A DNA stretch of 64,000 nucleotides from contig CANPIM010000007.1 in NCBI GenBank assembly GCA_947574135.1, positions 1-64,000 of the forward strand. The letters are read 5' to 3'. This document shows, in pieces, positions 1 through 64,000 of the stretch; the first letter of the stretch is position 1; every line of letters starts with the position of its first letter. Both the position numbers and the translations under genes were made by a program. The notes beneath the pieces were generated by a model that was given only the letters and a program-made list of their open reading frames with translations, made no database searches and was not told the origin of the DNA. Source of the DNA: an uncultured Lachnospiraceae bacterium. GTDB taxonomy: Bacteria; Bacillota; Clostridia; Lachnospirales; Lachnospiraceae.

Positions 1-276
1 CAGATTTTTTGCCTGCCGGATAAGGAGACCAATCTCCTGGGCGTGAAGGCGAATCTCCACCAGAGGGACATTGGTGTACTCCCTAATAAGTCTGGCCTGG
101 TAGCCCCGGGCAATGAGAATATGGGCGCCGGCCGCCACCGCTTCCCGGGCCTGCTGCACCGCCTCCACCGACCCTATGGCCTTCATATAGGCCGCCTCTA
201 TCTCCATTTCCTCCATAAGCACCCGGGCTGTCTCCAGCATGCTCCCTGTGGGAACCAAAAGACCTATGCGAACCAT
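1..276 (-). CDS. N-terminal fragment of a PrpR_N-type regulator (sigma-54 activator / propionate regulator N-terminal domain-like), truncated by window edge
   Basis: Reverse-strand translation MVRIGLLVPTGSMLETARVLMEEMEIEAAYMKAIGSVEAVQQAREAVAAGAHILIARGYQARLIREYTNVPLVEIRLHAQEIG; runs off the left edge. Confidence 0.6.
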   Translation of the reverse strand, partial: MVRIGLLVPTGSMLETARVLMEEMEIEAAYMKAIGSVEAVQQAREAVAAGAHILIARGYQARLIREYTNVPLVEIRLHAQEIGLLIRQAKNL

Positions 277-364
277 TTTTCCCCTCCATTTAGAAAAAGG
301 CTGCCCGAAAAGCCGGCTTCTATCAAGAACCAGCCCTCCGGACAGCCACCCATAGCCATCCTGT

Positions 365-3004
365 TTATTTTACCTGATCCGCCACAATCGACGGCACCTT
401 AGCCATGGCATCATCCATGCCTTCCGGATTCTTGCCTCCGGCCTGGGCCATGCCTGGCCGTCCGCCGCCGCCGCCGCCCACCAGACCGGCAATGGCCTTA
501 ATGAGATTTCCCGCATGAGCACCCTTCTTCTGGGCGCCCTCCGTGGCCGTAGCCATCAGGTTCACCTTGCCATCCACGGCAGAGGCTAATACCACCATGC
601 CCTCTCCAAGCTTCTCCTTCAGCTGATCTCCCAGCTCCCGAAGGCCGTTCATATCCACGCCCTCCAGCTTGGAGGCCAGCACCTTGATGCCGCCAATCTC
701 CTGTACCCGGTCCATCACATCTCCCAGGGCATCCTTGGCCATACGGCTCTTCAGGGCCTCATTCTCGCTGTGAAGCTCCTTGATCTCCGCCAGAAGATGG
801 CCGATCTTTTCGCTTAAGCCTGCAGGCGTGGTCTTGGCCGCCCGGGCTGCCTCCTGAAGCTTCTGCTCCATATCCCGGTAGTAGGTAAACACCCCGTCCC
901 CGGTAAGCGCCTCAATACGGCGCACCCCTGCAGCGATACCGGCCTCAGACACGATTTTGAAGGCCGTGATCACCCCTGTATTCTCCACATGAGTTCCGCC
1001 GCAGAGCTCCCTGGAAAAATCTCCCATGGAAACCACGCGCACCTTCTCCTCGTATTTCTCGTCAAAGAGGGCCATGGCTCCCGTCTTTTTGGCGTCCTCT
1101 AAGCTCATCACATCCGTAACCACCGGCAGGGAGGCTCCAATCTCCTCATTGACGATGGCCTCCACCCGGGCTATTTCCTCCCCTGTCATGGCCTCAAAAT
1201 GAGAAAAGTCAAAGCGCAGCCGGTCCGGGGTCACCAGAGAGCCCTTCTGCTCCACATGGCCGCCCAAAACCGTCTTTAATGCCTTCTGCAATAAATGGGT
1301 GGCGCTGTGGTTCTTACAGGTATCCTTCCGGCCCTTCTTATCAACCTCCAGGGTCACCGTATCCCCTTCCTCCAGCATTCCGCTCAGCATCCGGCCCACG
1401 TGGCCTACTTTGCCTCCCAAAAGCTTTATGGTATCATAAACCTCAAAAACACCGTTGGCCGTATAAATCCTTCCCGTGTCTCCCTGCTGTCCGCCCATGG
1501 TGGCATAAAAGGGTGTCCGCTCCACAAAGACAGTCCCGTTCTCCCCCTCGGTGAGCGCCTGGGAAAGCTCCGTCTCCGTGGCAAGAACCGTGATTTTGGA
1601 CTGGCAGCTTAAGGAATCATACCCCACGAACTCCGAGGTCACCGACGCGTCGATCTCATCGTAGACCGTGGCGTCCGCACCCATGTAGTTGGTCACCTCC
1701 CGGGCCGCCCGGGCCTTGGTGCGCTGCTCCTCCATGGCGACCTTAAAGCCGGCCTCGTCCACTCCAAGTCCCTTCTCCTCCAGGATCTCCCTGGTGAGAT
1801 CCACCGGAAATCCGTAGGTATCGTAGAGCTTAAAGGTATTCTCCCCGGAGAGCACCTTCTCCCCCCTTTCCTCCATCCGGGCCTCCATCTCGGCCAGAAT
1901 GCTTAAGCCCTGGTCAATGGTCTTGTTAAACTTGTCCTCCTCCTGGCTCAGCACCTTAAAGATAAAGTCCCGCTTCTCCTCCAGCTCCGGATATCCGTCC
2001 CGGGAGCCCTCAATCACGGTCTCGCTAAGGCGTGCCAGGAACTTGCCCTCAATGCCCAGAAGGCGTCCGTGGCGGGCCGCCCGGCGAATCAGCCGGCGAA
2101 GCACATAGCCCCGGCCCTCATTGGTGGGCATAATGCCGTCGGAGATCATAAAGGTGGCGGAACGGATATGATCCGTAATCAGACGAATGGACACATCCTT
2201 CTCCTCATCCTTCTTGTATTCCACATGGGCAAACTCACACACCTTGTCCCGCAGAGCCCGGACCGTATCCACATCGAATATGGAATCCACGTCCTGGACC
2301 ACGGAGGCCAGACGCTCCAGCCCCATGCCCGTGTCTATATTCTTCTGCTCCAGCTCCGTATAATGATTGTTTCCGTCATTGTCAAACTGGGTAAACACGT
2401 CATTCCAGATTTCCATATACCTGTCGCAGTCACAGCCCACGGTGCAGCCCGGCTTTCCGCAACCGTACTTTTCTCCCCGGTCATAGTAAACTTCCGAGCA
2501 GGGACCGCAGGGGCCGGCTCCGTGCTCCCAGAAATTATCCTCCTTGCCAAAACGGAAGATCCGCTCCGCCGGAATGCCAATCTCCTTGTTCCAGATGTCA
2601 AAGGCCTCGTCATCCTCCAGATACACGGAAGGATACAGCCGGTTGGGATCCAGGCCCACCACCTCTGTCAAAAATTCCCAGGTCCAGGAAATAGCCTCTC
2701 TCTTAAAATAATCTCCAAAGGAAAAATTTCCCAGCATCTCAAAAAAGGTGCCGTGGCGGGCCGTCTTTCCCACATTTTCAATATCTCCCGTCCGAATACA
2801 CTTCTGGCAGGTGGTCACCCGCCTCCTGGGTGGAATCTCCGCCCCGGTAAAATAAGGCTTTAAGGGGGCCATACCGGAATTGATCAGCAGAAGGCTCTTG
2901 TCATTGCGGGGTACTAAGGAAAAGCTTTTCATGGCCAGATGATCCTTGCTCTCAAAAAACGTAAGAAACATCCGCCGAAGCTCATTCACACCATATTGTT
3001 TCAT
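365..3004 (-). CDS. alaS: alanyl-tRNA synthetase
   Basis: 879 aa; N-terminal class II AlaRS motifs, HSATHLLQ editing motif, CGGTHV motif, poly-Gly C-terminal tail. Confidence 0.98.
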   Translation of the reverse strand: MKQYGVNELRRMFLTFFESKDHLAMKSFSLVPRNDKSLLLINSGMAPLKPYFTGAEIPPRRRVTTCQKCIRTGDIENVGKTARHGTFFEMLGNFSFGDYFKREAISWTWEFLTEVVGLDPNRLYPSVYLEDDEAFDIWNKEIGIPAERIFRFGKEDNFWEHGAGPCGPCSEVYYDRGEKYGCGKPGCTVGCDCDRYMEIWNDVFTQFDNDGNNHYTELEQKNIDTGMGLERLASVVQDVDSIFDVDTVRALRDKVCEFAHVEYKKDEEKDVSIRLITDHIRSATFMISDGIMPTNEGRGYVLRRLIRRAARHGRLLGIEGKFLARLSETVIEGSRDGYPELEEKRDFIFKVLSQEEDKFNKTIDQGLSILAEMEARMEERGEKVLSGENTFKLYDTYGFPVDLTREILEEKGLGVDEAGFKVAMEEQRTKARAAREVTNYMGADATVYDEIDASVTSEFVGYDSLSCQSKITVLATETELSQALTEGENGTVFVERTPFYATMGGQQGDTGRIYTANGVFEVYDTIKLLGGKVGHVGRMLSGMLEEGDTVTLEVDKKGRKDTCKNHSATHLLQKALKTVLGGHVEQKGSLVTPDRLRFDFSHFEAMTGEEIARVEAIVNEEIGASLPVVTDVMSLEDAKKTGAMALFDEKYEEKVRVVSMGDFSRELCGGTHVENTGVITAFKIVSEAGIAAGVRRIEALTGDGVFTYYRDMEQKLQEAARAAKTTPAGLSEKIGHLLAEIKELHSENEALKSRMAKDALGDVMDRVQEIGGIKVLASKLEGVDMNGLRELGDQLKEKLGEGMVVLASAVDGKVNLMATATEGAQKKGAHAGNLIKAIAGLVGGGGGGRPGMAQAGGKNPEGMDDAMAKVPSIVADQVK

Positions 3005-3079
3005 TTGTCTCCTCCTGGGCCCGTCTATTTTCTGTCAAACAGCGTCCTTTCCGCTCCACTGGGCCCCATAATCCTACTT

Positions 3080-3108
3080 ATTATAGAGTGAATTCTTTTT
3101 TTTGTCAA
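3080..3108 (-). promoter_or_regulatory. consensus sigma-70/A promoter upstream of alaS
   Basis: Reverse strand TTGACA-N17-TATAAT (TGTCAA at 3103-3108, ATTATA at 3080-3085). Confidence 0.85.
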
Positions 3109-3117
3109 ATAAAAGTC

Positions 3118-3522
3118 CTAGAGAGTTTCCACGCAGGTTTCCCCATAATCCTTCAGCAAACTGTCATGTGTCAACAGAATCATATTCTCGGTTTTTGCTT
3201 GTGCAATTAACATCCTGTCGAAAGGATCCTGATGAGGCGGAGTATTTTCTTCACGACGAAGAGTGCTAATTGCCAAGGCATGTTCCTTTGTAACAGGCAA
3301 TGAACACATTTTCGCTTCATCACTGCTTTTTACCAACAGCTGACCGGATATTGGCATTTTATTAGGCGACTTATCATGTTTCATATTGATCTCCCAAACG
3401 GAAACCGCACTGTAATAAATTTCATTGTCCGGATTATTGATAATCTCATAGGCCTTCCTGGAAAGCTTTTCATCCGAAAATAAGGCCCAGATTAAAATAT
3501 GGGAATCTAATAAATATTTCAT
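3118..3522 (-). CDS. PIN-domain (VapC-like) putative toxin
   Basis: 134 aa; MKYLLDSHILIWAL, SVWEI, DPFDRMLIAQA, LLTHD PIN motifs; overlaps the upstream small ORF by 4 bp. Confidence 0.85.
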   Translation of the reverse strand: MKYLLDSHILIWALFSDEKLSRKAYEIINNPDNEIYYSAVSVWEINMKHDKSPNKMPISGQLLVKSSDEAKMCSLPVTKEHALAISTLRREENTPPHQDPFDRMLIAQAKTENMILLTHDSLLKDYGETCVETL

Positions 3523-3764
3523 TGGATACCCCCTAAAAACAATTCAGCGATTTCTTTATCCAGCTCTTCAAAAGCTTCATCAAAATCTTCCGGAAGCTCA
3601 ACAGCTCCACTGGCAAGCCCAGTGCGTTTAAAAGGCTGGGCGGCAACATGGATATCCTCTTTTTCCTTATATGGAGACATGGTGCGCAAAAGCTCAATAA
3701 TAAGCTTTATATTGCTGTCAGGCTGTCCCTGCATTAAAGCATATGCTTCTTGTATTGGTGTCAT
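3519..3764 (-). CDS. putative cognate antitoxin of the PIN-domain toxin
   Basis: 81 aa acidic small ORF directly upstream of and overlapping the PIN gene. Confidence 0.65.
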   Translation of the reverse strand: MTPIQEAYALMQGQPDSNIKLIIELLRTMSPYKEKEDIHVAAQPFKRTGLASGAVELPEDFDEAFEELDKEIAELFLGGIQ

Positions 3765-3857
3765 CTTTCTGCCTCCTCTTATCTATTTCTATCTTTAGGC
3801 TACCATATTTTACAGAAAATATCAATTCTGCCGCCCATCGGAACATTTGTTCTGTTT

Positions 3858-6800
3858 TTACCTCCTGTCCTTACACTCCGGATAAGAAAGCCTTTCCTGG
3901 CTGGAAGCCGTGGCCCGGGTAAGCTGCAGCACAATCTCGCTGAAATACCGGGGGCTCACCTCTCCCAATGAGTAGGTGTCCTTTTTCTTCACCTTGTCAT
4001 ACACATAGCTTCCCCGCTCCACGGTACCGGCCCGGTAGAATTTGGCCCCGTACACCGTGACCTCCTCGTTCTCGTCCCCCACATAGCAGCCAGAAAACTC
4101 TAATTCCACGCCCAGAGGACCGTCCTCCCGGTAAAAGGTGCTGTAAACCCCTGCGTCCTGCACGCTTCCCCGGTACCAGCCCTGGCTCTGAAGCTTTCCG
4201 GAAAGGGACAGGCCGTTTAAGAGCATGCCTCCAAAGCGAGTCAGCTCTTCCCTGGACCGCTCCTCCTCCTCCACCGCATATACCGGCCGCTCCAGCTGCT
4301 CCACAGGCTGGATCACCTCGTAATCCTCCAGCTGCTCCTTCCAGGCACCCAGGATTTCCGGCGAAAGCTCAATGGGATGAACCAGGCCAATGCGGATCTC
4401 CTCTTCCGCGGGAAGCGTATACTCCTCCTCATCCACGGTGTTAAAGCTGCCGTCCTCCATATACCGGAAAGTCTCCTTGAGAGCTCCCTCTCCATAGGCG
4501 CCCCAGATAAGCCCAATGGCAAACTGATGCATAATGGGATTCTTCACAAAGAGCTCCTGCCATTTTTCCACACTCCAGAGCCGCTCTGCGCTGATGGCCT
4601 GGGAAAGGCGAAGCTTCTGGTTGGTCACCACGGTTTTCAGCTGCTTCTTCATCTGCTTAAAGGCCTCGTTGGCCGCCTTTGCTTTTTCCTCCTCATCCCG
4701 CTTGCCGGGAGCCGGCAGGTTCTTAAGCTTCTTACCGCTCTCGTCAAAGACCTCCAGGGAGAGCTCCGGGCTTAAGACCACCCGGAAGCTTCTGCTTCCG
4801 TAATCATAGATCTGCTCCATCCCCTCATCAAAGCCCAGGTTGGGCACAATCCGATCCTCCAGCTCCTCCCGGCTGATGCCCAGCTGTTTGGCCGCATAGG
4901 AGAGGGCCTCCCCGGCCGCATTTTTTACCTGGCGGAACTTAAACTTCCGGGATATCTGATCCACCAAAAGAAGAGCCTGGGAGGATCCGTTTAGGGCCAG
5001 AGCCTTCACCGCCTCCGCCGCCATGGCGCCTCTGGAATTCTGGGGCCACTCCTGAATCTGATGGTAGATCCCCGGAACCAGCTCCTCTCCTCCGTGGATG
5101 CTGGCTGCATAGAGCACCCATTTCTTCTTGGCCTCCGCTCCGGTCTCCAGCCATTTATCAAACACCAGCCGCACACAGGCCGCCAGCTCCTTTGCATCCA
5201 GCTCCCCGGCCAGACGGGCCGCCTCCGGGCTCACACCCGGAATCCCCATATCTGCATAGGCCACCAGAATGGCCCCAAAAAGCTCCTCCCCGGCCAGGGT
5301 GCCGTCCTTTTTATGAAGGGGGGCAAAGGGAAGCTCCAAAGCCCAGGCTACCTTCCGCTTTTTGCCACCCTTTAAGATTTCCGCCGCCTCATCCTCCGGT
5401 CCCCGGGCCTTAGCCGGCGCTTCTTCTATCTCTGACTTTCTGCCCAGCAAAGCTAAAAGCTCCTCCCGAAGCTTCTTGCTCTTCTCCGCCTCCAAGGCGG
5501 CCTCCAGCTCCTCCCGGTACTGATCCACACCCCAATCCTTCAGCACCATAAGAGCCATCTCCCGCTCCTTGGATTTTTTCGACCAAAGCATGGCCTTGAT
5601 CTCCGGCTCCCACTCCCGATGCCCCTTGTAAACCGCCTCCAAAAGCTCCCGCACCTGCTTGGAGCTCTCCGAGGCACAAAGGAGCAGCCGTTCCTTATAG
5701 GTTTCCCAAAACACATCCAGCACCCGGATGCTTAAAAACCGGCATGCCACGGAGCCATTTACTGCCTTTTCCTCCAAGACTTCCTTCCAGGACTCCTTTC
5801 TCCTGGCAACAGCCTGGACACATTCATTCATAAAACGGGTCTTTGCGGACTCCGAATAATAGGCGTCATAAATCCCGGCCAGGGCCTCCATCTGATAGGA
5901 AATCCCCATGCGCTCCTCATCAAAGATATCCAGAATGGCCCCGATCTCCTGCCGATCCATGCCCTCCCGGTGGCTCTTCCTCCTGTCGGTCACAGAATAA
6001 TTCCAGAAATAATAGGCCCTCTGTCCTAAGCCCTCCACCACCAGAGCTCTTCGGTAGACGGTTTTATCTCCCTGGTCCCTTAGCTTATGAATCATTCCGG
6101 CCCGCACATGGCTTTTGTAATCCCAGCCCTCCCGAAGCTTCTCCACACAGGGGTACAGTGTCTCAATCTTTGTCTCCTCCAGAAGATACTGCAAAACCTC
6201 CTTGGCCGCCCCTGTCTGGGCGCTGCTGATTTCCCTGGCTGCCTTTATGCGAAAATCCTTGCTGTAGGAGGCCTCCATCTTTCGGAAAAGCTCCTGATTT
6301 CCCGCAGACACATTGCTTAAAAGATAGGTATACTCCTGCACGGACAGCCGGGCCGCCACCTGCTCTATGATCATGGGATACTTGGCCGCCATACGCCGCA
6401 GAGGCCCGCTGCACTTATGTCCCACGCACCAGAGGGCATACTCTGCCACCGGCACGGGAAGTCCCTCCTCCAGCTCCTTCATATGATCCGCAAACCAGGA
6501 GCTCTCCCCGATATTCTGACAGACCTCCATGGTTTTGCCAAAATCCAGGGCCATACACAGGCGCACAAGGGCCCCGAAGCGCTCCGAATGGCGGATGGCG
6601 AGGAAGGCCGTGCGGGCCAAAAGCTTTAGGGTCTGCTCCGGACACTGCTTTCCCTGGAGAATGGGCAAAATCCCCTCCATAGGCGTGTCTTTGCGGGAGG
6701 TACGCAAAAATTCCTTCAGCGCCTCCAGGTCCCCCGGAGAAAGGGGCGCGGCCACAAAGAGCTCCGCCAGGCTCTCCTCCTGGTAATTCTCCAAAAATGC

Positions 6801-7427
6801 CCCTACCTCTCTCACCTTGGGATCTCCCTTATCCTCCTCCCTGGAAAACAGGCTCTTAAGAAAGCCTCCCTGGGACTTTACCGGCTTTACACAGTAGAGA
6901 TATACGGCGGAAAGGAGGGCCCTGGCCCTGCCGTCCTTTCCCTTACACAGTTCCATGGCATCCAGAAGAAGCTTGGGATTCTTCCTTCCCGGCCGGTAGA
7001 AGGTCTCCGCCATCCGCTCAGCCCGCAGCATATACTCATAGCTCATAGCCCCTTCCGCCAGAATGGCCATGGCCTGCTCCTTGGTCAGATACTCTCTAAG
7101 CTCCCCCAGATTGCAGCCGTAGGTCAAAAGCACATAGTCGGCTGTGGAGCCCCCCACAGCCACGGTAAACTGCACAAAGCGCCTGTACTCCTCCATGCGC
7201 TTCCGCTTCATACAATGCTCCAGATAGCTTCTGCACTTTCCCGTCCGTTCCTTATCCAAAGCAGAGAAATCCTGAAATTCCGCCCTTTGAAGCAGGCCTT
7301 CCTCCCCGACCTGCCCCGGCTCTAAATACTCCTCTGCCAGCTGCCGGTTTGCCCCGCTAAGCCCCATGGCATCCAGGGTATCCAAGAGCATCTGGTAATT
7401 GCGCTCTTCATTTAAATTCATGCCCAT
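3858..7427 (-). CDS. DUF4132-domain protein (YehI/MolR-like), 1189 aa
   Basis: Large HEAT-like protein with WYRGSVQDAGVYSTFYREDGPLGVELEFSG C-terminal region. SD spacing suggests the second ATG (about 7421) may be the true start. Confidence 0.75.
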   Translation of the reverse strand: MGMNLNEERNYQMLLDTLDAMGLSGANRQLAEEYLEPGQVGEEGLLQRAEFQDFSALDKERTGKCRSYLEHCMKRKRMEEYRRFVQFTVAVGGSTADYVLLTYGCNLGELREYLTKEQAMAILAEGAMSYEYMLRAERMAETFYRPGRKNPKLLLDAMELCKGKDGRARALLSAVYLYCVKPVKSQGGFLKSLFSREEDKGDPKVREVGAFLENYQEESLAELFVAAPLSPGDLEALKEFLRTSRKDTPMEGILPILQGKQCPEQTLKLLARTAFLAIRHSERFGALVRLCMALDFGKTMEVCQNIGESSWFADHMKELEEGLPVPVAEYALWCVGHKCSGPLRRMAAKYPMIIEQVAARLSVQEYTYLLSNVSAGNQELFRKMEASYSKDFRIKAAREISSAQTGAAKEVLQYLLEETKIETLYPCVEKLREGWDYKSHVRAGMIHKLRDQGDKTVYRRALVVEGLGQRAYYFWNYSVTDRRKSHREGMDRQEIGAILDIFDEERMGISYQMEALAGIYDAYYSESAKTRFMNECVQAVARRKESWKEVLEEKAVNGSVACRFLSIRVLDVFWETYKERLLLCASESSKQVRELLEAVYKGHREWEPEIKAMLWSKKSKEREMALMVLKDWGVDQYREELEAALEAEKSKKLREELLALLGRKSEIEEAPAKARGPEDEAAEILKGGKKRKVAWALELPFAPLHKKDGTLAGEELFGAILVAYADMGIPGVSPEAARLAGELDAKELAACVRLVFDKWLETGAEAKKKWVLYAASIHGGEELVPGIYHQIQEWPQNSRGAMAAEAVKALALNGSSQALLLVDQISRKFKFRQVKNAAGEALSYAAKQLGISREELEDRIVPNLGFDEGMEQIYDYGSRSFRVVLSPELSLEVFDESGKKLKNLPAPGKRDEEEKAKAANEAFKQMKKQLKTVVTNQKLRLSQAISAERLWSVEKWQELFVKNPIMHQFAIGLIWGAYGEGALKETFRYMEDGSFNTVDEEEYTLPAEEEIRIGLVHPIELSPEILGAWKEQLEDYEVIQPVEQLERPVYAVEEEERSREELTRFGGMLLNGLSLSGKLQSQGWYRGSVQDAGVYSTFYREDGPLGVELEFSGCYVGDENEEVTVYGAKFYRAGTVERGSYVYDKVKKKDTYSLGEVSPRYFSEIVLQLTRATASSQERLSYPECKDRR

Positions 7428-7445
7428 ACCTCCCCAAAATCTGCC

Positions 7446-8765
7446 TTACCGTACCAGCCTCACAGCCTCCAAAGCCCCATCCGTGAGAGCCTTCTGCGCC
7501 CCCTTGGCAAAGGTGGAGCACTGGGCCTCATAGCAGAACCTGTCATAAGCCTCATCCGTACACACATAGCCCATGGTATTTCCGTTGGTCACAGAGGAGA
7601 GCATGGTAACCCCAAAGGGAGAGGCTCCCTTCACTGCCTGACTGATAGCCACGAAATTTTCACAGCCAATTCCCACAATGCAGCAGTCCCCTATGCGCAT
7701 GGCATGACATTCAATGGGTACCTGGCCCTCCAAAAGCTCCTCCACTGTGGTATTTCCAAGAGAGCGGGTAAACCCTTCCATAAAAACGGAGCCCTCCATA
7801 ATAGACTGGGCTGCCCGAATCCTGGCATAGGGCGCCTTCGCCTCCACCAGGTCCTCATAGGTTTTCCGGGAGCTCTCCAATATGGCCGCTGCCTCCTCAT
7901 GGGTAGGGAACTCCTTCACCGGCGGCGTCACAAAGACAGAAGCGCTTCTAAGCTCTGCCTCAGACACAAAGGTCATGTGCTCCAGCACATGAAGAGCCGT
8001 CTGTCCAATGGCTCCCCCCACGCGCTTGGCCTCCCCAAAGTCCTGCCCCTCCCGGAAAAACCGGGTGGACTGATCCCCGGAGGAGCCCATCTGAAAACCA
8101 AAAATCAGAAAGGGAAACTTGTCATTTATGGTTCGCCGGATATAGCCTGGATAGTCCGCCGTATAGAAGAAATTCTCCGCGTGGAGAACCGTGGGGTGCA
8201 GAGAATAATTGACCATACAGCCCCGAAGCTCCCCTTCCTTATCCCGGATGCCTAGGACACTCACACTGGGATCGCAGGGGCCGTTTTCCGGATCGTGGCG
8301 ATTTCCCCCAATGCCCTGCTCCCTTCCGCACTGTCCGACTCCCCAGCCGATCTCCGCCTCAAAGGCCGTGTCCACAGCCTCCCGGGCAGCCTCCAGCATG
8401 AGATCCCGGATGCGGTCATTGGTTTTTGGATTCACTTCGTTCCTCTCGTCAAACCGCTCCCACTCGTTCCCCGCTGTAACCGGCCCGGAATGGGTGTGGG
8501 TACAGGAGACCGCCACATTTTTCCGGGAAATCCCCGTATGCTTTTCAATGAGCATCCGCACCTCATTGGCCCGATCCTTGCTCATGCTGATAATATCCGA
8601 GGTGATAAAGATTAGCTTTGTAGTGCCATTTGTAAAGTAATAGGCCGAAGCATATAGGGGATCGTGGGCCATAAGAGCGCTCCGGTTCTCCGGATCCGGG
8701 TAGCCCCCGGTTCTGGTCCGTCCCATGGGGGTAATATCGCGAATTGCAACTCCTGCTTTTAACAT
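7446..8765 (-). CDS. neutral/alkaline non-lysosomal ceramidase N-terminal-domain-like hydrolase
   Basis: 439 aa; AGVAIRDITP...GGY, VAVSCTHTHSGP, GSSGDQ typical of this family. Confidence 0.75.
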   Translation of the reverse strand: MLKAGVAIRDITPMGRTRTGGYPDPENRSALMAHDPLYASAYYFTNGTTKLIFITSDIISMSKDRANEVRMLIEKHTGISRKNVAVSCTHTHSGPVTAGNEWERFDERNEVNPKTNDRIRDLMLEAAREAVDTAFEAEIGWGVGQCGREQGIGGNRHDPENGPCDPSVSVLGIRDKEGELRGCMVNYSLHPTVLHAENFFYTADYPGYIRRTINDKFPFLIFGFQMGSSGDQSTRFFREGQDFGEAKRVGGAIGQTALHVLEHMTFVSEAELRSASVFVTPPVKEFPTHEEAAAILESSRKTYEDLVEAKAPYARIRAAQSIMEGSVFMEGFTRSLGNTTVEELLEGQVPIECHAMRIGDCCIVGIGCENFVAISQAVKGASPFGVTMLSSVTNGNTMGYVCTDEAYDRFCYEAQCSTFAKGAQKALTDGALEAVRLVR

Positions 8766-8796
8766 TTCTCAGTCATCCTTTCTGTTTTTCTCAACA

Positions 8797-10122
8797 CTAA
8801 ATTCTCTGGGCCTCCACACCCAAAAGAGAGGCCAGCATTGCAAGCTCCCCGGAATAGTCCCCGTAGGCCACGGCAAAATGCTGTCCCGCATAGGCCTTAC
8901 AGAGCTCCTTTATATCCCCGTCAAGCCTTACGTTCAGAGCCGGCATATGGCCGCCCCTTGGCTCTGTCTCTATGCCCGTGCCCGTGCCGTAGAGGAGATG
9001 ATAGGATCCCACATCTTCCACCAGACGGGCCCAGGTAATCCGCTCCGGACGAAGCACCCCGCAGACCTGGAGGCCGTGAAAGCCCGGAAGATTCTCAAAG
9101 GGCAGGATCTTTGCCTTGTCCTTGGCCATGGTAAAGGGAAGAAAGCCGCAGGGAGAAAATTGCAGGGTGTTCTCCCAGTGGGTAAGGGAATCCCCGTACC
9201 ACACCGTCTGCCCGGACAGATAGGACAGCATAAGCATGGTAACGGTCACAGGCGTGTCTCCCTCGCAGGCTGCCACGATCCCGTCCTCCGCCAGCAAAGA
9301 CAGGGATACACAGGGCACCACCTGATATTCCTTGGAAAGCTCATACTGACACTTGACATTCACTGCTGCCCAGCTCTTTTCCTCACAGAACTCCCGAAGG
9401 GCCACATAGAGAGCCATGGTTTTGTGAAGAAGCTCCGGCGTCACCCGCTCTCCCCAGGAGGAAAGCTTTGCCAGCCGCTCCTTAGCCGCCTCCACCGGCT
9501 CCGCCGGCAGGCTCTCCGCCCTTCGGATCAGAGAATAGGTGTCCATCTGCTCGATCTCCGGGCCAATGCAATACCGCATAAGCACATGATCAAAGGTTCC
9601 CGTATAAATGCTCATGGAGGTGTAGCCAAAGAGCCCGATTTTTGCATAAAACAGGGCATCCGCCGCCCCGGCTGCCCGGGAAAAACGGGAAATTTCCTCC
9701 AAAGTCTCCGGGGCCTGAAAGCTCCTTAGAAGCGTGGGACAGGGAAGCCCCAGCCGTCTTACCACGCCGGCAAACATGCTGGCGGACACGTAGGAGCCCG
9801 TGCTTTCCTTTCTGCCCTCCACCTCCTCTAAGGGGAAGCCCCAGAACATACAGGGCCTTCCGTGAAGCTCCTTTAGGGCGGCCATCACCACATTGCATTC
9901 CACCCAGGTAGCCAGCACCACCAGGGCGGCACAGCAGTCCTGCTCTCCCAGAAGCCTACGCACCTGGGCCACTGCCTCCTTTTCCGTAACCGCGATTTTC
10001 CCCGGCTCCACCTCTATCAGAGGCTGATCCCCAAGGCTTTTCACAATCGCTCTCTGAATCGCCCATGTGTTGTCGCAAAGATAGTCCCCGTGTCCCAGCC
10101 AGATTACACCTGTTTTTCTCAT
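8797..10122 (-). CDS. L-fucose/L-arabinose isomerase-like family protein
   Basis: 441 aa; overall architecture and EKSWAAVNVKCQYE...CEGDTPVTVTMLMLSYLSGQ motif of FucI/AraA-like proteins. Confidence 0.7.
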   Translation of the reverse strand: MRKTGVIWLGHGDYLCDNTWAIQRAIVKSLGDQPLIEVEPGKIAVTEKEAVAQVRRLLGEQDCCAALVVLATWVECNVVMAALKELHGRPCMFWGFPLEEVEGRKESTGSYVSASMFAGVVRRLGLPCPTLLRSFQAPETLEEISRFSRAAGAADALFYAKIGLFGYTSMSIYTGTFDHVLMRYCIGPEIEQMDTYSLIRRAESLPAEPVEAAKERLAKLSSWGERVTPELLHKTMALYVALREFCEEKSWAAVNVKCQYELSKEYQVVPCVSLSLLAEDGIVAACEGDTPVTVTMLMLSYLSGQTVWYGDSLTHWENTLQFSPCGFLPFTMAKDKAKILPFENLPGFHGLQVCGVLRPERITWARLVEDVGSYHLLYGTGTGIETEPRGGHMPALNVRLDGDIKELCKAYAGQHFAVAYGDYSGELAMLASLLGVEAQRI

Positions 10123-10197
10123 GTTTCTTCCCTCTCTTTCTCCTTGTTACTTTCTATTTCGAAAGCATTTTGAAAGTATTTACCTTTCGTTTTTCTT

Positions 10198-10226
10198 ACT
10201 ATATCAAAATACTTCCTTATTTTCAA
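10198..10226 (-). promoter_or_regulatory. candidate promoter for the isomerase-like/ceramidase-like/DUF4132 unit
   Basis: Reverse strand TTGAAA-N17-TATAGT overlapping the 3' end of the SWIM gene. Confidence 0.6.
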
Positions 10227-12237
10227 GAGATACCTGCCAGCTTTTGGCCCGCTCTAAGGAAAGCCGCTCCCGGCAGGCCCGAAGATAGCGGCAAAGCGTT
10301 CCCAGCTCCTCCAAAACCGGCCCGGAATCAAATTCCATCTGATGGCGCCTGGCCTTTAGAAGCTCCTCCACCCGTAAAAACCCTTTCCCGGCCACATGAA
10401 GTCCCAGCCGTTCTCCCTCCTCCCCCAGCTCTCCCAGGCGCTCCAGGAGCTCCTCGGGCAGGGAAAACAGGCCGGCGGAAAAGAGATCCGTAAGCTGTCT
10501 AGTCGCCTCCCGCTCATACCGCTCCATGGTTTTCAGCACAGCCGGCGGAGGAAGCTTTCTCTGCTCTCTGCTGCTCTTTTCCAATGAAAGATCCGCCTCC
10601 GGACCCGATTGCTGAAAGAATTCAATGGGATACAGGCAGAGCCTCCCCTCCTCCAGGTAAAGAAAGCCGAAAAACACCAGGGCTCCCCGGGACCTTTTTT
10701 GAAGCCGCTGCTCCAGACGCTCCAAAAGCTGTATCACCAGACGCTCCTCCCTGGTATACCGCAGGGAAAGAAACAGGGCTCTGCCCTCCCTGTCAAAAAG
10801 GCTCCAGGAAAATCTCTGCTGTACCTGATCAAAGGAGCTCTCCCCCCACCTTTCTGCTCCCACCAGGGCCAGACGCTCCGCCCCCTCCTGCCTGAAATAA
10901 TTCTCCAGCAATCGCTCATAGTCCCAGACAATCATCTCCTGCACAGCCTCTGCCTCCAGGCTCTTTTTCCCCACAATCTCTCCCTTTGTCTCCTGGCTTA
11001 CGGACAGACGGCCCCCGGCCGCAGCCCGGGCTCCCTTAAGCTTAAATTCCGTTCCCATCATCTGCTCCCGGGTGCAGCCCAGTCCCCAGGGAGCCCCGCT
11101 GTTTTCCACCGCCCTCCGGGCCCGCTTGCCCACCCCCTCATAGAATACCGGCCGGGCGTCGGTCCAGGTATAAAAGACCCGTTTTTCCGTCTCCAGAAAA
11201 TAATAGATTTCCCCTGCATACCCGGTCCTGCTGGAAAAAGATCGGGCCCCCAGACCCATGAGGCTTAAGTTTCCCACAAGCTCATAGGTATCCCGAAAGC
11301 GGCCGGCCAGAGCACTTTGCTCCTCCTGGGTTTCGGCTCTTAAAAGACGCCTGCACCGCTCATACAGGGAAAGCATCCGGGCACACAGCTCCTCATCCCG
11401 AAAGGCGGCGGACCGCTGAAAATACTGCCGGTACTGGCCGGCCGCCTCCCGGAGACCATTCTCCAGGCTGGCCAGTCCGGCCCGGTGACACATAAGGGCC
11501 AGCCGCTCCAGGCTTTCCGGGGTCTCCGGAGACTGCCGGCACATGCCCGTATTCATCTGGTGCTCCAGGGCCTCCTCCACAGCCTTTAAGGCCTCCTCTA
11601 TAAGCTCCCGGTCAAGAGAGCTCTCCGTCTCCAGAAGCCCCTGGAGCTTCGAAAGAGAAACCTTTTCCTTTTGAACCTGAAAGGCCAGAAGCGCCTGGGC
11701 CTTGTGGGGACAGAGCTCTCTGCTGTGACAGGTGCAGGTAGAATACTCCAAAGGCTCAAGAAGCTTCACCACTGCCTGCTCCCAGGGAAGCCACACGGTC
11801 ACAATGGAGCTCTCCTCCACCTGGGGCAGCTCTCCCACCCGGATATGCTCCAAAAACTGGCGGTAGCGCCGAAGGCCGCAGGCTTTCTTTAGCTTTTCCA
11901 CAGGGATCTCCAAAAGCTCTGTAAATAGCTGCCCTTCCTCGGACTCTGACTCCGGCTCCGGCTTCTCCTCTCCCTGCCTTTTCCGAAGCCATAATATGGC
12001 TGTCATCACATGCCGGCACATACTCCGGGAAGGACAGCTGCAGCTGCTCTCCCCAAGGGGCAGGCGTATCAGGCAGGTTTCCTCCCTAAGAGCCACCTGG
12101 ATCTCCTCCCCTTTTGAGGTTTCCACAGGCTCCTCCTGCTCCAAATCCTTATACGCCCGCTTTACGATCCCCTTATTGCTCAGGCCAATGAGATACTCAT
12201 CATCCACCTGTCCCACAAAAGCCCTTACTTCCTTCAT
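10204..12237 (-). CDS. SWIM zinc-finger protein with two SWIM motifs (YehQ-like)
   Basis: 677 aa; two CxCx6CxH motifs: CSCPSRSMCRH and CTCHSRELCPH. Confidence 0.85.
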   Translation of the reverse strand: MKEVRAFVGQVDDEYLIGLSNKGIVKRAYKDLEQEEPVETSKGEEIQVALREETCLIRLPLGESSCSCPSRSMCRHVMTAILWLRKRQGEEKPEPESESEEGQLFTELLEIPVEKLKKACGLRRYRQFLEHIRVGELPQVEESSIVTVWLPWEQAVVKLLEPLEYSTCTCHSRELCPHKAQALLAFQVQKEKVSLSKLQGLLETESSLDRELIEEALKAVEEALEHQMNTGMCRQSPETPESLERLALMCHRAGLASLENGLREAAGQYRQYFQRSAAFRDEELCARMLSLYERCRRLLRAETQEEQSALAGRFRDTYELVGNLSLMGLGARSFSSRTGYAGEIYYFLETEKRVFYTWTDARPVFYEGVGKRARRAVENSGAPWGLGCTREQMMGTEFKLKGARAAAGGRLSVSQETKGEIVGKKSLEAEAVQEMIVWDYERLLENYFRQEGAERLALVGAERWGESSFDQVQQRFSWSLFDREGRALFLSLRYTREERLVIQLLERLEQRLQKRSRGALVFFGFLYLEEGRLCLYPIEFFQQSGPEADLSLEKSSREQRKLPPPAVLKTMERYEREATRQLTDLFSAGLFSLPEELLERLGELGEEGERLGLHVAGKGFLRVEELLKARRHQMEFDSGPVLEELGTLCRYLRACRERLSLERAKSWQVSLENKEVF

Positions 12238-12255
12238 ATGCCCTCTCCCCTCTGC

Positions 12256-13413
12256 CTAGCCGTTCATCACATTGCCCATAAAATCTCCCAGAGCCTCCGG
12301 GGTCATGGCCCCCACATAGGCCCCAAGGGCCGCCAGCCGCTGGGCCATCTGCCGATCATAGGCGGGATTGGCATCCCTGTCAAGAGCCGTGAGGCAGATA
12401 AGCTTGGCCCCGCTCTCGATGATGCTCTTGCTTATCTGCAGGAGACCCTGGGGACCGCTCCCCTCGCACAGGTCAGAGATCAGCACCACCATGGTCCGGT
12501 GGGGATATTCCACCAGGCTTTCACAATACTGGAGAGCTCCTGCAATATAAGTGCCGCCTCCCAGCTGAACGCTCATAAGAGTGGCCACCGGATCCTCCAG
12601 ATGAGCGCTTAGATCTACCACCTGGGTGTCAAAAATTACCAATCGGGTATCCAGCATGGGTAGCTTGGCGAAAATTCCCGCCAAAACTGCGCTGTGAATG
12701 ACAGAATCCAGCATGGATCCGCTCTCATCCACTGCAAGGATCACCCGCCACTGGCTGTATCGTCTGGTTCTCCCGTAAAAATAAACCCGCTCCAGACAGA
12801 TCCGCTGATTCTCCTCATCATAATGCTTAAGATTTCGCCTAATGGTCTTTTTTATATCCAGATTGCGGACCGAGGGGATGGGATGATCTGCATTTCTGTC
12901 AATTTTTCCCAGAAGAGACCGTCGAATATCCTTCTTAAGCTTCTCCCCAATCTCCTGAGCCACCTGCCTTACAATCTGTCTGGCCGCCTCCAGTACCTCC
13001 CCCTTCATAAGATGCTTCAGCTGCAGAATGGTCTTTAAAAGCTCCTGGTTGGGCTCCAGCTTTTCCAGAACCTCCTTATCGGTCAAAAGCTCTGTCATTC
13101 CGTAATTTTCCAGGGCATGGCGCTCCAGAATCTCCACTGTCTCCTTGGGAAACAGCTTGCGAATGCGGGTGATCCAGGTGGCTGCCGTCAGACGGCTGGC
13201 TCCGGTGCCACCCTCCCGCCGCACATCCTCTCCCTGCTCCCGGTCGTAGAGAAAGTCCAGCGCCTCCTCCAGATCCACACAGGAAATCCCGTTTTCCATG
13301 GCCGTCTCTTCCCCCATAGAGCCCCCGGAAAAGTGCAGCTGATCCGCCGCGTATTTTCCCAGTATAAGCCTCCACCGGTTCAGCCGGCCGGTATCTGTCC
13401 CCTTCATATCCAT
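12256..13413 (-). CDS. VWA-domain (MIDAS) protein (YehP-like)
   Basis: 385 aa; MIDAS DESGSM in ILAVDESGSMLDSVIHSAVLAGI. Confidence 0.85.
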   Translation of the reverse strand: MDMKGTDTGRLNRWRLILGKYAADQLHFSGGSMGEETAMENGISCVDLEEALDFLYDREQGEDVRREGGTGASRLTAATWITRIRKLFPKETVEILERHALENYGMTELLTDKEVLEKLEPNQELLKTILQLKHLMKGEVLEAARQIVRQVAQEIGEKLKKDIRRSLLGKIDRNADHPIPSVRNLDIKKTIRRNLKHYDEENQRICLERVYFYGRTRRYSQWRVILAVDESGSMLDSVIHSAVLAGIFAKLPMLDTRLVIFDTQVVDLSAHLEDPVATLMSVQLGGGTYIAGALQYCESLVEYPHRTMVVLISDLCEGSGPQGLLQISKSIIESGAKLICLTALDRDANPAYDRQMAQRLAALGAYVGAMTPEALGDFMGNVMNG

Positions 13414-15824
13414 TCCTCCATCCGTTTCCCGGCATAGGCATCCAGTTTCTCCCCAAACTCGTACTCCAGGGGCGATACCACAAGGCCGCTCAAAAGCTTC
13501 TCCTTGCCCACTCCGTGAAGAGCCGCCGCCTGCCCGGCCAGCCTGTCAATCTCCAGAGGCGTAAAATAGGAAAATGCCCGGCGAAGTTCGGGCAAAAGCC
13601 CCAAAAAGGCCTCCGGCTCCAGATCCCCCAAAAGCTCGTCGATCAGATACAAAAAACGCTTCCGGACAAAGACCAGATCCCGGGCCGTATAAAACAGACC
13701 CCGAAGAAAGGCCGCGCTGTTTAGCTGCTGCTCCCCGGCGCTTCTAAGATACCCGGAGGCTGCCTTAAAAATCCGCTCCTCCCAGCCCGCCTCATATCCA
13801 TACAAAAGGCCCAGCACAGCTCCCTCCAGGCCCGGACATACTTTCCCGGTCTCAAGGAGACGACCAAAAGCCTCCGCCAAAATTGGCCGAAGCTTTAAAA
13901 AATCCCTTTTTCCTGTGATCTGGTACAGGGACAGACAGCTCTCCATACAGGTCTGCTCCTTCTCCTTATCCACCTGTCCCATGGAGGGAAGGAGCTGAAT
14001 AATCTTCTGGAAGCAGCTGCCCAGAAGCTCCCGAAGCTCCGAAAAGGCATTCACCTGGTATAGCTCCTGGAGCTCATAGAGCATCCGCATATGGGAGAAG
14101 GCCTCGGTCAGGGAAAAGAAATCCCCGTCTGCAGCCAGAACCTGCCCAAGCTTCCCTCCCAGCCGGTTCTGCTCCTCCAGAAAGCCCATGAGAAAGCCCT
14201 GGGTCAAAAGCCTGGCCGCCTCCCGGCTGCTGGCACTCTTTAAGGATCGGCTGTTCATCTGGCTTTTGGCCGCCTCCTCCACCGTGCCCCCGGCCATGGA
14301 CACATCCACCAGGGCGGAGAGCACCTGGCTGGAGAAGCGATAGGTCCATACCTCCCGAATCCGGCTTTTGTCCCGCCGATTCAAAAGATCCGCTCCCTTT
14401 TTCCGTTTGGCAAAGCCTGTGTCCAGAAATTCCAGCTGATAGAGAAACCGGCTGGCTGCCAAATGCTTTTTCTTGGCAAAGAGCTCCAGGGTAATCTCCT
14501 GCTGCGTGGCTGCCTGGATCTTCAGGCCGAATTTCCCGCACTGCCGCTCAAAATCATGGAGAATGGGAGGCCGAAGGGCATCCTCCACAAGCTTTCCCAC
14601 CTGACGCCCCCTGTTAAGCCCCTGTAAAATTCGTAAGGGCATATCTGTGGACAGGGTACACTCCCCCTTCACAAAGGAAGAAAGAGCCGCATCCTGAAGC
14701 TCATAGAGCCCCGGCTCCTCCTTTCCCCTAAGAACCGCCAGCCCCCGGGCCATGGAGAGGGCGCAGATGGCATCATAGGAGGAAATGGCTTCTTTTTTTT
14801 GCCGCGCCTGCCTTCCGGTCCGGACCAGCTGCTCCAGAACCGCCCTCCCGTAGGCCCCTTTTGGCTCCTCCTGCTCACAAAGGCCTTCCCAAACTCTCTG
14901 GTAAAATCCGGGGGAGGGCATGCCGCTGGCATAGCCGTTCAGGGCGTCCGCCGCCTCCATGGAATAGGCCAGGGGATACACCCCCTGCTCCTCCCCGGTA
15001 AGCCTGTGAAGCTCCACCGGCTCCCCCGTATACACAAGGTAGGATCCCTCCCGGGATTTCTCAAGCTTTAAAAGCTCCAGAAGCCCAGGGGTATGAAAAC
15101 CCCCGGTAACTGCCAGGACACGCCGGTGCTCCCGGGAGGCCCGGGCAATCTGCTCTGCCATGTAGCGCTCCCTGAGGATGCACCCCTCCCTTAGAAGCTC
15201 CTCCCTTGGGGAATTCTCCCGGGACAGCCCGCAGTAGGTGAGCATCTGGCGGATAAAGGCCTCCGTGTCCAGATAAAGACCACGGATCTCAAAATATTTC
15301 TCCCACAGCTCGTCAAAGCTTCGAAGCCCTGCCTTTTCACAGATACGCTTTAGGAATTTCCCCCGGCTCAGGAGATAATCGTCATTGTAGGTCTGCTTCT
15401 CTCCCTCCCTACGCACTCCCGTATTCTCCGCCGTGCCCAAAAGGATCTCTCCATAGGGCAGATCCATAAACCGGGCCGGGATGCTCCGCTTCCGGGCCTC
15501 CCGCAGGGCCACCAGCTCCGGAGAACAGTCCAGAAAGGGGTAATAGCACTTATAGTCCTCCTTTTCCTCCCCCAAAAGCCCTTTTGCGTCTCTGTAAAAA
15601 TAGTACAGGGCCACGGGAGCCCTGGTATCCGGGTGTGCCAGCACCTCTGTGAGCTCCTGGGCATTTTCCGGCCCCTCGATAAGGATACAGTCCGGCTCAT
15701 AGGCTTCTATGGCCCTCTTCAGATGATAGGCGCAGGCCGGGCTGTGATGGCGCACGGGAAAATAGGCCACAGGCCGGCTTTTGTCTAGCGCAGGTGCTTC
15801 CTGGCTTCGTAATAGCTGTTCCAT
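13404..15824 (-). CDS. DUF5682 family protein (YehM-like; possible TIKI/EreA/ChaN-superfamily)
   Basis: Likely start MEQLLRSQ at 15824 (ORF open to 15941). VRHHSPACAYHLKRAIEAYEPDCILIEGPENAQELTEVL and LAVTGGFHTPGL motifs. Confidence 0.75.
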   Translation of the reverse strand: MEQLLRSQEAPALDKSRPVAYFPVRHHSPACAYHLKRAIEAYEPDCILIEGPENAQELTEVLAHPDTRAPVALYYFYRDAKGLLGEEKEDYKCYYPFLDCSPELVALREARKRSIPARFMDLPYGEILLGTAENTGVRREGEKQTYNDDYLLSRGKFLKRICEKAGLRSFDELWEKYFEIRGLYLDTEAFIRQMLTYCGLSRENSPREELLREGCILRERYMAEQIARASREHRRVLAVTGGFHTPGLLELLKLEKSREGSYLVYTGEPVELHRLTGEEQGVYPLAYSMEAADALNGYASGMPSPGFYQRVWEGLCEQEEPKGAYGRAVLEQLVRTGRQARQKKEAISSYDAICALSMARGLAVLRGKEEPGLYELQDAALSSFVKGECTLSTDMPLRILQGLNRGRQVGKLVEDALRPPILHDFERQCGKFGLKIQAATQQEITLELFAKKKHLAASRFLYQLEFLDTGFAKRKKGADLLNRRDKSRIREVWTYRFSSQVLSALVDVSMAGGTVEEAAKSQMNSRSLKSASSREAARLLTQGFLMGFLEEQNRLGGKLGQVLAADGDFFSLTEAFSHMRMLYELQELYQVNAFSELRELLGSCFQKIIQLLPSMGQVDKEKEQTCMESCLSLYQITGKRDFLKLRPILAEAFGRLLETGKVCPGLEGAVLGLLYGYEAGWEERIFKAASGYLRSAGEQQLNSAAFLRGLFYTARDLVFVRKRFLYLIDELLGDLEPEAFLGLLPELRRAFSYFTPLEIDRLAGQAAALHGVGKEKLLSGLVVSPLEYEFGEKLDAYAGKRMEEWI

Positions 15825-16900
15825 AAGCCGCCCTCTTTTCCCCCTTTGTCCCGCACCACAGTCTGGAAATAGCTGCGCAGCCGCTCCAAATCCTCCTGAT
15901 TTTCCTTCTGCACTGCTCCCACCAGGTTTTCCACCAGACACCCCAGATCCATCCGGGAGTCCCCATAGTAATAGGCCGTCATCATGGTCTGATAATAGAC
16001 GGAAACCGCCTCCGCCGTGCTCATGACCGCATTCGGCTTATCAATCCGGTGCCCCATGGAGGATACGCCCTCCCGGAGCTCATGGTAGGTGGAGGCCAAA
16101 AGCTCCGCCACGTCCTCATCCACAGGCATGGAAATCTGGTTCTCCAGAGCCAGCGCCTCCACCTCGTTGATAATAATCTGCTTTTCCAGGGCCACGTCCC
16201 GCACCGGCATGACAGTCTCAAAATTAAACCGGCGCTTCAGGGCGCTGCTCATCTCATTGACCCCCTTATCCCGGGTGTTGGCAGTCCCTATAACGTTAAA
16301 GCCCGCCTTGGCAAAGAGCAGCCCCTCCTCCCCAAGCTCCGGCACATGGAGCACCTTGTCGCTGAGCACGCTGATCAGGCTGTCCTGAATCTCTGCCGGG
16401 GTCCGGGTGATCTCCTCAAACCGGGTGAGAATCCCCTGCTCCATGCCCACATAGAGGGGCGAGGGCACCAGGGCCTCCCGCACCGGTCCCTTGGCCAGCA
16501 AAAGGGCATAATTCCAGCTGTATTTGATCATATCCTCCGTGGTGCCGGCAGTGCCCTGGATGGTGTTGGTGCTGGTGCCGCTGATGGCTGCGGACAATAG
16601 CTCTGAGAGCATGGTCTTGGCCGTTCCCGGCTCTCCCACCAGCATCAGGCCCCGGTTTCCGGCCAAGGTGATAATACACCGCTCCACCAGGGCGTCGTTT
16701 CCCAGATATTTTTTCCGGACAGGGATCTCCTCCCCCTCCCAAATGAGGGGCTTATGGCTCCCCAGAAGAAAGGTCCGCACCGCCTGAGGGGACATTTTCC
16801 AGTTTCTGGGCCTCTTTCCCGTATCCAGCGCCCGAAGCGCCCGAAGCTCCCTTGCATAGCGCACCTCCACAGGCGGCTTTATCTCCACAACTCGCTCCAC
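15785..16900 (-). CDS. MoxR-family AAA+ ATPase (YehL-like)
   Basis: 371 aa; Walker A GEPGTAKT, FEEITRTPAEIQDSLISVLSD Walker B region, sensor NVIGTANTRDKGVNEMSSALKRRF. Confidence 0.92.
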   Translation of the reverse strand: MERVVEIKPPVEVRYARELRALRALDTGKRPRNWKMSPQAVRTFLLGSHKPLIWEGEEIPVRKKYLGNDALVERCIITLAGNRGLMLVGEPGTAKTMLSELLSAAISGTSTNTIQGTAGTTEDMIKYSWNYALLLAKGPVREALVPSPLYVGMEQGILTRFEEITRTPAEIQDSLISVLSDKVLHVPELGEEGLLFAKAGFNVIGTANTRDKGVNEMSSALKRRFNFETVMPVRDVALEKQIIINEVEALALENQISMPVDEDVAELLASTYHELREGVSSMGHRIDKPNAVMSTAEAVSVYYQTMMTAYYYGDSRMDLGCLVENLVGAVQKENQEDLERLRSYFQTVVRDKGGKEGGLWNSYYEARKHLR

Positions 16901-16921
16901 AGCGGTTCTCCTTTCCCCGGC

Positions 16922-17818
16922 CTAGGCATCCAGGCAGATAAGCTCATATTCCTTTGTCCCGTATCCCAGCTCTGCCGCCGCGTCAATGGTGTGAACCCCA
17001 TGCCGGGACTCCACACGCTCCAGGAAATGATCCCGTCCCGGATCCTTGGACTGGTAAATGAGATCCATGCAGGCCTTGTCAAGCGCCACGGGATCCAGGG
17101 AAGAAAGGATGCCGATATCCTTCATGCAGGGGTCCTCCGCCACGGCGCAGCAGTCACAGTCCACAGACAGATTGCACACCATATTTACAAAAGCAAGCTT
17201 TCCCTTGAAATATTCCACAACGCTCCCCGCCGCGTCAGCCATGGCCTCACAGAAAATATCCTGCGGCGCCATATGGCTCCACACAATATTCTGATCGCTG
17301 GTAAAGCCTGCGGAGTGAATCAGAGCCTTTCCCGCCGAGGAAGCACAGCCAATGGCCAGCTGCTTTAAGGCTCCGCCGTAGCCCCCGGCCGGGTGTCCCT
17401 TAAAATGTGACAGCACCAGCATGGAATCATAGGCCTCAATATTCTTTCCCACATAGTTTTCCTTTAGCACCTTGCCTTTGGGAATGGAAAGCTTCCGATC
17501 CGGCCCCTGGGCATCCATGAGATCCACCTGGAAATACTGGGTCCAGCCGTGCTCCTCCATGAGATGCTGATGCTTTTCAGTAGAATTTCTGGCTCCGTCA
17601 TAGGCTGTGTTGCATTCCACCACGGTTCCCTGCACCAGCTCCACCATGGGACGCATAAATTCCGGCCGAAGATAATTCTGATTTCCCTTTTCTCCGGAAT
17701 GCACCTTCACGGCCACCTTTCCCGGCAGCTCTATTCCCAGAGCCTTGTACATTTTTATGACAGCTTCCGGGGTAATCTCCTTTGTGAAATAAACCTTTGC
17801 TTTTTCCATACTCTTCAC
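16922..17818 (-). CDS. DUF362-domain protein
   Basis: 298 aa; KVHSGEKGNQNYLRPEF, VLSHFKGHPAGGYGGALKQLAIGCASS; Cys-rich CDCCAVAEDPC. Confidence 0.8.
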   Translation of the reverse strand: MKSMEKAKVYFTKEITPEAVIKMYKALGIELPGKVAVKVHSGEKGNQNYLRPEFMRPMVELVQGTVVECNTAYDGARNSTEKHQHLMEEHGWTQYFQVDLMDAQGPDRKLSIPKGKVLKENYVGKNIEAYDSMLVLSHFKGHPAGGYGGALKQLAIGCASSAGKALIHSAGFTSDQNIVWSHMAPQDIFCEAMADAAGSVVEYFKGKLAFVNMVCNLSVDCDCCAVAEDPCMKDIGILSSLDPVALDKACMDLIYQSKDPGRDHFLERVESRHGVHTIDAAAELGYGTKEYELICLDA

Positions 17819-17899
17819 TCATACCTTTCTGTAAAATATTTTTATGAGAAAGCGGGAGCCATGAGAACCTTGCATTCCCTCTTTTCTCTTCTGTTCCCT

Positions 17900-17928
17900 A
17901 TTATAAATCCAGCAAGGGAAGATGTCTA
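17900..17928 (-). promoter_or_regulatory. candidate promoter for the DUF362-MoxR-DUF5682-VWA-SWIM operon
   Basis: Reverse strand TAGACA-N17-TATAAT. Confidence 0.6.
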
Positions 17929-17953
17929 ATTCTTTCTTGTTATTCATATGTTG

Positions 17954-18703
17954 TCATTTTCCTTCCCCCAGAAGCCGCTCTAACAGATACTCCCTGTGGT
18001 TTAAAAACATCTCCGTTACCTGATAGCTCTCCGTCTCCTCATAGGAGACCGGATGAAGCTGCCCCTCATCAAAGGAGAGAAGCTCCGCTCCCGGGATTCC
18101 CAGCAAAATAGGGGAATGGCTGGCAATGAGGAACTGACTGCCTCCCAGGGACAGACGGTGAATGCACAGAAGAAGGGTCAGCTGTCTCTGGGGAGAAAGG
18201 GCGGCCTCCGGCTCATCCAAAAGGTAAAACCCCTTCTCCGTAAATCGATTCTGCATCAGCCCAAGAAAGCTCTCCCCGTGGGACTGTTCATGGGGGGAAC
18301 GGCCCCCGTACTGCCGATAATAAATCTCCGGGGGCGTCACATCCCGGTACTCCTCCGCCTGGGTAGCCACATTGTAGAAGCTCTCCGCCCGGAGGAAAAA
18401 GCTGTCTTTTGCCCTCTGATAGCCCTTTCGCAGGGTAAGTCCCTCATAGAGCCTGGAATGGGTTTCCCGGGTGGCAAAGCGAAAATTTTTGCTGCCTCCC
18501 TCGGGATTGAGCCCGTAGGCTGTGGCAATGGCCTCCAGCAGGGTGGATTTCCCGGTTCCGTTTTCCCCCACGAAAAAGGTAATGCTTCTGGTAAAGGTCA
18601 GCTCCTCCAGCTGCTCTAAAGCCGCAATCCGGCGCAGATAAGAATCCTCGTCTATTTTCGTCCAGTCTATATGTAATCCATCCACAAACAATTTGCTCAG
18701 CAT
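17954..18703 (-). CDS. AAA/ABC-type ATPase (RecF/SMC-like predicted ATP-binding protein)
   Basis: 249 aa; FFVGENGTGKSTLLEAIA Walker A, LLDEPEAALSPQRQL, SHSP. Confidence 0.85.
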   Translation of the reverse strand: MLSKLFVDGLHIDWTKIDEDSYLRRIAALEQLEELTFTRSITFFVGENGTGKSTLLEAIATAYGLNPEGGSKNFRFATRETHSRLYEGLTLRKGYQRAKDSFFLRAESFYNVATQAEEYRDVTPPEIYYRQYGGRSPHEQSHGESFLGLMQNRFTEKGFYLLDEPEAALSPQRQLTLLLCIHRLSLGGSQFLIASHSPILLGIPGAELLSFDEGQLHPVSYEETESYQVTEMFLNHREYLLERLLGEGK

Positions 18704-18902
18704 CCTCTTACTCCAAAATCTCTCTTCAAAAATCCAGACAAATTTCCGCTTATAAATTCGTATAACAAAACCCGTGCATCATCCGGAATTCTGTGGTATA
18801 CTACATATAGTTTTAAAATATCGGCGGCATTTGCCATATTCCCGTGTATACCTTTCCTGGCCCATAACCGGCAGGCATCCCATATCATAAGGAGAATCAC
18901 CT

Positions 18903-19682
18903 ATGCAAGCAAACGAACATCGTTCCACATCCCGGGTTCTGGATATCCTGGAGCAGCTGGCTCTTCGCAAGGAGGGCATGACCCTCACTGAGCTGGCCCA
19001 GCTTCTCTCTGCGCCCAAGAGCAGCCTGTTTCCCATTATCCATACCATGGAGCAGAGGGGCTTTCTTATCAGCGATGCCTCCTCCCGCTACCGCATCGGT
19101 CCCCATGCCTATCTCACCGGCATGAACTATGAAAATCCGGTTCCCATGCACAGCATTATCCAGGAAAAAATGCGGGAAATTGTGGCACAGTGCCAGGAAA
19201 CCTGCCATCTGGGCATTCTGGCCGGCCCCGATGTGCTCTATGTAGCCAAAATCGACTCCCCCCTGCCCATTGCCCTGCGCTCCAAGGTGGGAAACCGACT
19301 GCCTGCCTACTGCACCGGGGTGGGAAAGGCTCTCATCTATCCCCTGAGCATGGCCCAGCTTCAGGCCCTCTACCCCAATGGTCTCACCCGGTATACCAGC
19401 AATACTCTTACCGATATCCACAAGCTTTACCTGGAGCTCCAGGAGGTGAAAAAGACTGGCTTTGCCTACGAATACTCCGAGGTCACCGAGGGGGTCCAGT
19501 GCATCGCCGTTCCCTTAAAGAGAAACGGCCAGATCCTGGCTTCCCTCAGCATCTGCATCCCCTCCTTTCGCAGTACCCCTGATAAGCGGGAGGAAATCTG
19601 CCAGCTGCTGAAAAGCTCCCAGAGAGAGCTGGAGCTGCGCCTGGAGGAATACCAGATCGAGAGCAGCCTGTTTATTATCTAA
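18903..19682 (+). CDS. IclR-family transcriptional regulator
   Basis: 259 aa; N-terminal wHTH and IclR effector domain (GVGKALIYPLS, AVPLKRNGQILASLSI). Confidence 0.92.
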   Translation: MQANEHRSTSRVLDILEQLALRKEGMTLTELAQLLSAPKSSLFPIIHTMEQRGFLISDASSRYRIGPHAYLTGMNYENPVPMHSIIQEKMREIVAQCQETCHLGILAGPDVLYVAKIDSPLPIALRSKVGNRLPAYCTGVGKALIYPLSMAQLQALYPNGLTRYTSNTLTDIHKLYLELQEVKKTGFAYEYSEVTEGVQCIAVPLKRNGQILASLSICIPSFRSTPDKREEICQLLKSSQRELELRLEEYQIESSLFII

Positions 19683-19710
19683 ATGAGTCCTAAGAAACCT
19701 CCCGGGACTC

Positions 19711-20412
19711 TTAATCCTCCGGCTCTCCCTGAAAGTAACCGGGATTCTTTTTGATGTGTTCCCGCATAAGCTCCATGGCATTCTGTCCCTCATGGCGTTC
19801 GATGGCCTCCAGAATCTTCCCATGATAAAACACCCCGGATTCACAGCCCATGCGCTCAATAACCTTAAGCATGCTCTCGGAAAAGACCTCTTTGAGTATG
19901 GTATTGACCTTTATCACCAAAGGATTCTTGGTGATCTCTCCCACCTTCAGATGAAACTCCAGATCCGCCTCCGCAAATCCCCGGAGATCCAGGCTGTTCT
20001 GGCAGTGCTCCATGCGCTCTAAGATCTCCTTTAAATCACTGATATCCTCCTCCTCTGCCCGCTCGGCCGCCACCCGGGCCGCCTCTGCATCCAGCATTTC
20101 CCGAAACTCAAAGATCTGAAAAATGGACTGGCCTCCCAGATATACCTGGGGAACCAGGGGATTCATACAATCGTCAATGCCGATTTTCCGCACAAAGGAT
20201 CCCTCTCCCAGCCGGGTTTCCACCAGCCCTAAGGCGCCAAGCTTCTGAAGCGCCTGCCGGATGGTAATCCGGCTGACGCCGAAAAGCTCCGCCAGCTCAT
20301 TCTCGGAGGGCAGCTTTTCCCCCTGCTGCCACTCTCCCTTTATAATGGAAGCTCTAAGCTGCTTTAAGACTTCCTCTCCCACATTTACCCTCTTGATTGG
20401 CCGAATGCCCAT
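19711..20412 (-). CDS. FadR-type GntR regulator (FCD domain)
   Basis: 233 aa; GEKLPSENELAELFGVSRITIRQALQKLGALGLVETRLGEGSFV plus FCD C-terminus. Confidence 0.9.
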   Translation of the reverse strand: MGIRPIKRVNVGEEVLKQLRASIIKGEWQQGEKLPSENELAELFGVSRITIRQALQKLGALGLVETRLGEGSFVRKIGIDDCMNPLVPQVYLGGQSIFQIFEFREMLDAEAARVAAERAEEEDISDLKEILERMEHCQNSLDLRGFAEADLEFHLKVGEITKNPLVIKVNTILKEVFSESMLKVIERMGCESGVFYHGKILEAIERHEGQNAMELMREHIKKNPGYFQGEPED

Positions 20413-20432
20413 GATATCCTCCGTTTCTTTCC

Positions 20433-21770
20433 TTACCTTTCCTTATCACCGCCGGCCAATCTGCGAAAAATGGATTTTCCCTCCTTGATGGTCTCCAGCA
20501 CCTGAATCTCCCCAAGCTCCCCTAGGGAACTTGTCAGGGGATTTCTGTCCAGAATCACCAGATCTGCCAGCTTTCCCTCTAAAATACTGCCCTTTTTTCT
20601 TTCCTCAAATATCTCTATGGCGCTGCCCATGGTCACCACGCCCAAAGCCTCCTCCACAAGGCGCCTCTGCCCCTCTTGGGACAGGTCCCCCCTTTTCTCC
20701 AGCTGCCGGCTTACCGCCTGCTGCACCAGCCCCAGCATATGGGGCGCTGCCTTTCTCCCACACGCTCTGTTCCCCGGTTCTCCGCCAAAGCAAGAACACT
20801 TGTTCGAATTTATGTCACAGCTTCCCTGTCGGCAATGCCGGTGGTAGCGCAGCCGCTCCGGAAGGGATAGGGGGAACCGGGCTTCCGGGGAAGGCCTTGG
20901 ACCGGGAATTACATCCAGCCTAAGCCTCCCCACAAGACTGGCCAAATGAAGCATCTCATACTCCCCGGCCTCTGTCACAGCCTCTGCAAGGGTGGTGATT
21001 CCCCGGGAGGCAAACAGATCCACGGCCCGCTCCACCCCCTGAAGCGCCTCCCGCAGGGAGGGCCCCTCCATTCTCTCCACAGCCTGAAAAAAGGCCGTTC
21101 CCCTTAAAACGCCTGTGGGCATTCTGGTTTCGGGACAGCGCTCAATCCGTCCCCCGGGAGGATCCGGTGTAAACCTTCCAATCCCCAACCGGAGAAGGCC
21201 CTGGCTGTTAAGGATTCCCGCCTGCCCGGAGGCGTACACCAGACAGATAGGTCTCCCCCGGCTGATTCGGTCCAAATCCTTCCGTTCCAATCCCGGTCCT
21301 CTCCCATAACCCTCCGGCTCATAGCCCAGGGCCACAAACCAGGCCCCCGGCTTGCGGCCTCTCCCTGCCTCCTGCCAGGAAAGCTCCCTAAGCAAAGCTT
21401 CCCTGGTATTGCAAAAGCCCCCGGGCGCCGCATTTCCAAACATATTTTCATAGGCCATAGCCATGAAAGACGCATTTGTACAAATAAATCCCGGCAGCAT
21501 GGTCCTTCCCTCCAGGTCCACCACCCGGGCGCCGGCGCGCAACAGCCCGCGTATCTCTTCCGTAGAGCCCACCCGCCGTATCCTTTTTCCGCACAGCAGC
21601 AGAGCCTCCGCCTCAGGCCTCCCCCTGTCCATGGTAAGAATCTGTCCGTTTATATATGCCTTTTGTCTCAAGCCGTCACTTCCATCTTGTAAATTCTTCC
21701 ATGTAGTTTTTCCCGGCCTTTTCTCTATCATACACCAAAAGAGAAAACAGGGCAAGATTCCAGCGTGCAA
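20433..21770 (-). CDS. YtcJ-like amidohydrolase-fold protein, predicted catalytically inactive
   Basis: 445 aa; YINGQILTMD...GRTMLPGF and GSILEGKLADLVILDRNPL are family hallmarks, but the HxH region reads ICTNASF. Confidence 0.7.
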   Translation of the reverse strand: MHAGILPCFLFWCMIEKRPGKTTWKNLQDGSDGLRQKAYINGQILTMDRGRPEAEALLLCGKRIRRVGSTEEIRGLLRAGARVVDLEGRTMLPGFICTNASFMAMAYENMFGNAAPGGFCNTREALLRELSWQEAGRGRKPGAWFVALGYEPEGYGRGPGLERKDLDRISRGRPICLVYASGQAGILNSQGLLRLGIGRFTPDPPGGRIERCPETRMPTGVLRGTAFFQAVERMEGPSLREALQGVERAVDLFASRGITTLAEAVTEAGEYEMLHLASLVGRLRLDVIPGPRPSPEARFPLSLPERLRYHRHCRQGSCDINSNKCSCFGGEPGNRACGRKAAPHMLGLVQQAVSRQLEKRGDLSQEGQRRLVEEALGVVTMGSAIEIFEERKKGSILEGKLADLVILDRNPLTSSLGELGEIQVLETIKEGKSIFRRLAGGDKER

Positions 21771-21849
21771 AAAGGAAGGGGTCCAAAGACTCCCTTCCCT
21801 CTTGTAATACCTTTATACAATTTACCCTCTCAACAACTGCTATAAAATC

Positions 21850-22809
21850 TTAATACCCAACCTTCTCCCAGCACTCAAAGGGCGCTGCGATCTCCTCGCT
21901 TACGTACACCTGGGTTTTCATCAGCTGCAGCATGGAGCTGGGGATTGCCGGTGAAACAGGTCCGTGAAGAACCAGACGGGAGGTCATTCTCTGCCAGGAG
22001 GAGAAGGTATTGTTGGTCAGAAGCGCGTGAACCTCAATACGCTCTCTCGCATTCTTTACATCCACCGGACCGATGGTTGCAGCCTTGGGCGGCACGCTGG
22101 CAATGTAGCCGGACTGTCCGAATACGCCGTGAAGAGAATTCTGCGCCACTGTCAGGGGATGCAGGGTCACAATCCGCGCCTCCATATTCAGATACTCATC
22201 CATATTGTCGGTCATAAACTCGGAAACCGGATCGATAAAGGCCATATGACCGGTCCATCCCGGGGAGGAGGAGCAGATATCTGCACCACCCTCGCCAATC
22301 TCGGTGATCATCTTGGAATAATGACCGATGTTGGCGTTGGTGGGATAATGTACGTTTTCCATGGGCATCCGAAGCTTCTCATCGATCTGATATACGAAAT
22401 ATTTCAGCATGGAATGCGCAAAGCCAGCCTCATAGGTCTCCGGCGCAATATTTCCCTGATCGTCTGCCCACTCATCCATGGCAAAAATGTGCAGCTTGCT
22501 GCAGTCCACCTGGAAGTAATTGATAAGCTGAGCCAGGGGAATATAGGTCTCCGGCTCCGGATTGCCCAGAATCATGGTGTATTTCTTGCCCTGCTCTGAG
22601 GCCGCCTTCAGGCGGGAGAACAGGGTGGCAATCAGCACGGGATGGGGATTCATCATAACCTTAATGTTGAAATCCGGATTGGCGTGCTTCTCCAGCTCCT
22701 TGCCGCTCAGCTTGCGCAGACGCTCGCAGACCTCCCGATCCTTGAACGGCACATAATCTCCGCACTTAAAATCAAATTTGGTTGGGGGATCAAAAATAAT
22801 GTCTTTCAT
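21850..22809 (-). CDS. glucosamine-6-phosphate deaminase/isomerase-like (NagB superfamily)
   Basis: 319 aa; FAMDEW, PGWTGHMAFIDP, TVAQNSLHGVFG. Confidence 0.75.
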   Translation of the reverse strand: MKDIIFDPPTKFDFKCGDYVPFKDREVCERLRKLSGKELEKHANPDFNIKVMMNPHPVLIATLFSRLKAASEQGKKYTMILGNPEPETYIPLAQLINYFQVDCSKLHIFAMDEWADDQGNIAPETYEAGFAHSMLKYFVYQIDEKLRMPMENVHYPTNANIGHYSKMITEIGEGGADICSSSPGWTGHMAFIDPVSEFMTDNMDEYLNMEARIVTLHPLTVAQNSLHGVFGQSGYIASVPPKAATIGPVDVKNARERIEVHALLTNNTFSSWQRMTSRLVLHGPVSPAIPSSMLQLMKTQVYVSEEIAAPFECWEKVGY

Positions 22810-23954
22810 TGTACCTCTCCTTTCAGTATCACCTTTTGCATGTTCATTTTATAATCCACCACGACAAGATCTGCCCGCAAACCTGCCGCGATTTCTCCTC
22901 TGTCCAGAAGCCCTGTGGCCCGGGAGGGATTGTAGGAGGCATATTGGAATGCCTGCACAATGGACGCCCCCGTGTGCTTCATCATATTGTAGCAGGCCTT
23001 TTCCAGGGTAAGCTTGGAGCCTGCAATCTCCCCTGCAAAATCAAAGTTAATATCCGTCACGCCCTCATAGCCCTCGGGAACCGGACCGTCCATGCTGAAG
23101 GCATCAGAGATCAGGATAATCCTGTCATCTCCCTTAATCTTCTTCACCAGACGCAGCATATAGGGATCCACATGGATTCCCCGGCTGTCACAGATAAGCT
23201 CTGCATAGATTCCGGAATGATAATTCACTGTCTCATCCACGCACACGCCCCGGCACTCCGGATATTTTACCCGGTCTCCCGTGGCATTGGTGTGATGGGT
23301 GCCGATGCAAAGCCCATAGGGCATCAAGGCTTCTATCTCCTCCGGCGCCGCCTCGCTGTGAGCAACGGAAAATACAGCCGCCGGATTCTTCTCCTTCACG
23401 GACCGGACAAATTTCAGGATCCCCTCCCGCTCCGGAGCCACGGCCCAAACCCTGGTCAGATCCCAGGCCGCCTCCACAATGGGAAGATAATCCTCCTCCT
23501 TCACCGGTCCCTTCCAGGGATTGGACTCCCTGTCGCAGCCAAACTTGGGATTCAGATAAGGCCCTTCCATATAAAGGCCGCCAATATTGGCTCCCTCCTT
23601 CTCCCCCATGGCCTTTCGGATTACCTGAATGCCATCCAAAAAGCCCTTCTGATCCATATTAAAATACAGAGCCGGCAAGACCGTGGTGGTCCCGTGCTCC
23701 AGATGATGTCTGGCAGCAGGAATGGGATTGTCCGTAAAATAATCCCTTCCACCGCAGTGGGTATGAATATCAATAAGCCCCGGCCCCACAAACTCTCCCT
23801 TTACATCCAAAATCCGGCAGTCCGCCGGAATCTCCAGCTTTCTCATCTCTCCGAAGGCCTGAATCTTCCCCTCGGAAATCAAAAGCGCTGCCTCCGGAAT
23901 CAAATGATCCCTCATCACCAATGTGGCATTGATGATTGCAAGCATCTCCCTCAT
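22806..23954 (-). CDS. nagA: N-acetylglucosamine-6-phosphate deacetylase
   Basis: 382 aa; GLIDIHTHCGGRDY, YMEGPYLNPKFG, ISDAFSMDG, overlaps the nagB-like gene by 4 bp. Confidence 0.88.
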   Translation of the reverse strand: MREMLAIINATLVMRDHLIPEAALLISEGKIQAFGEMRKLEIPADCRILDVKGEFVGPGLIDIHTHCGGRDYFTDNPIPAARHHLEHGTTTVLPALYFNMDQKGFLDGIQVIRKAMGEKEGANIGGLYMEGPYLNPKFGCDRESNPWKGPVKEEDYLPIVEAAWDLTRVWAVAPEREGILKFVRSVKEKNPAAVFSVAHSEAAPEEIEALMPYGLCIGTHHTNATGDRVKYPECRGVCVDETVNYHSGIYAELICDSRGIHVDPYMLRLVKKIKGDDRIILISDAFSMDGPVPEGYEGVTDINFDFAGEIAGSKLTLEKACYNMMKHTGASIVQAFQYASYNPSRATGLLDRGEIAAGLRADLVVVDYKMNMQKVILKGEVQ

Positions 23955-24302
23955 CCCCCTTCTATAATTTATAACAATATCACTATTAATAACGGAACCG
24001 TCTCTGTCTGAATTCCCGCATTAATTACTAATTCGTATATTATTTTAAGCGTATTTCCCCCAGAAGTCAATACAGAGGACTCATTCCGTTTATTTTTGTA
24101 CAATAGTGACAAGTTTCCCCCTTCCTTTTGTGGCTTTTTTTACCTGCAAAAGAGCCTTAGAATCAGCATTTTCCCATGCTCTTCGATTTTTTTCCACAAG
24201 CTCTCCTGTTTTTTTCAAAAACGTAAAAAATTCTCCTGTTTTATTGCACTTTCCCTGTGGATATGCTATGATAAATGCAAAAATGCAGGAAAGGAGCTTC
24301 TT

Positions 24303-24902
24303 ATGAACACCTACACCATTCTAAAAAAACCGGCTGGATCGGATTTCTGGTCCCAGATCCCGGCGCTTTCTATAGATTGTGCCCTCTGGAGCGATCCCAG
24401 AGGCATTTCAGCCAAGGCCCGGCTTTGCTATGATAAGACGGCCCTCTATGTAAGGCTCTCGGCTGTGGAGGCCCAGATCCGCGCGAAGTACACCGGAGCC
24501 TTAGATTTCCCCTGTGAGGACAGCTGTCTGGAATTTTTCTTCTGCCCCATGCAGGGAGACAACCGCTACTTTAATATCGAGTTTAACCCTAACTGCTGCC
24601 TCTACCTGGGCCTGGCCACCGACCGCTATGACCTGGTGCGGCTCCTGCCCCAGACGCCGGTGCTTACCCCGCAGGCCGGACGCACCCCGGAGGGCTGGTT
24701 TATCACCTACCAGATTCCCTTCTCCTTTATCCGGCATTTCTTTCCAAGCTTCCAGGCCGTCTCCGGCGGCTCCATCCGGGCCAACTGCTTTAAATGCGGG
24801 GATCTTACCCCCAATCCTCACTTCCTCTCCTGGAATCCCGTGGCTTCTCCCACGCCGGACTTTCACCGATCCCAGGATTTTGGGGTCATGTATTTTGCCT
24901 GA
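24303..24902 (+). CDS. CBM9-like carbohydrate-binding protein
   Basis: 199 aa from ATG 24303 behind AGGAAAGGAG; CLEFFFCP...YFNIEFNPNCCLYLG, CFKCGDLTPNPHFLSWNPV motifs. Confidence 0.75.
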   Translation: MNTYTILKKPAGSDFWSQIPALSIDCALWSDPRGISAKARLCYDKTALYVRLSAVEAQIRAKYTGALDFPCEDSCLEFFFCPMQGDNRYFNIEFNPNCCLYLGLATDRYDLVRLLPQTPVLTPQAGRTPEGWFITYQIPFSFIRHFFPSFQAVSGGSIRANCFKCGDLTPNPHFLSWNPVASPTPDFHRSQDFGVMYFA

Positions 24903-24906
24903 GACA

Positions 24907-24938
24907 GAATGCCACAGATCAAGAATGCCACAGATCAA
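24907..24938. repeat. exact tandem duplication of GAATGCCACAGATCAA (2 x 16 bp)
   Basis: Read directly: 24907-24922 and 24923-24938. Confidence 0.9.
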
Positions 24939-24996
24939 AAACGCCAGGCGCCGGGGAAGCTTTTCCCGGCAGACCTGGCGTTTCAAGCGTTTTTTC
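24937..24996 (+). terminator. intrinsic terminator downstream of CBM9-like gene
   Basis: AACGCCAGG...CCTGGCGTT stem with nested GCCGGG/CCCGGC, followed by a T-rich tract. Confidence 0.75.
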
Positions 24997-25025
24997 TCCT
25001 ATGTGTATTCTTTTTTGGCCCCAGC

Positions 25026-25586
25026 TCACATAAGGCCTGCCCGCTTTAGACGGACCTCAATCATGGGCGCTGCCAGCAAAATAATCAGTATTTTTGCCAG
25101 ATCTCCCGGAATAAAGGGGAGCACTCCGGCTCCCAGAGCTGCCCGGAAATGCATTCCCGCCACATAGGCAAGCCATATGGTTCCAAAAATATAGGCCACC
25201 AGCGTGCCAAGTACCATGCCCAGAAGCCGCATGATCCAGCTGTTCCATTTCTCATGAAAAAGCCCGCAGATAATCGCCATAAAAATAAATCCAAACAAAT
25301 ATCCCCCTGTAGGTCCGAAAAGCTTCCCCGGCCCGCCGGTAAAAGCGGAGAACACCGGCAATCCCGCCAATCCCAGCAAAAGATAGACCAGATAGCTCAC
25401 TGTCCCCATCCGCCAGCCAAGAAGCCATACGGTCAGATAAATAACCAGGTTGGTTAAGGATATGGGCACCGGGGTAAAGGGCAGGGTGATGGACAAAGGA
25501 CCCAGGATACAGGTCAGAGCTGTCATCACTCCCATAAGCGCCAGTTGATAGATTGCCGTTTTTTTGTTTTCTATGTTTTCCTGCAT
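25026..25586 (-). CDS. bioY: BioY biotin transporter S component
   Basis: 186 aa; membrane protein with PVPISLTNLVIYLTVWLLG, GPTGGYLFGF signature. Confidence 0.93.
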   Translation of the reverse strand: MQENIENKKTAIYQLALMGVMTALTCILGPLSITLPFTPVPISLTNLVIYLTVWLLGWRMGTVSYLVYLLLGLAGLPVFSAFTGGPGKLFGPTGGYLFGFIFMAIICGLFHEKWNSWIMRLLGMVLGTLVAYIFGTIWLAYVAGMHFRAALGAGVLPFIPGDLAKILIILLAAPMIEVRLKRAGLM

Positions 25587-25600
25587 GATTAATCTCCTAT

Positions 25601-25703
25601 TTAAGTACCGCTACAGCTCTACCAATGACCCGTGTCTGGAAGAAATTCACGCCGCTCTCGCCTCCTGAATTCCTTCCGGGCTTTGTCCGAGCTTTCGCTG
25701 TGT
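25601..25703. repeat. tandem repeat unit 1 (103 bp)
   Basis: TTAAGTACCGCTACAGCTCTACCAATG...GCTTTCGCTGTGT; contains a 12-bp hairpin stem. Confidence 0.95.
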
Positions 25704-25807
25704 TTAAGTACCGCTACAGCTCTACCAATGCCCCTGTGTCTGGAAGAAATTCACGCCGCTCTCGCGTCCTGAATTCCTTCCGGGCTTTGTCCGGGCTTCC
25801 GCTGTGT
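25704..25807. repeat. tandem repeat unit 2 (104 bp)
   Basis: Near-identical to units 1 and 3 with a few substitutions and one insertion. Confidence 0.95.
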
Positions 25808-25910
25808 TTAAGTACCGCTACAGCTCTACCAACGCCCCGTGTCTGGAAGAAATTCACGCCGCTCTCGCCTCCTGAATTCCTTCCGGACTTTGTCCGAGCT
25901 TTCGCTGTGT
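25808..25910. repeat. tandem repeat unit 3 (103 bp)
   Basis: Near-identical to units 1 and 2. Confidence 0.95.
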
Positions 25911-25924
25911 TTTTAGTTCTATAT

Positions 25925-26911
25925 TTAGTTCTGTCTCGTTCCGTCCAGCAGGGCAGGCTTATAGCCCAGCTCCCGCAGCATTTTCATGTCCTCCTCCATG
26001 GATATCCCGCTGGTGGTGAGCATGGGGCCGGATATGGCCGCATTGGCCCCGGAAGTCAATACGCTTCTCCCCCTGTCGGGAAGCTGGCCCCGGCCGCCGG
26101 CCATGCGGATGGCGGCTCTTGGGTGGAGCATCCTGTAAATGGCTGCAATCCGCCGGATTTCCGGAAGCTCAAGGGGCGGCAGCCCAGAAAGGGGCGTTCC
26201 CGGAATGGGGTTAAGCACATTGAGAGGAATGGAAAAAACAGACAATTCCCGCAGATCAAGAGCCAGATCAATGCGATCCTCCCAGGTTTCTCCCATGCCC
26301 ATGATGCCGCCGCTGCACACGGAAAGCCCGGCCCGCTGGGCGGCCTGTATGGCTGAGCGCTTATTCTCGTAGGTGTGGGTGGTGCAGATCTGGGGGAAAT
26401 ATCTCCGGGAGGTTTCCAGGTTGTTATGGATCCGTTCCACTCCCGCTTCCTTTAGCTTTCCATATTGTTCATAGGTTAAAAGTCCCGGGGATGCGCAAAG
26501 CGACAGATTTGTCTCTTTTTTTAACAAGCGAAAAGCATCACAAATCTTATCCACCTCACTGTCACTGAGCCGCCGTCCCGAGGTCACCACGGAAAACCGA
26601 AGCACTCCGGCCTCCTGATTACACAGGGCTGCTTTTAGCATCTCCTCCCCGGACAATAGCGGATACTCCTCCGTTTCTGTATGATAATGGGCCGACTGAG
26701 CGCAAAACTTGCAATTCTCCGAACATTTTCCACTCTTTCCATTGATAATGGTGCAGATATCAAACCTCTCCCCGCAAAAGGCTCTGCGCACCTCCTGGGC
26801 CGCCTGGCAGAGCTCCTCCAAAGGCTCCTCCACCAAAGCGAGGGCCTCCTGCCGGCAAAGCTCCTCACCGGCCAATACCTTCTCCTTCCAATTCTTCATG
26901 CTTTCACTCAT
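25925..26911 (-). CDS. bioB: biotin synthase
   Basis: 328 aa radical SAM protein; NGKSGKCSENCKFCAQSAHY, YNHNLETS-like HNNLETS, LNPIPGTPL. Confidence 0.96.
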   Translation of the reverse strand: MSESMKNWKEKVLAGEELCRQEALALVEEPLEELCQAAQEVRRAFCGERFDICTIINGKSGKCSENCKFCAQSAHYHTETEEYPLLSGEEMLKAALCNQEAGVLRFSVVTSGRRLSDSEVDKICDAFRLLKKETNLSLCASPGLLTYEQYGKLKEAGVERIHNNLETSRRYFPQICTTHTYENKRSAIQAAQRAGLSVCSGGIMGMGETWEDRIDLALDLRELSVFSIPLNVLNPIPGTPLSGLPPLELPEIRRIAAIYRMLHPRAAIRMAGGRGQLPDRGRSVLTSGANAAISGPMLTTSGISMEEDMKMLRELGYKPALLDGTRQN

Positions 26912-27041
26912 CCTTCTCGTTTGTCCTTTGCTGTCTCTTTTTTATGCAGAGAGTCCTGGCCCGAAAAAGAGCCCTCTCCTGCTTCTCTCTCCCTTTCCAG
27001 GCTCTCTCTGTCAGAACACATTATAAGGATGTTTGTATTAA

Positions 27042-27073
27042 TTGTCAACCTAATTTTATATTTTAGTTAACAA
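27042..27073 (-). promoter_or_regulatory. candidate BirA operator upstream of bioB
   Basis: TTGTCAAC-N16-GTTAACAA inverted repeat (7/8 arm match), matching the known BirA-site form. Confidence 0.8.
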
Positions 27074-27081
27074 TTAACTTG

Positions 27082-27125
27082 AAATCCATAGCAAATCCAT
27101 AATAAATCAATAACAAATCCATAGC
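27082..27125. repeat. four imperfect 11-bp tandem repeats (AAATCCATAGC-like)
   Basis: AAATCCATAGC / AAATCCATAAT / AAATCAATAAC / AAATCCATAGC. Confidence 0.9.
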
Positions 27126-27290
27126 GAGCTAAGAAATACCATTTCTCTGTAGGGCGATCACCGAGCAGCCTTTGCATATTTATAAGGCGCAGGCTCATAC
27201 TATTTAAAAATGATTGATTCTGAATTGGGTATATGGTAGACTTTTAGACAAGAATTTTCCAAAAGCTACATAAAAGGAGGTCCCCTCCCC

Positions 27291-28166
27291 ATGAAAAAAC
27301 ACGCCTATTTACTCATGGCCCACAATAACTTTCCCCTGCTGCTGGAGCTCATCCGTCTCCTGGATCACAAGCGGAATGTGATTTATGTGCATATAGACAA
27401 AAAAGTGCCGGAGGATGCCTTCCTCCGGCTAAAAAAGGATTATGAAGAAAAAAGACAAGCGTGTCGCCTTTTCTCCCCTTTGATTTTTACGGATCGAATC
27501 TCCGTACACTGGGGCGGCTACAGCCAGATTGCCTGTGAGCTCCTGCTTTTAAAGGCAGCTGCCCGGGAGGAGCCCTATGCCTACTACCATCTCCTCTCCG
27601 GCTCCGACCTGCCCATAAAACCCATGGAAGAAATCCTGGCCTTCTTTGATGCGCTGCCTCCCAACGCGGGCACGGAATTTCTGGCCTTTGACAGCACAGA
27701 GGTCCCCTTCCATGTGCGGGAGCGCATTTCCCTCTACCATATTTTCCGGGAGAGCTCTCACCCTCTGGCCGAGCCCCTGGATGCCCTCTTTACCCGTGTG
27801 CAGCGGCTCCTCCATGTGAATCGCCTGAAAAGCTGCCCCTTGAAGCTTCAAAAGGGCGCCAACTGGTTTAGCATCACCCATGCCCTTGCCTGCTATGCCC
27901 TGGAGCAGGAGGATTTCATCCGCCGCACCTTTTCCCGATCCGTGTGCGCCGACGAGCTGTTTTTACAGACCCTGGCCGTCAATTCTCCCTTTGCAGAGCG
28001 CATCTACGCCCCCTATGCAGATGAAAATTCCATGGCCAATCTGCGGTATATTGACTGGGAGCGGGGCGAAAACAACAGTCCTTATGTATTTCGGAAAGAG
28101 GACGCAGAAATGCTGCGAAGGCTGCCCCACCTCTTTGCCCGGAAATTTGAGGAAAATATTTTTTAG
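27291..28166 (+). CDS. GT14-like (core-2/I-branching) beta-N-acetylglucosaminyltransferase family protein
   Basis: 291 aa; YLLMAHNNFPLLLELIRLLD, VYVHIDKK-like VHIDKK, VHWGGYSQI, HLLSGSDLPIK, GANWFSIT. Confidence 0.85.
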   Translation: MKKHAYLLMAHNNFPLLLELIRLLDHKRNVIYVHIDKKVPEDAFLRLKKDYEEKRQACRLFSPLIFTDRISVHWGGYSQIACELLLLKAAAREEPYAYYHLLSGSDLPIKPMEEILAFFDALPPNAGTEFLAFDSTEVPFHVRERISLYHIFRESSHPLAEPLDALFTRVQRLLHVNRLKSCPLKLQKGANWFSITHALACYALEQEDFIRRTFSRSVCADELFLQTLAVNSPFAERIYAPYADENSMANLRYIDWERGENNSPYVFRKEDAEMLRRLPHLFARKFEENIF

Positions 28167-28174
28167 AAAATCCC

Positions 28175-29668
28175 CTACTGTACCTCCAAGCTGGTATACC
28201 CCATGAGATCAAAGTCTACCGCCGCGGCCACCTCCCGGCCCTCCCGGATAGCCCAGACCACCAGGGATTGGCCACGGTGCATATCTCCGGCGGCAAATAC
28301 CCCCTTCACATTGGTCTCATAAGCTCCCGGCGCCGTCTTAACATTGGTGCGCTCATTGACCTCCACTCCAAAGGCCTTTGTCACATAGTCCTGACTGCCC
28401 AGAAAGCCGGCTGCAATAAGCACCACATCCACATCCAGGGTGAACTCGCTGCCCTCCACCGGAGCCATGATCATGCGTCCGGTGGCCTCATCTCTTTTGC
28501 TCTCCAGCCTCAGACAAACCGCCTGCTTTACCTGCCCGTTCTTCCCGCCCAGGAACTCCTTTACTGTGGTAGTGTAGATCCGGGGATCCTTTCCGAAAAG
28601 GGCCATGGCCTCCTCCTGGCCATAATCGGTTTTCAAAACCTTGGGCCACTGGGGCCAGGGATTGTTTTTTGCCCGTTCCGTAGGGGGACAGGGCATCATC
28701 TCCAGCTGGACCACGGATTTTGCCCCCAGACGAATGGCAGTTCCCACGCAGTCATTGCCCGTATCCCCGCCTCCGATAACCAGCACGTTTTTATGCTTGG
28801 TGCTGATAAACTGGTTGTCGGCAAAGTTGGAATCCAGGAGGCTCTTGGTGGTGGCCCGAAGGAAATCCACCGCAAAGTGGATGCCCGAAAGCTCCCGCCC
28901 CGGCACCTTAATATCCCGGGGATTGGAGGCGCCGCAGCAGAGGATCACCCGGTCAAATTCTTTTAAAAGCTTTTCCGCCTTTACCTCTGCCCCGATATTG
29001 GCGTTGGTCACAAAGGTGACTCCCTCCTCCTCCATAATCTGAATCTTCCGATCAATGATGTGCTTCTCAAGCTTCATATTGGGGATGCCGTACCGAAGAA
29101 GCCCTCCCACCCGGTCAAACCGCTCAAAAACCGTTACCGAATGTCCCCGGCGGTTCAGCTGATCCGCCGCCGCCAAGCCGGAGGGGCCGCTGCCCACCAC
29201 GGCAACCCGCTTCCCGGTCCGATGTCTGGGAGGCTCCGCCTTGGCATAGCCCTGCTCATAGGCATTCTCAATAATGGCCAGCTCATTGCTCTTCGTCCCC
29301 ACGGGATCGCCGTGGAGATTGCAGGTGCAGGCCTTCTCGCACAAGGCCGGGCAGACCCGTCCCGTAAACTCCGGAAAGCTGCTGGTGCGTTTCAGCCGCT
29401 TGTAGGCCTGCTCCCAGTTGCCCATGTAGAGCAGATCGTTCCACTCCGGGATCAGATTGTGGAGCGGGCAGCCGGAGGCCATACCGCCCAGCATCATCCC
29501 GGCCTGGCAGAAGGGCACGCCGCACTCCATACAGCGAGCGCCCTGCTTTTGCTGCTCCTCTCTGGATAAGGGTGTGTGAAATTCCTTAAAATGTTTGATA
29601 CGGACCCTGGGCGGCAGCGCCTTTGGCTCCTGCCGTTCATATTCCATAAATCCTGTTGGTTTTCCCAT
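28175..29668 (-). CDS. gltD: glutamate synthase small subunit
   Basis: 497 aa; Fe-S/FAD NADPH-binding motifs, [14 protein letters not shown]-terminus. Confidence 0.96.
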
Positions 29669-29680
29669 GGCAATCCCCTC

Positions 29681-32600
29681 CTATCCCTTCATGGTGGCAT
29701 AGAATGCTTCCATCTGTGCCTGCTCGCTGGAAAGACCCTTCTCCTCCATATGGACCACGGCCTTCAGCATCCTGCTGTAGTTAAAGGGTATGATTTTCTT
29801 AAATTTGGGCAGGTAATCCTTAAAATGCTCCAGCACCTCCTTGCCCTTGGCGGAATTGGTGTAGGCCACATGCTCCTCCAGCATCTGCTTCAGCTCCTGA
29901 ACATCGTATTTGTCCGTGAGATCCTCCATACTCACCATTTCCTTGTTCAGGTGCTTATAGAGATTGCTGCCCTCATCCAGCACATAGGCAATGCCGCCGC
30001 TCATGCCAGCCGCAAAATTCTTCCCGGTAGAGCCTAAGACCACCACCCGGCCGCCGGTCATATACTCACAGCCGTGGTCGCCCACGCCCTCCACCACTGC
30101 GTGTACCCCGGAATTTCGCACACAGAACCGCTCTCCAGCCACACCGTTTATAAAGGCCTTTCCGCTGGTAGCTCCGTAGAGAGCCACATTTCCGATAATA
30201 ATATTCTCATCCTGGCGAAAACGGACGCCCTTGGGGGGATACACCACCAGCTTACCGCCGGACAGTCCCTTTCCAAAGTAATCATTGCTGTCCCCCTCCA
30301 GCTCCAGGGTCAGCCCCCGGGGAATAAAGGCTCCAAAGCTCTGGCCCCCGGCCCCCTTACAGTGGACCGTATAGGTATCCTCCTCAAGCCCCTCCGGATA
30401 GAGCCGGGTAATCTCTGAGCCAAACATGGTGCCAAAGGCCCGATCCACATTGCTCACCTCCAGCTCAATGCTCTTTTTCTGCCCGGTGGAAAGGGATGGC
30501 TTTAGCTTTTTTATCAGCACCCGCTCATCCAGGGTTTTCTCCAGCTCAAAGTTATATATCTGCTTGGGATCAAAAATCTCCTTCTGCCCCTCTTTCTTGT
30601 AGGGATTCTCAAGAATCCGGGTCAGATCCATGGCTGCAGCCCGTCCCGTAAGGCCGTCCTTCACCTTTAACAGATCCGTGCGGCCCACCAGCTCATCCAC
30701 CGTGGAAACTCCCAGACGGGCCATGTATTCCCGAAGCTCCTGGGCGATAAACTCCATAAAATGAATCACATACTCCGGCTTGCCCTGAAAGCGTTTGCGA
30801 AGCTTTGGATTCTGGGTGGCTATGCCTACGGGACAGGTGTCCAGGTTGCAGACCCGCATCATGACACAGCCCATGGTCACCAGGGGCGCCGTGGCAAAGC
30901 CAAACTCCTCTGCTCCCAGAATGGCGGCAATGGCTACATCCTCCCCACTCATTAGCTTGCCGTCCGTCTCAATGCGCACCTTATTGCGCAGTCCGTTCAT
31001 CAAAAGGGTCTGATGGGTCTCCGCAAGTCCCAGCTCCCAGGGTAGCCCCGCATTGTGAATGGAGCTCTTGGGTGCCGCGCCCGTACCTCCGTCATAGCCG
31101 GAAATGAGAATGACCTGGGCGCCTGCCTTAGCCACGCCGGCCGCCACGGTGCCTACCCCGGCTTCGGACACCAGCTTTACGGAGATCCTGGCCTGTCGGT
31201 TGGCATTCTTCAGATCGTAGATAAGCTGGGCCAAATCCTCAATGGAATAAATGTCGTGGTGGGGCGGCGGGGAAATCAAGGACACCCCCGGCGTGGACAG
31301 CCGGGTTCTGGCAATCCAGGGATACACCTTTCCCCCTGGCAGGTGACCGCCTTCTCCGGGCTTTGCCCCCTGGGCCATCTTGATCTGCAGCTCATTGGCG
31401 CTGACCAGATATCGGGAGGTAACCCCAAATCGTGCGGAGGCCACCTGCTTAATGGCAGAACAGCGGTTTTTCCCGTCCGGCCCTATGGTCAGGCGCTCCA
31501 CCCGCTCTCCGCCCTCCCCGGAATTGGAGCGGCCATGAATGGTGTTCATGGCAATGGCCAGACACTCATGAGCCTCCTGGGAAATGGAACCATAGGACAT
31601 GGCGCCGGTTTTAAACCGGGTCACAATGGAAGCCACGCTCTCCACCTCCTCCAGGGGAATGCCCTCCTCCGGATAGTTGAAATCCAGAAGGCGCCTAAGA
31701 TATCCTTTGTTGGTCTCCCCGTTTATCAGGGCCGTGTACTGCTTAAACAGCCCATAGTCTCCCCGCCGGGTGGATTCCTGAAGGAGATGAATGGTCTGGG
31801 GATTATAGAGGTGCTGCTCCCCGCCGCTTCTGCTCTTATGGCGTCCCACGCTCTCCAGGGTCAGATCCACGGGAAGCCCCAGGGGATCAAAGGCCGCCGA
31901 GTGGAGGGCATCTGCCTGCTCCTCAATATCCTTTAGCCCAATGCCTCCCACCCGACTCACGGTTTTGCTGAAATACTCCTCCATCACAGAGGCATCAATG
32001 CCAATGGCTTCAAAAATCCGGGCTCCCTGGTAGGACTGTATGGTGGAAATCCCCATCTTGGAGGCAATCTTTACAATGCCGTGAAGCACTGCCGCGTTGT
32101 AATCATCCACCGCCGCATAGTAATCCTTGTTAAGCAGTCCACAGGAAACCAGCTCCCGGATCGTCTCCTGGGCCAGATAGGGATTGATGGCCGAGGCGCC
32201 AAAGCCCAAAAGCGTGGCAAAATGATGCACCTCCCGGGGCTCCCCGCTCTCCAATATGAGCGCCATGCTGGTGCGCTTCTTGGTTTTTACCAGATGCTGA
32301 TGGAGACCGGCCACGGCCAACAGGGAGGGAATGGCCACATGGTTTTCATCCACCCCACGGTCAGAGATAATCAGGATATTTACCCCGTCCCGGTAAGCCC
32401 GATCCGCCTCCACATACAGCCGCTCCATGGCTTTTTTCAAACTGGTGTTCTTATAGTAGGTAATGGGAACGGTCTCCACCTGAAAGCCCGGCACATCCAT
32501 GCGCTTGATTTTCAGGAGATCCGTATTGGTCAATATGGGATTGTTCACCCGGAGAATCCGGCAGTTTTCCGGCTTCTCCTCCAGGATATTTCCCTCCTTT

Positions 32601-34213
32601 CCCACAAACACCGCCGTGGAGGTGATAATCTCCTCCCGAATGGCGTCAATGGGCGGATTGGTCACCTGGGCAAAGAGCTGTTTAAAATAGTTAAACAAGG
32701 GCTGATGCTTTTCCGACAAAGCCGCTATGGGCGTATCAATCCCCATGGATCCAATGGGCTCCGAGCCATTTAAGGCCATGGGAAGAATGGAATAGCGGTA
32801 CTCCTCAAAGTTGTATCCAAAGGATTTCTGAAGCTTCCGCCGCTCGTCTGCCGTAAACTCCGGCACCCGCTCATTGGGAATCTTTATGTCCTGAAGCCGG
32901 AGAAGCTTTTGATCCAGCCATTCCCCGTAGGGCTGGCGGCGGGCATACAGCTCCTTTAAGGTATCGTCGTCTATGACCTTTCCCTGTACCGTATCCACCA
33001 GCAGCATTTTCCCCGGCCGCAGCCGCTCCTTCACCACCACCCGGGTGGGCTCCACATCCATGACGCCCACCTCCGAGGCCAGAATCAGGGTATCATCGTC
33101 GGTAATATAGTATCGGGAGGGCCTAAGTCCGTTTCGATCCAGCACAGCGCCCATCACATCCCCGTCGCTAAAGAGAATGGAGGCCGGGCCGTCCCAGGGC
33201 TCCATCATGGTGGCATAATACTGATAGAAATCCCGCTTTTCCTGGGACATGGCCTTATTGTTATCCCAGGGCTCCGGAATGGTGATCATCACGGCCAGGG
33301 GCAGATCCATACCGCTCATAACGAAAAATTCCAGGGTATTGTCCAGCATGGCCGAGTCGGAGCCCTGGGCATTGATCACCGGCAGCACCTTATACAGCTC
33401 TTTTCTCAAATGGGGAGAATCCATGTTCTCCTCCCGGGCCAGCATTTTATCACCGTTGCCGTGAATGGTATTGATCTCCCCGTTATGTACCATAAACCGA
33501 TAGGGATGGGCCCGCTCCCAGCTGGGATTGGTATTGGTGCTAAACCGGGAGTGCACCAGGGCAATGGCGCTCTCATAGTCCGGGCTTTGCAGATCCCCGA
33601 AAAAACCCCGGAGCTGATGGACCAGAAACATGCCCTTGTAGATAATGGTCCGGCTGGACAGAGACACTACATAGGTATTGTCATTGGACTGTTCAAAGGT
33701 CCTTCGTGCAATATAGAGTTTCCTGTCAAAATCCAGTCCCCGGGAAGTCCCCTCCGGCCGGCGGATAAATCCCTGCTGGATACAGGGCATTTTTTCCAGC
33801 GCCCGGGAGCCCAGGATCTCCGGCGTGGTGGGCACCTCCCGCCAGCCTAAAAATTCCATGCCCTCCTTCTCCACAATAATCTCAAACATCTTTTTCGCCT
33901 GATTGCGCCTCAGCTCATCCTGGGGGAAGAAAAACATGCCAATGCCGTAATCTCTCTCAGAACCTAAAAAGATGCCGAGAGGCTTCACAGCTTTGGAGAA
34001 GAATCTGTGGGAAATCTGTAAGAGAATTCCTACTCCGTCACCTGTTTTGCCTTCGGCATCTTTGCCAGCTCTATGCTCTAAATTTTCAACAATCTTTAAG
34101 GCGTTTTCCACGGTTTTGTGGGTTTTTACGCCCTTAATATTGACCACCGCCCCGATTCCGCAGTTATCGTGCTCAAACCCGGGGTCGTACAGTCCTCTAT
34201 TCGGTTGATCCAT
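29681..34213 (-). CDS. gltB: glutamate synthase large subunit
   Basis: 1510 aa; HDNCGIGAVV N-terminal Ntn Cys, FMN/Fe-S and GXGXG C-terminal domains. Confidence 0.97.
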   Translation of the reverse strand: MDQPNRGLYDPGFEHDNCGIGAVVNIKGVKTHKTVENALKIVENLEHRAGKDAEGKTGDGVGILLQISHRFFSKAVKPLGIFLGSERDYGIGMFFFPQDELRRNQAKKMFEIIVEKEGMEFLGWREVPTTPEILGSRALEKMPCIQQGFIRRPEGTSRGLDFDRKLYIARRTFEQSNDNTYVVSLSSRTIIYKGMFLVHQLRGFFGDLQSPDYESAIALVHSRFSTNTNPSWERAHPYRFMVHNGEINTIHGNGDKMLAREENMDSPHLRKELYKVLPVINAQGSDSAMLDNTLEFFVMSGMDLPLAVMITIPEPWDNNKAMSQEKRDFYQYYATMMEPWDGPASILFSDGDVMGAVLDRNGLRPSRYYITDDDTLILASEVGVMDVEPTRVVVKERLRPGKMLLVDTVQGKVIDDDTLKELYARRQPYGEWLDQKLLRLQDIKIPNERVPEFTADERRKLQKSFGYNFEEYRYSILPMALNGSEPIGSMGIDTPIAALSEKHQPLFNYFKQLFAQVTNPPIDAIREEIITSTAVFVGKEGNILEEKPENCRILRVNNPILTNTDLLKIKRMDVPGFQVETVPITYYKNTSLKKAMERLYVEADRAYRDGVNILIISDRGVDENHVAIPSLLAVAGLHQHLVKTKKRTSMALILESGEPREVHHFATLLGFGASAINPYLAQETIRELVSCGLLNKDYYAAVDDYNAAVLHGIVKIASKMGISTIQSYQGARIFEAIGIDASVMEEYFSKTVSRVGGIGLKDIEEQADALHSAAFDPLGLPVDLTLESVGRHKSRSGGEQHLYNPQTIHLLQESTRRGDYGLFKQYTALINGETNKGYLRRLLDFNYPEEGIPLEEVESVASIVTRFKTGAMSYGSISQEAHECLAIAMNTIHGRSNSGEGGERVERLTIGPDGKNRCSAIKQVASARFGVTSRYLVSANELQIKMAQGAKPGEGGHLPGGKVYPWIARTRLSTPGVSLISPPPHHDIYSIEDLAQLIYDLKNANRQARISVKLVSEAGVGTVAAGVAKAGAQVILISGYDGGTGAAPKSSIHNAGLPWELGLAETHQTLLMNGLRNKVRIETDGKLMSGEDVAIAAILGAEEFGFATAPLVTMGCVMMRVCNLDTCPVGIATQNPKLRKRFQGKPEYVIHFMEFIAQELREYMARLGVSTVDELVGRTDLLKVKDGLTGRAAAMDLTRILENPYKKEGQKEIFDPKQIYNFELEKTLDERVLIKKLKPSLSTGQKKSIELEVSNVDRAFGTMFGSEITRLYPEGLEEDTYTVHCKGAGGQSFGAFIPRGLTLELEGDSNDYFGKGLSGGKLVVYPPKGVRFRQDENIIIGNVALYGATSGKAFINGVAGERFCVRNSGVHAVVEGVGDHGCEYMTGGRVVVLGSTGKNFAAGMSGGIAYVLDEGSNLYKHLNKEMVSMEDLTDKYDVQELKQMLEEHVAYTNSAKGKEVLEHFKDYLPKFKKIIPFNYSRMLKAVVHMEEKGLSSEQAQMEAFYATMKG

Positions 34214-34304
34214 CCTGCTACTCCTTTCCCTGAAATCTTAGCGGTATCATACACCCATTTTTCTCAAATGTAAAGTGCGAAATTTATGGGAATTTTCAGA
34301 TAAT

Positions 34305-34346
34305 CTGAATATTTATAATATTTACATAAATTTTACAAATATTCAG
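34305..34346. promoter_or_regulatory. 10-bp inverted repeat CTGAATATTT-N22-AAATATTCAG upstream of gltB
   Basis: Perfect arms at 34305-34314 and 34337-34346. Confidence 0.5.
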
Positions 34347-34443
34347 GCTGTTTTGTATGATTTCTGCCTGACTTCTGATCTCAGATCCCCAAGTGCAGGA
34401 AAGAATACGGAAACCGAATATGGAGCATTGTGTTGTCCCCTTC

Positions 34444-36009
34444 TCAGGCCTGGCCCCAGATGGATTGCAGGCTCCGGCAGCACAAGGTCTCCACCAGAAG
34501 ATCCTCGTCAGCCCTTAAAATCACCTGCGATTGCCCGGCATGGGTCTGACATCTGGCCACGGCCAGCACGGCTCCCCCATCCAGAAACACCTCCGCCGAG
34601 CACCGATCCAGAATGGCCCGAAGCTTAAAAGGCCCTCCCGTCCGGGTGAGAGGCGCCGTCACGCCTTCCATGGAAAATTTGTTTTGCGAAAAGTCCAGCT
34701 GCATCTCCACCCCTGACAGGGAGAGGAGGACCGTGCCTTCCGGATGTCCGCCAAAGCAGATCTCCACATCTGCCGCCGGCCCGTCCACAGGCGCCTCCCA
34801 GGGCTCTCCTTTTCTCAGTCTTAGGCCCTCCTCCCGCATTTCCCGGGTACACAGGGTCAAAAGCTCCGGCACCGGCCAGGCCGTCAAAAGATACCCTTCC
34901 CCATGGGGAAGCAGTCCCATATCCGTGGGAATCCCCATCTGCTGGGAAAAACGGGAAGAAGGGATTCGCAGCTCCTCGTAAGACACCCGGGTTGCCCGCT
35001 CCTTAAGATTGGCTATGCACTGGGAGGCATACAGAATGCCTCCGAAGCTTAGAGAACGGGGCTCCTGCTCCGGTACAAACTGCCCGTTTTCAAAGCAACC
35101 CACCACATAGATGTCATGGGCGCCGGTGAAAATCCACTTTCTGGCTCCGTCTTTGGCCTGGATGGGATAGAGGTTGGGACACTCCTCCTCCCCCGCAAGG
35201 TGCAGAGTTTGAAAGGCTTCCCAGTGAAGCAGATCCGCGGATGCATACAGGCCGAATTCATCCTCCTGATGGTAGAGCGCCATCACATAGGCTCCCAGCT
35301 CCTCACAGTAAATCACAAAGGGATCCCGATTTCCGTCGCAAATATGGGGCAGAATGGGATTTTTTTCATAAAAGCGCAGCTCCTTTTCGCCCTGGGGAAT
35401 GTAGGCCAAATGCTGAGTGAAATTCGTCCCGCCCCGCTCCAGGGTAAAGCCCGTCCCTGTGGCTGTGTAGAAAAACAGAGCCGCCTTTCCCAGTCCCGTC
35501 CGATTCTCCTGATCCAGAATCCCATTTCCGGAAAAGGGCATCCCGTAGGGCCCGGGGCAAAGGGCGCAGGGCAGCTCCTCCCAGTGCACCAGGTCCCGGC
35601 TCACCGCATGGCCCCAGTGCATATTGTTCCAATGGGTGCCACAGGGACCGTACTGATAGTACATGTGGTACTGTCCGTCAAGAAAAATCATTCCATTGGG
35701 ATCATTGTTCCAGCCGGTTTTCACGGAAAAATGAATCTGCGGACGCAGATCCTCCCGGTACAGCTCCGGCAGCTCCCGCTCCCTTTCCTGAGAAAAATCC
35801 ACCTTAAGCTCCGGCAAAATCTCAATCTCCACCTCCTGACCGCAGAAGCGCCTCACATCCAGCCAGGCGTGAAAGCCCTCCGGTCGGTGGGCAAAACGAA
35901 TCTGATACTCGGCCATCAGGCGACCCTCCTGCCAAAGCCTCATGGGACGCTCCGGCGCCTGGTCGTCGGTCCAAAAAGAAAGATAGGGTTCTGTAATTAA
36001 TAATTTCAT
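34444..36009 (-). CDS. GH32 family beta-fructosidase
   Basis: 521 aa; WNNDPNGMIF nucleophile motif, NRDPFVIY, ECPNLYPI. Confidence 0.92.
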   Translation of the reverse strand: MKLLITEPYLSFWTDDQAPERPMRLWQEGRLMAEYQIRFAHRPEGFHAWLDVRRFCGQEVEIEILPELKVDFSQERERELPELYREDLRPQIHFSVKTGWNNDPNGMIFLDGQYHMYYQYGPCGTHWNNMHWGHAVSRDLVHWEELPCALCPGPYGMPFSGNGILDQENRTGLGKAALFFYTATGTGFTLERGGTNFTQHLAYIPQGEKELRFYEKNPILPHICDGNRDPFVIYCEELGAYVMALYHQEDEFGLYASADLLHWEAFQTLHLAGEEECPNLYPIQAKDGARKWIFTGAHDIYVVGCFENGQFVPEQEPRSLSFGGILYASQCIANLKERATRVSYEELRIPSSRFSQQMGIPTDMGLLPHGEGYLLTAWPVPELLTLCTREMREEGLRLRKGEPWEAPVDGPAADVEICFGGHPEGTVLLSLSGVEMQLDFSQNKFSMEGVTAPLTRTGGPFKLRAILDRCSAEVFLDGGAVLAVARCQTHAGQSQVILRADEDLLVETLCCRSLQSIWGQA

Positions 36010-36023
36010 CGTAAGCTCCTATT

Positions 36024-36073
36024 GTAAGTGCCACTGTTGGTAAGTACCACTGTTTGTAAGTACCACTGTTTTT
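36024..36073. repeat. three ~16-bp tandem repeats (GTAAGTACCACTGTTT-like)
   Basis: GTAAGTGCCACTGTTG / GTAAGTACCACTGTTT / GTAAGTACCACTGTTT(TT). Confidence 0.9.
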
Positions 36074-36083
36074 GTAAGGATTG

Positions 36084-37608
36084 CTACCGCCCTTCCTGTC
36101 CCCTTCCCCGGGTCTCCTTCTGTTCCCGGAGGCGAATTTCCTGGGGCGTCCGGTTGGTATATTTTTTAAAATTCCGGCGGAAGGTAAAATAGCTGATATA
36201 TCCCACCGCCTCACAGGCCTCCTTTGCGCTCCTGCCCTCCTCTGTCATCAGCGCAATGGCCCTGGTAACCCGAGCTTGGTTTACATAATCATTGTAATTC
36301 ATGTCCTTGGCCCTTTTGAACAAAAGGGAGACATAGGAGACGGTTTTTCCGTGCCGTTCCGCCACGCTGCTTAGGGACAGCTCCGGCTTAAACAGATTTT
36401 GTTCTATATAGGCCAAAATCTGCTGATCCACGTTCTCCTCCTGCAAAGAGGCCAGGCGCTCCCCGAGACGGCTGCACACATCTTCAATGAGCTCCCCTAT
36501 ACAATGTCGGATTTCCCAAAGCTCGGAGGGCTGACCCATGGCGAAAAAGCGGTCCGCAACGGGAATTCCCACGCTCTGGGCGCTGCGAAACACCGTGGAA
36601 AACAGATCTCCATAGAGAGGCGCAAAGGAGCCGGGGTGATGAAGCTCCTGGTTGGCCCGGACAATATCCTTGAATCCCCGGCAAACCTTTGCACCATGGT
36701 ATGAATGGGATGATACCCAAGGGCCGCCAGGGCCAAAGCCGCCAGCACGCAGACCAGCATGCTCACCCCGTCCGTCAGCAGGAAATAGGGCAAAATCCCT
36801 CCGCTGGTCCGGCTGTGCAGGGAGGCAGGCACATCCACCTCATACTGGTAGGCATCGCAAAAGGATGGGGTGCTTAGGGGAACCGTATCCCTCTCCTCCC
36901 CCGTGGAGCAGGACCAAAGGGGTGTCCCGTCGGCAGCCACCAGGGAGAAACGGACAAATTTCCCCTCCGCCACATGGGAAAGCCGCCTCCCGATGGCCCT
37001 GCTGTCGAAAAGTAAATTCATCTCCCCCTTGGCCGCGCCCCCAGGCACATCCCGAATGGGCACACAGTACAAAAGATACGTCTGCCCCCCAAACTCCACG
37101 GAGGAAAAGCCCTCTCTCCCGGAGAAAAATCGATACTGAACCGCATCCGGCCACATGTCCTGAAAATAGGCAAGATTGGTGTAAATGCCGCTGCTGGAAT
37201 ACAACGCGTCCTCCTCCCGGTAAAATCGAAAGCTGGCATAGAGTATATCCTCCTCCTGGGCAAGCCAGAGATTTAAGTCCTGGAGAATGGTCTCTTTATC
37301 CCCCATGGACACAGGCTCCCCGTAGAGGCCATGCTCAATAAAAAGCGTGTGGAGCCATCCGCTGGATTCCAGCTTTCTCTTCATATTCTCCGCACTCTCG
37401 TTGACCCGCTCAAACTGGGCGGACAGCGCATAGAGCATGGCCTGCTCATAGGAAGCATCGTTCTCTCTTGCAATGCCCTCCATCATGGGAAAAAATACTA
37501 CCGTGAGAAGCAGTATGGTACACAGCCCCGGCAGGAAGCTGATGCAGAAAAGCTTATGGCGAAAGCTTTTTTTGCTGGAAAACAACCCCCTATTATCTGG
37601 TCCGATCA
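36084..37608 (-). pseudogene. AraC-family regulator with membrane/extracellular sensor domain, frameshifted
   Basis: Sensor/TM half in one frame (from M at 37608), HTH half (QQILAYIEQNLFKPELSLSSVAERHGKTVSYVSLLFKRAK) in another; frames switch near 36670-36690. Confidence 0.8.
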
Positions 37609-39167
37609 TAGATGGACTGATACACCTCCACAAATGTGTCGAGACCCAGAGCCTTGAGAGAAGAAACATATCTGTCCCACTCGGCATCAATGGAAGCCTC
37701 GCCTGTGATAAACTTATCCCGCATCTCCTTCCAGTAGGTCTGAATATTCGTATTCACCAGATCCAGACTGTCCCGCTCGGCATCTGTCATAACGGCCACC
37801 TGAGGCACGCTGGGAGCACGCAGGGGGCTCTTGGCTGTCAGCGCAAGCCAGCGCTGGTGCATCCAGGGAACGGCCACATCAAAATAAAAATACAGGGACT
37901 GCTCTGTCTGGTAATGCGGCAGAACAATCTATCCGCACCCCTTTTTCACAATATCAGAGGTCCTTCCATTCTCGTCAACAATGGGAACCGGCTCCTGATT
38001 TTCATCGTACTCCCAGTCCTCCCCCTCAAAGCCGATAATGCGGGTCCTGGTTGCTTCAGGGTCTGCCAGCAGCACATCCAGCCATCTCATGGCCAGCTCT
38101 TTGTTCTCACATTTTATATTAACACCTGTGGAGGCATTGTCAAATAAACTTGTGTAAATCATATAAGTTTTTTCCACATATTCCGAGGAAAGGGTGGGCC
38201 CCATAATATAGTGCTCCCCTGGGGATCCGAAAGTCCTGCCGTTGTCAGCTGCCCGTAATTATAGGAAAATGCAGAATAGAAAATAAATACCCCAACCCGG
38301 TCTGCCGTCACCTTCTCAGAGAGCAGGTCCATGCTCATAGAGCAGATCTCCGGATCCAAAAGCCCCTCTTTGTAAAGGTCGTTCAGGTAGGTGAGAGCCG
38401 CCTTCATATTCTGGGAGGTATACTCATCATGCACCACCCCATCCTCGTCAGCCACCGTGGCATTCCATCCCTCGTACTGCTCAATGCCAAAGGAATTTCC
38501 CAGAATATCCAGAATATGGGTGGGTCCGGAGCTGGTGAGGTAAACCTCGTCATCCTTTCCGTTGCCATTTATATCTCCGGCCTCCTTCATGGCCCTCAGG
38601 AGACTGGTGAACTCATCCAGGGTCTCCGGCACCTGACGCTCTAGCCTTTCCAGCCACTCTGCATTATACATAATGACCACATGGCCGCTGTAGGGGTCCA
38701 GGGTGCCGTCCAGCGCGTACATACTGCCATCCTCGTTTTTAAACAGAGAACAATAATCAATATGAATGCTCTTATAGTAGGCATCCGTATGGGTAAAACA
38801 GGTATCCCAATAGTCGGACAGGTTGACAAAGGCGCCGTTAAGCCCCGCCTGATTAGCCATGGCCGGATCCCGAACCATGACAATGTCAGCCAGATCCGTG
38901 CCGGAGGACAGCTTGCCAGAAGGGAAGGTCGTTGGAGGGAATCTCAAAGGAATTGTTAATGCGGTCATAGGTAAATACAGTGAGTGTGGTCTTTTCATCA
39001 TAGAGCCAGCTGTCCTTTCGCTCTGTGTTAGCCGAGGGGGATGCCTCCGATCCTTGGGCGTTGGGGGCCGGCTGCGCTTCCTCCTGGCCGGCATCCCTCT
39101 TTTGGCAGGCTGTCAAAAGTGACAGCCCTAAAATCCAGGTAAGTAAAAAAGCTACTGTTTTCTTCAT
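37593..39167 (-). pseudogene. CUT1-type sugar ABC transporter solute-binding lipoprotein, disrupted
   Basis: Signal peptide MKKTVAFLLTWILGLSLLTAC at 39167; pieces in frames 2-1-2 with switches near 38920 and 38208, plus TAG at 37929-37931. Confidence 0.85.
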
Positions 39168-39233
39168 ATGGCATATTCTCCTTGCTTTTGTTGCCAATCC
39201 TTGCTTTGGCCGTAACAGGCCTTCGTGATCCAA

Positions 39234-40127
39234 TCATCCCTTGACTGCACCTACCAGAAGACCTTTTTCCAGATTTCTGCTTAAAAAGGGATAGATGAGC
39301 AGCATCGGCACAATGGAAACCGTGACGACCGCATATTTTATCTGCAGAGCCGTCAGGAGGGAGCCGGGATTTAGCATGGTCTGTACGGCCGCGTTCAAAT
39401 CTCCCAGCGCAGACTGAATCACAACGCTGCGCACATAGACAGCCAAGGGCTGCAGCTTCTGCTTCCCCAGATAGAGCAGGGCCGGAAAGTAGCTGTTCCA
39501 GTAATCCACGGCAAAGTAGAGGGCAAGCACTGCAAGAATAGGCTTTGACAGGGGCAGAATCAGCTGTACAAAGATCCGGTATTCCGAGGCGCCGTCTATG
39601 CGGGCGCTCTCCACAATCTCATCGGGCAGACTCTCAAAAAAGGACCGGGCCACAATGATATACCAGGCGGCTGTCAGGGAGGGCAGTATAATAGCCCACC
39701 GGGAATTGTAGAGGTGCAGGTAATTGGTGATCACAATGTAGGTGGGAATCAATCCGCCGTTGAAAAACATGGTAAAGGTAAACAGTTTCATGAAGATTCC
39801 CCGGTGGGTAAATTCCTTTCGGGAAAGAGGATAGGCCCCCAGGCAGGTAACCACCACCCCCAGCACTGTGCCCACCACTGTGTACCAAACCGTATTGTAG
39901 TAGTAACGAAGTACGGTTTTATCCCCCAGCACGGTTTTCACGGCGCCAAAGTCGATTCCCTTGGGAAGGAAGAACACCTCCCCCCGGGAGGCCGCCACCG
40001 GATCGCTGATGGACATACTCACCGTGTAGATGAGTGGATAGAGGGTGACAATCATTACCAGGGCCGCAAACAGATAGACGATTCCGTCAAAGATCCTCTC
40101 CCCAAAGCTTTTATGATAACCGCGCAT
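39234..40127 (-). CDS. sugar ABC transporter permease (LplC/YtcP-like, CUT1)
   Basis: MRGYHKSFGERIFDGIVYLFAALVMIVTLYPLIYTVSMSISDP; EAA-like loop DEIVESARIDGASEYRIFVQLILPLSKP. Confidence 0.9.
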   Translation of the reverse strand: MRGYHKSFGERIFDGIVYLFAALVMIVTLYPLIYTVSMSISDPVAASRGEVFFLPKGIDFGAVKTVLGDKTVLRYYYNTVWYTVVGTVLGVVVTCLGAYPLSRKEFTHRGIFMKLFTFTMFFNGGLIPTYIVITNYLHLYNSRWAIILPSLTAAWYIIVARSFFESLPDEIVESARIDGASEYRIFVQLILPLSKPILAVLALYFAVDYWNSYFPALLYLGKQKLQPLAVYVRSVVIQSALGDLNAAVQTMLNPGSLLTALQIKYAVVTVSIVPMLLIYPFLSRNLEKGLLVGAVKG

Positions 40128-40140
40128 GTTTCTCCCCCCC

Positions 40141-42087
40141 TTACCACAGTGATGTCTCAGAAACCCGTTTGGCAAACCAGTTGGATGCCAGGAGCAGAGC
40201 CAGGTTGCACACGGCATTGAAAAATCCGATGGCAGCCGACAGGCTCATTTTCCCGTCCAGAATGCCCGCCCGATAGCCGTAGGTGGCTAAAGTGTCTGCC
40301 GTCTCATAGGTGGCCGGTGTGTACATCAGGATGATCTTCTCATAGCCTACGGACATTACGCTTCCTATGCGGAGCAGCAGCATAATGATAATCATGGGCA
40401 TAATGCTGGGTATGGTTATGTACAGAATGTCCTTTAGCCGGGTGCTGCCGTCAATCTTTGCCGCCTCATAGAGCATGGGATCGATGCTGGAGATGGCAGC
40501 CGTAAACACCACTGCGTTGAATCCTGTGTTTTGCCAAATGCCGGATCCCGTATACATGGTGCGAAACCACTGGGACAGCCCCATAAAATTGATTTTCTCT
40601 CCTCCAAGCTTCACCAGCAGAGCATTGAAAATCCCGTCATCCACGGAAAAAAAGTTTACCATAATGCCCACAATGACTGTGGTGGATATAAAATAGGGCA
40701 GCAGGCTAATGTTGGCGGTAAGCTTCCGAAGCCAGCGAACCCGTATCTCATTGAGCAACAGAGCCATAAGGATGGACAGGGGAAAAGCCAGGACAATGTT
40801 ATAGAGGCTCAGCAGCAGGGTATTGCGCACCCAGCGCCCGAAAAAGGGATTGCTAAGAAGCCGCTCAAACCAAAACAAACCCACCCATTCCGTATTGACG
40901 CTTAAAAAGGGAGCCCCAGACTTGTAATTTTGAAAGGCCATGCTTAGCCCAAACATGGGCAGATAGCTGAATATCAGAAAATAGGCCGTGGGAATCAGCA
41001 TCATAACCAGATAGGGCAGCTCCCTGCTGCCACAGATGGCGCTTTGCCAGCCTAAAATCCCGATGGCCGCCATGGCTGTGGAGCGATACACATCCATATA
41101 GGGCTGCCGCCCCTTAAGAACATCCTGAACAAAGCTCCATATCACCCAATAGTCCCCTCCCCCGTGATCGAATTTTTCTGCCATTCTCCCCTGCTTTGTC
41201 AGCTCCGGGGTATAGACACACTCGGTGCCAAAATGCCGGTTTTCCTCCGTAAGATTCCAGGGGTTTATGGTAAGCCGTACCTTGTCGTTGCTGCCCCGCA
41301 GGCTTTCCACCCCTCCCTTGGAACAGCCCAGGCGATACCAGTTGCCGTGCCCTCCGAAGGCCCCGCAGCCTCCCACCCGAAACACAGCGCCATTTTCCAT
41401 CTCCACCAGCTCAATTCCATAGTTATCCCCTATGGAGCTGCCCACCGCCTCATTGTAGGCCCACCCTGCTGCCACCTTGCCGATGACCTTTTTGGGCATA
41501 AGCCCGGTGATGGTCATCAAAGGCGCCATGGCATGGGTGCAGTAGAAGGTACAGGGTGTGCGGGAACGCCAGTGATGGGGCCCCAGATTGTAGTAGCTGT
41601 TCTCCTGGGGGCTCATGGGGTGGATATATTCCCCCTCGGCAAAAATCACCTCCCCGATCTGACCGCTCTGATAAATCCGGGCCATCTCCCGATTGGCCCG
41701 AAAGTAGGGGTAATTTTCCGCCAATGCGTAAAAACAGCCGGAGGCCTCCACAGCCTCCGAAAGCTCCACACACTCCTTTATGGTGACAGCCGCCTGGGTC
41801 TCCGAGAGCACATGGATCCCCGCCTGAAGGGCCTTGATGGCATAGGGGGCATGCTCATGAAAATAGTTGCAGAGAATCACCGCGTCAATACCGGACGCAA
41901 GCAGCTCCTCAAAGCTGTCACAAATCCTGACCCCAGGGGGACAGTGCTTCTTAGCTGTCTGAAGCTTCTCCGGATCCTTGTCACAGATAGCCGTGATCTC
42001 TGCCTCCTCCATGCTTCCCACTGCCCTGATGTAAGCCAGGCCTCGCCATGTGCCAAAAACGCCCAGTTTTAATTTCAAATTGTCCAT
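40141..42087 (-). CDS. in-frame chimera: Gfo/Idh/MocA oxidoreductase (N-terminal) fused to LplB-like ABC permease (C-terminal)
   Basis: 648 aa single ORF; oxidoreductase to ...ICGSRELPYL, then VMMLIPTAYFLIFSYLPMFG permease start; junction near 41005-41020. Confidence 0.85.
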   Translation of the reverse strand: MDNLKLKLGVFGTWRGLAYIRAVGSMEEAEITAICDKDPEKLQTAKKHCPPGVRICDSFEELLASGIDAVILCNYFHEHAPYAIKALQAGIHVLSETQAAVTIKECVELSEAVEASGCFYALAENYPYFRANREMARIYQSGQIGEVIFAEGEYIHPMSPQENSYYNLGPHHWRSRTPCTFYCTHAMAPLMTITGLMPKKVIGKVAAGWAYNEAVGSSIGDNYGIELVEMENGAVFRVGGCGAFGGHGNWYRLGCSKGGVESLRGSNDKVRLTINPWNLTEENRHFGTECVYTPELTKQGRMAEKFDHGGGDYWVIWSFVQDVLKGRQPYMDVYRSTAMAAIGILGWQSAICGSRELPYLVMMLIPTAYFLIFSYLPMFGLSMAFQNYKSGAPFLSVNTEWVGLFWFERLLSNPFFGRWVRNTLLLSLYNIVLAFPLSILMALLLNEIRVRWLRKLTANISLLPYFISTTVIVGIMVNFFSVDDGIFNALLVKLGGEKINFMGLSQWFRTMYTGSGIWQNTGFNAVVFTAAISSIDPMLYEAAKIDGSTRLKDILYITIPSIMPMIIIMLLLRIGSVMSVGYEKIILMYTPATYETADTLATYGYRAGILDGKMSLSAAIGFFNAVCNLALLLASNWFAKRVSETSLW

Positions 42088-42253
42088 TTATCACTCCTGC
42101 TATGGTATGTGCCGCTCCAGCCCCTCTAACGCTACGGGGACCGGAACTTGGGTTTTGAAACATTTGCCTCCTTGAGCGTAGCATTCTCCCCAATTATACG
42201 TCAATATGCAAAATTTTTATGAGGTATGCATTTTTTCTGAGCAATTTGCACAA

Positions 42254-42292
42254 GAAAATCCCCCTGACTTCTGGGAAATCATGGGGATTTTC
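42254..42292 (-). terminator. candidate intrinsic terminator downstream of the CPBP gene
   Basis: GAAAATCCCC...GGGGATTTTC perfect 10-bp stem. Confidence 0.6.
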
Positions 42293-42333
42293 TTACATCA
42301 CGTCCAAACAATAGGGGGAGATTTTCTTCTCTG

Positions 42334-43179
42334 TCAGGATGGCGGTCGCAGGCTTCCCGGAATCCATCGCAAAAATCCATACCCGACCAGCAGCAAGGCC
42401 GCCGTCAAAAAGGAAAGCATTGCCGGCTGCTGCCACGGGGGAACTTGGGACAGCAGGGAATATCTGTTGAAAAGCAGGGCGGCGGCGTTTACCGCTCCGT
42501 GGGACAGCACCGGCGCCCATAGTTCCTGGCATTCCTCCAAAAGCCAGGCAAACAAAAGGCCCAGAAAAAAGGCATACACGCCCTGGACCAGATTTCCGTG
42601 AAACACTCCAAATATCACGGCGCTTCCCACTACAGCCAGCCTGGGATTTCCGGTCTGCCTTTTCATGCGCCTGTATACAATTCCCCGCATCAACAGCTCC
42701 TCCATCAGGGGCGCTGCCGCCACGGTTACCAACAGCTGTACCCAAAGAGGCTCCGCATATACCGCCCCTGTCACTCTCTCATAGGCCGGAAACCGCTGGC
42801 CAAGCCTGGAAAGGGTCAGAAGCAGGTTAAGGCCCCTGGACAGACACACAGAGGCCCCTAAAATAAGAATGATGGTTTTTCCTCTTCGGCAAAGAAACTG
42901 TAAATTTTCCCCATTTTCCTTTCTTTTGGTCCTGCAGGGCAAAGCTTTCGAGTCCCGGCAGTAAAAGATGCAGAAAAAGAGCGGAAAAAGCAAGAGATTT
43001 TCCAAGCCCAAAAAGGCCGCCGGATGACAGTAATATAGCTCTTGGGGCAGTAAAAAAGAAAACGCCGCCTGTATGCCTCGGCTACACAGAACATAGAGCA
43101 GCAGGGGAAGAAAAATCTGCCCTCCACTCTCCCCCAGTAATTTTCTGTTTTCCCTCTGTCCCAGCATTTCTCCTCCCAA
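42334..43179 (-). CDS. CPBP-family intramembrane metalloprotease
   Basis: 281 aa; APLMEELLMRGIVYRRMKR, SAVIFGVFHGNLVQGVYAFFLGLLFAWL. Confidence 0.9.
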   Translation of the reverse strand: MGGEMLGQRENRKLLGESGGQIFLPLLLYVLCSRGIQAAFSFLLPQELYYCHPAAFLGLENLLLFPLFFCIFYCRDSKALPCRTKRKENGENLQFLCRRGKTIILILGASVCLSRGLNLLLTLSRLGQRFPAYERVTGAVYAEPLWVQLLVTVAAAPLMEELLMRGIVYRRMKRQTGNPRLAVVGSAVIFGVFHGNLVQGVYAFFLGLLFAWLLEECQELWAPVLSHGAVNAAALLFNRYSLLSQVPPWQQPAMLSFLTAALLLVGYGFLRWIPGSLRPPS

Positions 43180-43190
43180 GCCTTGTGTTC

Positions 43191-43661
43191 TTACAAGAGC
43201 TTTTTAAGCTCCTCCTGCAATTTCTTCTTCATTTCTTCCCGCTCCCTATCCCCAGGCACATATCTCTCATGATACAGCTCCTCAGGATCCAGCCGCCAAA
43301 CCGGCCCGGGCCCAGGGGTATCCCCCTCCCGCCGGGGGAAAAAATGCCAATGCATATGTGCCCCGTTTCCCGCCCCCAGAAGCTCATAATTCAACTTATC
43401 CGGCTGAAACGCCCGGTAGACAGCCTCCGCAACCAGAGACATCTCCTCTAAAAATTTTCTTCGAAACTCCCTCTCCAAAAAATGGAGCTCCGTGGCGTGC
43501 TCCCTGCACAAAAACAAGGTATATCCCTGAAATCTCTGATAATCTCCCAAAACCACATACCCGGTCTCCAATTCCCTCACAAAAAACGGATTTTGGCCCT
43601 GCCTGATGCGGGCAATCCTGTCACAAACCATGCAATGATGCACTCCGGCTTCTATCCCCAT
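43191..43661 (-). CDS. HIT-family protein
   Basis: 156 aa; HMHWHFFPR (HxHxH). Confidence 0.85.
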   Translation of the reverse strand: MGIEAGVHHCMVCDRIARIRQGQNPFFVRELETGYVVLGDYQRFQGYTLFLCREHATELHFLEREFRRKFLEEMSLVAEAVYRAFQPDKLNYELLGAGNGAHMHWHFFPRREGDTPGPGPVWRLDPEELYHERYVPGDREREEMKKKLQEELKKLL

Positions 43662-43895
43662 AGCCCCTTATCCCCTTAAAGCAAAATCCTTTAATATTCT
43701 GCAATTCCTCTACTTTCTTTGCCAACAAGCGAAATTCTCAATACGTTTTCTAATTTTTATATTATAGACCATAAGCTTTCGCAAAACAATGCTTTTCCAT
43801 TCCGTTCTCCTCTCCTACATTTTCTCTTGCCCCATTCCCCCACCTTTGCTATAATAATTTCCAGGCAACCAAGAAAAATAAAGGAGGACTCTAAC

Positions 43896-44678
43896 GTGAT
43901 CCTGGCAACTGGTGACAAAAGACGAGAAAAATTTTTAAAAAGCGGCCGTGTCCTGTGGGATTTGAGAAATGCAGGCGGCGGCTCCAAGGGGCTGCAGGCC
44001 GGCGGTATTACCTTGCTGGTTTTTGCCGCTCTCATCGCCCTTCCCATGATAGCTATGGACTTTGCCAAAGGCGGCATGGTATTTGGAGGGCTTTTTGCTG
44101 TTCCCGGCCTTCTGCTGCTCCTGGGAGGCATTCTCTCCCAAAAGCGAAAAATGAAAAATTATCTGAGCTATTACCAGAAGGAAACCGGGTTTGACCTGGA
44201 GGAGCTTCGGCAGCTGGAGCAGGAGCTTTTGGAGCCGGACATGTTTATGGTGGGGAATGTACCGGAGGGCGTGGAAACCGGAGCCAGCGAAAAACGGCCC
44301 CAGCTGGGATGTATGATTACAAAGCATTATTTCGTTATGCCTATGAACATGGGAAAAAGCTATATCCGCAGGCTTTCCGATATGCTCATGGCTGTCTACT
44401 CCCAGGAGATCCCCGGCATAAACGGCTACAAGCACGGCCTGGTATTTCTCTCCTCCAAAGATGACACCGCCTATATCAACGCTCTTCTAACAAGAGATTC
44501 CTGTGAGGAGGTTATCCATGAGCTGTATGAGCGAAATCCTGAGGTAATTACCCAGCGGGTATTCTATTACGACGACCGGAAGTATGATATTATCACCGAC
44601 AGCCCGGAGATCGTAAAGCTTTATCAGGAACAGATGAAACAGGCCATCTCCTTTAAGAGCCTTCTTACCTTTCCCTGA
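43896..44678 (+). CDS. membrane protein of unknown function
   Basis: GTG start at 43896 behind AAGGAGG; two predicted TM segments (ITLLVFAALIALPMIAM, MVFGGLFAVPGLLLLLGGIL). Confidence 0.7.
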   Translation: MILATGDKRREKFLKSGRVLWDLRNAGGGSKGLQAGGITLLVFAALIALPMIAMDFAKGGMVFGGLFAVPGLLLLLGGILSQKRKMKNYLSYYQKETGFDLEELRQLEQELLEPDMFMVGNVPEGVETGASEKRPQLGCMITKHYFVMPMNMGKSYIRRLSDMLMAVYSQEIPGINGYKHGLVFLSSKDDTAYINALLTRDSCEEVIHELYERNPEVITQRVFYYDDRKYDIITDSPEIVKLYQEQMKQAISFKSLLTFP

Positions 44679-44694
44679 AAAATATTTTCTGTTC

Positions 44695-44723
44695 TTGACA
44701 TTATTCTCTCTCTGCCGTATAGT
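44695..44723 (+). promoter_or_regulatory. promoter of the TPP riboswitch-thiT unit
   Basis: TTGACA-N17-TATAGT. Confidence 0.8.
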
Positions 44724-44784
44724 AAGAGAGACATCACACATAGCGTTTTTACTTTCTTTGCTCCTCTGAGGGCAAAGAAAGCAT

Positions 44785-44872
44785 TGCTAGGGGAGCCTAA
44801 GGCTGAGAAAGTGTGCCGCGACGCGCACTGACCCTCATTACTTGTCCGGATAATGCCGGCAGAAGGAAGCAG
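44785..44872 (+). ncRNA. TPP (THI-box) riboswitch
   Basis: GGGGAGCC...GGCTGAGAAAG...TGACCCT...CCGGATAATGCCGGC...AAGGAAGC, upstream of thiT. Confidence 0.9.
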
Positions 44873-44920
44873 TTTTAAGATCCCCTCCTGTGAAATTATA
44901 ATATACAAGGAGGTTTTTTT

Positions 44921-45589
44921 ATGTCATTTTTTGTTAACAAGGTTGTGGACCAGTGGGGTACTTCCTATTCTCTCACCAGCGCAGGCTATGGAGCCTTGAT
45001 CTGCCTGATAGTGGTTCTTCTCCTGGCTGCCTGCTATCTGGCCGGTGAAAAAAAGCATATCAGCACCAAGCAGCTGGTGTTCTCCGCAGCTGCCATGGCT
45101 CTGGGCATGATTACATCCTTCCTCAAGCTTTTTGAGGCGCCTATGGGCGGATCCGTCACCCTGTTTTCCATGCTGTTTATCAGCTGTATCGGGTACTGGT
45201 ATGGTCTGCGGGTAGGGCTTATGACCAGCGTGGCCTATGGACTTTTGCAGCTGATCTCCGATCCCTATATTATCAGCCTGCCTCAGATGGTTACCGACTA
45301 TCTTCTGGCCTTTGGGGCCCTGGGCCTGTCCGGCCTTTTCTGCAACCAGAAAAACGGCCTTATCAAGGGCTATCTGGCCGGAGTGCTGGGACGGTATTTC
45401 TTCTCCTTCCTTTCGGGGCTTATCTTCTTTGCCGCCTATGCGAAGGGCTCGGGCATGAGCGCCCCCCTATACTCCCTGGCCTATAACGGCAGCTATCTGG
45501 GCTGTGAGGCGGCTCTCACCCTGGTGGTGCTGGCCGTGCCGTCTGTGGGCAAAGCCTTCTCCCAGGTCAAACGCATGGCTGTGGAGTAA
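44921..45589 (+). CDS. thiT: ThiT-like energy-coupled thiamine transporter S component
   Basis: 222 aa multi-TM protein (ISCIGYWYGLRVGLMTSVAYGLLQLISDPYI) directly downstream of a TPP riboswitch. Confidence 0.9.
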   Translation: MSFFVNKVVDQWGTSYSLTSAGYGALICLIVVLLLAACYLAGEKKHISTKQLVFSAAAMALGMITSFLKLFEAPMGGSVTLFSMLFISCIGYWYGLRVGLMTSVAYGLLQLISDPYIISLPQMVTDYLLAFGALGLSGLFCNQKNGLIKGYLAGVLGRYFFSFLSGLIFFAAYAKGSGMSAPLYSLAYNGSYLGCEAALTLVVLAVPSVGKAFSQVKRMAVE

Positions 45590-45608
45590 GCCTAAAAATC
45601 TTTTTGTC

Positions 45609-47375
45609 CTACATTCTGTCCGGCGCCTCAAAGCCCAATATATGGATGCAGGTCTCCAGAATCCGCCGGCACAGCAAAAGCAGCCCGATAAGGCCCTTTT
45701 GACGCTCCTTGTCCTCCTCCTTCAAAATTCTGGTCTCGTGGTAGAATTTATTGAAGGCGTTGGCCAGATCATAGAGATAGGCACAGATTTTGTGGGGAGC
45801 AATCTCCAAAAAGGCCGTCTCCATAACGCCGTTAAACTTGGCAGCCTCCAGCATGAGTGCCTTTTCCGCCTCGCTCTGGGGCTCCCGGATCACCGCCTGC
45901 CCCAGATCTCCTCCCTGCTCCCCGTATTTGGCCAGAATGGATTTGATCCGCACAATGGTATACAAAAGATAGGGGCCTGTATCTCCCTCAAAGGAGGTAA
46001 ACCGCTCCACGTCAAACACATAATCCTTGGAGGCCTGGTTGGACAGATCCCCGTATTTTATGGCGGAAAGCCCGGTGATCCTGGCGGTCCGGCGGGCCTC
46101 CTCCTCCGGAATTTCCTGATTTTCCCGAATCTTTTGATACATTTCCTCATTGATATCTGCAATCAGATGCTCCAGACGCATCACCCCGCCCTCCCGGGTC
46201 TTAAAGGGCTTGCCGTCCCGTCCGTTCATGGTGCCAAAGCCCAGAAACCGAAGGCGGGTATCCTCCCCCACCAGACCGGTCTTTCTGGCACAGCGGAATA
46301 CCTGGATAAAGTGCATCTCCTGCCGCTTGTCCACCACATAGATAATCTCGTCCGGATGAAAGAGCTTCATGCGCTCCACAATGGTGGCCAGATCCGTGGT
46401 GGTATAGAGGGAGGCTCCGTCGGATTTCAGGATCATACAGGGAGGGATCTCCTTGGCGTCCGTCTCCTCCCGAATATCCACCACCAGGGCTCCCTCACTC
46501 TCATAGGCAAAGCCCTGGCGCTTCATCTCCTCCACCATATCCGGAATATAGGGCTGGGCGTCGGATTCTCCCTTCCACAGATCAAAGGACACGCCCAGAT
46601 TCTCATAATTGCGCTTCAAATCCGTCACAGAGACCTGGAGAATGTGCCTTAAAATTTCCTGATAGCCCCGGTGTCCGTGCTGCACCAGATAGGTGGCCTG
46701 CATGGCCTCCTCCTTGTAGGCCTCATCCTCCTTGGATTTGGCGCTGGCCGTTGGGTAGATCTCCTCCAGCTCTGAGATGGTAAAGGGCGCTTCTTTGGGA
46801 TATTCTCCCCCATAATTCTCGTCAAAATAGGGGAGCTCCGGCTTGCGATGACGCAGCTCCGTGATAATCAGCCCCATCTGCAGCCCCCAGTCTCCCAGGT
46901 GGATATCCCCAATCATGGTATGCCCCATGAAACGGCCCAGCCGCTTAATACTCTCCCCGATAATGGCCGAGCGCAGATGCCCCACATGAAGGGGCTTAGC
47001 CACATTGGGTCCGCCGTAATCCAGAATAATGGTTTTGGGGTTCTCTGCCTTGTCACAGCCCAGGCGTTCCTCCGCTGCCATGTTCTGCAAATACTCCTTC
47101 ACAGCCTCCGGAGCCAGCTTTAGATTGATAAATCCCGGCTTTACGGCCACAGCCTCCAGAAACATAGGATTTCCCGTAAGCTTCTCCACCACCCTTTCCG
47201 CAATCTGAATGGGTGCGCAGTGATAGGCCTTGGCCCCGGCCATGGCCCCGTTGCACTGATATTCACACAGATCCGGCCGGTTGGAAAGGGTCGCCTTCCC
47301 GTAGGAGGCCTCATATCCGGCGGCCTCAAAAGCCCTCCCAAGTTCTGCTCCGATACGATCAATTAATTTTTTCAT
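45609..47375 (-). CDS. argS: arginyl-tRNA synthetase
   Basis: 588 aa; PNVAKPLHVGHLRSAIIGESI (HIGH), FKTREGGVMRL. Confidence 0.97.
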   Translation of the reverse strand: MKKLIDRIGAELGRAFEAAGYEASYGKATLSNRPDLCEYQCNGAMAGAKAYHCAPIQIAERVVEKLTGNPMFLEAVAVKPGFINLKLAPEAVKEYLQNMAAEERLGCDKAENPKTIILDYGGPNVAKPLHVGHLRSAIIGESIKRLGRFMGHTMIGDIHLGDWGLQMGLIITELRHRKPELPYFDENYGGEYPKEAPFTISELEEIYPTASAKSKEDEAYKEEAMQATYLVQHGHRGYQEILRHILQVSVTDLKRNYENLGVSFDLWKGESDAQPYIPDMVEEMKRQGFAYESEGALVVDIREETDAKEIPPCMILKSDGASLYTTTDLATIVERMKLFHPDEIIYVVDKRQEMHFIQVFRCARKTGLVGEDTRLRFLGFGTMNGRDGKPFKTREGGVMRLEHLIADINEEMYQKIRENQEIPEEEARRTARITGLSAIKYGDLSNQASKDYVFDVERFTSFEGDTGPYLLYTIVRIKSILAKYGEQGGDLGQAVIREPQSEAEKALMLEAAKFNGVMETAFLEIAPHKICAYLYDLANAFNKFYHETRILKEEDKERQKGLIGLLLLCRRILETCIHILGFEAPDRM

Positions 47376-47387
47376 ACTCTCCTCTTT

Positions 47388-48353
47388 CTAACACACATTT
47401 TTACCTTTCAGGCGCTCCTCCACCTGCTCCATGGTAGGCATGGCCGGGATACCGCCCCGCTTCTCCACGCAGAGGCTTGCCACGGCATTCCCAAATCTGG
47501 CAAAGCGTTTTGCCTCCTCAAGGGTTACCTCCTTAGGATTCTTGCCGCTTTCGGCCAGCTGATACAAAAATCCTCCCCAGAAGGAATCTCCCGCACCGGT
47601 GGTATCCACCACCTGGCTTAAAAATCCCGGAACCACGGCTCCCCCCTCCTGGGTGCAAACGTAAGCCCCGTCCTTCCCCAGGGTTACGGCCACCAGAGAA
47701 ACCCCCTTATGGAGAAGAACCTTCGCAGCCTCCTCCGGCTCTTCCTGATCCGTCAAAAGTCCCGTCTCCTCGTCGGAAATCTTCATCACGTCCACAAAAT
47801 CCAGAACGCTCCGCATGCCCGCCATGGCCTCCTCCCTGGATCTCCACAGAAGGGCCCGGTAATTGGGGTCATAGGAAATGATCTTCCCCATCTCCTTTGC
47901 CTTTTCCAGGGCAAACATGGTGGCACCTCGGCAGGGCTCGTCTGTGAGAGACAAGGAACCCACATGGAAAATCCGGGTATCCCCTAATATCTCCAGATTT
48001 ACCTCCTCCCTAGTCAGGCAGGTATCCGCTCCAGGCTTCCGGGCAAAGGAGAACTGACGTTCTCCTTGAGCATTCAGGCTTACAAAGGCCAGGGTGGTAA
48101 ACACCTTTGGATCCACCACCAGTCCCCTGGTGTCAATGCCCGCCTGCTCTAAGGTCTCCTTTAAAAAGGCCCCGTGCATATCGTCCCCTACCTTTCCCAA
48201 AAAGGCGGTCTTGCGCCCCAGCCTGGTAATGGCCGCCAGCGCATTGGCCGGCGCTCCCCCGGGATTCTGTTCAAAAATCCGCATCCCTGCCTCTGACTGT
48301 CCGCTTGGGGTAAAGTCAATCAACAGCTCTCCTAATGCCGCTACATCATACAT
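47388..48353 (-). CDS. PfkB-family carbohydrate kinase (fructokinase-like)
   Basis: 321 aa; GELLIDFTP, GGAPANALAAITRLG, DTTGAGDSFWGGFL. Confidence 0.9.
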   Translation of the reverse strand: MYDVAALGELLIDFTPSGQSEAGMRIFEQNPGGAPANALAAITRLGRKTAFLGKVGDDMHGAFLKETLEQAGIDTRGLVVDPKVFTTLAFVSLNAQGERQFSFARKPGADTCLTREEVNLEILGDTRIFHVGSLSLTDEPCRGATMFALEKAKEMGKIISYDPNYRALLWRSREEAMAGMRSVLDFVDVMKISDEETGLLTDQEEPEEAAKVLLHKGVSLVAVTLGKDGAYVCTQEGGAVVPGFLSQVVDTTGAGDSFWGGFLYQLAESGKNPKEVTLEEAKRFARFGNAVASLCVEKRGGIPAMPTMEQVEERLKGKNVC

Positions 48354-48566
48354 GATCCTACACCTCGTTTCTAAGATTTATCCTTGGGACAAAAATTGTG
48401 AAAAATTTACAAATATTATTTCCAACCCCTGCCATTTGTTTCCTGTCCTATATTTTACATGGTTTTCCTTCTGGGCGCAAGGAAAAAACAGATTGTAATT
48501 TTCCGTTTTTTCTGGCATAATAAATCCCAGTATTTCAAAGGAATAACAGGAGCAAGGAGAATTTTT

Positions 48567-49322
48567 ATGAAGCTTATATCATGGAACGTCAACGGCCTGC
48601 GGGCCCTTGTGGGAAAAAATTTTATGGAAGCCTTTGAAGCGCTGGATGGGGACATTTTCTGCCTCCAGGAAACCAAGCTCCAGGAGGGGCAGCTCACCCT
48701 TCCCCTGCCCGGCTATGAGCAATACTGGAACTATGCAGTAAAAAAGGGCTACAGCGGCACGGCTGTATTCACCAGGCGGACACCCCTCTTCGTCTCCTAC
48801 GGCATGGGCATTCCGGAACACGACCAGGAGGGCCGGGTCATTACCCTGGAATTCGATGCTTTTTATCTGGTCACCGTATACACCCCCAACTCCCAGAACG
48901 AGCTTCTTCGCCTGCCCTACCGGATGGAGTGGGAGGATGCCTTTCGAGCCTATCTTATGGGCCTGGACGCCAAAAAGCCGGTGATTTTCTGCGGAGATCT
49001 CAACGTGGCCCACAAGGAAATCGATCTGAAAAATCCCAAAACCAACCGGAAAAACGCCGGCTTTACCGACGAGGAGCGGGAAAAATTTAGCAAGCTACTG
49101 GAGGCCGGCTTTACCGACACCTTCCGCTGGTTTTATCCGGACACCCCCGAGGTTTACTCCTGGTGGTCCTACCGTTTTAAGGCGCGGGAAAAAAACGCCG
49201 GCTGGCGCATTGACTACTTTGGCGTCTCCAACCGGCTTTGCAGCCGGCTCAAAGACGCCAAAATTCACACGGATATTCTGGGCTCCGACCATTGCCCGGT
49301 GGAGCTTACCATCAACTTGTAG
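48567..49322 (+). CDS. xth: exodeoxyribonuclease III
   Basis: 251 aa from ATG 48567; [41 protein letters not shown]. Confidence 0.95.
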
Positions 49323-49329
49323 GACGGTA

Positions 49330-50742
49330 TTACTCTTTCCCGTTCCAGCAATAGGTGCAAAGCTTACAGGGCTCGATTCCCACAGAGTCCAGCATATCAT
49401 CCAGCCGGTGATAGCGAAGGGAGGAGAAATTCAGCTCTCTCCCGATTTCCTCTACCATGGCATTGTATTCGTCGGAATTGGGATCTGTGTAGGCCTCCAG
49501 ATTGGGCTCCGTCCCCTCTCCCTCCAGCTTGCGAATCACCCGGCGGGCAATGAGATCCATCTCCGAGGTGGAGCGGGAAAAGTTCAAAAACTTACAGCCA
49601 TAGATAATAGGAGGACAGGCCGGCCGGATATGGACCTCCCTGGCCCCGCTGCGATACAAAAACTCCGTGGTCTCCCGAAGCTGGGTTCCCCGGACAATGG
49701 AGTCGTCGATCATCAAAAGGCTCTTCCCCTGAATCAAATCATGGAGCGGAATCAGCTTCATCTTGGCAATGAGATCCCGCTGCCGCTGCATGGTGGGCAT
49801 AAAGGACCGGGGCCAGGTAGGAGTATACTTAATAAAAGGACGGGAAAAGGGCACCCCGGACCGATTGGCATAGCCGATGGCGTGGGCCGTGCCGGAATCC
49901 GGAACTCCGGCCACCGTATCCGGATGCACGTCGTGGGCCTTGTCCGCCTCCGCCAAAAGCTCTCCGCAGCGATAGCGCATTTCCTCCACGCTGACTCCCT
50001 CATAGGAGGAGGAGGGATATCCGTAGTACACCCACAAAAAGGTGCAGATCCGCATGTCCGTCCCCGGCGCACATGCCGTCTGAACAGCCTCCGGGGTCAT
50101 GATCACAACCTCCCCCGGCCCAAGCTCCCGGGCTGCCTTATATCCCAGATTCAGGTAGGCGAAGCTTTCAAAGGCCGCACACCAGGCCCCCTCCTTGCGC
50201 CCGATGGCCACCGGAGTCCGGCCCATTTTATCCCGGGCCACGTAGATGGCCTTGGGCGTCATAAGCAAAATTGTCATGGATCCGTCAATCTGCTCCTGGG
50301 CATAGCGAATCCCCTCCAACAGGTTGTCCTGCTGATTTATCAGGGTGGCCACCAGCTCCGTGGCATTGATATCCCCTCCGCTCATCTCCAGAAAATGGGT
50401 GCGGGTGCTGTCAAAGACCTGCTGAATCAGCTCCTTCCGGTTGTTAATCCGGCCCACAGTGGCAATGGCATAGGTACCATGATGGGAACGGATCAACAAA
50501 GGCTGGGGCTCGTAATCAGAAATGCAGCCAATCCCCAGGCTTCCCTCCATCTCATTAAAATCCTTCTCAAACTTGGTCCGAAAGGGAGAATTCTCAATAT
50601 TGTGAATGGCCTTGTCAAAGCCCTTCTTTCCGTATACCACCATGCCGCCTCTGCGGGTTCCCAGATGAGAATGATAATCCGTACCAAAAAACAGATCAAA
50701 CACACAGTCCGTCTTTGACGCAACCGCAAAAAATCCACCCAT
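49330..50742 (-). CDS. PurF-like amidophosphoribosyltransferase paralogue with Cys1 replaced by Gly
   Basis: Start ATG at 50742 behind AAGGAAGGAG; MGGFFAVASKTD; PRPP loop MIDDSIVRGTQLRET retained. Confidence 0.88.
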   Translation of the reverse strand: MGGFFAVASKTDCVFDLFFGTDYHSHLGTRRGGMVVYGKKGFDKAIHNIENSPFRTKFEKDFNEMEGSLGIGCISDYEPQPLLIRSHHGTYAIATVGRINNRKELIQQVFDSTRTHFLEMSGGDINATELVATLINQQDNLLEGIRYAQEQIDGSMTILLMTPKAIYVARDKMGRTPVAIGRKEGAWCAAFESFAYLNLGYKAARELGPGEVVIMTPEAVQTACAPGTDMRICTFLWVYYGYPSSSYEGVSVEEMRYRCGELLAEADKAHDVHPDTVAGVPDSGTAHAIGYANRSGVPFSRPFIKYTPTWPRSFMPTMQRQRDLIAKMKLIPLHDLIQGKSLLMIDDSIVRGTQLRETTEFLYRSGAREVHIRPACPPIIYGCKFLNFSRSTSEMDLIARRVIRKLEGEGTEPNLEAYTDPNSDEYNAMVEEIGRELNFSSLRYHRLDDMLDSVGIEPCKLCTYCWNGKE

Positions 50743-50746
50743 ACTT

Positions 50747-52057
50747 TTATACTCCTTCCTTTCCTGCAATATAATTGATAAACTGCTGCGCGGTCCTTCC
50801 TGAGATACCGCCGTGACTTAGCTCCCACTTATTTGCCTCTGCGCAGAGCTCCTGCTCCGACAGGGTAATCTTGGGATACCGCTTGGCCAGCTCTGTCACA
50901 ATGTGATAGTATTCCTTCTGGGTAGGCTTGGAGAAATTGATGGTCACTCCGAACCGGGCCACCAGGGACAGCTTCTCCTGCATGGTATCCGACCGGTGCA
51001 TGCCCTCGTCCACCTCCATATCTCCCCGATCCTTCCAGGTTTCCCGAATAATATGGCGGCGGTTGGAGGTGGCATAGATGAGCACATTGTCCGGCTTGGT
51101 CTCCATGCCTCCCTCAATAACAGCCTTTAAAAACTTATACTCGATCTCAAATTCCTCAAAGGACAGATCATCCATATAGATAATAAAGCGATAATTTCGA
51201 TTTTTGATCTGGGCAATGACTGCAGACAAATCCTGAAACTGATGCTTGTAAATCTCAATCATCCGCAGGCCCTGGTCGTAATACTCATTGAGAATGGCCT
51301 TGATGCTGGTGGATTTTCCCGTTCCCGCATCCCCAAAAAGCAGGGCATTGTTGGCCGGCAGTCCCTTGATAAAGGCCTCCGTGTTGTCGATAAGCTTTTT
51401 CTTCTGAATCTCATAGCCAATGAGATCACAGAGCATCACCCGATCCGTATTGTTCACCGGCAGAAACTCCACCTCGTGCTCCAGACGCCGGATGCGGAAG
51501 GCCTTGTTGAGGCCAAACATGCCCACCCCGTAGGCTGCGTAAAAATCCGTCACAATGCGGAAGATCTCCTCCTCGTCGGCCGCCTCCTCGATCCGGGCGC
51601 TCACAGCCTGGACCTTTTCGCTGACGTTTTTGTTGTACATCCGCTCCTTTTTCCCAATGGCCTGATAATGACAGACCGTAGTAAAGCAGTCGATCCCCAA
51701 GGCCTCCTCTATGGGCCGGAAGTCAAAGTCAAACAGCCGCTTGAATACCCGAAAATCATTTTTCGCAAAGTGATTCACCGTGCCGTCATTGGCTCCCACC
51801 TTCTCGCTGGTCATGCTGAAGGAATTCTCATTGGTGAGCAGAATAAAGGTCAGATAATTATGCCAAAGATTCTTGTCAAACCCATAGAGGGTAGACAGAT
51901 CCAAAAGCGCCTTTATCTGCTCATAGATCCGCGTAATCAGCTGGGCGCTGTCATAGCCGCCCTTATCAAAATCCCGGAAAATTCCGGAAAGCTTCCGCAA
52001 AATACTGTCCTCTCCCAGATCCCGGTATAAAATAAGCTTTGCAACCTCTCTGTACAT
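50747..52057 (-). CDS. DUF815-family AAA ATPase
   Basis: 436 aa; [53 protein letters not shown]. Confidence 0.88.
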
Positions 52058-52265
52058 GCCCCTAAGCCCTCCTTATGAAATCCTAACAAGTATACACTAT
52101 TTTTTTATTTTTCACAAGATAAGGGTTGACATTTTCTCTTTTTTATATTATTGTATTATTATAGTAATACAATTTACCCCCGGAGATTTTGGCTCCTGTT
52201 CGGTGGGTATTCCGTGGCCTGTGGATGTTTCCTGCCCGGGCCTACGCAGAGAAAGGGGTGACTAC

Positions 52266-52646
52266 ATGGCATGGGTATTGGATGACTCCCGACCCATTTA
52301 TCTACAACTTGCCAATAAAATTCAGTCAGACATTATTTCCGGGGTGTACCGACCTGGAGATAAGCTTCCCTCGGTGCGGGATTTGGCCATGGATGCGGCC
52401 GTGAACCCCAACACCATGCAGAAGGCTCTCATAGAGCTGGAACGCAGCGGTCTTATTTACACCCAGCGCACCAGTGGACGATTTATCTCGGAGGACGCCC
52501 AAAAAGTAACCATTATGAAGGAAAACCTGGCCAAGGAGCAGATCCGGCTATTTCTCAGCAACATGCAGCAGCTGGGCTTTGAAAATCAGGAGATCCTTCA
52601 TTTTATGGAAGAAACCTTGAAGGAGGAGCGCAGATGGAAACATTAA
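52266..52646 (+). CDS. YtrA-type GntR regulator
   Basis: 126 aa from ATG 52266; PIYLQLANKIQSDIISGVYRPGDKLPSVRDLAMDAAVNPNTMQKALIELE. Confidence 0.92.
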   Translation: MAWVLDDSRPIYLQLANKIQSDIISGVYRPGDKLPSVRDLAMDAAVNPNTMQKALIELERSGLIYTQRTSGRFISEDAQKVTIMKENLAKEQIRLFLSNMQQLGFENQEILHFMEETLKEERRWKH

Positions 52647-53332
52647 TGGAATGCCGGCAGCTCTCGAAACATTATGGCAATAAAATCGCTCTGGATCACA
52701 TCAATCTGACCATTGAGCGGGGGCGGATCATCGGCCTTTTGGGACCCAATGGAAGCGGGAAAACCACTTTGATCAAGCTAATCAACGGAATCCTCACCCC
52801 CACCTCCGGCTGCCTTTATATCAACGGGCAGATTCCCGGCGTGGAGACAAAAAAGGCTGTGTCCTATCTGCCGGAGCGAACCTATTTCAACAGCTGGATG
52901 AAGGTCACGGATATCCTGCATTTCTTCAGTGATTTTTACGTGGATTTTGATTCCCGACGGGCTCTGGAAATGCTTCACCGGCTGAATATCAACGAGAGCG
53001 ACCGACTGCGCACCATGTCCAAGGGCACCAAGGAAAAGGTGCAGCTCATTATGGTCATGAGCCGGGATGCTGATCTATACTGTCTGGATGAGCCCATTGG
53101 AGGCGTGGACCCGGCGGCCCGGGATTATATTCTCCAGACCATCATTACCAATTACAGAGAAAACGCAACCGTGCTTATCTCCACCCATTTGATCTCCGAT
53201 ATTGAGAATGTGCTGGACGACGCCATTTTTATTCAGGGCGGCCGCATAATGCTCACCGGCTCTGTGGATGACATCCGCATGCGGGAGGGGAAATCTGTAG
53301 ACGCACTGTTCCGGGAGGTGTTCCGATGCTAG
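52634..53332 (+). CDS. ABC transporter ATP-binding protein
   Basis: 232 aa; GLLGPNGSGKTTLIKLI Walker A, YCLDEPIGGVDP. Confidence 0.95.
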   Translation: METLMECRQLSKHYGNKIALDHINLTIERGRIIGLLGPNGSGKTTLIKLINGILTPTSGCLYINGQIPGVETKKAVSYLPERTYFNSWMKVTDILHFFSDFYVDFDSRRALEMLHRLNINESDRLRTMSKGTKEKVQLIMVMSRDADLYCLDEPIGGVDPAARDYILQTIITNYRENATVLISTHLISDIENVLDDAIFIQGGRIMLTGSVDDIRMREGKSVDALFREVFRC

Positions 53333-54141
53333 GAAAATTAATCAAATACGAATTCCATGCTGTCTCACGCTTTCTGCTGCCGCTGCATCTGGCGCTGATT
53401 TTAATTACCTTTGTGGGACGCTTTTATGTGCAGTTTGCCCTGGACAATATCAATTACCGGTTTGCTCTGTTTCACGTTTCCCTGGTCATGTTCTATGTGC
53501 TTGCCCTGTTTGCCATTTTCGTGCTGACCTATGTATATCTCTACATTCTGCGGCCTCACCGAAACTGGTTCTCCGACGAGGGCTACCTGATGCACACGCT
53601 GCCGGTGACTCCGGCCCAGCATATCTGGAGCAAGCTTATCGTGTCCGTGTGCTGGATTATTATGGATCTGTTCCTTTTGGGTCTGTCCATCTTCCTTATG
53701 ATGATCAATCCGGATGTGCTGCAGTCCTGGCCCAAATTCATAGAAATGCTACAGGAAATGGTGGTAAGCTTCACAGGCTTTGACTATGTGCTGGGTACCA
53801 TCACCTATGTGATCAGCCTGTTGGTAGACTGCGCCAGAGGGATCCTGGTAGTCTACATGTGTATGGCCATTGGACACAGCTTTAACCAGTATAAGCTTCT
53901 GATTTCCATTGCCATCTACATTGGCGTGTATATCGGCACCAGCCTGGTAAACACCCTGGCTGCCATCCTCCTGGCCATTCCCTTTGGAGGATCGGGATTT
54001 AGCTCCCTGTTTATTGTATCCAACAGTGCCCTGGGCACGGGAAAAATGACCTGGTTTGAGATTGTGTTTTCCCTGGTTGTGGCCACAATCGCCTTCTTTA
54101 TCACCCAGTATTTCCTGTCCAAGCAGCTGAATCTGGAATAA
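53326..54141 (+). CDS. ABC transporter permease
   Basis: 271 aa multi-TM protein overlapping the ATPase gene by 7 bp. Confidence 0.85.
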   Translation: MLGKLIKYEFHAVSRFLLPLHLALILITFVGRFYVQFALDNINYRFALFHVSLVMFYVLALFAIFVLTYVYLYILRPHRNWFSDEGYLMHTLPVTPAQHIWSKLIVSVCWIIMDLFLLGLSIFLMMINPDVLQSWPKFIEMLQEMVVSFTGFDYVLGTITYVISLLVDCARGILVVYMCMAIGHSFNQYKLLISIAIYIGVYIGTSLVNTLAAILLAIPFGGSGFSSLFIVSNSALGTGKMTWFEIVFSLVVATIAFFITQYFLSKQLNLE

Positions 54142-54150
54142 GCGCAAAAT

Positions 54151-54193
54151 AAAAACTGCCCTTCCGGTGTTTCGTACCGGAGGGGCAGTTTTT
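54151..54193. terminator. bidirectional intrinsic terminator
   Basis: AAAAACTGCCC-TTCCGGT-gtttcgt-ACCGGA-GGGGCAGTTTTT between convergent genes. Confidence 0.9.
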
Positions 54194-54204
54194 ATTTTTG
54201 CTGT

Positions 54205-55770
54205 TTACTCTCTCCCTATACAGAACAAATAAGCCTCCTCCCGCTCGCTAACGCACCACTCCTCCTTAAGCTGCCATTCTGGCCTAAGGCGCAGCTGCTT
54301 CTTCAGATAGCCCCTGTCCCGGGAATACAACAGGAGAATTCCCTGGGGCTTTAAAAGCTCCCGGGCCTTATCCAAAAAACGGCCGTACAGGCTGTCAAGG
54401 GCATGGGCATCCATTCCCCTTCCCTTCACGGGAAAATTGGTCACAATCTCGTCAAACAGATATTCATGAGTAAAGGTCAGACAGTCCCGGTTAATAAAAT
54501 GTGCCGGCACTCCGGCCGCCTGGGCATTCTCTCTTGCCCCTGCAATGGCCGGCGCATAGAGATCAATGCCGTACAGGGAACGGGCGTGAAGCTTATAATT
54601 TCGCTCCAAAAGCATGGTGCCTACGCCGCAGAAAGGATCAAGTACCTGGGCCTGTTCCTTTAAATAGGCCGCCGCCAGCTCCATACAGATAGCCGCCTGT
54701 ACCGGAGCCATGGAAGCCGCCACCGTCTGCCGCCGATAGGCAAACCGGTGATCCGGCAGGGCCTGAAGCTTTAGAAGGGGAAAGAAGCTTCCCTCCCGGT
54801 TTTCCTTAAGCCGAAGCTCCAGCTCATAGGCCGAGGGGGCATTTAAGAGCATCCCCCCTGACTCCTCCTCCAGCTGCGCACCCAGGCTTTTGGCCAAATC
54901 TCCCGAAAATCCGGAATCCTTCCGGGTCTTTACCTCCACCCGAAAATAATAGGGAGGCTCCCCCTTCAAATACTTTTCCAGAATCTCCAGAAGATCCGTT
55001 TTCAAAAGCTCTTGGGTCAGCTTTTCCTTCTTAAGCTTCCCACTGCTCTTTAAGCAAAAAAGAAGCTCCCGATAGGTGCGGACAGAAAGCAGAGGCTCTA
55101 TAAGCGCCTGCTCCGCCAGAACCGCACCCTTTCCCAGGCGAATCCGTCCCTCCCCTATCTGCCCGGCCAAGAGCCTCTCCTGTCCCCGGTTGGTGAGAAG
55201 CATTACGTCCGCCCTCTTTCCAAATCCAATAAAGGGATGAAAACGGGGAGGCTCCTGGCTTAAGAGAATCCGCCGCAGCGCCTGAAGCTCCTGGCGCAGA
55301 TGCTTTTGTGCAGGCCGACTCTTCGTCTCCTCCCTCTCCGCCACCCCCTGATCAGCGGTCCCTGCTTCTGTTTTATCTTGACCGGCAGTCAATAATATTT
55401 TCTCTATCTCCTCCTGCCGATGTCTCATAGCCTCTGCAAAAGCTCCGCAGGGAAAACTCTCCAGAGCCTTCAGGTAATCGCTTCTGACGAAAAGCTGCTC
55501 CTCTCTCTCATAGGCCTCCCAAAGCCTTTGGGGAATCTCCTCCCCGGTTAGCTTTCCCAGAATAGCGGCTCCGTTTTTGCGAACCTTGGGATCCTCCTGA
55601 AAGTCCAGACAGCGAAAAAGCGCCTGGGGACTCTTCGCAAAGAGAGCCTGAAGCTCCCGCCTGCTCTCCGGCTCCTGAATGGCCGCCTTTATGGCAATGA
55701 GACTTTCCCGCAGTCCTTCTTGCTTTTCAACCTTATCGTATAGCTCTCTCAATTTCATTTCCTCTGTCAC
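54205..55770 (-). CDS. TRM11/THUMP-MTase-like SAM methyltransferase with N-terminal HEAT-like region
   Basis: 521 aa; VLDPFCGVGTMLLER motif I, motif IV-like DEIVTNFPVKG. Confidence 0.75.
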   Translation of the reverse strand: MTEEMKLRELYDKVEKQEGLRESLIAIKAAIQEPESRRELQALFAKSPQALFRCLDFQEDPKVRKNGAAILGKLTGEEIPQRLWEAYEREEQLFVRSDYLKALESFPCGAFAEAMRHRQEEIEKILLTAGQDKTEAGTADQGVAEREETKSRPAQKHLRQELQALRRILLSQEPPRFHPFIGFGKRADVMLLTNRGQERLLAGQIGEGRIRLGKGAVLAEQALIEPLLSVRTYRELLFCLKSSGKLKKEKLTQELLKTDLLEILEKYLKGEPPYYFRVEVKTRKDSGFSGDLAKSLGAQLEEESGGMLLNAPSAYELELRLKENREGSFFPLLKLQALPDHRFAYRRQTVAASMAPVQAAICMELAAAYLKEQAQVLDPFCGVGTMLLERNYKLHARSLYGIDLYAPAIAGARENAQAAGVPAHFINRDCLTFTHEYLFDEIVTNFPVKGRGMDAHALDSLYGRFLDKARELLKPQGILLLYSRDRGYLKKQLRLRPEWQLKEEWCVSEREEAYLFCIGRE

Positions 55771-55781
55771 GCGTTTTGAAC

Positions 55782-56732
55782 CTACCGCATTAAAATATAT
55801 CCCGTATAGACCGCATAGACCAGCACCATCAAGGCCCCCGTCCCCCTGGTTACCCGCCGTCTGGCGTAGAGGGGCAGGAAGAAGAATGCGCTCACAGCCA
55901 AGAGAATGGCTCCGTCATACACATTCTCCGGCTCCACCCGGATAGGGGAGATCCCGGCGGACACCCCAAGGATAAAGCCGATATTCATAATGTTGGATCC
56001 CAACACATTTCCCAGGGCAATATCGCTCTCTCCCTTTTTGGCTGCCACCACAGAGGTGACCAGCTCCGGCAGAGAGGTTCCCACAGCCACAATGGTCAGT
56101 CCAATCAAGGTCTCGCTGAGCCCAAAGCTTCTGGCAATGGCCGTAGCCCCGTTTACCACCAGCTGCCCTCCAAAGACAATGGCCACAGAGCCACAAATAC
56201 ACAGGGCCACATTCCACCAGATTCCGTGGGTCATATCCAGATTATCCGCCTGAGGCCGGCTCTTTAGGGCCCCGTTCACCGTCTGGATCATATAGATCCC
56301 AAGAATTCCCAAAAGAATCACCCCGTCCAGTCTGGACAGCAGCATCTCCCGATGAAAAAGAAAATCCGACAGAAAGAGCAGCAGCACTGCAGAGAGCAGA
56401 ATGGAAACAGAATAATCCCGCTTCATCACAGAGGGCTGCACCCGTATGGGATGGATCAGGGCGCTTAGGCCAATGACCATCAAAAGATTTACAATATTGG
56501 AGCCCAGCACATTCCCCAGGGCAATGGCGTTGCTTCCCCTCACTGCCGCTGTCAGGCTCACCGCCAGCTCCGGCAGACTGGTTCCCAGGGCCACAATGGT
56601 CAGTCCCACCACAATAGAGGGAATCCGCAGATGCCGGGCCAGCGCCGCCGCTCCCCCCACAAACCAGTCCGCCCCCTTTACCAGAAGGACCACGCCCAAT
56701 GCCAAAACGAGAAATTCCATGTATCGTCCCAC
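55782..56732 (-). CDS. CaCA-family calcium/sodium antiporter (YrbG-like)
   Basis: 316 aa; duplicated ALGTSLPELAVS / AVGTSLPELVTS alpha repeats. Confidence 0.93.
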   Translation of the reverse strand: MGRYMEFLVLALGVVLLVKGADWFVGGAAALARHLRIPSIVVGLTIVALGTSLPELAVSLTAAVRGSNAIALGNVLGSNIVNLLMVIGLSALIHPIRVQPSVMKRDYSVSILLSAVLLLFLSDFLFHREMLLSRLDGVILLGILGIYMIQTVNGALKSRPQADNLDMTHGIWWNVALCICGSVAIVFGGQLVVNGATAIARSFGLSETLIGLTIVAVGTSLPELVTSVVAAKKGESDIALGNVLGSNIMNIGFILGVSAGISPIRVEPENVYDGAILLAVSAFFFLPLYARRRVTRGTGALMVLVYAVYTGYILMR

Positions 56733-56774
56733 CTGTCAGAAATTCGTTCTTGTACAATCCTGTTCTAGTATAGT

Positions 56775-58208
56775 CTATACATTTATCTCTGCTTTCATTC
56801 CAATCACATCTCGATTTGCCTGTAAAACAGGCTCCACCATCTGAGACAGAAAGGCCTCCACCTGCTCCCTGGAGCGTCCCACATACCGGGTGGGATCCAT
56901 GGCCTTCTTCAAATCCTCCAGGGAAAGATTAAAGGCCGGATCTGCCGCAATAAGCTCCAGCAGATTATTTTCCAGACCGTTGACCTTCACATTCCGACCG
57001 GCCTCCATGGAAAGCTCCCGGATGCGCTCGTGGAGCTCCTGCCGGTCTCCCCCGGCCTTTACCGCGTCCATCATAATATTTTCCGTAGCCATAAAGGGCA
57101 ACTCTGACATCAGGCGTTTTTCAATGACCTTCGGATACACCACCAGGCCATCCACCACATTGAGACACAGATCCAGAATGCCGTCCACGGCCAAAAAGCC
57201 CTCCGGCACAGACAGCCGCTTATTGGCAGAATCGTCCAGTGTCCGCTCAAACCACTGGGTGGCGGAGGTAATGGCCGGATTCAAGGCATCCACCATCACA
57301 TAGCGGGACAGGGAGGCAATGCGCTCACTGCGCATGGGATTGCGCTTGTAGGCCATGGCCGAGGATCCGATCTGAGATTTCTCAAAGGGCTCCTCCACCT
57401 CCTTTAAATGCTGCAAAAGCCGGATGTCATTGGACATTTTGTGGGCGCTGGCCCCAATGCCTGCCAGCACATTCAAAACCCGGGTATCCACCTTTCGGGA
57501 GTAGGTCTGCCCGGAAACGGGATAGCAGCTGGAAAAGCCCATTTTCTCCGCAATCATGGGATCGATCTTGTCAATGGTCTCCTGATCTCCCTCAAACAGC
57601 TCCAGAAAGCTTGCCTGGGTGCCTGTAGTTCCCTTGGAGCCCAAAAGCTTTAGAGAGCCCAGCACATACGTAAGATCCTCCAGATCCATGAGAAATTCCT
57701 GAAGCCACAGGGTGGCCCGCTTTCCCACAGTGGTAGGCTGGGCCGGCTGAAAATGGGTAAAGGCCAGGGTGGGCTGCGCCTTATAGGTGTCTGCAAATTT
57801 TGCCAGCTCGGCAATGACGTTCACCAGCTTTTTGCGAACCAGCTTTAGGGCCTCTGCCATGACAATGATGTCCGTATTGTCCCCCACATAGCAGCTGGTG
57901 GCCCCCAGATGGATGATTCCCTTAGCCTTGGGGCACTGCTGTCCGTAGGCATATACGTGAGACATAACATCGTGACGCACTTCCTTTTCCCGGGCCTTTG
58001 CCACCTCATAGTTAATATCATCCTGATGGCTCTTAAGCTCGTCGATCTGCTCCTGGGTAATGGGAAGGCCCAGCTCCTTCTCCGTCTCGGCCAGGGCCAC
58101 CCACAGCCTCCGCCAGGTGCGGAATTTCATATCCGGCGAAAAAATATACTGCATCTCCTTACTGGCGTAGCGCTCAGACAAGGGACTCTGATAACAATCC
58201 GTACTCAT
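56775..58208 (-). CDS. purB: adenylosuccinate lyase
   Basis: 477 aa; GSSAMAYKRNPMRSERI signature. Confidence 0.96.
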   Translation of the reverse strand: MSTDCYQSPLSERYASKEMQYIFSPDMKFRTWRRLWVALAETEKELGLPITQEQIDELKSHQDDINYEVAKAREKEVRHDVMSHVYAYGQQCPKAKGIIHLGATSCYVGDNTDIIVMAEALKLVRKKLVNVIAELAKFADTYKAQPTLAFTHFQPAQPTTVGKRATLWLQEFLMDLEDLTYVLGSLKLLGSKGTTGTQASFLELFEGDQETIDKIDPMIAEKMGFSSCYPVSGQTYSRKVDTRVLNVLAGIGASAHKMSNDIRLLQHLKEVEEPFEKSQIGSSAMAYKRNPMRSERIASLSRYVMVDALNPAITSATQWFERTLDDSANKRLSVPEGFLAVDGILDLCLNVVDGLVVYPKVIEKRLMSELPFMATENIMMDAVKAGGDRQELHERIRELSMEAGRNVKVNGLENNLLELIAADPAFNLSLEDLKKAMDPTRYVGRSREQVEAFLSQMVEPVLQANRDVIGMKAEINV

Positions 58209-58277
58209 AGACTTCCTCCTCGCTCCTTCTATTGTGTATTGTGATCTGCGGCTAAAGCCATAGCCTTGAAAAGGCAG

Positions 58278-59723
58278 CTATCTCTCATAGCTGCCTCGAA
58301 TATCTTCTTTTGGCGGTTCCAGGGGATACTGTCCGGTAAAGCAGGCCGTGCAATGCGGCAGGCCACCGATAAGCTCACCCAGCCGCTCTACCCTAAGGTA
58401 GCCCAGGGAATCCGCCCCAATCATCCTGCGAATCTCTTCCACACTTCGATTGTGGGCAAGGAGCTGATCCTCCCCTGGCACATCCGTGCCAAAATAGCAG
58501 GGATGCAAAAAGGGCGGGGAACTGATCCGCACATGAACCTCTCTGGCCCCGGCCTCCCGAAGCATTCCCACGATCCGGCCGCTGGTGGTACCCCGGACAA
58601 TGGAATCGTCCGTCATAATCACCCGCTTGCCCCGGACAGCCTCCGCCAGCACATTTAACTTTACCCGCACCGCCGACTCCCGGCTGCTCTGGCCAGGCTT
58701 AATAAAGGTGCGGCCCACATAGCTGTTCTTTACAAAGGCAGTCCCGTAGGGAATTTTGGACTCCAGGGAATATCCCAGGGCCGCTCCCATGCCAGACTCC
58801 GGCACGCCCACCACCAGATCCGCCTCCACCGGGCTGTCCACAGCCAGATATTTTCCTGCCAAAAGCCGGGACTGGTACACGCTCACCCCGTCTATATGAC
58901 TGTCCGGCCGGGCAAAATAAATATACTCAAAAATACATCGTGCCTCCCGCTCCCTGGAAAGGCAGTGGCTTTTATCCGACACGATGCCCCTCTGGGGCGT
59001 AATGGTCACAATCTCTCCCGGCTCCACATCCCGCACAAAGGAAGCGCCGATGGTCTCCAGAGCACAGGTCTCTGAGGCCAGAATATAGGCATTGTCCCGC
59101 TTTCCAATGCACAGGGGACGAAATCCATAGGGATCCCGGGCCCCGATAAGCTTCCTGGGAGACATTACAATCAGGGAATAGGCTCCCCTTAACTTTCCCA
59201 TAGCCCTGGACACTGCCTCCTCCACAGCCCCGCAGTTTACCCGCTCCCGGGCAATGTGATAGGCGATAACCTCCGAGTCAATGGTGGTCTGAAAAATGGC
59301 TCCCCCATACTCCAGCTCGTGCCGGAGCGCCGGGGCATTGACAAGATTCCCATTGTGAGCCAGGCCCAGAGTGCCCTTGATATAGTTCAGCACCAGAGGC
59401 TGGGCATTTTCCCGGGTACTGCTGCCCGCCGTGGAATAGCGGGTATGCCCGATACCAATATCTCCGGAAAGCCTGGAAAGCTCCTCCGGCGTAAACACCT
59501 CATGAACCAGCCCCATACCCTTATGACTGGATGCCTGTCCCTTGGGACCCCTGGTGTCGCTGACCGCAATGCCACAGCTCTCCTGCCCTCTGTGCTGCAG
59601 GGCCAGCAGCCCGTAATAAATGGTGGAGGCCACAGAATTTCCGTCAAAATCGTAAATGCCGAAAACCCCACACTCCTCCCCCAGCTTGTCCTCTGCAAAG
59701 GGCTCATACGCTGCCTGCTTCAT
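58278..59723 (-). CDS. purF: amidophosphoribosyltransferase (canonical)
   Basis: 481 aa; EECGVFGIYD Cys nucleophile, VIMTDDSIVRGTTSGRIV. Confidence 0.97.
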   Translation of the reverse strand: MKQAAYEPFAEDKLGEECGVFGIYDFDGNSVASTIYYGLLALQHRGQESCGIAVSDTRGPKGQASSHKGMGLVHEVFTPEELSRLSGDIGIGHTRYSTAGSSTRENAQPLVLNYIKGTLGLAHNGNLVNAPALRHELEYGGAIFQTTIDSEVIAYHIARERVNCGAVEEAVSRAMGKLRGAYSLIVMSPRKLIGARDPYGFRPLCIGKRDNAYILASETCALETIGASFVRDVEPGEIVTITPQRGIVSDKSHCLSREREARCIFEYIYFARPDSHIDGVSVYQSRLLAGKYLAVDSPVEADLVVGVPESGMGAALGYSLESKIPYGTAFVKNSYVGRTFIKPGQSSRESAVRVKLNVLAEAVRGKRVIMTDDSIVRGTTSGRIVGMLREAGAREVHVRISSPPFLHPCYFGTDVPGEDQLLAHNRSVEEIRRMIGADSLGYLRVERLGELIGGLPHCTACFTGQYPLEPPKEDIRGSYER

Positions 59724-59759
59724 TCTTCCCTCTCATCCCTTTATCCCAGAAAACTCCGC

Positions 59760-60476
59760 CTACAGTCCCAGACGGTGAAACACCTCGTTGTAAGCTTCCT
59801 CTACATTTCCCATATCCCGACGGAAGCGATCCTTGTCAAGCTTCTCGTGGGTCTTGCTGTCCCACAGGCGGCAGGTATCCGGGGAGGTCTCGTCGGCCAG
59901 AATAATCTGTCCCTTATAGCGGCCAAATTCAATCTTAAAATCAATGAGCTCAATGCCCGCATTGGCAAAATACGCCTTGTACACCTCATTGATCTGGAAT
60001 GCATACCGACTGATGGTATCAATCTCCTCCCGGGTGGCCAGATCAAGGGCAATGGCAAAGTAATCGTTGATGAGGGGATCTCCCAGCTCGTCATTTTTGT
60101 AGCTGAACTCCAGGGTGGGAGCCTTGAGAATCGTGCCCTCCTCCACGCCCAGGCGCTTGGAAAAGCTTCCGGCAGCCACATTGCGGACAATTACCTCCAG
60201 AGGAACGATCTCCACCTTCTTTACGGCCGTCTCCCTGTCGCTGAGCTCCTGAATGTAATGGGTGGGAATCCCCTTCTCCTCCAAAAGCTGAAATACCCGG
60301 TTGCTCATTTTGTTATTCACCACGCCCTTCCCCATAATGGTTCCCTTTTTCAGGCCGTTAAAGGCCGTGGCATCATCCTTGTAATCCACGATCAAGACAT
60401 CCGGATCCTCCGTGGTATACACCTTTTTTGCTTTTCCTTCATAGAGTAACTCCCGTTTTTCCATATTCGCATCCAT
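59760..60476 (-). CDS. purC: SAICAR synthetase
   Basis: 238 aa; [29 protein letters not shown]-like [12 protein letters not shown]. Confidence 0.97.
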
Positions 60477-60586
60477 CCTTTTCTGCCAGAGCAGGGCTCA
60501 TTGGCCTCTCTGCCCCATATTTTCTACAAATATCAGCTTTATCTTATCAAATCCCCCTGGAAAAAGCAATAGAGCTTTGCTCTCCT

Positions 60587-61273
60587 TTACAATTCATCAA
60601 ATTTCCGCAAAAACTCCTGCATACGGGGATTGGACGAGTGGAACAACTCCTCCGGCGTTCCCTCCTCCGCGATCACTCCCTGGTCCATAAACACAATATA
60701 GTCTGCCACGCTCCGGGCAAAGTTCATCTCATGGGTCACAATCACCATAGTCATGTGCTCCGCAGCCAGCTCCTTGATCACCTTTAGGATCTCCCCGGTA
60801 AGCTCCGGGTCAAGGGCCGAGGTGGGCTCGTCAAAAAAGAGAATCTTGGGATTCAAAGCCAGAGCCCGTGCAATGGAAACCCGCTGCTGCTGCCCGCCGG
60901 ACAGCTGGTGGGGATAGGCGTCCGCCTTGTCGGAAAGCCCCATCTTCTTAAGAAGCTCCATGGCCTGCCGGCGCACCTCATCCTTGGGCCGCTTCTGGGT
61001 CCTCACAGGGGCGTCCATAATATTTTTCAGCACCGAATAGTGGGGGAAAAGATTAAAGTTCTGAAACACCAGTCCAAAGGTGCCCTCATAGTGTATCTCC
61101 CCGCTGTCCGCCTTTTCCAGGCCAGTGCAGCACCGAAGAAGGGTGGATTTCCCCGATCCCGAGGGCCCGATAATGGCCACCACCTGTCCCTCCTCCACGG
61201 ACATGGAAATGTCCTTTAACACCTCCAGCCCGTCAAAGCTTTTCTGCACATGACGGATCTCCAATAAACTCAT
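60587..61273 (-). CDS. polar amino-acid ABC transporter ATP-binding protein (GlnQ-like)
   Basis: 228 aa; [48 protein letters not shown]. Confidence 0.95.
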
Positions 61274-61290
61274 CTCTTACGCTCCTCCCC

Positions 61291-61941
61291 TTAACGATAA
61301 TAGCTCAGCTTCTTTTCCAGCCCTTCCGCCAGCACGGCCACCAGCAGATTAAAAATATAGTAGAACACGGCAGCCACCGCAAAGGGAACCATGGTGGTCT
61401 GTGCCGCCGCAATCTGCTTTGCCGTATTAAACATCTCCGTCACGGACAGCGCATAGGCCAGGGAGGTATCCTTCACCAGCGTAATGGTCTCGTTGGTCAC
61501 CGGAGGCAGTACCCGCTTCACCATCTGGGGCAGAATAATATGTACAAAGGTCTGGGAACGGGAATACCCCAGAATCTGCGCCGCCTCATACTGTCCCACA
61601 GGAATGGATTCAATGCCCGCCCGGAAAATCTCCGCAAAATAGGCTGCGTAATTAATGGAAAACCCGATATAGATGGCGATCATCCGGTATTCCGGGGTAA
61701 TCTTAATGCCAAAGATAAAATAAGGGCCAAAATAGACCACCAAGAGCTGCAGCATCAGCGGAGTTCCCCGCATAATGGAAATATACAGCTTTGTCAGCAT
61801 CTTTAAAGGCCACCATTTGGACATACGCCCAAAGCACAGAATCATCCCAAGGGGCAGAGAAAACAGCAGGGTACAGACAAAGATCTTGACAGAGATCACC
61901 ATACCGGCCGAAAGCTCCTGTAACATGGTTTGCAGACTCAT
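61291..61941 (-). CDS. amino-acid ABC transporter permease
   Basis: 216 aa; HisMQ-type MRGTPLMLQLLVVYFG, EIFRAGIESIPVGQYEAAQILGYS. Confidence 0.94.
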   Translation of the reverse strand: MSLQTMLQELSAGMVISVKIFVCTLLFSLPLGMILCFGRMSKWWPLKMLTKLYISIMRGTPLMLQLLVVYFGPYFIFGIKITPEYRMIAIYIGFSINYAAYFAEIFRAGIESIPVGQYEAAQILGYSRSQTFVHIILPQMVKRVLPPVTNETITLVKDTSLAYALSVTEMFNTAKQIAAAQTTMVPFAVAAVFYYIFNLLVAVLAEGLEKKLSYYR

Positions 61942-61968
61942 TCTTTCTTCTCCTGAATACTAAGGAAA

Positions 61969-61990
61969 GGGGAGCAAAGGTCCGCTCCCC
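61969..61990 (-). promoter_or_regulatory. intercistronic hairpin between solute-binding protein and permease genes
   Basis: GGGGAGC-aaaggtcc-GCTCCCC perfect 7-bp GC-rich stem without T-run. Confidence 0.65.
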
Positions 61991-62005
61991 AGAACTTCCC
62001 GTTTT

Positions 62006-62947
62006 TTATTTTCCCAGACAAACAGATTCCGATACATCCCAACGACCATCCGCATCCTTGGCAATGGCGTCAAAGGTGCCGTCCTCCACCATCTCATAGA
62101 GGGTCTCCTGCACCACATCCCGAAGCTCCGTATTTCCCTTCAGGAAGCCTACGCCGTACTGCTCTGCGGCGATCTCCTGACTGAGAATCACATATTTGCC
62201 CTCCCCTCTCTGGGAAATCTGGTACCGGGCCACACCGATATCCATGGCAATGGCATCCGCTGCACCGGCCTCCAGGTTGTTAAAGGCGCTGTTATAGTCC
62301 GGAATCTCGGTAAGATTTCCAAAGGATTCCCGAAGGCTCTGCATCTGAGCCACCAGCTCCGCGTCGTCCGTGTCCTCCGCCGAGGTGTTCAGAGCGTGAA
62401 GGGCTGAGGAATCCGCCTGCACCAGCACCTCCTTGCCGGCCAGATCCTCCCAGCCGGTAATGCCGGAATCCGCAGCCACCACAAATACCTGGCTGTTGTC
62501 CACATATGGATCCGTAAAGGTATAGGCATCCTCCCGGCCGTTCATGGTAAAGCCGTTCCAGATACAGTCAATGGCTCCTGAGGACAGCTCCATATCCTTG
62601 CTGTTCCAGTCAATGGGCTGCTTCACCAGCTCCCAGCCCTGACGCTTGCACACTTCCTCTGCCAGGCTTAAGTCAAAGCCCACATACTCTCCGTTCTCAT
62701 CCTTATATCCATAGGGCGGGAACTCTGCGTCAAAGCCCACGGTAAAGGTCTTTTTCTCCTCCAGGCTCTCCGTTTTGGCCTCCTCCTCGGGCTCTGTGGC
62801 CTCCTGGGAAGGCTCTTCAGCTTCTTCCTTGCTCTCCGTATTCTCCGTGTTGGTCATCTGTGGCTCCTCTTCCTTTTTCCCGCAGCCCACAGCCAGAGCT
62901 GCAGCCATACTCAGACACAACAATACCGATATCCACTTCTTTTTCAT
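62006..62947 (-). CDS. amino-acid ABC transporter solute-binding lipoprotein
   Basis: Start at 62947, MKKKWISVLLCLSMAAALAVGCGKK lipobox; VGFDAEFPPYGYKDENGEYVGFDLSLAEEVCKR. Confidence 0.93.
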   Translation of the reverse strand: MKKKWISVLLCLSMAAALAVGCGKKEEEPQMTNTENTESKEEAEEPSQEATEPEEEAKTESLEEKKTFTVGFDAEFPPYGYKDENGEYVGFDLSLAEEVCKRQGWELVKQPIDWNSKDMELSSGAIDCIWNGFTMNGREDAYTFTDPYVDNSQVFVVAADSGITGWEDLAGKEVLVQADSSALHALNTSAEDTDDAELVAQMQSLRESFGNLTEIPDYNSAFNNLEAGAADAIAMDIGVARYQISQRGEGKYVILSQEIAAEQYGVGFLKGNTELRDVVQETLYEMVEDGTFDAIAKDADGRWDVSESVCLGK

Positions 62948-63205
62948 ATAGTCCTCCTCAACCCAACCGCTTTTGCGGCTTTTCTCTTTTATCAATGAGT
63001 TACTGTACCATAATAAAGCACTTAGTAATGGTAACACACCAAAATGGGCCTGTCAAGCACTTCTGCAACCGCCGGTTGACACATTGCAAGGTGGCAATAG
63101 GTGGCATGCAACCGGAAAATCTGCTATACTGAGTCCAGAAAAAAGAGCTCCCCTCACACATAGAGGGAACGCAAGCATCAAGTAAAAAAGGATGGAGGAT
63201 TTTAT

Positions 63206-64000
63206 ATGATTTTCGCAGATAAGCTTATTCAGCTACGCAAGAAAAACGGCTGGTCCCAGGAGGATCTGGCCGAGCAGATGCAGGTGACCCGCCAGTCGGT
63301 GTCCAAATGGGAGAGCGCTCAGTCTATCCCGGATCTGGAGCGTATCATCCAGCTCTCCCGAATCTTCGGCGTGAGCGTGGACTACTTATTAAAGGAGGAG
63401 CTGGAGGACACGGAGCCGGCCATCAACTCCCCGGAGCCTGCCCAGTTCAGACAGGTATCCCTGGAGGAGGCCAACCATTTCCTCCAGGTAAAGGCCCAGA
63501 CGGCCCGTATCATCTCCTATGGGGTGTTTCTGTGCATCCTCTCCCCCATCTGCCTTTTTATCCTGGCAGCTTTCAGCGAGATCTCCCCAGGCCTGTCAGA
63601 AAACGCTGCCGGAGGCATTGGCATGATGATTTTACTGATCCTGGTGGCCTGCGCCGTGGCCCTCTTTCTCTCCTGCCGGAGTAAGACCGCCTCCTTTGAC
63701 TATCTGGAGCAGGAAATCTTCGAGACCGAATACGGGGTAACCGGCATGGTAAAGGGGAAAAAGGAGGAGTACCAGTATACCTACACCCGAAGCACCATCC
63801 TTGGGGTCAGCCTGTGTATCCTCTCCCTGCTCCCTCTTTTCGGCGGCTTGCTCATCAGTGAGAATGAACTCTTTCTGGTTTCCATGCTCTCCGTGTGCTT
63901 TGTCCTGGCGGGGATCGGTGTTGTCTTTCTCACCCACAGCGGCATTATCTGGGCAAGCTTTCAGAAGCTTCTCCAGGAAGGCGATTATACCAGGCAGAAA
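63206..64000 (+). CDS. XRE-family HTH regulator with C-terminal membrane domain (truncated by window edge)
   Basis: MIFADKLIQLRKKNGWSQEDLAEQMQVTRQSVSKWESAQSIPDLERI, then TM segments; open to the window end. Confidence 0.88.
   Translation, partial: MIFADKLIQLRKKNGWSQEDLAEQMQVTRQSVSKWESAQSIPDLERIIQLSRIFGVSVDYLLKEELEDTEPAINSPEPAQFRQVSLEEANHFLQVKAQTARIISYGVFLCILSPICLFILAAFSEISPGLSENAAGGIGMMILLILVACAVALFLSCRSKTASFDYLEQEIFETEYGVTGMVKGKKEEYQYTYTRSTILGVSLCILSLLPLFGGLLISENELFLVSMLSVCFVLAGIGVVFLTHSGIIWASFQKLLQEGDYTRQK

Follow-up and report, generated by a model that had tools for sequence, protein, structure and literature searches.

The gene set known in E. coli as yehL-M-P-Q appears to specify a protein-remodelling machine powered by ATP, with a putative TIKI-fold output enzyme

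The window, a 64,000-nucleotide stretch of DNA from an uncultured Lachnospiraceae bacterium, carries five linked genes on its minus strand, for a DUF362 protein, a MoxR-like ATPase, a DUF5682 protein, a CoxE-type VWA protein and a SWIM zinc-finger protein. All five were confirmed at the coordinates given for them by a first-pass annotation, and its description of a tightly spaced, same-strand run is borne out by the junctions. The run extends beyond the SWIM gene, however, to give the following features:

17900..17928, minus strand: promoter-like TAGACA-N17-TATAAT, before the DUF362 gene
16922..17818, minus strand: DUF362 gene (Pfam 3.7e-47), first of the run and outside the conserved module
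15785..16900, minus strand: MoxR-like AAA+ ATPase, yehL homologue (Pfam AAA_5 4.4e-34)
13404..15824, minus strand: DUF5682 protein, yehM homologue (Pfam 8e-105)
12256..13413, minus strand: VWA protein, CoxE-like, yehP homologue (Pfam VWA_CoxE 8.6e-45)
10204..12237, minus strand: SWIM zinc-finger protein, yehQ homologue (Pfam SWIM 2.8e-4, barely above cut-off)
8797..10122, minus strand: isomerase-like gene, weakly similar to sulfoquinovose isomerase/fucose isomerase, a local insertion
7446..8765, minus strand: neutral/alkaline ceramidase-like gene (Pfam 6.9e-13), a local insertion
3858..7427, minus strand: DUF4132 protein, yehI homologue (Pfam 3.2e-52), beyond the five genes first described

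The DUF362 and MoxR genes are separated by 21 bp, the MoxR and DUF5682 genes overlap by 40 bp if the ATG at 15824 is taken as the DUF5682 start, the DUF5682 and VWA genes overlap by 10 bp, and 18 bp separate the VWA and SWIM genes. Gaps of 81, 31 and 18 bp then precede the isomerase-like, ceramidase-like and DUF4132 genes, respectively, such that two metabolic genes sit between SWIM and DUF4132. The family assignments made at first reading agree with Pfam (DUF362, AAA_5, DUF5682, VWA_CoxE, SWIM and DUF4132). The promoter-like element is also present as described, at 17928-17900 with 11 of 12 consensus positions matched, a match that alone is no proof of function. Another promoter-like site lies at 10226-10198.

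Membership of the module was assessed in 62 named loci, found via MoxR alone. DUF5682 is present in 61 of these, VWA in 59, SWIM in 58 and DUF4132 in 55, so that the recurrent co-occurrence expected from the first-pass annotation is found. Because the same linkage recurs across several phyla, it is not due to chance. The core of the module is therefore MoxR, DUF5682, VWA and SWIM, and DUF4132 is the usual fifth member in the clade of the window. The unit as first drawn was right in its core genes and incomplete at its far end, where it stopped short of DUF4132. It had also counted DUF362 as a component, which is ruled out by its absence from all 62 loci and from 40 Clostridia loci. The isomerase-like and ceramidase-like genes are ruled out as well (0/62), and a small ABC-type ATPase at 17954-18703 occurs in only 3 of the 62 loci and is a lineage neighbour.

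The gene set is found with permuted order on Iodobacter and Agrobacterium plasmids, and a second, cleanly separated clade (support 100/100) has the order SWIM, HEAT protein, MoxR, DUF5682, VWA. The HEAT protein of that clade matches DUF4132 at 52%, a generic helical-repeat similarity only. In E. coli, the module is present at a cover of at least 80% in 5181 of 5426 genomes (95%), nearly always on the chromosome, and it is patchy in the window's own family (28/299 genomes). The divergences of the five proteins correlate with r of 0.83-0.95, taken without a background control. SWIM and DUF4132 diverge fastest, with mean identities of 0.31 and 0.33, versus 0.71 for MoxR. In two genomes, a gene for a UvrD-like helicase lies between MoxR and DUF5682.

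The motor motifs are strongly conserved. Walker A (GEPGTAKT), sensor-1 (GTANT) and the Arg finger (ALKRRF) of the ATPase are kept in 40 of 40 sequences, and Walker B reads R-x-E-E in all 40, which retains the acid pair with Glu in place of the first Asp of the canonical hhhhDE. Because the AAA_3 (MoxR) model of Pfam scores below its cut-off (18.5 bits vs 27), the protein is called MoxR-like here; for YehL of E. coli, the annotation reads putative MoxR family. The VWA domain spans residues 159-373 of 385 (Pfam) and has a complete MIDAS (DESGS, GGGT, SD), the residues of which are kept in 40/40. By alignment, the SWIM protein has two CxCx5CxH fingers, together with two copies of a domain of about 100 amino acids (residues 212-291 and 577-665):

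12010..12042, minus strand: first SWIM finger (C66, C68, C74, H76)
11704..11736, minus strand: second SWIM finger (C168, C170, C176, H178)

DUF4132 is found outside the module as well.

What is new is the placement of DUF5682, whose N-terminal domain spans about residues 16-322, ahead of a long region that is all-helical, and is assigned by profile comparison and fold search to the TIKI/TraB/erythromycin-esterase (Ere) superfamily. With hhalign, the N-domain matches the TraB profile over the whole domain (96.4%, E 1.3e-9, 202 columns), and the controls give 1.2% against VWA and 0.2% against MoxR. A full-length model of DUF5682 was swamped by helical repeats in Foldseek, so the N-domain was modelled alone with AF2. 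The first eight ranks are then all chains of TraB (7w5z_E, 8b6h, 8bqs), EreC or Bcr135, itself a member of the Ere family. Since these matches are weak (E 1.6e-3 to 0.3, TM about 0.3, high rmsd), the fold assignment draws its weight from the profile comparison and the rank order. A sequence search of the PDB with DUF5682 profiles returned only noise. Four residues that are invariant in 41 of 41 DUF5682 sequences match the catalytic residues H50, E78, R261 and H289 of EreC (PMC7979712):

15747..15749, minus strand: His26 (RH-x-S motif), aligned with the GTxH of TraB and matching EreC H50
15675..15677, minus strand: Glu50 (L-I-E-G-P), matching EreC E78
15171..15173, minus strand: Arg218 (RExxMA), matching EreC R261 by order and spacing
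15093..15095, minus strand: His244 (GGxH), matching EreC H289

The assisting Glu (EreC E47) that belongs to the TIKI 2His/2Glu site is missing; its position, three residues before His26, is taken by Pro or Gly. Because TraB likewise lacks the second Glu, its loss limits an Ere-like mechanism more than it does membership of the superfamily. The first-pass annotation had proposed DUF5682 as an effector or scaffold; the output role stands and becomes more specific, with an N-domain that falls in a hydrolase superfamily and that may itself act as a hydrolase.

The best explanation of the gene set, at a probability of roughly one half, is a cytosolic, ATP-driven remodelling machine with DUF5682 as its dedicated output enzyme. 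The MoxR-like ATPase would form a ring in which the CoxE-type VWA protein docks, gripping its partner via the MIDAS as in NorQ-NorD, where a VWA-linked twist is modelled to insert iron (PMC13036017). The ATP cycle would twist or stretch DUF5682 through its helical C-terminal region, and its N-terminal TIKI/Ere-fold site (His26, Glu50, Arg218, His244) would thereby be opened, activated or matured for hydrolysis of a peptide or ester bond. Recognition and positioning of the target may fall to the SWIM protein, which diverges fast, and to a HEAT-type protein, either DUF4132 or its counterpart. No transmembrane-like stretch was found (maximum KD19 1.53), which counts for the cytosolic reading; the missing assisting Glu, the E-E Walker B, the sub-cut-off AAA_3 score and the weak Foldseek values weigh against the explanation as a whole. 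In outline, it upholds the idea, put forward at first reading, that MoxR and VWA make up a remodelling module whose output is DUF5682. It is a more doubtful step to propose that the module represents an unrecognized class of hydrolase, energy-dependent and probably proteolytic, spread over many bacterial phyla. In it, a MoxR-VWA motor would take the place of a Clp/Lon/FtsH-type unfoldase in gating an intracellular TIKI-fold enzyme, and the SWIM and HEAT-type proteins would choose the targets.

Alternatively, MoxR and VWA might load DUF5682, or a client that is not linked to them, with a metal or another cofactor, much as CoxD-CoxE or NorQ-NorD do, such that the ATPase is dispensable after maturation. 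The VWA protein is indeed CoxE-type, the twist in NorQ-NorD serves iron insertion (PMC13036017), and Tiki proteases need metal (PMC6254334). Yet two members of the superfamily, EreC and RRSP, do not depend on metal, no metalloenzyme is linked to the module DUF5682 aside, and SWIM and DUF4132 are left unexplained, which makes maturation a somewhat unlikely account. In another reading, the fingers of the SWIM protein would contact DNA, as some SWIM fingers probably do, for the machine to remodel or cleave a DNA-bound protein under DNA damage or other nucleic-acid stress. The UvrD-like helicase genes would fit such a role, as would the strong upregulation of the DUF4132 operon drA0165-drA0166 of Deinococcus radiodurans upon DdrO depletion (PMC8533742). 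The Deinococcus link, however, depends on a family with members beyond the module, LexA-type boxes show no enrichment in the sequence upstream of the operon (1/73 vs 4/393 controls), and the E. coli yeh region has none; SOS control is thus dismissed, and a DNA-stress role appears improbable.

A role in biological conflict had also been raised in the first-pass annotation, and is disfavoured here. SWIM or DUF4132 would sense an invader, MoxR-VWA would set the threshold, and DUF5682 would be the effector. Peptidase effectors are known from ternary conflict systems of the MoxR-VWA type (PMC7159879; PMC12839542), and the rapid divergence of SWIM and DUF4132, the patchy occurrence in the window's own family and one plasmid copy that adjoins a type I restriction system all suit this unlikely reading. 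Neither distribution nor neighbourhood supports it, given that almost all E. coli genomes carry the module on the chromosome, no viral contig carries it, and neighbour genes are mainly metabolic with few defence matches (counted without a control set). MoxR, DUF5682, VWA, SWIM and DUF4132 have no PADLOC match at 1e-3. The enzyme is single and fixed, with no swapping of effectors and none fused to VWA, and a VMAP or iSTAND third component is lacking: the bpMoxR model is under its cut-off (22.3 bits vs 27), and Pfam gives no VMAP, iSTAND or bpMoxR domain in the other module proteins.

A search of the open-access literature found no paper that names DUF5682 and none that assigns a function to yehL/M/P/Q. 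The superfamily placement of DUF5682 gives a concrete candidate enzyme to a gene set that had none. The module occurs in several bacterial phyla and in almost all E. coli, and this placement, with the named residues, makes its function directly testable in a laboratory strain. If the remodelling-machine reading is true, an ATP-gated TIKI-fold enzyme would lengthen the short list of outputs known for MoxR-VWA motors.

The closest known relative is yehI-yehL-yehM-yehP-yehQ of E. coli K-12, where, as the first-pass comparison had it, the same five families occur. The core order MoxR, DUF5682, VWA, SWIM is shared with the window, and the proteins are 49% identical for MoxR and 25% for DUF5682; DUF4132 lies ahead of the core in E. 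coli but follows SWIM, after the two metabolic genes, in the window. NorQ-NorD and CoxD-CoxE likewise combine, within a single operon, a MoxR-like ATPase and a CoxE-family VWA protein with a complete MIDAS. Those pairs serve nitric oxide reductase or CO dehydrogenase, whereas the set in the window has as its constant third gene a predicted TIKI-fold protein, plus SWIM and DUF4132, and an E-E Walker B. The MoxR-vWA ternary conflict systems (VMAP, iSTAND, beta-propeller, TERNS3) resemble the module in their core of a MoxR-like ATPase and a vWA protein, to which further linked proteins are added, but the module is without VMAP, iSTAND or propeller, a vWA-fused effector or enzyme swaps between loci. 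With the TIKI/TraB/ChaN/erythromycin-esterase superfamily, the DUF5682 N-domain shares a whole-domain profile match and, in matching order, a GTxH-like His, Glu, Arg and the His of GxxH; it departs from that superfamily in its long helical C-terminal region, its linkage to an ATPase motor, its predicted cytosolic location and the absent assisting Glu.

The five closely spaced, same-strand genes described in the first-pass annotation are confirmed by their coordinates and each family by Pfam, as is the promoter-like site ahead of them. In transcription order, the junctions from DUF362 to SWIM are a 21-bp gap, a 40-bp overlap, a 10-bp overlap and an 18-bp gap, and the run continues on the same strand past the SWIM gene to DUF4132:

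17928-17900, minus strand: promoter-like TAGACA-N17-TATAAT, predicted by sequence match
17818-16922, minus strand: DUF362 gene, first in transcription order
16900-15785, minus strand: MoxR-like AAA+ ATPase gene, second
15824-13404, minus strand: DUF5682 gene, from its ATG, third
13413-12256, minus strand: VWA protein gene, fourth
12237-10204, minus strand: SWIM-finger protein gene, fifth
10226-10198: promoter-like TTGAAA-N17-TATAGT with extended TG, directly before an isomerase-like/ceramidase-like gene pair
7427-3858, minus strand: DUF4132 gene, last of the run, after that pair

The conserved unit was defined by a locus survey of one genome per species, searched with MoxR-family patterns alone, such that partner genes were not built into the result. 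Among the 62 loci where 9 kb or more of sequence follows MoxR, DUF5682 is present in 61, VWA in 59, SWIM in 58 and DUF4132 in 55, which upholds the proposed recurrent co-occurrence. DUF362, which had been counted as part of the system, is found in 0/62 of these loci and is ruled out as a component; the isomerase-like and ceramidase-like genes are likewise absent from all 62. The gene set is constant though its order permutes, with DUF4132 first, last or between; two surveyed loci read VWA-SWIM-DUF4132-MoxR-DUF5682, and an Agrobacterium vitis plasmid reads MoxR-DUF5682-DUF4132-VWA-SWIM. Given these counts and this stability, the unit is MoxR, DUF5682, VWA and SWIM plus DUF4132. The suggested comparison with E. 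coli also holds, given that yehI (DUF4132), yehL (MoxR), yehM (DUF5682), yehP (VWA) and yehQ (SWIM) of the K-12 set, which also includes yehK after yehI, match the same families. Lachnospiraceae, Oscillospiraceae, Ruminococcus and Clostridium supply most of the loci; the others come from Bacillus, Priestia, Brevibacillus, Bacteroidales, Tannerella and a spirochaete.

Only in the window do the isomerase-like and ceramidase-like genes (7446-10122) split SWIM from DUF4132. A small ABC/AAA_21-type ATPase gene lies upstream of the run (17954-18703); such a gene occurs in 3/62 loci, immediately upstream of MoxR (L087, 7210-7974; L095 and L096, 9157-9912).

Many Lachnospiraceae and Lachnospirales genomes carry an alternative arrangement of SWIM, a HEAT-repeat protein, MoxR, DUF5682 and VWA. 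The MoxR tree splits the two arrangements perfectly (support 100/100), and both occur together in four genomes (G314, G505, G571, G602). DUF5682 is found in 3/148 genomes of the Clostridia sample, 13/196 of the Lachnospirales sample and 28/299 of the Lachnospiraceae sample.

Each of the 40 MoxR sequences examined keeps its Walker A, sensor 1 and Arg finger, and each of the 40 VWA sequences keeps the MIDAS DxSxS, T and D. Walker B is a family-specific variant, R-x-E-E in all sequences examined. The window ATPase clears the Pfam cut-off for AAA_5 and falls below that for AAA_3, which makes "MoxR-like" the correct label; the window VWA protein belongs to the CoxE family (Pfam). Two CxCx5CxH fingers are present in the window SWIM protein and in 51 of the 65 full-length SWIM proteins counted. 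A domain of ~100 residues occurs twice in the window protein (residues 212-291 and 577-665); elsewhere, 24 loci encode a copy as a small stand-alone gene following SWIM. Mean pairwise identity is 0.71 for MoxR, 0.58 for VWA, 0.43 for DUF5682 (N-domain 0.52), 0.33 for DUF4132 and 0.31 for SWIM, with divergences that are congruent when compared within the module, without a housekeeping control. SWIM or DUF4132, the fastest-diverging proteins, may perform target recognition, which would fit their divergence.

The motifs RHxS, Glu, RExxM and GxxH are invariant in an alignment of 41 DUF5682 sequences. Weak Pfam matches to ChaN and TraB led to a superfamily test. The N-domain alignment (A4, 40 sequences) was compared by hhalign with TraB-family proteins gathered by family search (A5), giving 96.4% (E 1.3e-9, 202 columns) and lining up the His, Glu, Arg and GxxH positions; the same profile gives 1.2% against a VWA and 0.2% against a MoxR alignment. 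In a Foldseek search of the PDB with an AlphaFold2 model of the N-domain (pLDDT 88.5), Tetrahymena TraB chains, named "TraB family protein" in the PDB, rank 1-3, EreC 4-5 and Bcr135 6-8, and the next fold is unrelated (E 0.36). Given weak superfamily scores (E 1.6e-3 to 0.3, TM about 0.3, rmsd 10-20), this search is not decisive by itself. Together, the profile result and the fold ranking suggest that the N-domain likely belongs to the TIKI/TraB/Ere superfamily. By order and approximate spacing, H26, E50, R218 and H244 correspond to H50, E78, R261 and H289 of EreC (24 and 26 residues versus 28 and 28), whose roles have been described (PMC7979712). The Glu at -3 of the first His (EreC E47) is absent from DUF5682, as it is from TraB proteins. 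The C-terminal half is mostly helical.

In locus L124 (2597-6169), MoxR and DUF5682 share a single 1190-aa open frame, which could reflect a genuine gene fusion or else an indel introduced by assembly across the 40-bp overlap. One TGA interrupts DUF5682 in Lachnoclostridium sp. An138 (L034/L091), and in genome G399 the match is split over two contigs. Fragmented matches inside long open frames (810-928 aa) in G515, G445 and G598 suggest insertions. In L147, MoxR and DUF5682 lie amid many tandem BspA-type leucine-rich repeat genes, and VWA and SWIM are missing from the stretch.

A role in defence is improbable. MoxR-VWA conflict systems do exist (PMC7159879, PMC8195603), the module is patchily distributed within Lachnospiraceae, and on a mobilizable Iodobacter plasmid it adjoins a type I restriction system. 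However, at least 80% of yehL-Q is present in 5181/5426 complete E. coli genomes and 5340/5342 placements are chromosomal, PADLOC gives no match, and defence matches are few among 110 neighbours, mostly metabolic genes (a raw count, with no control set). No IMG/VR contig carries the module, and the sole DUF5682 "phage" record is an unverified metagenomic one. The main text of the papers on the ternary conflict systems leaves SWIM, TraB, Tiki and Yeh proteins unmentioned.

That record (L058, MT835988.1), a 14-kb "Bacteriophage sp." entry from faeces, may be a mislabelled bacterial contig. An E. coli conjugative plasmid (L167, NZ_CP103756.1) carries a captured chromosomal block from yehI to yohO in an IS26-rich resistance region, and transposon TnMB1860 has been reported in the metG/DUF4132/yeh region of ST131 (PMC9334617).

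In Deinococcus, an operon with DUF4132 reacts to depletion of DdrO (PMC8533742), but the region upstream of the module operon shows no enrichment of LexA-type boxes. The window holds three perfect GAAC-N4-GTTC sites, the Firmicutes LexA-box core, versus 0.49 expected (3841-3852, 20794-20805, 48051-48062), one directly after the DUF4132 stop. In two Lachnospiraceae genomes, MoxR and DUF5682 are separated by a gene for a UvrD-like helicase (L103, 11187-14753; L106, 11213-14566).

No module protein has a transmembrane-like stretch, so the machine should be cytosolic. In NorQ-NorD, a VWA finger enters the ATPase pore and the linker of the VWA protein twists (PMC13036017). By analogy, the best reading of the module is a NorQ-NorD-like motor in which MoxR and VWA would act on DUF5682, a putative TIKI-fold hydrolase of peptide or ester substrates, either gating its activity or maturing a cofactor site. 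Both alternatives predict that YehL and YehP would act through YehM.
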